A stretch of DNA of 64,000 nt, taken from positions 17,963,217 through 18,027,216 of the forward strand of contig OZ020246.1 in the NCBI GenBank assembly GCA_963971285.1. Reading direction: 5' to 3'. The DNA is from Astropecten irregularis. Taxonomy: Eukaryota; Echinodermata; Asteroidea; Paxillosida; Astropectinidae. Below are positions 1 through 64,000 of the stretch, in pieces (position 1 is the stretch's first letter; each line of letters begins with the position of its first letter). The notes under the pieces were generated by a model. The model was not told where the DNA came from and made no database searches. It saw only the letters and a list, made by a program, of their open reading frames with translations. The translations under genes and the position numbers were made by a program.

Positions 1-5621
<5,621 letters not shown>

Positions 5622-8600
5622 CAAAGCGACTGCACTCCATGACGTCCTTTCCAGTCATGTCCTTTGGCTTTGAACTTGCTGTCAGGACCCAAGGCATCTT
5701 GCAATGCTCAGAGGAGAAGGAACTTCCCCACTCACTCTCTGAATTACTGACATATAATATAGCCATGGAATGGAAGCACAAAGTCAATGCCAGTTCCTAA
5801 GAATCACACTTCAGCTGAAAAGAACTTCTTACCCCAGTTGTCAAACACCATTCTTGACTCGGAACTTCACCAGGATGGAAAGGGGATGACAGGCCAACTC
5901 ATCAACGGCAAACAAAATTCGGCCAAGGAACCTGTGAAAAATATTCACTGCAGGGCCCAGGAGGACCATATTTCTCTCTTAACAGACAATTGCAAATCAG
6001 TGAGTAATTACTTAAATAATAACTCTCTCTGTTTGTGTTCTACAAATTGTGTGCTATGATTTTCTGTGAGGTGGGCCACTAGAGTCCTAGTCTGAGTATC
6101 ACCCATTCTACTACGTGCCACGCTGTGTATGAACATCTGATACATACGCGCATGCAAATTTTATGCAACAAATGATGTTGATTGGTCAAAACCTACAGGT
6201 CAGTGCTGGGTTGGCTTGCATAATTAATCAGGAGATCTGCAAGCATGTGATAGACGCTTGCTTGCTGTACGGCGAGTGTGTCTATCACATAGACTACTAG
6301 AGATCATGTAGCATGTAGTTTGTGTGGGTCCACTTTCATGAAGTTTTATACTGGACTTGGACTCCAACAAAAGAGAGAGTTGAATTAAAAGCGGGCTTCT
6401 TTGATTGAAATCCTCTCAAACTTGAAGATGTTTGTACTTTTGCAAATCGATCATTTTTTTTGCCTTTGTGCCCAGTTCATGGCAACACTCATCTTGACCA
6501 TTAGAAACCGACCCATAAAAGAAGGGTACAAGTTTGCTGATGCTACATTGGATGGACACCATACAAATCCTGCCCCAACCGTGTGAAATGACCAACATTT
6601 ACATCACATGAAAAAGTACCATAGTTGTGTCTGTCTGTAATAAGGAGTGTACACGAGGGCATCTCTCATCACAATTTGGTGCAAATCTCTGTTAATAATG
6701 ACTGATCTACATGTAGCTACTGCATCAACATGTTGATTGGTGCCGTGACTGTGTGCATGCATCTTTATTTAAGCATTCCAACCTTTGACATATAGGCACA
6801 TCCAGTCATGTTGTGAGCATTGGTTGGGGAATGTGTATGTATGATGAGCGTAATGTCATCCCGGTAATGCCGTCACATAAACTACAGTGCTACCAAAAAC
6901 GAGCTAGAATGCATCATCTATTATGATTACTCCTTTCCCCTTCTAAACTTTGAGAGATCCATTTCGTGTTCATGAAGTAGAAGACAAAGTCCATGGTTGT
7001 TATTCGGTGTTGCCATCTGTGCCTTAATGCAGAAGAACTTTGTTAAATTTGTGAGTAGAATGTACATGGACTTTACTGAATGTTCTGGTTGTAGTCTTTA
7101 TCCGGTGTTGTAGCATAGTATGTGCTATCCATAGATCTATATTAAATTACTAGAGCGCTGACTTGTGTACAGAGTGATGCCTGCTGGGCGCATCCATGTT
7201 TGTGCACAAACCTATGGAAAATGCAAAATTGTGTACGTCTTTTGTACGTTTATTTGCATATCAGCATTTGTGTTCTATACAGGTGCATTACCGAAACCCC
7301 ATACGCCCAAAATCTGATGCATCTTGACCTTGTGCGATGCATTTAGAGTACATTCTTTAAAAGGCATTCCATGCAAAGTTTTACAGACGCGCACACAAAT
7401 TCAAGATGACTGCGCCCAGGATGGCTTCAAAGCATCTCCACATTCGAGAACACAGAGCTAGGGCTCTAGTAATTCAACATAGCTCTGTGGTGTTACCACA
7501 AATGATTCAAGTAGCATGAACAGGTTAGATGTACCCGATTACTCGGACATAACATGTTTATGGAGATAAACTGTAATACTGATTGGGCCCTGCCACTGAT
7601 GAAAGTCCAGGCTTGGATTCCTATTAAGTTGAATATCATGGAATGTATCTAGAAGCCAGGTGTGATTGATTTGAAGCAGTTCTATTGAACTGAAGCTCAT
7701 TGAAGGCCTGGCCAGGCTTTTCAAAGGCTGGGCCCTACCAGTATTTAAGTTTCTCTCCTTTGGATGGTTTTTACTTTTGCTATGTTAACAGGTGTAAAGG
7801 TCACATAAGTTATTCCTGTAATATTAGCCAGGCAGACATTTACATTCTTGAAATTTCAGTTTTAATCAAGTGACTTAAAATGAAGTTCACTTGTTAAATT
7901 ATTGTGGAGAATTCTAAGCTAATTTGCAATATTAATTTGTTGATGAACCTTGCTGGTATGTCTTTTCTGCTGTGAAAAAGGGGAGAAAATCAAATGAACT
8001 GAACCTGCCGCCACAATGTAACATGGTTACCTTGGGAACAACCTTTCTGGTAATGGTTGCTAAGTGGTTACGGCAATACCGAGGAAATGAACAATCAGCA
8101 AATATTACTTGACTTTTGTTACTCAGATATTTTGATGCATGGACGAATCCTCCATGATACATATTTGAAGAACTGTACAGATATTTAAAGGAAGGATGCA
8201 TTGTCCCCATTTGCATGTCATCTTTGTATAATTTTGTAATGCACACGTACTCCAGAGAAATGTTAATTTGTATTAAAAACTAGGTTATTGTTATCTCCAA
8301 GTTCCTATGTATTTATTGTATAGGCCTACGCGATGGCCATGCTAAGAAGTCCTGGGATCGATTTCACCAAACTCATCATAACTTTATCAATCGTAGGACT
8401 TATGATGCATTGCAGCTCTACGTAGGATACAATGGGTTATCCTTTGTAACTCGAGTTATGATCGAGCTTAGGGCTTCGTGAAATCCACCCGATTATTCAA
8501 AATTACTGAGGTAATATCTGAAAGGAACCCAATGGCTTTTGTTTCTGTTACTTAGGCCCGCATGATAAATATCTATTTCTGTCCAAAGTTGCTGAAGTCT

Positions 8601-11600
8601 GTTCTAGGAATTGAACAAGTTTTGCTGAAAAAGGCAATTATCTCCATAACCTATCCTTAAAGAGTCTCACTGACATTCTTTAGAAGCAGAATGTAAAACC
8701 CTTTCATGAAATTCTGAAAAAAAGTTTCAATATTTGTAGCTGATAAAGTGGAGTAACCATCCTCAAGCTAAAAAATCATGACAAGTGTAAATAAGTCCAA
8801 AGTAAGAAGATAATTTTATCGATATAATTTTATTTCTTATCCAACCCTGTTAAAGATAAAAAAAATATTAACAGAGTACACTTAAAAGGAACCATGCACC
8901 TTGCACAAACTAGATTAAGTATATATTTTTTAATTCCGTTTCTCACAAATATTAGGTATTAATTGTGTAATTTTGAAAATGAAAAATATGTGTCCCATAA
9001 AAAAATTACGATAAAAATTGTGTTTTAAACTTCTAACCCATGTGTCCCATAATGCAACGGTTTTCTTCACAGGGTCAGTGGAGCAGCCATTTTTGTTTCA
9101 AATTTAACTCATAAAATGAATTGGCCATTGGTTTGTTATAAAAAGACATAGCGACAAGTTGTATGTAAATACTGTTACTAGATGTGCTAACATGGGATAT
9201 GTTTGTTTATTCATTACTAAAAAAAATAATATATATCATTTTGTACTTGTACATTTAGCAAAGCCATATCATAATACATGTATTTAATTAAACTAAAACT
9301 AAATTCATCACAAAAACAAAATTGTAAAAAATGCATAGTACAAGTAACAACACTTTTTTGTTAAAAAGGAAAGATTTTACTCTAATACCTGCTCTGTAAA
9401 TCAAAGATTGGAAAAGCCTGAGAAAAAAAAAGAAAAGAAGAGAAGAGAAAGCTGACAGTTTTTGAAGAATGTGAAAAAAAGTAATGTATAGTGAGCATCA
9501 CTTCTAAACAGTTCAGGTATTATAAAGTAAAATCTCTCCTGAGCTAATTATTATCCATACAGCAATATGTAGTCCTTTTAATATATTAAATACCATACAT
9601 TCTTCTTTCAATTTGGTGATCTAGTAGTACTGTGTAAAGTTTATATGCAGAGTTGCTACTTAGCAACCAATACCCCCATCCATGTTTGCTTTTTCTGTTA
9701 TTTTACTGGGATCAGCTTTGTCAGTTTCATTAAATTAGTTTCCATGACCAGAATGACAGATAAAATTGTTGTACGTATCCTATCAAGTTGTACAAAAGTA
9801 CAGATTTGTTTGCATTTTCCATCCAAATTCTGCTGACCCTTGTAATTTGCTTTCATAAAGTATCACACATGAGGTCCTGACTTTGAAATAACTGCAGTAT
9901 AAGCCAGTGTTGTAGTACAGTCATTTTTCTCTATTGAGTAACATTATGAGTACTTTGCTACATGTAAGAGTAAGAGTACTTTGCATAGGGTTAGATTGGG
10001 ATGAACGAGTCTCATTTGCACAGTCTTGATATCATGCTTCAAAAATTATTTCATTAATTTCATTAAATTGCATCCAACAGTTTGAACCTGAAATCAAAAA
10101 TATGGATTTTTCCAATGCTAATGCTTAGAGTTAGGAGGGCATGACGTTTTGAACCTATTACTTAGCAGGATCTTTCTTCAAGAGGAGATTCCTGCAAAAG
10201 ATAGATAGTGTGAAGTTCAACCGATGACATTTGATGCCATTATAGGTGATTTTTAAGGAAGTTTTTTGTTGTCAACCAAGTTGATAATTGTGACATGTCA
10301 TCATAGAATGAGTGGAAAGTCACTGGTTGTCATCAGCCTCTCCAGCTGTTCACAGGCAACATTCTGTTGACTTATCCCATTCAAAATTACTGTATTATTC
10401 CTGGGTTTTAACAGACAGAGGAATATAGTCTCATAACATTGTTGGAAAATTGTTTGCAAGTTCATTTCAGGGGTAATATTATCAGATTTGAATGTTGACT
10501 TTCCACTGATTTTATGATGTCCAGTTACATGAATATTTCTACATTAATTAATTATAAACTGTACAAATCTCAACCTTGACTCATGAGATGTATTATAATA
10601 CATAGGCCTATATTTCATATTAAGTAAAATTCACACAAATTTCTCACTGCTAATTTTTCTGAGTCTAACTAATCCTTCCCCAAACAAAGACAAACTAATC
10701 CTTCTTCAATACTAAGACCTTCTCAGGGTTAAGATTTTCATTTCCCAAAAAGTTGACCACAATTTCAAGAATCTCTTTTTTTAAGAGTTACATTAATTGA
10801 AGTTGTGTTTTCCCATTAACTGTTGCACAATTTATCCTCCCCAATCCATAATCTTTGAAATTGTGCTTGTACAGGATGTTTGAATACAAGTGCCTCAATG
10901 AATTAAATAGTACAGTGTGGTTATTTTTTAAAAGATCGGGTCTGATGGTAAACAAATGAATCACTAGATGACAACTAGGTCTATTAAATTTAGGTGACAA
11001 ATAATTTGGTATTTTTTGGAGGTACATTTCCTTCTCAAGAGTTTCCATTGTTCATGAAAGAACCACAGGTACTGCTCAAAACCTCATATTAATTATTTGT
11101 CTGGTACACAATACTACACAATACTGTTATTAATATTATTAATTTCTTATGACATTTACTTCTGGTATCAATTTCATAGAGCTGGTAAGGAAATATACTG
11201 GCCACTAATTAAAACTCCATATAATGTGCATTAATGGCAACTGGTCCGTTACTGATTTACGCTAAACATGACATAACAATTTGTTTCTGCTTACCAGGTC
11301 TTTGAAACTGAGCCCAGTAAAGTGGAGTAAATGATTACTATTTTTCATGAGCAAGCAGTTAAAGGACAGAAAATGTTATCAGTTCAGTTTCAATTGTAAT
11401 AAAATTCCATTTAATGGACAGAAGGTAATTTAAATTTCCTACAATGGATTTTGTGAAATATTTATTCTACAACACATTTTCATCCTTGTCACCTTAAATT
11501 ATTTTAAGGAATTAAAGATCTAACTTTGTCCAAAGCCAATGAATACAATACAGATTCTGCATAGTGTTGGACTTTGTTGGAATCAGAAGGTTCATACATG

Positions 11601-12351
11601 CTCTAGTATTGAATCTAGAAGAATCAGAATTTCCTAATGCTCCCGACAAAACACTTTCAAACTTAACATAATATATACAGCTTTCATAAACTTCACACTC
11701 TGGCAATATACAGCAACATTTTAGTACTGAAAACAAATAAATATTTATGAAAAATAAAAAAGTACAAAATTCTACTTGTTACATACATCTTTAACAAAAC
11801 AGTTTACGAACACATAACTCAGATGTCATGAAGCAGAAAAAAAGAAATGTGGCAAATGTTCAAATTTGCAAGGCAAGATTTGGTTTGAGTATGTCTGCAG
11901 CAACAACATGTACAAAATCTCTCATACATCTGTAGAACATACATGTGTAGTTCTTCAATTGACCGGTTTATTAGATGCCCAGACAGTTCCTCTGTGCATC
12001 TCCAGAAAAAAATGTCATACAGGTGTATTTGTATTTTAGTGAAACTTATGGCTATGTAGGGATGTAAAGTCTTGCACAGAATCCTTAGACCTGTGAGAAT
12101 TGGGGCCTGTTTGTTCCAAGCACAAGATCACGAATCTTGCTGATCCAGATCCCATTTTAGCGTATCCTGCATGGGATATGGATCTGCAGATCTAGGATAC
12201 CGTGCGTTATTGAAAACAAATGTGCCCTTGGCTCAGCGGAGCATGACATAGGATTTAATGGTAAGCTTGGTGGGTTAAGTTAACATTTCGGAGGACATTG
12301 CCCTAAGCATTGTAGGTTAGTAACTTCCTTCCACTATTTTGAGTATTGAGA
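5622..12351. other. RSPRY1 3' UTR and intergenic DNA
   Basis: No convincing coding exon is visible on either strand. The first part is presumably RSPRY1 3' UTR. A fold-back repeat lies at 8354-8490 (listed separately). A dispersed motif around 10110-10160 (GCTTAGAGTTAGGAGGGC) recurs inverted near 20790-20850 and, diverged, near 50985-51090. At about 12103-12233 a possible degenerate fold-back starts GGGGCCTGTTTG and ends CAAATGTGCCC. The rest is AT-rich with no recognised feature. Confidence 0.5.
8354..8490. repeat. Fold-back MITE, diverged arms
   Basis: It begins GGGATCGATTTCACCAAAC and ends CTTCGTGAAATCCACCC. The outer arms, including CATCATAAC/GTTATGATC, are complementary with mismatches. 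Size and ends match the fold-back family at 3515 and 15091. Confidence 0.7.
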
Positions 12352-13208
12352 CTACTCATTGCTAGGTTGGTTGACATCCACAGCTACAACCACTTCACAT
12401 TCCTGAATAGGTTCAGCTTTCATCTCTACATCCTCATTCAAGACCGTTTCCTCCTCCACTGCTGCGGATGACTTCTGGGTCGGGTATCCAGCAATGTCAC
12501 CACTTAGAGGCACCTGGGTCTTAGCCCCGCTGGAAAAGTGCTTCTTAGCCTTGTTGCGAAATATTGGGATGCGGTCCCGGTAATAGCAGAGAAATATTGA
12601 CGTGATGAGACAAGTCAGTATGGCCAATCCAGGAATGACGACTGACAAAACCACGACAGCTAGCTTGCCCGGACTGCCAAATTCATACACGTAAGCTGAT
12701 CAAAATCAAGAAAAAAACAATTATTATCTGCTGCAAGTATGCACTCAAACAATACATTAAAAGTAATATATAATGTACATTTTTGGTGAATAGCCTCAGC
12801 TCCACATAATTTATTACATTAAACTTCCTTTTCTCATTTCTGCAGGGCCTGTATTTCTCATAAATAATATTTTTAATACTACTAGTACTTTACTAAATAC
12901 TAGTCTGATTTAATTTTCTTCAAATATAAGGTATTCCACAGAAGGTTAATTTTAAATTTAACAATTTAAAGATATTCCAGAGTCAGACAGATCCGAGATC
13001 GTGAGATGGGCGGGGCATCTATGCACTGACACACGTACTGTTCATCATTGACATTGTACTCAACTAAATGTTACAATGGCATGAAAACACATTGCAATAC
13101 CATCCTTATCTCACCCAACAGCAAGTACAACATGATGTGACATTCAATTACCACTAATAACTTACGTGCAGGTGTCGAAAGCTCCATCATGTTTGCATTT
13201 GTTGCCAT
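12352..13208 (-). CDS. Unrecognised small single-pass membrane protein
   Basis: Two exons on the minus strand: 13208-13166 (start, 14 codons plus 1 base) and 12695-12352 (stop TAG). They join in frame across a GTAAGT donor and a TTGATCAG acceptor to give 128 residues. A short polar N terminus (MATNANMMELSTPAPYVYEF) is followed by one hydrophobic segment at about residues 25-50 (LAVVVLSVVIPGLAIL, CLITSIFLCYY), then a basic stretch (RDRIPIFRNKAKK) and an acidic Glu/Val-rich tail. The basic residues after the helix suggest a type III topology, with the N terminus outside and the tail in the cytosol. There is no signal peptide. I do not recognise the family. The start codon is 192 bp from the divergent FAM192A start, which suggests a shared promoter. 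The exon structure is inferred from splice motifs and frame only. Confidence 0.7.
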
Positions 13209-13400
13209 GATTGATTGAATGTGTCAAATCGCAGTATTTCGCAGTTGTGTTATTATTGTTGTATAGCGCCCTCAGTAGTTCATTTTGTGACAGGCACTTC
13301 ACAGACTTGCCACACGTACGTACGTCCGCGTTATTTCTGTTGACATCAAACCGAAGTTCAAGAATAGAATTGTGTTTAAGTGCCGACGTACATTGTCACT
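13209..13400. promoter_or_regulatory. Putative bidirectional promoter, membrane-protein gene / PSME3IP1
   Basis: Only 192 bp separate the two divergent start codons, so both 5' UTRs and the core promoters must lie here or overlap the first exons. The stretch includes a palindromic ACGTACGTACGT cluster near 13314-13325. I see no convincing TATA box. The promoter role is inferred from the geometry. Confidence 0.55.
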
Positions 13401-16400
13401 ATGGCAGGTGAAGGTGTGTCTTTCAGGTCATTTGTCTCAGAGACAGAAATAGATGAAAAGCGACGGAAAAGGCAGGAAGAATGGGACAAAGTGCGCACTG
13501 AAGATCAGCCGCTGGGTAACTATTTTTATTGAATACCTTTGAATAGGTTACAGTCCGTGTGTTTCCGACACCTCCAGTCCTCAGAAACGAGAGTAAGAGC
13601 AGGAATTTTTGTACTTCCAGGTACGATACATATTTAAAGGGATAAAAACGACTTTTTGTAAAGAGGTCTTACCTAAATATATGTTCGTGGTGTCCTCTTC
13701 AACACCTGGGGCCAATTTCATAAAACTGTTTTAAACTTAATTAAAGCAAAAGTTGCTTAGCACAAAAATGTCTCGCCCAATAAAACAAACCACCATTGAA
13801 AATTCCATTTGATATTCATGGTCAGCGAACAACAGCCAAAGGACAATCACAAGTGATACACAACACGTTGAAATTTGGTTGTTAACGGGTAAAGTTAACC
13901 CTGTTTTTATTAAGACAGAAATGTCATGCTTAGCAAATTGTTGTGCTTAACAGTTTTATGAAATAAGTCCCTGTCAATATTGCCATTAATATGAGCAAGG
14001 TTATATTTTAATTTGTGGAAAGAGTGCAGGGCTTTGATATTTGAGGGAAATAATGGGCTAAAACTAAAAACGGACTCGGAGCTGAGAGAGAGGAACTTTT
14101 CTTTCGTCAAACTCACTCCATTGATTATTGTCAGAAAGAAAAGGTTATTCATATTACATGCTACAGCTCAGACATCTATCTATATGATTGGCTCAGGTTG
14201 TTAGTATTTTTAATTATTAATTGAAAAGTGAACAAAGAAAAATTGACTGGAGTCTGGTTTGAACCAGCGATCTCCGGAATACCGTATTGGCACTTCACCA
14301 TCTGAACTAGAGCACTTGTACGGTATTCCTGAGATCGCTGGTTCGAATCCTTCTTCAGTCAATTTTTCTTTGTTCACTTTTCAATGACTTTAAATAAATT
14401 CATTTAGTTTCCTTTGTGGTTGTTATGTTGATGATTATTCTAAATTAATATTTGTTTGTTGTTCGTGTTTTTGCAGAATGTCCTGAAGAGGAAAATGACT
14501 CTCGCAGTCTGTATGAGAAACTCCAAGATCAGAAGGAAAAGAAGCAGTCAGACTTTGAAGAGCAGTTCAAATTCAGTAGGTTTCCCCCTCTAACCCTAAC
14601 CCTCTACGCATTCCAGTACTATACCACACACGACAGGAGCTGGTTACCACACATTTCCACTGTCTCCACACACATTCGTGTTTCACATATTTGTCCTATA
14701 CTCAAATCCGACGCGCGATTTATGTAATTGGCCCTGCGGTATATGAGGGGACGTACACCCACAGTATAAGTGCGGCGTAGCGTAAATTCTTTTGTTCTCA
14801 TAGAAAAGATGGGCTGGGACACCGCAGTAATGGCAGATGGTATATCGCGCCGTTGGATCAGTGTATAGACTAATCACACTGTTCTGTATGTTTGAACCAA
14901 AAAGGAATAGTTTAATTGTACATGTAATTCCTATATACTCTGGTGCTTGATTCCAAAGTGAACAAACACAGGGGCACTTGGATCATAAACCACATACATG
15001 TATCACCACACATACCACACTGGTGTATTATGGTATGCAGGATACCACACTTACCACAGGGAAAAACTATTTGTGGTAAACTGTGGTATGCTGGGTTGGA
15101 TTTCACAAAGCACTGAGATTAATCTTAAGATATTAGACGTCAGTATCACCATAGTGATTTGTATAGTGACATCATGCTTTGCTTAGCAATTAAGATTAAT
15201 TCACACTTGAGATCAATCTTAGTGCTTCATGAAATTGATCCCAGGTGAGTTAGGATGTTGTAGACAGAAGAGGGTGTGAAACACTTCATCCTGTCACCCT
15301 GGCACTGCTGGGGTAAATTAAGCCTCTCAACAGACTCTTGTAAAAAGCTTAACCTCTCCATTGAAAATTTCAAACTGCAGTCATTCCATGAATAAAGCAT
15401 TAGGAATTATTTTCAGACAAATTCTGTGTTGATTTGGCCCCTGCAGAGAACATGGTGAGAGGTATTGATGAAGATGAGAGCAAGTTCCTGGATGAGGTCG
15501 CTGATCGACAGATGGAGATAGATACCAGAAGGATGCGAGAGGAGAAAGAGATGCTAGAGGAAATGAAAGAATACACAATATCCTTTTATCCATGCGGGCA
15601 CGGAGTGTCCTGCCAAAATATGGCATTCTGCAGAACCCTGTCTGTGGACTTTGATCTATAATATCCCAAACTATGCAAAGCAGTATATCAGCTCTGTGCT
15701 TTTGCAGCCAGTGGTTGAGTGAAGAGTGCAGCACATGTGTAAACTTTCATCCAGTTTCAAACTCTTTCTGGTAGATCATAAAATAACTACAAGGGAAACT
15801 TACTAAATACGGTATTCAGGAGGTCGCCGGTTCGAATCCCGCTCCAGTCAATTTTTCTTTGTTCACTTTTCAATGACTTAAAACTCTCAGTCAGTTTCCC
15901 TTGTGGTTATTACACATATAAATTTAAAGTCGTTAAAATGTGAACAAATTGACTGGAGTGTGATTCAAACCAGCAATCTCCAGAATACCGTACCAACACT
16001 CTATTTTAACTGAGCTATCCAGCCCTATGTTCGTGGTGTCCCTAATATTCAATTATCTTTGTTTGTTTGGCAGTCAGTTCATTCTGGTTGGTTGGAGTTA
16101 CAAAGGTCTTGTATTCTAACATGATCTTTCTCAAAGGCTAGAAAGGGCCTGACCCATTTTGAGCCTTGCAGGATCTTTCTCAAAGGCTAAAAGGCTTCAT
16201 TAGCCTTTGAGGAAGATCATATTTCTTGTATTGGTTATCTTTCTGGTTAGAGGAGAATTAACACTATGCCTAAAACTGTTCCTGAATTTGGTGGCTTACT
16301 TGTATGGTCATGCTCACAAATACATGTTGCCTCCCAATTGTCTGTTACAGTTTGACTGCGTCAGTCTATAATTTTGATATAGGTTTTCCTTAACGTGACG

Positions 16401-18380
16401 TCATCACGATAGGGTAATCCCCGTTAATGAACCCAAAGACAAAATGACATCCAGACCAACACACACGGAGAAGACAGCAACAGCTCGGCCTGGCAGTATG
16501 ACCAGGAAAACACAAGCAGCCCTCCTTGCAGGAGTCGTCAAAAGGAAAAGGTTAACACCCTCCAAAATTAATCTCATTTAATCCTTTTTATCTCTCCCTT
16601 TTCATTTCTCAATCTTTTCTTTCGAACGCCTTTATCCTAGCACACCTCCCTACCACATTTAACCACACATTGTTTTTTGTGTGGTATCATGCCTACCACA
16701 ATACACTGCAGTGTGGTTTGTGTGGCAATGGGTGGTCTATGGTCCAGTTCCCCTGTGGTGACTGTGGTAATGTGTGGTATGCAGCTCTTGTCTTGTGTGG
16801 TAGGTGGAGAGTGTTAGGGTTAAGGAAGTTCTTTATCATTTGTAGGTAAGAAAACTGCTGATAACTTGATGATCCATGGGGTACCGTGACCTAGTGGTCT
16901 GGCGTGTTGAACTCGAGGTCTTGTGGTCAATCTACAGATTGTGGGTTCGAATCCAGCCATGGGCTAGTGGTGCTTGTGTCCTCTGGCAAGACGCTTTGTC
17001 ACATTTTGCTCCTCTTCACCCAGGTGTAAATGGGTACATGTGAGGGTAGAGATGGTTTGGTTAGCCCGTGTGTGCTTTGCAGGCAGCCAGTGGGCTGTAT
17101 ACTCCCCAGGGAGTTGAGATGGTTTCATGAATGTAAATGGGGCCCGATAACCAGGGATAATAATACATGTAAGCGCTTTGAGTAGTATGTAACTAGATAT
17201 AACGCTATGCAAGTATTTGTTTATTGTTATAATTATTAGCCCAGCCTTCAGTGAGACCCTGAACACAGAATACATCAATGCTTGGTTGCAGGGCCTGCTC
17301 TAACTCAGACCTTGAATTTAACTGAGGCCATTGCCTTCGTTGCCCTTGTTCTTGGCCTTCGTGCCCCCTTCAAATGTTTCCATAGACATTATGATTTTCC
17401 AATGGAAGTACCACTTGCAATGGAAAAGTGGCTTTGCCCTTTTCAGAACCAAATTCAAGGCCTGCTCTAACTTCATGTTTGTGACTAGCCATTCAATGAT
17501 TACTAGCCCAACCACTTATATACATGTACATTCAGATACCACAACACAGTGTCTAAGTTGCTTGATGTGGAGGACTAACAAGCCCAGAGTGCTCTTGCTT
17601 GGTGATTGCACACCAGGCTTGTGTCTGAATGGAGCACTGATGAAAATTTTGTCTTTGGTTAATACTTACCCAGTACTCACCCTGTAATCAGAATCTTTCT
17701 CACACATATCTTTTTAGGACAGCCTAGAGCTAACTGGTCAGAAAAACCAGGGTTCTTCTGAACCATATCTTCTCTTACTTTGTGCTAACCCACGCCTCTG
17801 ATTTTCTTCTCTTTGTCTTCTTGTTCTTTAACCTCCACCGATGAGCTGAGGCTCACAAATGTCCTTGTGGGCACTAGTCAACATAAGGAGACTGGAGGAC
17901 ATTGTTGCCAATGTGGTACCACATTATTACTACCTTTTGACAAGAGGTCATGCCTTTTCACAGGTTCAAGATGTTCTGTAGGTTAGACTACATCCAGTGT
18001 GATGCCCACCTTGTTACGTATTCTGTCTGTCCTTGATTCCCCTCAGAAGCGACTCGGACGACAGAAATGGAGAGAAGAAAACAAAGTCTGCGTCATCTCC
18101 ATCTTCCTCTTCCCAAAATGGTCCGGACTGTCCTCCGGACACCCCAAGTGAAGTCCAGTCCCAGGCTACTACAAGTACTCCTGCAGCTCTCAGCAGCACC
18201 GCCGAGCGACCACTGCTAAATGATGGTGATAAAGCCCAAGTGGTCAGCATCCTACCAGGACTCGGTTTCTATAGCAACAGCAGCGACTCGGATTCGTCAA
18301 GTAGTGACACGGATGTGGACTTGTTGAACTCTGTTGTCCATCGGCAATCGAAAAAGAAAAGTCACGCATCTTGTAATTGA
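13401..18380 (+). CDS. PSME3IP1: PSME3-interacting protein (FAM192A/NIP30/PIP30)
   Basis: Five exons in one frame: 13401-13515, 14477-14575, 15447-15577, 16408-16550 and 18047-18380 (TGA), about 273 residues (human 254). The N-terminal half has the family hallmark: [54 protein letters not shown] and FLDEV. Then come a basic segment ([16 protein letters not shown]) and a Ser/Asp-rich C terminus ([21 protein letters not shown]) equivalent to the human ILPGLGAYSGSSDSESSSD region. The vertebrate protein is nuclear and binds the proteasome activator PA28-gamma (PSME3) through its phosphorylated C-terminal part. Introns 1, 2 and 4 are GT-AG. Intron 3 fits only as an AT-AC minor-class intron (see separate entry). 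RSPRY1 is the upstream neighbour, as in human, but here the two genes share orientation. Confidence 0.93.
13640..13706. repeat. Dispersed repeat copy (pair with 35740-35825)
   Basis: The segment with CTTACCTAAATATA and TTCGTGGTGTCCTCTT recurs in reverse complement at 35740-35825. It lies in intron 1 of PSME3IP1, next to a fold-back element. Confidence 0.6.
13708..13971. repeat. Fold-back MITE, about 260 bp
   Basis: It begins GGGGCCAATTTCATAAAACTG and ends CAGTTTTATGAAATAAGTCCC. The outer arms pair and include GCTTAGCA motifs. It is longer than the 3515 copy but has the same type of ends. It lies in intron 1 of PSME3IP1. Confidence 0.65.
14221..14392. repeat. Fold-back pair of tRNA(Thr)-like repeats
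   Basis: Two partial copies of the tRNA-like element face each other. The left arm (GTGAACAAAGAAAAATTGAC, CCAGCGATCTCCGGAATACC) is the reverse complement of the right arm (GGTATTCCTGAGATCGCTGG, GTCAATTTTTCTTTGTTCAC). The arms cover about 75 bp around a short unpaired centre, so RNA from intron 1 of PSME3IP1 could form a long hairpin. Confidence 0.8.
14586..15096 (+). repeat. Element with telomere-like CCCTAACCCT end, interrupted copy
   Basis: The left end (CTAACCCTAACCCTCTACGC, ACCACACA motifs) at 14590-14690 and the right part (ATCATAAACCACA through GTGGTAAACTGTGGTATGC) at 14970-15096 match the two halves of the compact copy at 50082-50268. The roughly 280 bp in between is probably a later insertion. 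It lies in intron 2 of PSME3IP1. Confidence 0.6.
15091..15244. repeat. Fold-back MITE
   Basis: It begins CTGGGTTGGATTTCACAAAG and ends TTCATGAAATTGATCCCAGG. The arms pair through GAGATTAATCTTA / TTGAGATCAATCTTAG. It abuts the right end of the telomere-like element in intron 2 of PSME3IP1. Confidence 0.75.
15775..15925 (+). repeat. tRNA(Thr)-like repeat copy, 5' truncated
   Basis: It holds the 3' half of the tRNA-like core (GGTATTCAGGAGGTCGCCGG, TTCGAATCCCGCTCCAGTC) plus the tail TTTTTCTTTGTTCACTTTTC and CAGTTTCCCTTGTGGTTATT. It lies inside the U12-type intron of PSME3IP1. Confidence 0.8.
15926..16085 (-). repeat. tRNA(Thr)-like repeat copy, reverse orientation
   Basis: This is the reverse complement of the same element: GTGAACAAATTGACTGGAG, then the inverted B box (GATTCAAACCAGC), then AACTGAGCTATCCAGCCC, the inverted A-box arm. 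With the preceding copy it forms an inverted pair in the U12-type intron. Confidence 0.75.
16125..16222. repeat. Short inverted repeat, GATCTTTCTCAAAGGCTA type
   Basis: ATGATCTTTCTCAAAGGCTA near 16132 is repeated directly near 16180 and inverted at about 16200-16218 (TAGCCTTTGAGGAAGATCAT). A related GCAGGATCTTTCTCAAAGG occurs near 51048. It is a fold-back fragment of a dispersed repeat. Confidence 0.6.
16632..16822 (-). repeat. Element with telomere-like ends, reverse copy
   Basis: In reverse complement it reads TTAACCCTAACACTCTCCAC, then ACCACACA-rich sequence, then AATGTGTGGTTAAATGTGGT near the other end. This follows the same order as the 50082 copy. It lies in intron 4 of PSME3IP1. Confidence 0.7.
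16870..17240 (+). repeat. Second tRNA-related SINE family, near full length
   Basis: A tRNA-like head (GACCTAGTGGTCTGGCGTG, B box GTGGGTTCGAATCC) is followed by a body with CCTCTGGCAAGACGCTTTGT and CACCCAGGTGTAAATGGGTA. That body type recurs in SINEs of several marine invertebrates. It ends in an AT-rich tail. A 5'-truncated relative occurs at 22650-22765. It lies in intron 4 of PSME3IP1. Assignment to a named superfamily was not tested. Confidence 0.75.
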
Positions 18381-19250
18381 TGGGCGGAATGAACACTTTG
18401 CTTGAACTGCTGTTTTAGTGATTGAGAGTGAATTTCTAAATAGGGAAGTGCCCCTTGCTGTATGCCTAGGCCTTGGACTTTATTCACAGAAACACCCAGT
18501 CACTGCTTCGAATGCTCCATTTAAGACCTGGTAGAGCGATCATTTTTCTATTAATGTGTGCCCGGAACATGGCAGAAACTGTAGGCAATTCTGCTTTTAC
18601 CTCAAGTATCTTTTGCAGGTTACCAAGGAATTTTTGGCTTGTACAACATGCACATTTTCCCCTTATAACCAACCGTTTCTTTACCAGCAGGGTTAACGTA
18701 AAATATACAGTGTTCTTCTACAGAAGTCGGAACATGCTGGCAAAAAATTGCAATAACTCGTCTGGTTCCTAAAAGAGCTTTTGTTCTTGGCAGACTTTAT
18801 TCACATACATAACATATCCTGCAGTTATCGGTTTTCGCTCCGAAAGCGGGAAAGTTTCTCAAAAATGGAAACGAAATGGAATATCAGAAAATCACTCCTC
18901 TAACCTTTCAACAGGACACTTTCAGATAATTATCTGTAAAAATCCTCGAAGTTCAAGTCTTTTCTTTGAAAATATTGTCCGTCATTTACAGGGACATCAA
19001 TTCCGCTATGTAAACGCGACGTCATGTGTTTTCACCCCCTTGGCTGAGTGGCAAAGTTTATTGTCATCGGGGTAGCTATGGCGCACCAAGTCACTCAAAA
19101 ACGATTCTTCTTACTGGGTCAATTGAGTTTGTTATAAAACAGTATTGATTCCAAAATTTGTGAATTATAGATAATTTATCAACAATATCATGCATGACAT
19201 ATTTAATGGCAATTCATTGTATTTGTGTTATGTTCTTACATTAAAACATG

Positions 19251-19256
19251 AATAAA
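19251..19256 (+). terminator. Possible polyadenylation signal of PSME3IP1
   Basis: AATAAA lies about 870 bp after the PSME3IP1 stop in an AT-rich stretch. Its use is unproven. Confidence 0.3.
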
Positions 19257-20964
19257 TGAATTAAATTTAATTTTTTATCTTGATGCGAAATATTATCAGA
19301 GCATTTTTTATAATATCTGGCATCATTATGAGAGGCCTAAACATGGATACATCAGCTTATCAAAGTTTAAAGTTAAAAGGAGAAAAACAAAACACTGTCA
19401 CTCCGATTTGAGAAAGACTTTAACACTTTTGTCTCATTGGCATGCCATAAAAACCCAGATTGCAACAGGGTCACATCACCTGCCGTCTGACATCGGAAAA
19501 ATGAAAGTTGCTTGAGCAGACGACAGTTAAGTTTGGAATATTTGACCACAGATTGTGTCTTTTATTAGAAACGTTAGAACATTAGCCTTAAAATGCATTT
19601 GTAATATACACCCAAAATCACATAGTTTTTAACTTTTGAGTATCACTCAGGACTGGAAACTTTATTCTCAACATCCCGAATGTCGGAGATAGCCCTGAGT
19701 GTAGTCATCACTTCAGGGATATTGATCACAAAGAATCTCGCACGATCTCGCAGTAAACGGGAGTCGAATTTGGGGAGCGAAAACACATGTCGGGTGAGAA
19801 CACATGACCGGACGATAATGAATGGTAAACTTTTAATATATTCGTGCTTCCACAGTGCGGAGCATAGTGCCTTATTTTATTTGCTAGTGCAAGCACAGAA
19901 TCTTGTAATTCCTTCAGTTTGCAGTGCCATGGAATTTAGTCTGTGGTCTTTCATAATTTTGTCTCAGCCAATGTGGCCTGTCTGTGCTGGTTATGAGTGA
20001 ACTATTGATGTATTTGATCGCCCACTCCAAGTCCTCCAAACTCTGCCCCAAAATTGGACTGTTAAACATTTAGACCCAACAGCAGTAAACAAATTTAAAA
20101 TAAAAACAATTGAAGCTTATGTATTGGTTTGGGGGTTCATGTTTCTCTGTTGTTTTATTCATTGACATGCTTAATCTGTGAAGATAGTGATTTCTTATGA
20201 CCTAAGATCATCCAGAAATCGAAAGAAAATAACTGTAATTTATTATTTTCCATAAAATGTCTCGACAGGATTATTCAAGAAATACACTGAAATCATCCAC
20301 TGGTATTACTTCAATGAAATCATTTTCCCAATTGCTCAAAATTATTCTACAAATCGCCGTAGAGGAATAACAAATATGGATTTTTTGGTCAGCTAATAGT
20401 AATATAAAAATTGCATCAAAATAGTTTCTCAATTTTTAATATTATTCTCCATTCCTTTATTTTCATCTCACCTGAATTACCGGTATAGATTATAAAATTT
20501 AGTTTTTTTATTTTCTGGCCTTGTCCAAGTTATTGCCCTAGTTGCTTTGATATACAAATAATAACAAATAATTTTTTGTTTCGAAAATTTATAAATAATT
20601 CTGAGATGACCTAAAATTGATGTGTGCTGCTATGCAAATGCATAATTATACATAAGTATAGGTCCTGAATATTCTATGAAGTTAATAATTAAGAAAGTAA
20701 TATGAATATTTATGAGCACCAGTGACTGTGAATTAGAAACAGTCTTGAGCAGCTAATTAAGCTGTGAATTCAATTTATTCTTTAGAGTTAACCTCGGGCC
20801 CTCCTAACTGACTCTAAGCATTACATATTTCAGGTCATTTTGGGGGGTTGACGAGCAGTTTAGAAGTTGATTACTTTAAATTTATTTTTTAGTGAACAAT
20901 GCATGCTTTGCAATTGGTTCATTCAAAAAATTTAATTTAAAGGTAATATACCTTTATATCTTAA

Positions 20965-21142
20965 GGCCTTTGCACATGAGAGCTATTTGCTGAGCAAAAA
21001 ATCTCTCGAGGCCGTTAGCTCAGCCCTTACCTCATGTGCGCGGTCAGTTTTTGGTGAGATTTCTGCCTCTTGAGGTTGTGCGACCAAAATCAAACATGTT
21101 AGATTTTTTGCTCAGCAGATATCTCTCGTGTGCGGCGCCGAC
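20965..21142. repeat. Fold-back MITE
   Basis: GCACATGAGAGCTATTTGCT, GAGCAAAAAATCTCTCGAGG on the left pairs with AGATTTTTTGCTCAGCAGAT, ATCTCTCGTGTGC on the right. The outer GGCC/GGCG ends also pair. It differs in sequence from the GAAATTGGCC family. Confidence 0.8.
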
Positions 21143-22474
21143 CTTTACGATGTTGTATCATACACTACAATATTAACACATTCAGCCGTCCCCAATAAAA
21201 TTTTTAGAATAATGTGAGACGGCAGTTTACTTGAATTTAGACGAAATATTTTCTCTTTAAAATTGTTATTAAAATGAAATACATACACTGGCTGAAGAGT
21301 GGCTGTTGACCTTCAAAAGCTACATAAAACAACGTGATACTCGTACAGTTTGAAACAACATAATTTAACTTGCCTAGATTTTTGTTGACTTAATATCTTA
21401 AATCAGGCACATTTTCAAAATAATATATTATTTGTTTACGTACCTATAACCTAAAGGACTGTACAAGTTTGGCAAAATAGGAAAGGAACTGCACTTTAAA
21501 AAAACAATAGGAAGTTTGTCTCACATGGAAAGACTATCAAATTGAATGAAAGTGGCTGTCAAAACTGACCTTTTGAGATCAGTAGAGGGCAGCATTACAA
21601 AAAGTGATCACGTAAAGTTATGACATAATTGAAATTTAAGAAATCATTTGTAGCAAAAAATATACATTGCAGATACAAAGAATTCTGGAAAGAATACTTG
21701 GAATGATTCAAGTATTTCAATTGATGAAAATTGTTTTTCTAGATTTGAATTGTTATACAGGGGATGTACATATTCCAATACATTTAAATATATATATTTT
21801 TACATAAATTGATCGTGTGGAGTTTTCTAGATATGTACATTTATAATGAAAAAAATTACACATGCATTCATAAATTTTGCACAGTTGTTTATTCATAAAT
21901 CATGAATAATCTCACTAATATAGATTTTTAGATTCTTTAAAAATATTTTAAATTTTGTGAATTTACAATCTCATTGACATACCACTGGATTGATAATGAT
22001 CAATGCATGGTGACAATAGAACATTCACAGGTGTACATCATTTTGAAAATGAATTGTCATCAACCATCAATACAAAAAAATTACATTTTTTCCATTAAAA
22101 AATTGCATATGAATTTGGCATGTGTTTAGAAATGCCTTTGAATGATGATAGTCGCAATAAAAAATTGCCAGGTTTAGGGGGAAAAGAAAAACAGCCCCCC
22201 AATCAGGAATTTAATCATGATCCAAACAGAAACAAAGAACGAAGAATAAGATGTTCAATGATGTTTAATAATCACTTAACATTTGAAGAGAGAAATTTAC
22301 GGGTTTCTCAATCCACCTCAAAATCTTTTCAATTTTGCCATTTGGGTTGAACATTCTTGACCTCAAAGGGAATGAAAATTTGATTTTAAGACATCAGTGA
22401 GTAAATAAAAAAACAACAAACAAATCAACAAAAATCATGGATGTGAAGGAAGATGGCACGATGTGATGTTGCCG

Positions 22475-25400
22475 TTAGCAGCAGCCGTTTTTCTTGCCTG
22501 TAATAGCCCTGTGCCTACGGAGGTTGACGGTATCTGCTGAATTGTAGGGCATCACTGACTCTGGAGGTAACCTTTCACCTGAATAACAAAAAGACAAAAA
22601 TATACTAGACGTGCTATTGGTGAATGAAATAAATCACTGCACAATGAATGTGAGTAAACATGTTCCTGTGAGGGTTGAGATGGCTTTGTGCTTAGACTTT
22701 GTGCCCTTTACAGCAGCCTATAGTATACTCCCCGTGGAGTTGAATATGACCTTCCTGGTTCATGAATGCTTTGATTTCCCCCTATACAGCTATAACTGAA
22801 ACTCACAACTGCAGGCTTCAACGTCTATTATGCTATTACATTGTACCAAAAAAGTCTTTTGCAAAGTTGCTGCCATTCGGTTCTTTGTGCTATAATACAC
22901 AACACTCCGGTGTACATTTATTTAGTTCTGAAACCAAAATCTAAATTGAGTCGGCCTTTAGTTGCTCCCAAGTCCTAATATAACTTTGGCGCAACGCTGA
23001 AATGCCTATCTGAAGCGGGTGTTAAGCTGTATGAGGCCACCAACAAACATTACAGTATCTGCAACATCAGTGGACTTTGTCATTACTCTATTATATCTAG
23101 ATTATATTGGAAACTGAATCTGCAATTGCATAATCCCGGTAATGCTTGCGCATCCTGTCTGTTCCAAGCCAAACTTCATGAACAGAGGTAGGAATTTGTG
23201 TTTTATTTCTTATGATCATTCATTTGTATTAAGATTACTCAAATTTGTGTGGATTTGCAGTGCCCAAATTCTCTGATAAAAAAAACCTATCCATCACATT
23301 CATGTCTGCTTATGTAAGCATTGTCTTACACATTAATATTAGTAGTAATTGGCCACAACTCTTTACCTGGGAACAATTTGACTTCATTATATTGATACTG
23401 TAGTCAATTCATTCAATTATCTTTCGTAATAGTTTCATAGATGTGATAACCAAACAGGCTTAGACATACACACTGTACACATGTACATGTAAAGGATATT
23501 TTAATTAAGCACGCCTGTACTTTTCACATTATTCACATTAAAAAATTACATTTTCAGCAGTACTTTAAACTTTGTGAAAAAAAGCTATAAAGGCTTAGGA
23601 TTCCTTTTTGTTTATTTTCTTTCAGGTTTTCGGGCAGTGATGAAGACTAGAAGTTCAGCTTTGAGTTGATTAACTGCAACTAAACATTGATAATAGATGT
23701 GTAATTCTTCTGTGAAGACACCTTTCTGCTTGGGTCCATTGTTTGTTTGTTTGTTTGTTTTTTATCTCCGGCGCAAAAATAGAAAAGTCAGCTGCTTTAG
23801 TGGTAAATATTACACGGCAGGTTTTGATTGAACAAGAGTCTAGAATTCACCTGGAGAAGTTTGTGGTCTCCTGACTGACTGATTATTGAAAACAATTGTT
23901 TTTCCCATATACCGGTACATGTACTGCAAGTTTCTGGCCAGACTTTGAACGATTCTTCATCATGAGCGATCCAGTTAAATTCATCATTTGGGCATGTCCT
24001 CGTACTTGTTCTTCAGCTCTCTTGAAGTGCCTGAGTGGCCTTCCGGGGGCTAAGGTCTTCTTTGAAATGTATTCCACTGCCTTCTTTGCTGGTCCAGATC
24101 GTCTAGATCCAACTTCTCCAGCTGTCGAGCTTCCTGTTACGACTTCCACTAGTGATGCTCATCAGAATGACCAAGGATGTACCTTCCCAGATTCAAACTT
24201 CAAGTACGAGTGGATTAAAGAGATCATGGAAGGGGATTATCCTGATAAGAGTGTTGTCATGTCCAAGGAGATAGCATACTGTCTGAATTACAGGTATGAC
24301 AGTATTCCAGAGGGCTACCGTCATGTCTTCCTGCTGAGGCATCCCTGCAAAGTCTTCCCATCTTGGAGGAAACTCACCCATCAGGTCCTGGTAAAAATTC
24401 TTGAATTGCAAGGCCAGATCCCCGATTCCCTCGATAATTTTTGCCTTTGACCAGACACCTCCACAGATATTTCCTCCTGGGAAGGCTTACAAGGAAGCTT
24501 ATGACTTATATCAGTACGTCAAAGAGAAGAAACTTGACGAAGATCCAATCATCATTGATGCAGATGATCTAGTTGAAGACCCGGCTGCCATCATGTCAGC
24601 TCTATGCTCTAAACTCCAAGTCCCGTACAGCGACGCTCTCCTCACTTGGGACAAAGGGACCGAAATTGTAGACACATGGAGCCTTAGTATCACAAACAAA
24701 ATGTTCGCAAAAAATGATAAGGGCTTTGAAAATTTCCGCAACAACACCTGTTTCAAGAAACAGGCATCTGACAAGCAAGCTGCAACCAGCGTCTGGGAAG
24801 GGAACATCACCCCAGATATCAAGCCTGCCATTGAATTCAGTATGCCGTTCTACCTCAAGATGTACCAGCAACGTCTGAAGGGAAGCAGCACTAAAGAGTG
24901 AACAAGGCTTGTCAGACAGGTCAAGAACAGTGAAATTTAGACTCCTGATTCACTGACATAGAACCTTGGAGTTACCATCCTTGGCTTGACTAAAATAAAA
25001 AAATGGCTACCAGCTTAATACTCAATACATTGAACAGTTGGAGCTGAGCTCCCTTAAAAAACCCAGAACATGTTTTCTCGGATTTAGTAGAAAATAGGAT
25101 AACTACCCATTCAACCGACTAGAGAAGCAATTCTTACTCTGATATATGCTCAATTGATTGTATTATTGATTTATGTCAGTTTCTTTATCTTTCTTGTTCT
25201 AAATTTATTTTGTTTTGATTTGCATAACCATGAAAATGTAGATTCAATTTTGAACCCTATTTTGTAAATTTTGTAGTCCTAAATTATAATAATACAATTT
25301 AATATCAGTTGAGTATTTACTATATTGTCATTAATGTTAAACTCATTAACAACTTTGGTCAGCTGAATTTCGATGTTAGTCTACCCTATACAGATTTAGT

Positions 25401-28400
25401 CTTGTCTTGTTTACAAGACAGACAAACCCCGATAATGTTTGCCTAATTATTCCTCCTAAATTTTGCTCACAATATCATTAACAGTAAAAAGAAATGAGAG
25501 AGAATTGAAGGAATGCAAAAATTTGCTTTAAAAAAGTGTTAAAAAAATATTCTGAGGGTTGAAAAAGCAAAAGAATGAAATCAAATTGACTTTATCAATT
25601 TATTTCATACAATTATATTTCATATTTCATACAAGGTGGTCAGGCATCTGGATTGTTATAAAGGGGTCAAGCAATGCAGGCCAAAGCTTTTAAGAAATAC
25701 ATAGCATTAGCTTTTAAGAAATCCATAGCTTTTAAGAAATCCCTGTATTGATGTTACAAATGAATAGTTTAGCGTAGATTGCTGCATTTAAGCACAAAAA
25801 TATAATTTGCATATCAAATTTTGCAAAATAAAACAGATAAATTGACGGATTCTATGACATCCGTCACTACAGACAAAAAAAGTGAGTTAATTCTGAGTGT
25901 TTTTAACTCCAACTTGTCATAGAGAACAAAGGAATTAGGGTCTTGTACTGGTTGTTGTGGCCTCAAATTTAATCCCTTGGCTCAAGTACAAGGCACTTAA
26001 CAACTGATTTTTACCTACTTAAATTACTTTTAAAAGCAGATCGAAAAAATTTAACATTCATCATGAAGCCCTGTATTCATTACTGAGTAATCACAAAAGT
26101 TGAAAGCTTGCCAGATTGAAGTCTGTCTCTTCTTGTTGGTTTTAAAGTTTTATTCTGTAAGTTACAGAAGAAAGTCTGATGTAAATCTTTTGGGTCACCC
26201 TTCACTCAAAGGCATTATACACAGAATTGTTAACGGTGACAGAACAGCTGCGGTCTGTTCATAATTTGATTTGTCATCCATGGAATGAAAACAAACCTGT
26301 GAATTTTTCAGCTCATGTAGAAAACAGTGGAAAACGCTCACGCTATTTTAACATTTATTCACCCCGAGATCAAAACTGTTTTCGTTCTTTGTTTAAATAC
26401 TAATTTCGGGATAAATACATTGTACACCATTTCAGCTTGAAATATTTTAACGGTATGTTTCTACCAGCACCATCTTCATATCCTGAAAGTTAAATACGTA
26501 AATCTGTGGAAATGTCTGTTTGGGTATGTTACCAATCCTGTACTGTACCTTAATCAGCAACTTACCCACCTTACAAAATCACAAATCTCTTACACAATCC
26601 ACCTGGATAAGTTTTAACTACTAGACCTGTGTGTTAAATAAGTATGTGTCTGCCATATTGGGATGTTACACCGTGTTGGATTTTCACGGATTCAACTTCA
26701 TAGCCCAAATGCTCAAAGGGACTGACAAAAAAGACAAAATATGGGATGTTTCAATATTCCGCACCCTCCCTCTTGAGAAAGAAATTGTACTCTGTACTCA
26801 CTGATCTTGATGAACAATTCTTTGATGTTGACTGCCGTTTTTGCGCTGGTCTCAATGAACACCGAGCCTATATCCTGAGCATAGTCCATAGCTGTCCTGG
26901 TTTCAACTTCCCGCAGGTCTACCATGTCGTTCTTATTCCCTGCTATCGCTATTACGATATTATCTGGCCCGTGTTGTTGTAACTCTCGTATCCAGTCTCT
27001 GACTTTGGTGTATGAGATCTAGAAATGATATGCAAAGAAAGAAGAGAAGAATGGGTAATAAAAACAGGCAAAATTGCTTGGAAGCAATATCATCAGATCA
27101 GTTGTCCTTCATGTCTGGTCATGGAGGTCCAAGTTCCTCAATGGTCTGGTTGACCGTTGGGGCACCACAGATACTCTGTGGACAACCTTTCTCCAACCTT
27201 CTCTGTTTTCTGCAATCCGAAGAGCCTCACTCAGACTGAGCCCTGTCCATTCTGTGGTGTTATTCTCCCATCTCGCTCTTGTTCTGTCTGCCTCAGACTG
27301 AGCCCTGTCCATTCTGTGATGTTATTCTCCCATCTTTTGTTCTGTCTGCCTCAGACCGAGCCCTGTCCATTCTTTGATGTTATTCTCACTATCTCTTGTT
27401 CTGCCTGCCTCAGACTGAGCCCTGTCCATTCTGTGATGTTATTCTCCCATCTCTTGTTCTGTCTGCCTCAGACTGAGCCCAGTCCATTCTGTGATGTTAT
27501 TCTCCTATCTTTTGTGTCTTTCTGCCTCAGACTGAGCCCTGTCCATTCTGTGATGTTATTCTCCCATCTCTTGTTCTGTCTGCCTCAGACTGAGCCCTGT
27601 CCATTCTTTGATGTTATTCTCACTATCTCTTGTTCTGCCTGCCTCAGACCGAGCCCTGTCCATTCTGTGATATTATTCTCCTATCTCTTATTCTGTCTGC
27701 CTCAGACTGAGCCCTGTCCATTCTGTGATGTTATTCTCCTATCTCGTTCTGTCTGCCTCAGACTGAGCCCTGTCCATTATGTGAGGTTATTCTCCCATCT
27801 CTTGTTCTGTCTGCCTCAGACTGAGCCCTGTCCATTATGTGATGTTATTCTCCCATCTCTTGTTCTGCCTGCCTCAGACCGAGCCCTGTCCATTCTGTGA
27901 TGTTATTCTCCCATCTCTTGTTCTGTCTGCCTCAGACTGAGCCCTGTCCATTCTGTGATGTTATTCTCCCATCTCTTGTTCTGTCTGCCTCAGACTGAGC
28001 CCTGTCCATTCTGTGATGTTATTCTCCCATCTCTTGTTCTGTCTGCCTCAGACTGAGCCCTGTCCATTCTGTGATGTTATTCTCCCATCTCTTGTTCTGC
28101 CTGCCTCAGATCAAGCCCTGTCCATTCTGTGATGTTATTCTCCCATCTCTTGTTCTGTCTGCCTCAGACTGAGCCCTGTCCATTCTGTGATGTTATTCTC
28201 CTATCTCTTGTTCTGTCTGCCTCAGACCGAGCCCTGTCCATTCTGTGATGTTATTCTCCCATCTCTTGTTCTGTCTGCCTCAGATTGAGCCCTGTCCATT
28301 CTGTGATGTTATTCTCCTATCTCTTGTGTCTTTCTGCCTCAGATCAAGCCCTGTCCATTCTGTGATGTTATACTCCCATCTCTTGTTCTGTCTGCCTCAG

Positions 28401-30202
28401 ACTGAGCCCTGTCCATTCTGTGATATATACATGTACTCCCATCTCTTGTTCTGTCTGCGTCAGACTGAGCCCTGTCCATTCTGTCATGCTATTCTCCCAT
28501 CTCTTGTTCTGTCTTGAATTTGTATCCTGAATTGTTTATTTGTTAGTGTTTATTATGTCTATTGTCTGTCATACTTACTTGACTTGTGATGTCATAAACT
28601 ACAATTGCCGCTGCTGCTCCTCTGTAATACATTGGCGCAAGACCTCGGTACTGTAAAAAAAAAAAATTTAATGAAAATACACAGTATAATGTAATTATAA
28701 CACAAGTTTTTAAATGGCGCCCTCTTTTGATAATGCATGCACTACAACTCTGGCTCAGTATGTGGCACGCAATATGTTGAAGTACAAATTTAAAAAAAAA
28801 TAACAAATCCATTAAAATCAAAAGAACTTTCTACTTGCTCAATTCAACTAAAAGAATGCAATTTACAATATTCTAAAATGAGAGTGAGCTAAGTCTAATT
28901 GCCACATGCAATCCTAAAGATGGCACCAATATACCACCCTTATTTGGTACAAAACACACGACCATATATCATTTGATCAACATTTTTGTTTTCTCACCTT
29001 TTCCTGGCCGGCAGTGTCCCATATTTGGAATTTGAATGCTTTTTCTCCTGATGTTATTGTTTTTGACATAAATGAAGCACTACACAAAAAAAGAAAAGAA
29101 AATACAAGTATACAAATTTAGTTATCAATGGCATAACAAGTCTACACCCTAATTATGACGTTTGACTAGTGGCCTTCCTAAACATAGTGTCCATCTGGCA
29201 TTCTCTGTACTCAAGCCAACTTGGCTACTAACGTACCATCCAACCCACCATACAGCTTCAGAGTCTTGCCGGCACCTACAAGCCTGCATCCATAGGCTCT
29301 AGGGGGCTGTATATTGTCACTATGTGGATAAAGATATGACCTTTGACCTACCCTATTGTTGGGGGAATGGAATCTTGGTAAGAGTCGCAAACAAACCGCT
29401 GTACAATGCTGGATTTTCCAACTCCAGAGTCCTGAAAAAAATACAACAAAAAATAGATTTAATTCACAAAAAGGGAGAATCCCATTTGAAATGTACGTAA
29501 CCTTTATAGCTCTTTTTATCCCCAGTCAAATCTGATGAAGGTTACTGGAAAGTTAATGACGAGTTCACAGGCACTGAACAGCCAAATAACTTGCTGTACT
29601 AAAGTGAGTAAGAGTTTGACTTTTTGAGTGTTTTTCACAGTGAAAACAGATTCCCAAAATTCGAAAACAAAACAAAAACTAGACAATTTACATAAAATAA
29701 CAGTTTCACTCAGAGAAGAATAAAGGAAATTCGGAGTGAGAGGAAATTGTTTTGAAATGGCGGAGGACAATTGTTAGCCTTTAATGTTACCCAGCTTCTA
29801 CACAAAGTTACCGGGTAGGCCTACTCACCTAAATTATGACTTCATCTGTCGGGTCTGGGTACGAGTAAACCAGAGAGGAGTAATGGCATAATGCACACTA
29901 ATGCCCATTCTTACCCATTAAGCACCTAGTAATTGTATCATTTACTTCAGCACTAGTTAGTTATAATTACATGGTTATTACTACTACTGTTCAGGCAACT
30001 TGATGTCTGGCAAGACTGACTAACTTAGTCTGACTCTGAGGCTGAGACTAGCATAGCTGCATAGAGCAACTTTGGATGTGTTGTCATTGGTTTTATTAAA
30101 AACTTATTATTAATTTTATACGTCTGGAGATAACTGGCTAGGCCTACATTGTCATTGTGTACTTACTCCCAGCAAGCAGAGTTTGACTTCTCGCATAGCC
30201 AT
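22475..30202 (-). CDS. Rab22/Rab31-like small GTPase
   Basis: Six minus-strand exons: 30202-30167, 29431-29352, 29079-28998, 28650-28579, 27018-26802 and 22578-22475. All junctions are GT-AG and in frame, giving 196 residues (human Rab22A 194). GTPase motifs are intact: P loop GDSGVGKSS, switch I PPTIGASFM, WDTAGQE, NKND and ETSAK. LAPMYYRGAAAAIVVYDIT and WIRELQQHGPDNIVIAIAGN place it in the Rab5/22 group, nearest Rab22A/Rab31. The protein ends GKKNGCC, a dicysteine geranylgeranylation signal. Family members act on early endosome and trans-Golgi traffic. The last intron (about 4.2 kb) contains an opposite-strand sulfotransferase-like gene, and intron 4 contains a minisatellite. I cannot separate Rab22 from Rab31, because that split is probably vertebrate-specific. 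Confidence 0.93.
22650..22765 (+). repeat. Second SINE family, truncated copy
   Basis: GTGAGGGTTGAGATGGCTTTG, GTATACTCCCCGTGGAGTTG and TTCATGAATGC parallel the body of the 16870-17240 SINE. The tRNA-like head is absent. It lies in the last Rab intron. Confidence 0.55.
23962..24901 (+). CDS. P-loop sulfotransferase-like protein nested in a Rab intron; frame break or 64-nt intron
   Basis: The frame opens at ATG 23962 (MSDPVKFIIWACPRTCSSAL) and after one frame change ends at TGA 24901. The N terminus has a sulfotransferase-type P loop (CPRTCSSALLK), and FLLRHPCKVFPSW resembles the 3'-phosphate-binding strand and helix. The second half (IFPPGKAYKEAYDLYQYVKE, PIIIDADDLVEDP) matches a family often labelled sulfotransferase-like or, misleadingly, branched-chain aminotransferase-like in marine invertebrates. 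Near 24391-24454 the frame shifts by one. It is restored either by a 64-nt GT-AG intron (GTAAAAATT to TTTGACCAG) or by a one-base indel in the TTTTT run near 24437-24441. It is otherwise intronless, so it may be a retrocopy. The substrate is unknown. It lies opposite-strand inside the last Rab intron. Confidence 0.75.
24994..24999 (+). terminator. Probable polyadenylation signal of the nested sulfotransferase-like gene
   Basis: AATAAA lies 93 bp after the stop codon, a normal distance for a short 3' UTR. Confidence 0.5.
26290..26540. repeat. Diverged copy of the AAAGGTAGTATCATACTT element
   Basis: GGATAAATACATTGTACACC, ATTTCAGCTTGAAATATTTTA and GGTATGTTTCTACCAGCACC align in order with the copies at 51108 and 58478. 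The end nearest 26290 is poorly preserved. Confidence 0.55.
27230..28514. repeat. 58-bp minisatellite, about 22 units
   Basis: The unit reads CTGAGCCCTGTCCATTCTGT, GATGTTATTCTCCCATCTCT, TGTTCTGTCTGCCTCAGA in order. Copies are mostly over 90% alike and some differ in length (TTGTGTCTTTCTG variants near 27510 and 28325). It fills most of intron 4 of the Rab gene. Because 58 is not a multiple of 3, the unit reads in all three frames and gives long but meaningless open frames. Confidence 0.95.
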
Positions 30203-32117
30203 CTTTGTGGTATTTTCACCTACCCTATGGCCATCATCGATCAAGCGTAAATAAATAACTCATTACGATTTCGTTTCAATAGAAAAACTTTTTAAGTTGT
30301 AGGCCCTACACTGCAAAACTTATCCCTAGTGAGTGGGTCTGAACTCCTCATACCAGATAGATATTTTCCAATGTATGAGAACTTGACGGCTTTGGTATCA
30401 GACTAATCAGAATTTCCTGGCCAACATTGAAATGCTGGCAATTTACAACGAATACTTCGGTACAAAATCAGTTGCGATTCTACACTTGACCCAATTAAAT
30501 TAAACTAAATTTTACGAATGCAATATGCCACCATAGGGATATTTTTCTTCTCATTTCATAATGGAACGATAGCAATTAAAATTTAATGAGATTTGTCGTA
30601 TTCTGGGGTTTGACACCATATGCACGTTGTAAAAAGCAAATTGCCTACAATGAATCATCGGCCGAGAGGGCAGTATTCATGGATAACGCCCCCAAGAAAG
30701 AATTAATTTGTAACTCAATAAAAATGTTGTCGTCTGCCGAAAGTAATACTCGCGAAAGTTACAACTAAAACATCACAAATTAAATATTGTACAATATACT
30801 GTTAATCTGTTCTGTTCTTTTTATCGAGGAACCCAAACAACTATATCATTTAATTCAGGTGAACTTCATTTGGACGTGAGATGATCTATTATTTTTGAAA
30901 ATCAGGCACTTGCCAATGGGTGCGGCAAAAAGAATGAAAAAGAAATGAATTACCGGTATAGAAATAATTATAGAAAGGATCAAAAGGAACAAAAGCAAAG
31001 TAATAAAGAAATAAAGAAATGATCAATTTGGAAATAAAACAAATAAACAAATAAACAAACACAAACCAACAGACAATTAATCCACTCAATTATACAAAAG
31101 TCAACAAAATCAAAATGTAATTTGTTAAGAACTCTTTTATTTTGCAAATACATGTATTATCATGTTTTTTTTCTCCAGGCCATCATTCCCAACTTACTCC
31201 AAAAATGAAATTATGATAGGAATTAAACTCCTACCCATGACCAAAACAATACTTTACCCCAGGCAGGTCTGAAAAGGCCCAAAATCTTGAATTAAACACA
31301 GATTTCTAAAGCAAATCACAGCAGTCTATATCTCTAATGCATTCTGTCCCATTTACTAAATCTTGGATACAGACTTAATCAAACCATACAGACCAATCAT
31401 ATACAGCTGATTTAGCATTAGTTTTGCTAATTAGCAGACAGTAGTGTTTGCTTACCAGCTAAGCGTCATATACATAGCACACTGCCTGTAACTTTCTGCT
31501 CTTTATGAAAATTGACTGAGCAACACTTTCTCCAATCAAGCAGCTCTATATGATCGCTGTTAGTGTATTTATATACACATTATACATCCACTGTGCATCA
31601 AGGGTTATCTGACTTGGCAGAAAGTAACTGCAGAATGTGCCTTCATATTTTGTTTCAATCAATTTTTACCTCCAAAAGAAGAAGGATCAGACATAAGAAT
31701 CCCATCTCACTGCAGTATACTTGAATGAGAAATGGGAAAGCTGCTTCCAAACATAATCTAAACACTTACTACATTTGGTTAAACAGCTTCACAGCAATGA
31801 AAACTTCATTACTAGTCCAACAATTTTAACTTCATCACATTTCTGCTCAATAGCTGGTTGCTATCTTATTAAAAATGACAAAACTAAGGAGGTCCTCAAA
31901 ATTGGATATCAGCCAATCCAATAAGATGACAACAGCATTTAAAACTTGAATTCACTGCCAATCAAAAGAAATTATAAAGGCAATCTAAGAAAATGATGTA
32001 CATGGGAGACATGAGTGGGAAATTATCCTAATTCAAAAGGACGTTCAACAAGGATCATTGCTATGTACAATAGGGTCATGCTTCTTTTTTAAATTGCGTG
32101 ACACTCTGTGTCAAAGG
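30203..32117. other. Upstream region of the Rab gene and 3' UTR of NDUFB9
   Basis: Both flanking genes are on the minus strand, so this holds the Rab promoter near 30203 and the NDUFB9 3' UTR. A TTTATT (AATAAA on the minus strand) near 31136 is a possible NDUFB9 polyadenylation signal. An imperfect GAAATAAAGAAAT / AAATAAACAAAT simple repeat lies at about 31000-31060. No coding exon is seen. Confidence 0.45.
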
Positions 32118-34819
32118 TCATGTGGATTGGGGTTTATCTCGGCTAGCTCCTTGACCAAGGAGTTGTTTCTCTTCTTCCACTAGCTGTTCCCACCTCTCCT
32201 TCTCCTTGGCCAGGCGCTTTTCCCTCCGAGCAAAGTAGGACGGGTAGAGGGCTTTCTCTGAAGGATGCCAGTAGTTCAGTACCTAGAGTTGAAGGTTCAA
32301 AAAAGAAACTCTCCAGTTGAATAGATTTCATTTCATATCAATTTTTTGGCAATAGTCACTGTAAAACTTGATTCAATTACTGTGCATTTTAAAATCAAGC
32401 TTCACACCTGGATTTTGCAGTATTTTTGATGGCTCTATATTAAATGCCATGCATTGCTGCAGAATTTTAACAGAGTTTTTTTTTTTTTTTGTGTGAAAAA
32501 ATCACAAGGCCCAAAACAGGCCACTCGAGGTGATGGCTAAAACGAGGAGAAAAGGGAACAAAGAAGAAATCATGGGGTAGAAAGACAACTATTGATGTTG
32601 CACTTAAATTGAGACAAATTGTAAGTGAAAGGGAGCAGGATGCAGGGAGTGAATTCCACAGCAAGGCGGTACGCGGGAAGAAACTGGATGAGTACAATGC
32701 TGCAGTTAGTTTTCTACCATGATATATGTTACATACAGTGGAACGCCACTATAACAAACACACTGGGATGCACAGAAATTGTTCGTTATTGTGGTCGTTC
32801 GTTATGGTGAACAGCATGCCTATGCCGTACATAGAAATTGGGAGCCAAGGATGATGTTCAGTATAGCCAAATGTTAATTTTAGCAGCATTCCATTGTTTA
32901 TACCGGCACTATCAAAAACTTTTAAGATGGCAAATAATTATGCTCTCTGAAATAAACAAAGCTATAAGTCCTCTACTTTATAGTGGCTTAAAGTCAAGTG
33001 AACTTACCCATTCAGGGGATGGGATATTTCTCTCATAACGTGTACCTCCTGGAGAATCAATAACTGTAATGACAAAATCAACCAATCCATCAATCAATCA
33101 ATCAAAATCAATAAATCAACTAATAAATCAATCAGTCAGTGGACCAATGATCAACTCCCAAACCCAATCACATAAGCTATCATGATATCTGAATCTGAAT
33201 CTGTTAAAGCTGACTGAACTTGGGCGCTAACTTTTCTTTTTATGACCGATTTAGCTGATTTTGAAGGACACAGTATGCACCATACATCAAAGGATCAAGA
33301 CAATGGACCTTTCCCATGAAATATACTACCAGGGGTAATTATACGCGCATGTGCAAATGCACCACTGGTTGGCAAGTATTGTTGCAGCTACATGCCGGCT
33401 GCATTGTATGTGGTACGTACGTGCGTAATGTAGCTGCAACTTCCGTGCCAGCCAGTGGTACATTTGTGCATGTGCGTATATAATTCGCATATTTCATGGG
33501 AAAGGTCCATTCTAATAGGGTGAAGTGTTTGCTAGCAACTTACATATATATGGTTGGGGGTGTTGTTTCTTCCAAAACTCCTCCTCTCCATCCTTGAGAA
33601 GACGAGCTGCCTTCTTCATGTCCGTCTCATCTTTGTGTTCATCAAAGCGAGCTCTTAGGAGAGTAACCTCATAGCGGAATGTGGGCCTGTCAGTTACAAT
33701 AAAAATTTAGAAAATTATATCAATGCATAATTCTTTCAACTGCATAATATAAAGAGAAAAATATGCATGCTAAAAAATAGCATGATGATATGATGATATG
33801 AGAAATGGAAGTTTTGTGCAAATTTTGTATGTTTGTGTAACTTTGAAGTTCATCAAGTAGGCCTAGTGCCCCAGACCACGTAGAACATTGAAATTCAGCT
33901 TGAGATTTGAATCTTGATGAAATAAAAAATGTATTTTTCCCCTACTTCTTTTCAGGGCTGTGATCTAAATGACGGTCATTCATTAAAAATTATGATGTTC
34001 AAATAACCACAAGGGAAACTGACTGAATTTTGAGGCATTGAAAAGTGAACAAAGAAAACATTTCTGGAGCAGAATATGAACCAGCGATCTCCAGTATGGT
34101 ATTCCTGGAGATTGCTGGTTTGAATCCCGCTCCAGTCAATTATTCTTTGTTCACTTTTCAATTACTTTAAATTATGATGAATTGAAATAATGAACAAATC
34201 AGTAAGTATACATTTGTGATAAATGTCATTCTTCTGATTAGCCAATTCTCGATACGTCATGCCGACCTTCTTTCTTACTGAGACATCTAAACGATAATAA
34301 CAATTACATGATTCATGAAACTAAGCAGACTACCGTTATAGCATGAGAGGACTCGCCTACCTCCTTAGACCCTAATGTCGATCGGTTATTTCAACAGGGG
34401 GCGCCCTTTGAAAAGGCGCATCCACTATACTCGATGTGTACGCGATGCCCCCTTTTATCACCCCATCACATGATGCATTGCTTTATTGTGGGATATCGCA
34501 ATCAGCAATGCCTAGTCTAAAACTAGTAAATGTTATTCTGGAGGTACGTCCTGCCAGAGGCAGGAAAATATCATTTGCAGGAAGAATGCCGGTGCCGGCA
34601 AAATATACCCTGCCGAAATAAAAACATATTCTTACTTCTTGTCCGAAAACTGGGATTTATTTACTTGCAAACCGGCATAGGCCTACCGTGCACAGTCAAA
34701 TGGTCAAATACACAAAATGGTACCGGCATTTACCTGTGAGTAATCCAGGATTCCAAGTGCCTCGCAGACTTTTTATACAATCTGAGAACTCGCTGTGCAT
34801 GCGTTAGCGAGCTAGCCAT
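32118..34819 (-). CDS. NDUFB9: NADH dehydrogenase [ubiquinone] 1 beta subcomplex subunit 9 (complex I B22, LYR family)
   Basis: Four minus-strand exons, 34819-34734, 33686-33544, 33063-33008 and 32282-32118 (TGA), join in frame to 149 residues (human 179). The start [20 protein letters not shown] carries the LYR-type motif (LRLYK). Then follow [49 protein letters not shown] and [19 protein letters not shown], all close to NDUFB9. It is an accessory subunit of mitochondrial complex I on the inner membrane and has no transmembrane helix. The C terminus is shorter than in mammals: after the coiled segment ([18 protein letters not shown]) it stops without the human WWYIVTRP tail. Introns contain two fold-back repeats. 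Confidence 0.95.
33303..33510. repeat. Fold-back MITE, about 208 bp
   Basis: It begins ATGGACCTTTCCCATGAAAT and ends ATTTCATGGGAAAGGTCCAT, which is perfectly complementary. The inner arms (GCGCATGTGCAAATG, CCACTGGTTGGCA, TTGCAGCTACAT) also pair. The centre contains GTACGTACGTGCGTA. It lies in intron 2 of NDUFB9. Confidence 0.9.
33998..34172. repeat. Fold-back pair of tRNA(Thr)-like repeats
   Basis: The left arm (TTGAAAAGTGAACAAAGAAA, ACCAGCGATCTCCAG) mirrors the right arm (CTGGAGATTGCTGGTTTGAA, TTCTTTGTTCACTTTTCAA), with only a short centre. AACCACAAGGGAAACTGACTG at the left is the inverted tail of the element. It lies in intron 1 of NDUFB9. Confidence 0.8.
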
Positions 34820-35117
34820 CTCCTCCACTGGGGCCTCCTATTTTCAAACGGCGCTAAAACACTGAAAATTCACCCTGAAACATGCACTCCAACTTCCAAC
34901 TTCTCAGGTTTATTCGCCGTGTCCAAAATTTTAGATTGCACAGCGCCCTCTTCCGTCAAGAATTGCTCTATATTTTCAAAGCTGGTACCCTGTCTTGTCA
35001 TCAGATTTTTCATTAATTTTTGCATTAATTTGTATGCAGTCGAAATTGCACGTACGTTACCCACGAAAGTGAAAACAAGAACCTTTCACGCCGCGAAAGA
35101 AGGACGTCTTCTTGCAG
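34820..35117. promoter_or_regulatory. NDUFB9 upstream region, possibly divergent promoter with a + strand 5' exon
   Basis: NDUFB9 starts at 34819 on the minus strand. On the plus strand a strong donor (CTTCTTGCAG then GTAAGTCTG) ends at 35116-35117 and could close a 5' UTR exon, perhaps of CCDC102A or of a non-coding transcript. The exon itself has no recognisable coding content. Confidence 0.35.
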
Positions 35118-35739
35118 GTAAGTCTGATTTTTCCCTTCTTATTATGCTGTCAAACCGTTGCAATACCACTACTTGGGTCATTTTTTCTCAAACATGTTGG
35201 GAGGAACAAGAAGGAAGTCTGAGCTTTCATGATATGTGCAGAGTTAATGCAAATGGTCGATGTGTTTTCGTCTATTTAAGCAAATTGCAGGGGAAACTGC
35301 ACAATGTGAATGTCAATGTACACAAACTGTGTAGGCCTAGGCCCTCCCCCAAGTGTGAGTTCAGCAGGGGAGAGTTGTCGACCTAAGAATAGCCTGCCCT
35401 CCCTGGCCTAGGCTATGGAAAATGCTAGCTATTATAACAATAATTATTGTACATGTACCTTGCCTAGGCAAGTTTACCTTCGCGCTTTTTGTTTAAAGCA
35501 GTTTAGGTTATATTTCTTGTAGGCCCTAAAACAAAATACGTCATCCACTTCATTTACAGACAGCTTGAGCCTTGTCACTGCTTGTGACATGGTAAAGCTA
35601 TCATTTTTGGGTGCATCATATCAGCATAGCCATACTTTTTTGTTTTAGTGGGTTGTCATTTCATGAATTTGTGAAATCAAGTCTTTTTTCAGGGGCGTGT
35701 CATTAAATTAGCACTGTACGAATGTGATATTTAACCTTG

Positions 35740-35825
35740 TTAAAGTAATAATATTGAAGAGGACACCACAAACGTATATTTAGGTAAGTCTCTTTATAAA
35801 AAGTTGTTTTATTCTCTTTATAGGT
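35740..35825. repeat. Dispersed repeat copy (inverted relative to 13640-13706)
   Basis: GAAGAGGACACCACAAACGT, ATATTTAGGTAAGTCTC and AAAAAGTTGTTTTATTC are the reverse complement of 13640-13706 with few differences. Confidence 0.6.
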
Positions 35826-37399
35826 ATTGAACCTGTTAGTGAACCCTTACCGTTCTTTGAGTGTATGCATTAGTCTTAGAATTTAACAGAATTCACTGAA
35901 AAGTGAATTTTGTTGTGGAACTTGGCTTCTAATTTTCTATAAATGTGAATATGGTGCCCTTGGCCTTGTAAATTTTTCATTTGTTCTATATTTTATGAAT
36001 TTTCTTTTTAATTTCTAATTTTGTTACAAGTCTTTGTTATAGTTTCATTCAAATTATAATTCCTTACTTGAACTATTAGCCTTAAGAAATGAAGTTTGAA
36101 TGGCATCATGATGCCAACTCACAGAGCAAAAGAAAATGTGTTTTTAAAATACACCGGTGTGGCGGTGTACTATTATACACACAAGAGCACAGGATGGAAA
36201 AATAATCTGCCTTTTATTATAAAGGGGTTAACACGCACCAGACCTTACCCTATGCTGACGAGTCTGTGCTATGCTCACAAAACCACAATGACTTGATTCA
36301 GAATTGAGGAAATGTCAATTCATGGCCAGGGCTCAAAATATCCACATGACCGTGGACCGAGTCTAGTGATTTCAGTGTCGGTCTAGTAAAGTGTGTACCA
36401 ACCAAACTAGTCCGGCCGTCAGTGATTTTATTTTCCTTGTACCAAAAAATGGTTCTTAAATTGATGATTTTTGACGCAATATTGCATACAATTACGGTTT
36501 CCATATATGTTATACAACTGAATGCCACATCATGTCTAGTGAAAAAGTTCAGGTCTAGTAAAATGCTTCAGTTACTAGACCTGCTGTCCAGTTTTTTTCT
36601 CACGAATTTCGAGTCCTGATGGCAAAGTTCATGTACTTTTCTGTTTCCAAAACTCGAACAAGCAGCAGAACAGTACTTGTTAGGAAAACTTGAATCTTTT
36701 GTGCCACCATAAAGTCAGCAACTACCGGTAATCATTGCATACTGTCACAGTCATATTAGTGTATGACTATATCACGGATGAATGACTTCTTAAGTGGCTA
36801 ACCAGATATTGAATTTTTTTTAAATAATGGACGCAATGTGTGTGTGCTTATGGAAGTCCTAGCTTTGTATTATACGTTACCCGTGTGGAACCATCTACAG
36901 GTCACCAGTTCAATTGTTGGCTATGCATCAGTGCTTTCCTAGCTGTATGGGCTTGGGTAGTCGTCCATTTACTAAAAAGTTGGAACAAACCACCAACAGA
37001 ATCAAAGATATAGCCCAAGTTTAGTCTAAGCTGATGGCAAAAAATGTTACTTTATTTAGATGTTGAATTATTATCTTGACAGGATAGAAAAAGTTATGAT
37101 AATAATAATAGGCCTATGCTTTCATTTGATACCATGGGCAAAAATGGAGATTTGTAGCATACATGTGTACATGTATGTGAAAACATTCTAATTTGTATTC
37201 AATTTGATTAAGTTAAGTGCAGCAGCAGCATCATCGAAGGCCATTCCAACTTCACCATATAACAGCCCATATTGTAAAATCATTCCTAGCAATTCAAATG
37301 CATACATGTATTATGTAGTGTACCTGTAATTTACACCAAACTGACAATGATTGTTTTCGGGCCAAGAAATCTTCCAATTTGTTCTCCTTTCATTGACTT

Positions 37400-37560
37400 A
37401 AAATCAATGGCTTCTGGTTAGTAATTGACTGATATTTAGGAAATTCAACACAGGGCTGGATTGTTTAGGTGGTAGAAAGGCAGTACTTTTTAAAAACCCA
37501 AAGGTGGAGGTAGCAGGTTTGAATCCCGCTTCAGTCAACTTTCTTTGTTCTCCTTTGAAA
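37400..37560 (+). repeat. tRNA(Thr)-like repeat, diverged copy
   Basis: GGGCTGGATTGTTTAGGTGG, then the B-box region GCAGGTTTGAATCCCGCTTC, then AGTCAACTTTCTTTGTTC follow the order of the element, with mutations in both promoter boxes. Confidence 0.7.
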
Positions 37561-40534
37561 AGAAATTGAGAATTGAATTTAGAATTTATATTACTCATTT
37601 ACTCTTGCCTGTATTCATAATGTTTATGTCTGTAAAATCAAGGGGAAGCATAATTGACTCATTGAAAATTCAACCTACTACATGTATTTCACTTGTACTA
37701 GTTCATCTTTTAACATACAGAGCTGTATTTGGGCCAATCCTTGCCCAAAGCAGCTTGAAGATTAACTGTCATTCACCTTTACACTACTGTCTGGATTAAG
37801 TAACTAATCCACTTAATCCTGATAGCCTTTGTGGTGTAGGAATGCATTCCTACAAAGGTTTTATTTGGAGCAGTCAAATTCAGCCATGCTTCTGTTTTCA
37901 ATCTGATTAAGTCTAGATAGGATTTAGGTGTAAATCCCTTTCTTGCTGTGGCTGGGCATTTAAGCTATTGCCATACATTATTCAGTGTTTACCCAATGCA
38001 CTCTTTTCGTTTACAAACATTTTTTTTCCTATAAAATTGTAGTGCTATATTGAAAGGGCAAGCCCTATATGGGCAGTTTCATAGAGCTGTTTAAGCTCAT
38101 TATTATGTGCTTAATGATCTAAATTAATTCCATGTTACTGCTTACCATATTTACACATGATGTACATGTAGTACAAAAAAATTAACTCACCAACACTGAC
38201 CGCTTCAAATCTGTGACGCAACAATGCAAAATTGCACATGGAAGCAAACTATTACAAATATGCAATACGGTAGGCAATTTATTTCTGCTTAGAACAGAGG
38301 AGTATTGCTCAATGCTCATCAATAATCAGCCCATGAAGTTGGGTCCTTTGTATTTGCTATTTGGTTCATGCCATTTATCCATTGCAAAGGAAGAAAATCC
38401 ACATGTCATTGAGACCATTTTAAAGAGGCAGTTTCAGAGGCATTAGACTGGGCCAAGACAGTTCACAGTATCTGGTTACTCTCATCAAATCCTAGACTTG
38501 TTTGTGGCGTGAGTCTCATGAAACAAAATTGAAAGATCGTTTGTTTGCCTTTGAAGGTCCTGGAATAAATTGTGATGCATCACGGACAGTATTTAAGTAC
38601 AGGTCTGCATACAAATATTCTGACTGCAATCATGCAATGGTCTACTGTACTACGAAAAAAGATTCGGGAAATTTTCCATTTCACCCATTAGAACAATTTC
38701 ATTAAAGGTTTCCCTAAACCTATAAACAAATGGGCATTCAAACAATTGATGTTAATTATTATTGCCACAGAAATTCATGTAGTCAGTGGAAATCAATTAC
38801 AATTCTTTTAACTTGGATTTGAAAAGCTTTTGTGAAGAATTTTGTTTTTATTACAGATTATGTGTAGATCTCTTTACTACCCAAATTTGCTTGCTATGTT
38901 GGATCTACATGTATTTTGGAATTCATCTCATACTATGTTCTTTTTTTTATTAACATAAAACGTCACCATTGGCCAAAGTAAAACGTGTTCAAACTGAACC
39001 TTCATACATGTAAATTATTAATCCTTTTTGTAAATTAGGTAGTTTTTTTTCTTTTTGGGGAAAGCAGCTATCTTATTTTTCAGCATAATTATGATAAAGG
39101 GATGCATAAAAAGCTTCATAACAAAGTGTGCATAAGTCATTAGTATGCAACCAAATATTGCTGTCAATTTGAAAACTATTGAATGTCATGAAACCAAATA
39201 TTTCAATGGGCGTATCTGTAATACAGTCTAGCACTCCATATTAGACAAAAGTTTGCAGTTTCAGAAATAAGAGACAGTTAGATATATTCCATTTTGTTTG
39301 TCTGATAATATAATGCGATACACATGATGTGGCAGATGGATTGGCACTTAGTCATACCATCCAAGCCATGGAGGGATCTTATTTCACACTTTATCAATCA
39401 TAAAGAAATAAAACGCCTCTGATGCAGTCATTGTACATGTACATGTACCTGTATTAGTAGTACCTATACAAATATTTATTTATTTCTGTATCTCAAGGTT
39501 AATGCGTACTAAGGATGTCCCATCAGAAATTCTTGAGTGAATTTTCATGCTTGATCACTTGAATCTGGTTGCTTCATCAAATGAAATCATTATCGTGTCT
39601 TTGTCATCATATCTATCTTTGATGATCATGATAAATAGGCCCTAGATACATGTACATGTAGCTCTCTTACAATGTAAACAGGTCCAATGAAGTGGGTTTT
39701 GTTTTAGTTTTTCATTCATCATGTGGATTCTCTGGAAGATTCAGGAAAGAGCTTTCAAGTTGCCTGTAAAAATTGCCTCTGACATTGTCCCAATGGGTCT
39801 CAAACAACATTCATGATTTTTAGGGTTTTTTACTCACTAGTGGACCTGGTGGAGATTTATATTTTTCAAGCAGAAAGTCACTGGTCCCATTTACTGTATG
39901 GTGAAGTACTTGTATACTATTCTTGCAAGGAACTTGCCACTGTTTTGCCACACAACCAACACTTCACTAAATGGTTTGCTGTAGTATCCAATTTTGTTCT
40001 GTTATCATTGCAAATAGGATTGATGAATGAATTAATCTAATTGGATAAAAAAAAAACATGCAAGCTCCGTTGAATTTACCGTTAAGCCAATGAACATTTT
40101 GCAGTAACCAGTTACATATATACATGTACCTATTTGAATTTATTATTCACAAAAATCTAAACGGCATCTATGTCCAGTTCGTGTACCGGCCAACAAATGT
40201 CGGAAATTAAGGAAAAAATGTGTCAGTGAATATACAGTGTATTTAGTCATCACTCCGCGTTGTATTTCAAATTTAATTACAACGGCCTGAAACAGATTTT
40301 CTTAACACACTTGGGTAATTGCGGCTGTGCACAGGATTGTTATCCTATCGCACGTGTATGAGTCGCTGTGTTTCTGTGCTTTAATTCTTCCCTCTATTCT
40401 GTCTCACAGAGCTGAGTCATCACATGTCCAGTTTCTCCCTCCACGCACTGTGCGTGAAAGCCCCACAGTCCAGCATATATATAACATCATTGTCTGCATG
40501 AGTGGTTGCATAAACTGACATTGTATACAATAGC

Positions 40535-40586
40535 AAGGAGGAGGGGGGAAGGGGGGGGGGGGTTGAGCTGATGGGGGGAGGGAGAA
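40535..40586 (+). other. G-rich tract, potential G-quadruplex
   Basis: Runs of 4 to 13 guanines (GGAGGAGGGGGGAAGGGGG and on, then ATGGGGGGAGGG) lie within about 50 bp. On paper they meet a four-run G-quadruplex pattern. The tract lies about 280 bp upstream of a candidate 5' UTR donor at 40866. Confidence 0.5.
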
Positions 40587-43077
40587 TAAGTAGATATTAG
40601 CATGCACGACACCACAAGCACCCTGCACTTTTCCCTATTAATCACGTAATCCGCATTGGCTAGAGTGTACAGTACAGTCTCCATATAAAGGCTGGATTAA
40701 TGCATGAAATCATCATACATGTAGTATCGTTTGGATGTTAATGGCGAGGTGGGAATATATCGGTCTGCCATGTTGACCGTTGACGTGAGCCTGTCGGTAG
40801 ATTCAGAACTGAACATTTGCCGGTGAAATTCCTTTTTGTAATTTCCCCCGATTTCCACGGAAAAGGTACGTTATGAATTTGACACATGTTGATAATAGGG
40901 GCCAATGCAGAGAATTTCACTATATGTACACATATGGTAGCATGATGTACAATGTAGCATAATCGTCTTCAATTCCCATTTTGATTTTCTTGCACTGACG
41001 TCTAGTTCCTCATAATTTTTATGGTATTTTATTATTGTCATTATTATTCAGAATTTAACAGTTACAGACAGATTAAGCAAAACATTATATTGTTCAGGAG
41101 TAAAGCTTGACAGCATTTCGATGGTTTTAAAACTCAGTGAATTATTTTCTTTTGGATATCAAATTATCAATGGCACCCATACACCCTACATACATGTTCA
41201 TGTACCTGTATACTGTAACAATGAGGCTCTTTCTAGACCTGTCCAAAAGGCTTGGAAAAAATTGATCCTAAATTGAATAATGATCCATATACATGTAATG
41301 TATCCTGAAAATGCGCCAGCATATTTTTTAATGGATTCTGGACAGCAGTAGTCCTGAATCTATCGACTTCTGCAGGTTGATATTGAGGCACGGTTAGTAC
41401 TGTACACAGTTTCTACAGTATCCACTAAAATCTTGTAGCAGTCAGTGCGTGGGTCTTGTCAATGCCTGCATCCTGTAAATTACTGTCAAACCTGAGTATG
41501 ACTAGACTTGGTTACAAGTATTTCCTGCAATAATGTAATTTGTATCATTATATAACAGTAGTTGGGTCACCAGTTAAGGGCGATACACACTCCATTTCAT
41601 TAGTTTAAGTGAAATATATTGAATCACAGCTCTTTGCACACCGTTGCCAATAACACAGCGACATGCCAAAATTGCACGTACTGTACATATGCATACATAT
41701 GATGTAGAATGTACACTGTACATTTTCAGCTGATGAAAACATTCCAATATGAAATGCTTGACTGTTAAATTTAATAAAAGGATGGACAGTGTGTAATGAA
41801 ATTCAGCCCCTGACTCTAAAGGGATGCTTGCATTTCACTGATTAAATTCTGAATGTAGTTGCTATAAATGTAGGTCCTTACACTGAGATATTCAATGAAA
41901 TATTTGTGATTATAAGTACCGGTATGGATTCATGTGGGATATTCCATTACTGTACAGAAGTTGCTATAAATGCACAGTATAAGTAGGACACCATACACAG
42001 GTACATGTACATGGATGTATACCGTATTTAATCAAACATTTGTGGATTATAAGTATGGACATGTAATATTCCATCCTATATTTGGGTATGATTTGTTACA
42101 GTGTCTAGATGCATCATCACTAAGATCTTCTAATGTGCCATTTTGTTTACTTCACCACAACATCTCCACCTGGTAAATTTGTTGCATTTTTCTTTCTAAG
42201 ATGTCTTTAATTTACATGTAGATTGGACGAACAGAGCCTGCAAATTATTTCAGAATTGTCCAGAAATTGTTAAATTATTTATTCATACACATATGGTACG
42301 TTTCATTCCTCACACATACACTGTAGGCCTATAACCTTTCTAAATTTACAATGAGAATATTTTTTCAGTCTTTTTACTCAAAAACAGGTACATGTAATCC
42401 ACAGTTATGTACATTGTATTTTACAAAAATCTTGGTCCAACTTGGTCAAATGACAACCTTTTAGTGACGTTTTTGTTCTGTTCTGAGTAACAGTGATACA
42501 AAATTCCCTTGTATAGTTTTGACAAAACGTTGCTCCACATATGTGTACGTGCTGATTGCTGGTCGGCTGAGCGTGTTTCCCACGCTATATATTGTGTTTG
42601 GGTTTTGAGCTGATTGCCAAAGGTATTTACACTTGTAAAAGGGAGTAGAATTGCACCAGTGGCCCAACACAAAGGTGTCAGTATTTGTGTTTTTTATTTA
42701 ATTCACGTCAGCCTAAAAAGGTGAAGGAACATTCTTTCGGATTTGCCCAAGGAGGTTAAATTTGTGTTACAACATGTGATTGTGTGTAGAATGGAGCAGT
42801 GTAGAATTCTGCAGAGTGCAGTCTATGTCTCAGTGCAATGGGAAATGCTTGCAGAACGTTGTATTCTGTATCTGTGCTGGAACTCTTATTTCAAACAACT
42901 TTTTAAATAATTTTCCCAATTTCGGGTGAAAGATGTTCATGAGCTTAAAAATGTACACAGGTCTGCATTTTCTGCAGCTTGTAAGTAACCTGATGAATTG
43001 TTGTAGGGAGTTTATCTTTGGTTTTGATTAACAACAACAATTTGCTTTAAAAACCATTTTGTAAACTTCCAATGACC

Positions 43078-43128
43078 AGTAAGGTTTAATGCATGGTGCA
43101 AGTAATAACTTGCACCAAACCTTACTGA
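43078..43128. repeat. Short hairpin
   Basis: AGTAAGGTTT and GGTGCAAGT on the left pair with ACTTGCACC and AAACCTTACT on the right around a 3-nt centre, with one unpaired stretch (AATGCAT). Its function is unknown and it may be a repeat fragment. Confidence 0.5.
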
Positions 43129-44471
43129 TGGGAATTTCTTCATTGCCACTGGCCATTGACTTCATGTCCCTTCATTTTGCACCTATGAAAATGCCTTTGC
43201 TGGAGGAATATTGCCTTGCAACTGTATAAACAAAGTTTCTACCATGCCATGATACTGTTGGATGTTGACAGACTGTTTGCAAGAGCCATACTGTGACTTT
43301 ATATACAGGGCCTTAGCCTACTAGAGTGAAGAATATGCAGTAAGATTTATGTAGACCTATTGTATACAGGTTGCATTATGGCCAGCACGACTGGCAGAAA
43401 CATGGTTCTTGGCAGTTTACAGCTATGGCTAACATCATTCCATGCCAAAGATTGAAATCATTTTATTGGATGGTTATTATTGGAGAAGTGCACCATAGCA
43501 CATTGTTTGACCATCATGGCATGGTTTGACCTTGGTTGATTGAGGAGGGTTCCTAGCCCTAAGGCCTTGGGGTGCCTTGTGGTGGTAGAGTTAATGAATT
43601 GTCACTGGTGTAGATGCCATTCCTCACAGCTCACATACAAGTACATGTATGCAATATCTTTGGACACCTTGAATGATCAATTTGATTGTGCAACAGTGCA
43701 AGTTTATTGTCCAAATATATTTTGAACAGCTTGCACAATGAGTTCAGAAAGACGTCTTCTTGTAACTTTAACCAGGTTTCTTGCATTATTCCAAGGTAGC
43801 ATTAAAGCATTATAATTTCAACTGCATTCATCCTTGGATAAAAAATTACCAGCTACATGTACATCAATTGGATTACATGGATACTCTGATTCAATATACA
43901 TGTATGTCATCACTTCAGGCTCGTAGTGCATGTAGGCTACACCACTCATTAACAAGGAGAACGATCTCAGAAGCATATCAAATGGAAAATTTTTCTTCAC
44001 TTGTGGATGTCTAGCAAAGCAAATACATGTAGGTCTATTGAGCTACATGTATCAGCTTTGTCAAGTAGTAATTTTGAATGAAGAGTGGTCTTTTATTTGA
44101 GGAAGATCTAAGTGATTCCCTCAACATCCATAGATATTCAGTCAGGTGGCACAATAAATGTCTTTTATGCCATGTACATGTATGTTACAGTATGTTATGT
44201 AATATTTCTCATATTTGTTTGTATTTTTATACAGGATTGAGAATGACAGTACAAAGAAGAGGAACTGAGTAGTGTCACTGCTCCAAGCCTTCAACTCCAA
44301 ACCACGCTGTAAAACACCCACCTATTTTGGAAATGTTGGATGAAGCCATTTTAGTAGACCGTCCACTGTATGCGGGTTTTATTCCTTAAAATGAAAAAGC
44401 TCTACGAATATTCAGAGTCTGATGATTGATGTCTGAATGAAGTGGATGATCTACACGTTAGGAATCACACA

Positions 44472-48300
<3,829 letters not shown>

Positions 48301-48315
48301 CACACACACACACAC
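48301..48315. repeat. CA microsatellite
   Basis: About seven CA dinucleotides lie immediately after the CCDC102A stop codon, in its 3' UTR. Confidence 0.8.
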
Positions 48316-49238
48316 TGGACATTAGGAGACCGGTGAGATGAAGAGACCCACGTCTCTGCCAGGCTGCTTCAGTTAACCTGATCTTGCAGGGCACCAGTGA
48401 TGCGGCATTCACACATTCTACACTTCAATAAGGCACCAGTGAGAAAACAGTACCATGTTTAAGTTTTGCTTCTTCGTGTATCCTTAGGTTGCATAATACC
48501 AGGGATTGAGTGGCATATTGCAGCCTTCATCAGAGTACCAGTGAGATAAAATTCATAGGACTCCTTATGTTGTAAGCTTTACTAACTTATTTGACGTCAA
48601 AGTTTTCCTATCTGTCAGAAGTCTTGCTTGTACAACTCATCCACATCAGCGCTACAAAGAGGTAGATCAATTCAGTGCATTCATTTCAAATCTACCTCAT
48701 TAATGCGGGCAGGACTCCGGTTCTTTCTACAATTGCACAAAAAGAAAAAGCTGCATATTGAAGGGAAACGGTAGTGGTTGTTGGTGTCGTCAGATTGGTA
48801 GGATGGAAGTCATGTCTTTATTTTCTTGAATGAGTTTGTGACTGAAATTGCAATCTGATTTCAAAGTTCTAAACTTTGCCTAAAAGCCTTTGAGGGTGTA
48901 ACCTCTCGCGTGTACAACCAAAATCTGGTGTTTAGTATTTGTATTCATAGTTGCTGTCTTGTATTGTAGTGCACATGTGCTTTTTTTATACTTGACTTTA
49001 CGATGTGTTAGGATTTAGCACTATACTGTCTTGTCTGTGATAGTTGCATAGCATATGCTAGTTGATGTCATATGTACATGTTGGCTTGGACTGTGGAGGA
49101 TGTCAGGTTTGTTCCTAAAGGGACACGTTCTGCTTCAGTCGATTTCCCTTTGGTCATACACACTTCAGTGAGAGAAACTGAAATACCTAATGAAATTTAT
49201 GAGGCAGTGGCCATATGAACCAAAGTTATGATTATGTG

Positions 49239-49316
49239 CACCAAGGCATTGACCAGGGGCACCAAGGCAGTGATCAGGAGCACCTATGAAATGACCAGGG
49301 GCACCAAGGCATGGAC
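49239..49316. repeat. Short imperfect tandem repeat
   Basis: GCACCAAGGCATTGACCAGGG is repeated three to four times with variation (GCACCAAGGCAGTGATCAGG, GCACCAAGGCATGGACAAAGG). A related sequence in reverse complement appears near 59405-59470. Confidence 0.6.
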
Positions 49317-50081
49317 AAAGGGTGTTATTTCATTAACTGCAGCTACTAGGTACATGTAATTACTGTTACCTTCACCAAGCTCAAACCTAAAATTGTGTCA
49401 AATCTTGCATCAAGATGCTGTTGGCAGGTCATATTTAATTACCTCTTGTCCTGAATGGTCTGCTAGCTTTGTGAATAGCGTGCCGCACTATTGAAGTCAC
49501 ACCATGCATGCACGCGCACACATGCCCCCACTTACCACATGTTTGTATGGCCGGTTGCAATGTTTGTCTGAGGTTCGGAGTGCTATTTTTAGCGCAAGTG
49601 CACAGTGCTATTGAATCACTGAGTCCAGAAGAAGTCTTGGCCTTCATGATATTCTAGCGTTAATGTCAAACTCATATTGACTGCAATTGCAGACTTGTAT
49701 CCACTCCGTTCAATGCATCAGGTTTAGCATGGTGGACAGACTGGAGAGACACTAATGCTGTCAGGTTTGCATTGCACCATGTCAGTAACTCTTTGTGGAA
49801 ATACAAGAGATGGATACAAGACATGTCATTGTGGTCAAGAAGCTCAGGCCATCTTCAGGATTATTATTTTTCTAAAGATGGCAAGACAACTTCAGTCTGG
49901 ATATTGATTTAAAACCTGTGGTACATTTTGCACACAAGATATATTCTCTTGATGTACTATTAATTAAACCTTGCTATTTTCAATATTAGAACATCGTCTA
50001 ATTCTTTCACCAGGACCTTTCTGCTTACCTTCCTCCAACTATTGCAGCTATGTTCATTGATATGATTACTTAAACTTGAAC

Positions 50082-50268
50082 CCCTAACCCTCTGCACATA
50101 CCACACAAGATCTGAGCTGCATACCACACATTACCACCGTCTCTACAAGGCGACTGGATCCTAAACCACGCATTACCACACAAACCACACTGTGATGTAT
50201 TGGTATTCAGGGTCACTTACCACAGAAAAAACGTGTGGTAAACTGTGGCATGCAAGTGGGTTAGGGTT
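50082..50268 (+). repeat. Compact copy of the element with telomere-like ends
   Basis: It begins CCCTAACCCTCTGCACATAC and ends TGGGTTAGGGTT, so the CCCTAACC end is inverted as GGTTAGGG. ACCACACA motifs lie on the left and TGTGGTAAACTGTGGCATGC on the right. About 187 bp. It is the cleanest of three copies (the others are at 14586 and 16632). Confidence 0.75.
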
Positions 50269-50984
50269 AAACCTTGCATCAGAAATCTGACTCGACTGTG
50301 AAGGAATCTGCACAAATCTATTCGCAGCAGGAAATCACGCTGTGAAAGTCTCGACAAGTTTAAGAAACATCTATCTAAATAACGAATCTACTTTTATTCA
50401 TAACATCCGTATGCATGTATCTTTTCAACAGGAAGCCGTCAGCTCAGAATCAAACATTCCTTAGAAACATACAGAAACATACATTCCTTTTGTCAGATGT
50501 TAAATTTCTGGGACATATTTTGAAAAAGTTACAGTTATTAATGTTTTATGCCAAGATATATTTTTTATTTTCAACCATTTTTTAAACTTTGTTTTTGCAA
50601 AAGTTTCTTCAAAGTAATTGAATCAACCCCACGTAACACTCACAAATGTATATGTTTATCAGTAGTGCTGACAAGTTTTTGTATTTAAGTATTTATTTAT
50701 ATTTATTTTTTATAAATAATATATGTGTACAATATTAGTGTACGATTTACCATTATTCATCATTGTACATAAACACTGCTTGTTGTATTCACTGGACATT
50801 TATTATGGGTGTAATTGACCTACAAGCAACTGTGGCACATTCATGACATTTGCTATATCGTATTATCCTAAATTGCATATGATGGATTGTGGCGTGATAC
50901 TGCTTAATATTTAGAGGTTTTGCTTGTGTATGGAGGTTTTGATACTGTAGTAATAAACTGCTGCAAACTGCTCATCAACCAAAA

Positions 50985-51090
50985 TAATGACCTGAAATAT
51001 ATAAAAAATACTTGGAGTTAAGAGGGCCTGTCATGTGGATCCTAGCAGGATCTTTCTCAAAGGCTAATCATATTGACAGTTTGTAAATTC
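50985..51090. repeat. Dispersed repeat fragment (family of 10110 and 20790)
   Basis: AATGACCTGAAATATATAAA, CTTGGAGTTAAGAGGGCCTG and GCAGGATCTTTCTCAAAGGC join motifs also seen near 10110-10180, 16180 and, inverted, 20790-20850. Confidence 0.5.
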
Positions 51091-51107
51091 CTCAATCTTT
51101 AAGGCTT

Positions 51108-51415
51108 AAAGGTAATATCATACTTAATGGTTTTTGTCAAAGAAATTCAGATTCATGGGCAAAAATATCAAGAAAGATACAGTAACAGAAATCTGTGAAA
51201 AATTCCCACAGTATTTAAAAAAAAATCTTTTCACCATTATTTTTTATCTTTTAAAGATCAAAATTGTTTTTGGTAATTAGTTTTACTCTTTTCTGGATCA
51301 GGCAGAACAATTTTAACGGTATGTTTCTACCATTACCATCTTTATACCCTGTAAGATAAATTTGTGAAGATTTCTGTTTCGGTATGCTACCAAAGTATGA
51401 TACTACCTTTAAAGA
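51108..51415. repeat. TIR element, AAAGGTAATATCATACTT type
   Basis: The left end is TTAAAGGTAATATCATACTT and the right end AAAGTATGATACTACCTTTA, inverted repeats of about 20 bp. The interior carries GATTCATGGGCAAAAATATC and GGTATGTTTCTACCATTACC, shared with the copies at 56646, 58478, 61583 and 63472. Confidence 0.8.
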
Positions 51416-53272
51416 AGATGAAACAGTTGAAAACATACAGTTATGTACATGTACATACTACCCATAGCTTATTACCAAATCCCTTTGCTCACAATATTGT
51501 TTCATCACCAAGATAGTCGGTATCTTAATGATACAGGCATGGATATGATGATATCATTGTGTGTCTTCCTTTAATGTGTGTGTGTGTATTGACTACACAT
51601 CATATAAGCATGTAAACAGCCAAGCACCACCTTCCATATAGACCATATGCAAAAACAGTACCAAAATGTGTATCATTCCATTCCTTTGTTTTAATTTTCC
51701 GGTGGTTCTAAAAGAACTGTAGTGTAGACCTCCTCTCCAGAACAGAACCTTGTTTTACCCTAACCTTGAATGTTACATTTGAATTTCCATGACTATAAGT
51801 ACACTGTCACCTATCAGGGCACACAAGATGTTAAGGGAATATTGTAGTGGGTACATCATTACAACTTACAAGTTATATGATATGAAAGTATCAGTAATTT
51901 TCTTTTGAGGAGATTATGAAGGCTTGATTGCGAAGAAGAGCCATGAGCTGTTTTTGTTTGTTTTTATTGGAGGTTTGAGGAATTTTGAAGGGTCATTGGT
52001 ATTATTTGGGATGGTCTTTTCAATGTATTATCTGATGTTGTAACACATTTTTTTGTTTATGATTGGCTCTCAGTATAAAGACCACTATTATTTGATACTA
52101 AACTTCTCTTATACCAAGCAATATCTGATTCCATTTGAAAATGAAGTCTTGTTAAAAATAGCCAAAAACTAACTGGATCTAACCATGTTTTATTCCTGTA
52201 TTATTGAGGTTTCAAAAATAAAGCAACGCTTTGAAAAGAGAATTTACCAGACAATTGCTTTAACATTCCCTGATTTAGTATGTAATTGAGATATTTTCTC
52301 AGTTGATTATGAAGTCAGGATTTTTAAATACAGTACATGTACCGTGCATTCATATTGACCAGTACAGTAAAGCATTCAGTCATATTCAATGGAGATTTTA
52401 AGTCTTCAGTACTCATAGTACTCATAATATTCATGTAATAAAGACATTCTGTATAGATACAAACAAATATGCTTGCGATCATTCTTGATTTGTTTTTATT
52501 TTAATAAATTGCCATGCTTAAACATTGTGTGCTTACATGGTGGTACAGTATTCAAGTATTGAGATAATACAACTAATCTCTGATACATTGCATACTGAGA
52601 CAGTCAACATGTAAATTATGGATTGTTTTCCTTTAATACATCTTATTCACCAAGTTTGCCTGACTTTTTTAGAACAAGTTTGCTGCCATTGTCATTGGCT
52701 TTGAACCTCAGCATTCAGGCAAATGCACAACATTGCTCTCATCTGATGCTCAATACATCTTTCCATCTAAATGGTATTCTTTCCCTTATGTATGGTGTAT
52801 TGTGAACTATTTGGACAAACTTATATTGACCAACCAGCTGACCAGATGCATGGTTTAGGCGGCCATTTGGACAGCAGACCACGGTTTTGGGTCAAATCCA
52901 ACTAACACAGGACACCACTTAAGTATACAAGTTCACATTTTTTCATTTTACAGATACATGTAATTTATTACTTCCACAATTGCATGGACATAGAACTGAT
53001 ACAATACTGTTGCATGAGTCTTGCAATATGCAATGCGAAGCGAATTTTGGTGACAATCCATACGCACGATTTCTCCATATAGACACAAGAAGATTTGCTT
53101 CATTTTGTTAGTTGGTGAGTCACAAGTTAATGTTAGTCTCATATTTATACATACATGTACATGTAACAGAGGCCAATCATTTCCTGTTCATAAAAAAAAG
53201 TACTCCATTGATCCAAGTCTCCCAGTACGGTACCATTTGAATGCATTTCAGACGTGAATCCCAAATTATTAC

Positions 53273-53346
53273 AGGGGTGGGGGCATCAGCTGCAAAGGGG
53301 GGGATGGGGGTTGCACATCCACTGGGGGTGGGGCAGGATGGGGGAA
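53273..53346 (+). other. G-rich tract, potential G-quadruplex
   Basis: At least five runs of four or more guanines fall within 74 bp (GGGGTGGGGGC, AAGGGGGGGATGGGGG, ACTGGGGGTGGGGC, ATGGGGGAAG). It lies between CCDC102A and RABIF. Confidence 0.5.
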
Positions 53347-54251
53347 GTTCTTCAATGCTAATATTTGAAGTAACAGGCATTTCCAGCTAAAAAAAAACCC
53401 ATAGCAAGTAATATTTTTTCACATCAAGAGTACAATTAGTAAGCTCTTTATTTTTTACCAGCTTGTGAATAATGAACATATATTTCCCTGTTACTATGGG
53501 ACACAACAGTGGGTAGCCTCCCTCTGTGACCCTCTGAATTCTCGCCTCAATTTCGCATCAAGATTTGCAACTCTTCATGGTCTTTTGTCCATCACTTCTT
53601 TGAATACTAGTATGTTTCTATTAACTAACTACACACATTATAGGGTGCTTTCTAAAGGTCATTTCTGTCCATTTTTCCATTTTATACGTACATGTACATT
53701 ATCACGCCTAAAAAATTGAAATTGATTCTCGTCGCATTCGAGCAATCTGCAAAACTTCACTGAGTGCGCACAATCCCACACTGAGCTTGTTCCCCCTCCC
53801 CAAGACAAGTTCTTTGGACACAATACTAATTAAACTGAGTCATCAACAGTTCTACACTATTCAGAATCATGTGAATACTTGGGGCTATATTCTGGTGGAT
53901 TTGGAACAGATAGGGTCATAAGATGTGTTCAGCAAGAGCTCACAGTCTGACTACACAATAAACACTGGAATGCTATTATATTACGTATTTCTTCACATTA
54001 ATGTCAACATAGTGCTAATACACATAGTTTCATGACTACAAATACATTACAATAATATCTTAAAAATCCACACTGCCATCAAGGAATGCAAAGTGACAAT
54101 ACCGACGTGATCATTTCATAATGACCTCAAATATGGTTGGTCTAGCTCCGGCCTCATCCGAATCAGACAGTTAAAACAGAATCATCAACTGCGAGACCAG
54201 TTCAACTTCAAATCCAAAGGCTGTTTCCACGAAAGAATGAAATGCAAAGTT

Positions 54252-55163
54252 TCATGTGTAAATGACTCGATCTACTGCAACGTAGAAGTTATTCCTTTCT
54301 TCTAGTACATGGCAACCAATCGGTCCCACTTCGCAGTCGGCACATATCAAATACTTGATGTTCTTCACCGTATTTGTGAATCCAACGTTCTCAAACGTAT
54401 ACATTCCCTCAATCAGCCAGAAATCTGTCAGCGTTTCGCCATCATTTGCTTCCTGGTTTGCAGACTTCACTTTCATGTGAGGCAGGAAAAACTGTAAAAA
54501 CAAAAGAATCAGTAATATTATTATAATTTTGAAAATAATTAATTAATTCATTTGCTGAATTATATTATTTATTATTATTTTATTCAGAAATCATCAACAA
54601 GAAACAAAGTACACACACTAAAATTAGGGAACGGTTGATATATACTGGGATAACCCAATAAAGCAATTTACATCTAACGTTAGGCTTATTTGAATATTTC
54701 TGTTGGGGCCCCAAAATAAAATAAAGACAACGTTACAACTTACAAGTAAAAACAAAGAGAACTTAAAACCTTAATAGACCGGTTTGACAAACCTGTTGGA
54801 TATGAGCGTGATGATTGGGAATCTGATTCATTAGATATACATAATATTTTAATAAAAGACCTGTCCAAACCAGTTACATATCATAACTGGTAAAGGGAAA
54901 CTAACCTCTTTTTGTGTAGCTTTCGCTAATCCTGGCCGGAGTACAATGCTTTGACAACGTTCACAGGCTAAATTCTTAATATTCATGTTCTTATCATCAG
55001 TCAGTTCCTTCACTTTGGACCCAGAAGGTGCTGGTTCGTCGGTATTCGTCTCATCTTGAGCTTTAGCAGGTTTCTCCTCCACTTTTTCGACCGGAATGTC
55101 ATCATTTTTCTCGGTGTTTTCTTCAGTGTTTTCGGTTTCCACTGGCTTTTCGTCGTCCGCCAT
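54252..55163 (-). CDS. RABIF: Mss4-type Rab guanine nucleotide exchange factor / chaperone (RABIF)
   Basis: Two minus-strand exons, 55163-54906 and 54491-54252 (TGA), join in phase 0 to 165 residues. The Mss4 fold is marked by two zinc-binding Cys pairs (LACERCQSIVLRPG; LICADCEVGPIGCH) and by the conserved LTDFWLIEGMYTFENVGFTN, VKNIKYLICADCE and NNFYVAVDRV. Mss4 binds nucleotide-free exocytic Rabs and stabilises them. Human RABIF is 123 residues. This protein has an extra N-terminal stretch of about 60 residues, rich in Glu, Lys, Asp and Pro (MADDEKPVETENTEENTEKN and on) and probably disordered. ATG 55163 is preferred because the frame upstream has only a GTG. Mss4 clients are mostly Rab1/3/8/10-type, so no link to the Rab22-like gene in this window is claimed. 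Confidence 0.93.
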
Positions 55164-56276
55164 TGTGATTTTGTTCACTGTATGGTACCCGAGCGCCGCG
55201 CCTCGCCTAAGTGAAAAACATACCTGATCAATTCTTTATGCACGGGCTTCAAAAGGTGCCAGTCGATTTTTATATCGGTGGCTACCTTTTAGAGGCGGAG
55301 TTACGTTGGATGGAGGAAGGAAGTGGGTGGGAGGAAGCCGTTTCAATACTTTTATTATTTACGCATGAAAAATGAATTTTCTTCAAAGTTTCTTTGAAAA
55401 CAAATAGAACAAGAGTCAAAAGATAAAGAAACGAACATTTAGAAAGGTGAACTTTATTATTTGCAGTGGAGAAAATAAAGGAATTAAGCCGTGCAAGTTA
55501 CATTTACATCTACATGCCATATTTAATGACACCGTACCACAACAAAGTGGGCTGGGAAGAATACAATAGAAATTCTCTTTTCCCTAAAACACCGCCCCTC
55601 CCTGTGGTCAACCACCCTTCTCGCCCTTTGTCACATATGTACGTGCATAGAATATTTTGAATTGTGTTTCAAATGGCATTTCAAATGGCAGTATTTATGG
55701 CTTAATTTGCATTTCTTTCGTATAGTGAAACACGGCCAAATAAAAGGCGAAACGGTAGGTTATTCATTTAGACCAAACCATTCACTTGGGGGTACTCGAT
55801 TGGTTAATATTATTCATTTATAATTAAAAGTGGCTATTTGCAACTAAATATATAAAGCTTAAATATTAAAGGAGAATAATAATAAAGCCTTTAAAGAACA
55901 GGAAATATTATTTAAGAATGTTTAAACTTATTCTGTAATTGATTCACATTGTAGTAATTTTGAGCAACCCTCAATTGGAAAATAGACGAGTCCTTGCACT
56001 ATAAATTTCAGACGCACGTGCTCCAACCATGCAGTGCGCCAACTTCAACTTGCATCCGTGGAGCGTGAGGAGCGGTGTTGACTTATCGGTGAAAATTCCC
56101 AGCAGAAAATGTTTCAATAAGTCATTCTCTGAGCTTAAAACAACTTCACTTTAATGCGAAGTAGTTCAATATTTAGTTACACATCGACGTTGTTTCGCCT
56201 GTCGTTTCCTTACATCAAATTTCCAGGCGTGAGCGGTCATCAGTCTTCATTTCCACCGTGGTTCACAGTGCCAACA
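55164..56276. other. Intergenic region between divergent RABIF and the discoidin gene
   Basis: The promoters of both genes must lie here, about 1.1 kb apart. A TTTCCAG acceptor-like site at 56219-56225 hints that the discoidin gene has an upstream 5' UTR exon. No coding sequence or clear repeat is seen. Confidence 0.45.
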
Positions 56277-59200
56277 ATGTCGGTCAGCGTGATTTGCAGC
56301 TTGTTGGTGCTGGGTCTGGCGACGCCCGGCACCCGGGCAGCTTTCGGTGACCCGCTGACACATGGAAGGGACGATGTTTTCGAGGTCATGGGCCAGGCCA
56401 AGGTTGACACATTCGACATTGAAGATGGTAAGTTTCCCATCAGAATTTATGTTTGGTTTTGAGCTTGAGTTTAAATTTGTCTCTCTTACTGGGGCGTTTC
56501 CCGACTCCATTATGTTTGTGTGGTAACTAATGTCTAATGCCATACCACCACACCATGTCCTAAAACGTTTTTTTTTCTCTTACATTACGTTCTAAGCAAG
56601 AAAGCAAACCATCAGAATGAATTTCTCGGACAATACTGAAAAAGCGTTTTAGCCTTGAAAGGTACTAATACTTTGGTAACATACCGAGCATGCAGAAACA
56701 CATGTTCACAGATTTACCTATAACTTGCACTGTAACTTGTAACACTACAGAGGTTATAAAATGGTGATGGTAAAAACAAACTGTCTAAATTTGTCTGCCT
56801 GGAATGCTGTATTTATCCAGAAAAGAGTAAAACCAAACACCAAAAACAATTTTGATCTTTAAGATAAAAAAAAATAAGTGTTTTTTTCACCTTTTTCTCA
56901 AATTGGGCATCCGTATATTGGATTGAAAATTTTACAGATGACTGTTAATGTATATTTCTTGATATTTTGCACATGAATCTGCATTTCTTTGACAAAAACC
57001 ATATTGATTATTGATATTACTTTTAACAGCTGACTTATTGGATGCACTAAATGATAATTAACTGAAATTTATGATATAAAACTGGTTGCATACCTGAAAA
57101 GTGGGTTTACTTTTAGGGTTTTAACGCATGGGTGTTTTCAGTACTGACTCATTCTTTGCATGGACTTCACACACAATCAGTAAAGTATATGTACAGTTGA
57201 AATCTCTCCAAATTTATATATTGGTAACCCAGTCAGTATTTTTATTAACACAGGTGTAGTGAACTTGGATATAGTAGTGGAGGACATGAAGGGACAAGAT
57301 GAGATTTGGGTCCTGGACTTCGAGGATTTTGACAAGACCAGCGCATTGTGGCCTGTAACAGAAAGTGGACTGTGGGCTGCTTCCACCAGCGGTTGTTCAA
57401 ATGTATTCTCGAGTGTTTCATATGATGTGAGTACATGTATGACTATATCCTTTTTTGGAATTGTTTGGATTTTGTTTTACATCCTTTCCAAAAATATTAA
57501 ATCTTTTTCCATTTTCACTGTTTTAGACAAATTGTTTAGAACTCATTTTCAAAAATGTTGTCATTTCAGGTCATCCATTCATTCTTGCAATGTTTTCTTT
57601 CTTATTCCCTTCCACATACTTTCTATTCCTTTATAGCCCTTAAATGTTGAATACTCATTACATATTCCATTTATACATGCTTGTGGCTTGTGGATGGGGT
57701 TTTTATACCATTGATAATGAAATCTTATAATGCTCACTCCATCCAGTATTCTCTGATGCCCAAAATCTACACACAGCTCTTTCAAACTTGATCAAGAAAG
57801 AATGCAAAGACATTTAATTTACTTGAAATATGGAAGTTGACCTCTAAATTGACCATTATCCAAACAAAAAAGATTTCTAATGACTTTTAATTAAAACTTT
57901 GAATGAATACTGCCATAAGCACAAATTAGTTGAGCTACCAGTCTTATAAGAAATGCAAATTACATGGAGTTAAGGTTGGTGGTCGCCAGTGATTGTTAAG
58001 CAGAGACCTGCTTAACACGAGTTGTGTGCTTTAGCTTACCAAAGCCCTGTGAAATCGGTTGAAGGATAGGATCAGGGTTTATTACAGTGTTAATAATAAT
58101 GAAGTACGACTATTTGAGTTCCGGCATGACATTCCGGTGGCCCATTACATTTATTCTTGGTTATTTTTGTATATTCAGCCTAGTTCTAGCTTCTACAGAG
58201 ATGACTTCACGCCCGATTCCCCACCTGGTGCAAAGAACTTGTTCAATTTTTACACCAAGGGAACTTACATATCAAGGGGTGATATCAAGGTGCGGGAGGA
58301 TCACTACATATTTGCAAATGGTAAGAACTCATCTGATTTGTGTGTGTACTTAGATAAAGAATCATAAAGATGTGGAGCGCAATATCAACAGAAAGTCTCC
58401 TAGATATAGCCTCACTAAAAAATCCACAGCTTTTTACTGAAATGGTTATATATGAAATGAACCAAACTGAGATGAGATTTAAAGTTAATATCATACTTTG
58501 ATTTTTATCAAAGAAATACAGATTCACCCCATGGGCAAAAATATCAAGACTGATACAGCAACAGTCATTTGTGAAAATTTCAGTCCCATACGGTGCCCAC
58601 TTTTTGAGAAAACGGTGAAAAACAGCCACAGTATTTCTTAAGTCTTTGCTCTTTTCTCTTTCAGTTTTGATCTTTTAAAAGATCAAAAAGATTTTCGGTC
58701 GTAGTACTAATTTCTGGATAAATACACCATTTCAGGCGGAAAGATTTTAATGCTATGTTTCTACCAGGACCATCTTTATACCTTGCAAGTCATCTAAATC
58801 TGTGAACATTTCTGTTTTGGTTTCTTAACAAAGTATGCTACTATCTTTAAGTATAAAGATAATTAACTTTAACAAAGCTGAAAAACTGATTAGAATTTAA
58901 AGAAGGTGGCTTAAGAAAATGGCAAACTCTCCATAGACCAAAGTTGTGACACATGTTTGCAATAACACCGAATAATGTGTGGCTCAATTAAAGCATGTGT
59001 TTCTTTCATACAACACTTCGGCTGATTGGTCAACGAATCACAGACATTTTCATAAGTTAGCTTATTTCAAAGTGAGTCCAGAACTCTATCCATCCTTAAT
59101 TTGACTCCTTGTTGTAATTCCAGGTCATATGGACGATCTGTTTGGATGCCAGAACTCACAGGGGCAATCAGTCTGGGTGGAGAAAGTCAACTCGGAAAAC

Positions 59201-62200
59201 ATAGTGTACAATACCACACTGTACATGACTAATGTCCGTCCCCAGGGAACCATTGACAGTCCGGAGCCTGCTTACGTCCAGAGCTTTGCCATATTGTACT
59301 GGCGTCTTCTGAGAGTAGCACTATCAAGGTGGGTATCAGAGTTATATGGAAAACTACAAATGTGTAGGTGGGGTTGGCTCTATCAGAAGGCTAGTACAAA
59401 CTCTGTTGCCCTTGTTTAATGCCTTGGTGTCCATTGCGCCGGTTCCCCTGTTCATTGCCTTTGTACCCTATACAAGAAGCAAGTCAACAGAAAGTACATG
59501 ATTTCATTGGTGACCCTACCATTGCCAAGGTGGTCCTTCCATGAGGGCCATTTCAGCTTGTCTCATAGAAATGTCCCTAAACAAGAAAAAGTGTTGGATT
59601 TTTTACTGAGATACATGTTTAAATTACATTGCTGGAATTTGTAAACAGAGAATCCCTCAAAATGTGTATAATTCCCCCATGAACTTTGTTTATAACAGGC
59701 CGGGTGAATAAGTTTCCCCAAATGACATTGTCAGAAATTGCCACTTGAACATCATAAGTTAAAATGCAAGTTTTATTTTGATATCACAATCCCACAATGT
59801 ATCATGTTTATTGTTAATAGACTAATGCACTGTTGGGTGCCCATAATTATTTAGGCTAACCCTGTGCTTAACATGGATTATAACTTATTAACTTGCTATT
59901 TTGACTGTACACACCATTTCATTCTCTGTATCACATTTTTCATTGGAATAGTGACATATTATTTGTAATAATTTGTTGATGTTTTCCCCTGTAGGTTCTT
60001 GATCAGCTCTACTGAGAGACTGAAGCCCATCTTTGAGTATGCCTTGGTCAAACCTGTGTACATAAATGATGATGAAGAATCCGGATTTGATAGGTAATCA
60101 TATTATTATTGCCAGTCCCACAAACCGGAGAGAGATTAAACTTTGTAACTGTTACCAAAGTTGCAACCTAAAAGTCCTGTCAAACTTGACCAGCCCATTC
60201 TATCTAATTGCCATGATCACCCTACAATTAACTTCATATATTGTGTCCTTATAATGTGTAAGTCCTTTCATGGATTTCAGTCAAAGTTGGGTATGTTTTC
60301 CCATGATACATCACAGCAGTTGATATTTGGCCGACTGGTTTATACCATGGTGGCCTTTTCGGCTCTGCAGTACGTGGTATTGCATTTTTCAGATTTCTCT
60401 CAGTGAATTGGTAGTTTCTTTTGTTTGGAATAGGAAGCGAGCAGAGGTTGAAATTGCATTTCGCACTGTGACTTCACATGATGACGGTGACCACATATCA
60501 GTCTACAAGACAAACAGCTTGGAATACGAACCAGCCGATCTCCTTGGCAACAACAAGCTTGTTCAAATCAAGGAGACTCCCCCAAGAGGTAAGAAAAGTG
60601 CTCACTGTGTTATAACAGCGGCTCCTGACATGCCCCACCCCCTTCAAAAAAGAAAAGAAAAAGGGAGCCACTTGTGTCTGGCAACATTTTTCCCCTGCAA
60701 TTGCTTCCTTTTTCTGATTTGCTATAAACTTTTTGTTTGTTTGAGTGCAGGATGTGATGATCCCCTTGGAATGGAGAGTGGTGCAATAAGAAGTGACCAG
60801 ATTATGGAATCCTCAGTGTGGTCTCCTGACCATAGTGGCAATTCAGCCCGTCTGAATAACAAGCCAAATGTGGATTCAGCAGGAGCTTGGATGGCTGGCA
60901 TTGCAGATGTCAATCAGTGGGTTCAGGTAAATGACACAAAGTATTACCCGGTATAGTACTGCCCTTCTCTTGTGCAACTGCAGTATGCATAGAACTCCTT
61001 AATGAGCAACAGGATTGAAGGGCGGGGGTGGGGAATCCACTTAAAAATGTATTTTCAGTGCCGTGTCGAATAAGCAAGTCATAATTAAGATTTAGTTTTG
61101 ATTGTTGAATTGGCTTAGAATCTGGTGAAATACCTTTATGAACATTCAATATTTAATGTTCCTTTTGATGACCATGGGTGACAGCACAAAAAAGGAACAA
61201 AATTCATTTTAAGATGCGAATCTACCCTAATTACTAAGCTAAGGGTGAATGTCGCAACACAAATCACTATACAGTGATTATTAATCTTTTGTGAATTCCA
61301 CCCCAGGTTACATTTGACGATTATATGTATGTCAGCGGGGTGCAGACACAGGGCCACACCGTGAATGAAGGTATAGACATGTGGGTGTCTACATACAAGA
61401 TCTCCTATACCTCCAGCACTGATGGCGGTGTAGGCCTGGATATTGTGCAGGATGATGCAGGACAGGATGTGGTAAGCTATATAGTCTTCATTTTGGTCTG
61501 CAAATTCAGTGTTTTTGTGCAAACTGATATTGCAATTTGTAATTGCTCGAGCTGTTCTTGGAAAGGCTGTTACCTGATGTTTAAAGGTAGTATCATACTT
61601 TGGCAGCATACCAAAGCAGAAATCTTCACAGATTTACCTGTAACTTACTGGGTATAAAGATGGGGATGGTAGAAACATACTGTACAATTTTTCTGCCTGA
61701 TGAAATTCTGTTTTTATCCAGAAAAGAGTAAAACCAGTTAAATATCAAAAATAAGAGGAAAGACTTAAGAAATACTGGAGTTTTTTCTGTTTTTATAAAA
61801 AGTGTGCACCGTACGTATGGGAGTGACATTTTCACAGATGACTGTTACTGTATCTTCCTTGATATTTTTTGCCCATGAATCTGTATTTCATTAACCCGTG
61901 GGCTATAATAAGGGGTTAAATCTCAGGTATCAGCATAATTGCTAAAGCTGCGCATATCTTAAATGATCCTTGGAATATATAGCAGTATATGTGAGTGGTT
62001 ATCATGGCTTCTGACTGTCAAACGAAGAGAGATAATTGACACCACCATCATAGGGCTGGATAACTTCAGTCAATTTTTCAGTGTCTTAAAAATTCAGTCA
62101 GTACTCTTGTGGTTATTTGATGATACATGTACTATCTATTACTGTTAATGGCAGGCAAATTGTTACTCCTCTTCTATCTCCAATCTCTTTCAACAGATAT

Positions 62201-64000
62201 TTAACGGAAACTATGACAGTGAGACCATTGTGATCAACCATTTTGACTCTGTCATCTATGCCAGACGGATGCGTATATTGCCCCAAACCTGGAGCGATGA
62301 CATAGGCCTGCGTTTTGAGATCTTGGGCTGTTTATTTTGTAAGTAGTTCAATTTTTAATTGAAAATCGATCTTTTGTATAGAAAAGCAGTGTTTTTTTTT
62401 ACATTTGCATGCGTATATAATTGATTAGGATATCACCTCTTCATCATGAGATAAGCATAGAAAAATATTTCATAATCATGGATACCTCAGTTGGTAGAGC
62501 ACCTGTATGGTATTCAGGAGGTCACCCGTTCGAATCCCGCTCCAGTCAATTTTTCTTTGTTTACCTTTTTTAATGACCTAGGCCTATAATCAGTCTTGTT
62601 TCCCTTGTGGTTATTTGATCTTATTGATTAATAAGCCGTATCCTCTTTGAGCGATCCCCTATGTAGGCCTACTGTTTCTCAGGTTGCAGCATTCAGAGTA
62701 TCGCTGAAATGATCCTTGGGATATAGCAGTATGTGTGTGGTTTCATGGCTTCTGACTGCCAAACGAACAAAGATAATTGACTATTTGGGACATCACCAAC
62801 GTAGTAGGGCTGGATGGCTCAGTTGGTAGAGCGCCTGTATGGTATTCAGGAGGTTGCCACTTCAAAACCTGCTCTAGTCAGTTTTTCTTTGTTTACCTTT
62901 CAATAAAAAATATCTCATTTTAGCTGACACCACCCTAAGTGAAGTTATTACAACATCTGCACCCATCTGCAACTACACGGATTCGAGCGGCTCATGTATA
63001 CAACAATGGGTGTTCATTGTCGTCCTGGAAGTAGATACGTCAACAGCAACCAATGAAATGCCCATTGATGCCACGGGTTGGTTTATTTATTATATATTAT
63101 CCTTCAATTATTATTCAACATCCTAAATGTGTTTTGTTTTTTTTGCAAGAAAAGTATGCACAATTTCCATATCCAGACAGTGCTACATTTCTTTTCACAT
63201 GGGCATTTTTATATTTTGCAAATTAATAAAACTTCAGTGTGCACAAAAGTTCACCTCAGCGCCACTTTTTTAATACTTTCTTGGTTTTTGTACATTTTTT
63301 CCTCAAATCAGGAGAATTCACCTTCACGTTTTATACCTATGATTGCCCAACCGATCGCCTGTCATGTAGTAAGATCGAAATTCCGGACTCCATCATATCC
63401 AATGAAATCACACTTCAGACCACCGTTGAAGTTACTGATGACATGAAGGACACACCGAGGTAAGTTTGTTTATTTAATATCATACTTTGTCAAAGAAATG
63501 GAGACTCATGGGCAAAACATACGAGGATACAGTAACTGTCACTTATGAAATTGTTTTTGGTAATTGGTTTTCACTCTTTTCTGGATATAAATACACCATT
63601 TCAGGCAGACAAATTTTAGTATGTTTCTACTATCACCATCTTTATACCCTGTAAGTTATAGGTTAATCTGTGACTATCCGGTATGCTACCAAAAAGTATG
63701 GTACTACCTTTTAAAAAGGAATAATCTAATTGAATCGCCTCCTAGTTTACAAACTATCGTCCCATTTTAACAAATGACCAATGGGGCGTCATCTTTTGGT
63801 GTCAGATAAATTAAGATGCACCAATATTTCTTTATGAATAATATAGGGTCTACTTGAAGAAGGTGCACGGTAAAGATCCCACCACGGATATTAGAGGCGG
63901 AGTCCAGCCGGGCGTGTCTCATCTGGAGGAGGTTACCGTGGATACACATTTTTTCCCACAGTTCCTCAGGAGTAGATTACAGCTGGAGTTGACTCTCTTC
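56277..64000 (+). CDS. Secreted protein with an F5/8C (discoidin) domain, 3' truncated by the window edge
   Basis: Twelve exons read in frame: 56277-56427, 57254-57426, 58179-58320, 59124-59328, 59995-60093, 60434-60588, 60751-60926, 61307-61471, 62197-62338, 62924-63076, 63312-63459 and 63847 to the window end, giving 621 codons so far. MSVSVICSLLVLGLATPGTRA is a signal peptide. An in-frame ATG at 56154 would add 41 residues and hide it, so 56277 is preferred. Residues of about 309-468 form a complete F5/8C domain: flanking cysteines (GCDDPLGM, FEILGC), SGAIRSDQIMESS, ARLNN, WMAGIADVNQWVQVTF, VSGVQTQG, YKISYT, ARRMRILPQTW. Such domains bind carbohydrate or phospholipid. The roughly 290 residues before it and 150 after it match no family I know. 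They contain Cys pairs (CNYTDSSGSC, CPTDRLSC), which fits an extracellular location. The gene has no visible stop. Confidence 0.85.
56646..57030. repeat. TIR element, AAAGGTAGTATCATACTT type (intron 1 of the discoidin gene)
   Basis: It starts TTGAAAGGTACTAATACTTT and ends GATATTACTTTTAA. The interior has TTATAAAATGGTGATGGTA and ATTTCTTGATATTTTGCACA, matching the other copies in reverse orientation relative to 51108. Confidence 0.7.
58478..58855. repeat. TIR element, AAAGGTAGTATCATACTT type (intron 3 of the discoidin gene)
   Basis: The left end is TTTAAAGTTAATATCATACT and the right end AAAGTATGCTACTATCTTTA. GGGCAAAAATATCAAGACTG and CTATGTTTCTACCAGGACCA are internal family markers. Near full length at about 380 bp. 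Confidence 0.8.
61583..61895. repeat. TIR element, AAAGGTAGTATCATACTT type (intron 8 of the discoidin gene)
   Basis: The left end TTTAAAGGTAGTATCATACT is well preserved. The interior runs GCATACCAAAGCAGAAATCT through TATTTTTTGCCCATGAATCT. The right inverted end is lost. Confidence 0.75.
61955..62135 (+). repeat. tRNA(Thr)-like repeat, core deleted
   Basis: The leader (AAATGATCCTTGGAATATAT, GGCTTCTGACTGTCAAACGA) and GGGCTGGATAACTTCAGTC are followed directly by the tail CAGTCAGTACTCTTGTGGTT. Most of the tRNA-like core is missing. Confidence 0.75.
62470..62905 (+). repeat. Head-to-tail dimer of the tRNA(Thr)-like element, period 332 bp
   Basis: The first core (TCAGTTGGTAGAGCACC, B box GTTCGAATCCCGCTCCAGTC) starts near 62480. 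Its tail (TTTCCCTTGTGGTTATTTGA) runs straight into the leader (GCCGTATCCTCTTTGAGCG, GAAATGATCCTTGGGATATA, CTGCCAAACGAACAAAG) of a second core at about 62809-62880. TTGGTAGAGC occurs at 62491 and 62823. It lies in intron 9 of the discoidin gene. Confidence 0.85.
63472..63713. repeat. TIR element, AAAGGTAGTATCATACTT type (intron 11 of the discoidin gene)
   Basis: The left end is ATTTAATATCATACTTTG and the right end AAAAGTATGGTACTACCTTT. GGCAGACAAATTTTAGTATG and TTTCTACTATCACCATCTTT are internal markers. It is about 240 bp, with an internal deletion relative to the 58478 copy. Confidence 0.75.

Follow-up and report, generated by a model that had tools for sequence, protein, structure and literature searches.

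The third intron of a PSME3IP1/FAM192A gene in Astropecten irregularis begins with AT and ends with AC, and introns 1, 2 and 4 of the same gene are GT-AG introns. This raises the question of which spliceosome removes it. In an initial annotation of the 64,000-nucleotide stretch of DNA analysed here (the window), positions 15578-16407 had been assigned to the U12-dependent AT-AC class. The sequence analysis makes this assignment very probable: the stretch would be a U12-dependent AT-AC intron in an animal orthologue of PSME3IP1/FAM192A.

Identity and structure of the gene

The proposed gene identity was borne out by two comparisons of the predicted protein. The best match among solved structures was PDB 7w59_X, PSME3-interacting protein (E 8.1e-44, query residues 8-251), and the Pfam family PF10187 (FAM192A_Fyv6_N) matched residues 11-112 with an E-value of 1.4e-32 and 112.4 bits against a cut-off of 20.2. 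We take chain 7w59_X to be the human protein. A human pre-C* structure is cited in PMC11651659, and the FVSE motif, described as conserved in that article, was found in the predicted protein. Sequence similarity supports the reading of the gene as PSME3IP1/FAM192A, the animal homologue of the second-step factor Fyv6.

Joining the five coding exons (Table 1) results in 822 nt that are open up to the stop codon and encode 273 amino acids plus the stop. The alignment with 7w59_X crosses the junction of exons 3 and 4 without a large missing segment. A search of the organism's own genome (475.7 Mb in 168 contigs) returned five exon-sized matches, all at the locus itself, and the gene is accordingly single copy. 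A retrocopy displaying the exon 3/4 junction was sought among these five matches and was not present.

The adjoining gene (window positions 1-5620) encodes a SPRY domain (E 1.9e-20) and a RING domain (E 9.3e-12) and is likely RSPRY1. Presumably, RSPRY1 also adjoins PSME3IP1 in human; if this is true, the linkage has been conserved since very long ago.

Table 1. Features of the PSME3IP1/FAM192A gene and its third intron (window positions)
Feature	Position	Strand	Remarks
PSME3IP1/FAM192A gene	13401-18380	+	five coding exons, 273 aa
Coding exon 1	13401-13515	+	joined open frame
Coding exon 2	14477-14575	+	joined open frame
Coding exon 3	15447-15577	+	joined open frame
Intron 3, 830 nt, AT-AC ends, phase 0	15578-16407	+	predicted from signals and frame
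U12-type 5' splice site ATATCCTTTT	15578-15587	+	matches prototype ATATCCTT; predicted 8-bp duplexes with the genome's U11 and U6atac
In-frame TAA upon intron 3 retention	15659-15661	+	142-aa product
Inverted pair of tRNA-related, SINE-like repeats	15808-15992	.	arms 15808-15854 and 15946-15992
U12-type branch site TTCCTTAAC	16386-16394	+	matches prototype TCCTTAAC
AC acceptor	16406-16407	+	13 nt past the branch motif; intron ends CAC (16405-16407)
Coding exon 4	16408-16550	+	joined open frame
Coding exon 5	18047-18380	+	joined open frame

Splice signals of intron 3

The founding class of minor introns is characterized by the near-invariant donor ATATCCTT, the branch site TCCTTAAC and an AC end (PMC2831892, in part). 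Intron 3 carries both motifs, at 15578-15585 and 16387-16394, respectively, and the exact agreement with the minor-spliceosome consensus claimed in the initial annotation is thereby reproduced. The claim of an appropriate branch-to-acceptor distance also holds. Counted to the last intron base, it amounts to 13 nt when measured from the final base of the branch motif, and to 15 or 14 nt for the two adenosines that could act as branch point; the optimum given for minor introns in the available part of PMC3584512 is 11-13 nt. The same source describes the polypyrimidine tract of such introns as not distinct. The acceptor tract of intron 3 contains 56% pyrimidines, compared to 69-81% in the other introns of the gene, and no distinct polypyrimidine tract is found. 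As had also been stated, removal of 15578-16407 keeps the frame open, and exons 3 and 4 are joined at codon phase 0, after residue 115. This phase counts against the U12-type reading, since U12-type introns avoid phase 0 (PMC7367187, in part).

The weight of these motifs depends on how often they occur by chance. The exact signal pair was defined as ATATCCTT and TTCCTTAAC within 5 kb, with an AC 8-20 nt past the branch adenosine. It occurs once on the forward strand of the 64-kb window and not on the reverse strand, with 0.015 occurrences expected per 64-kb strand in 200 first-order Markov simulations. Chance alone frequently produces a loosely defined pair, with 16.8 occurrences per simulated strand; therefore, the weight rests on the exactness of the match and on its correct position. 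Inside the frame-keeping stretches, approximately 5e-7 exact pairs would be expected, which is a rough figure from an independent-base model.

Rival splice sites and rival explanations

All GT, GC and AT donors in 15549-15661 were listed together with the matching acceptors in 16399-16440, and the combinations were required to keep the frame open. This resulted in 21 solutions, comprising 2 GT-AG, 5 GC-AG and 14 AT-AC combinations. The donor ATATCCTT is used by two of the 14 AT-AC solutions, and 15578-16407 is the sole one ending behind the branch motif. The AG at 16412 combined with the AT donor was rejected, as it leads to a frameshift and a 119-aa product. A hidden exon within intron 3 was rejected as well: none of the 0, 30 and 17 internal AG..GT stretches obtained under three threshold settings, which included settings admitting the gene's own donors, resulted in a frame-open two-intron solution.

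The initial annotation had regarded a GT-AG solution as implausible, and the scores agree with this. Both GT-AG solutions, from 15607 and 15640 to 16412, preserve the frame, but their donors score -9.7 and -3.78 compared to 0.76, -0.96 and -0.90 for the other three introns of the gene, and -3.78 is the best score among the four GTs in 15549-15661. Thus, no frame-keeping combination of a GT donor and an AG acceptor of usual strength is present in the listed stretches. An intron of the major spliceosome, with its acceptor at 16412 and a GT or GC donor among the first 80 nt, could also make use of one of the five GC-AG solutions. With a score of 1.86, the GC donor at 15598 ranks above the other donors of the gene, although the donor matrix leaves out the GC dinucleotide itself. 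The tract in front of the AG at 16412 contains 50% pyrimidines, below the range of the gene's other acceptors, and the exact set of U12 signals at the same place would have to be the chance match for which the expectation was given above. Overall, such a U2-type intron is very unlikely.

Another explanation accepts the AT-AC ends and assigns their excision to the major spliceosome, as for some introns of sodium-channel genes. The terminal dinucleotides alone do not fix the class of an intron (PMC2831892, in part). However, the sodium-channel AT-AC introns of the U2 type described in the same part of that source all have a G at position +5, whereas intron 3 has a C at this position and a full U12 branch site. 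This explanation is therefore extremely improbable.

A shorter mRNA could also normally end with the retained sequence of intron 3. The frame continues for 27 codons beyond 15577 before the TAA is reached, and the Fyv6-like domain is already complete before the retained part. The resulting 142-aa protein would, however, lack the conserved remainder, which is encoded by exons 4 and 5 and aligns with 7w59_X to residue 251. A protein with this remainder can only be made from transcripts that have lost intron 3, so at least a part of them must be spliced here, and retention as the normal state can be given hardly any credence.

We infer splicing of the RNA at 15578/16407 by the minor spliceosome from the signals, the open frame, the homology on both sides and the presence of U11, U4atac and U6atac genes. 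By what is established for minor splicing, base-pairing of U11 at the 5' splice site and of U12 at the branch site would come first, and U6atac would then replace U11 at the donor. Position 15578 would be attacked by an adenosine of the branch site (16392 or 16393), and the joining of the exons after the AC at 16407 would lead to the full 273-aa protein.

Minor spliceosome RNAs and a second AT-AC intron

The organism's own genome contains one match above the gathering score each for U6atac (139.2 bits), U11 (100.7 bits) and U4atac (87.4 bits). For the donor of intron 3, 8-bp duplexes were predicted both with the 5' end of U11 (-7.4 kcal/mol) and with a segment of U6atac (-8.2 kcal/mol). Among 5000 random sites of the window, 147 performed equally well or better with U11 and 310 with U6atac, and with U11 the donor stretch of intron 4, a GT-AG intron, comes to -7.1 kcal/mol, compared to -7.4 kcal/mol at the donor of intron 3. 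The predicted pairing is good but not exceptional, and it should be regarded as agreement with the U12-type reading rather than as proof.

The U6atac gene is preceded by a TATATATA stretch and ends with a T run, as expected for a Pol III gene. It lies on the reverse strand of its locus (contig C23, locus positions 1501-1627), between forward-strand exons near 58-178 and 2767-2907. These flanking exons belong to the gene of the branch-site protein SF3B6/p14 (PDB 2f9d_A, E 6.8e-50).

A syntaxin-6-type gene (PF09177, contig C24) was used as a positive control. Fly Syx6 and human STX6 carry an AT-AC U12 intron (PMC2831892, in part). An AT-AC intron was found in this gene too, with the donor ATATCCTTT and, as read by eye, the acceptor CAC, behind which the exon goes on in frame with ETI-G-IVEANPRKF.

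Repeats within intron 3

The inverted pair of tRNA-like repeats reported for intron 3 was found again, with arms that are 85% complementary, and the pair is predicted to fold strongly (-88.5 kcal/mol, z -8.2). A true tRNA within intron 3 was rejected, as neither the Rfam gathering score nor ARAGORN calls one there. Related repeat pieces are located in the window near 2.8-3.1, 14.2-14.4, 34.0-34.2, 37.5, 47.6 and 62.0-62.9 kb, and three tRNA-like places outside intron 3 exceed the Rfam score (window positions 3037, 47605 and 62808). The most plausible reading of the repeats is that they are copies of a putative tRNA-derived, SINE-like element, a name that we infer. They would be insertions in the interior of the intron, away from the three splice signals, and no role needs to be assumed for them.

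The foldback form recurs in the window, where the repeat also forms close inverted pairs at 14220-14425 and 34001-34173. Another repetitive feature is a tandem array at 27230-28514 with 22 copies of a 58-nt unit and 92% matches, located between exons of a putative Rab-type gene that was identified by eye on the reverse strand.

Intron position and a possible switch

Intron 3 interrupts the coding sequence shortly after the end of the Fyv6-like domain (residues 11-112). Its retention would add 27 residues before the stop, and the whole domain would be kept in the product. If minor splicing were slow, this product would be formed without the C-terminal half, which would contain the part of FAM192A/PIP30 that binds PA28gamma. 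Binding of FAM192A/PIP30 to this proteasome activator is described in the available part of PMC6646590.

A minor intron at this position could act as a switch in the gene of a splicing factor, so that the activity of the minor spliceosome would balance two forms of a second-step factor. This idea is very improbable, and any regulatory role for intron 3 is speculation. Fyv6 is a second-step factor, and its loss in yeast has little effect at branch-to-acceptor distances of 9-15 nt, whereas exon ligation is lowered at distances of at least 21 nt (PMC11651659, in part). As the corresponding distance in intron 3 is 14-15 nt, this intron could be spliced without the protein whose gene it interrupts. 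Introns 1, 2 and 4 would not share this possible independence of Fyv6. The words 'minor' and 'U12' are absent from the main text of PMC11651659, which therefore does not address whether FAM192A acts on minor introns.

Relation to known minor introns

Intron 3 resembles the U12-type AT-AC introns that fly and human carry in syntaxin 6, PHB2 and KCMF1 (PMC2831892, in part), both in the ATATCCTT donor and in the short distance from the TCCTTAAC branch site to an AC acceptor. In these genes, too, there is one such intron among GT-AG introns. Intron 3 differs from them in its host gene, its phase 0 and its inverted SINE-like pair. Another minor intron in a splicing-related gene is the autoregulated one of Srsf10 (PMC7244321, in part). 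Autoregulation is known for Srsf10, however, and FAM192A is a homologue of a second-step factor rather than an SR protein. The AT-AC subtype accounts for about 22-26% of human minor introns (available parts of PMC6717393 and PMC10639083); it is uncommon but standard, and intron 3 is ordinary for its kind.

Going by the names listed in PMC2831892, none of the 19 U12 introns of the fruit fly belongs to PSME3IP1/FAM192A. No open-licence main text matched by gene name reports PSME3IP1/FAM192A as a minor-intron gene; lists of such genes are mostly found in supplements and databases.

Intron 3 alone leaves the general picture of minor splicing unchanged. As a clean case of an AT-AC minor intron in the gene of a splicing-factor homologue, it is useful for following how minor introns are gained, lost or switched between types in animals. 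Should intron 3 prove to be of the U12 type throughout animals, it would become possible to test directly whether minor splicing and a second-step factor are linked.
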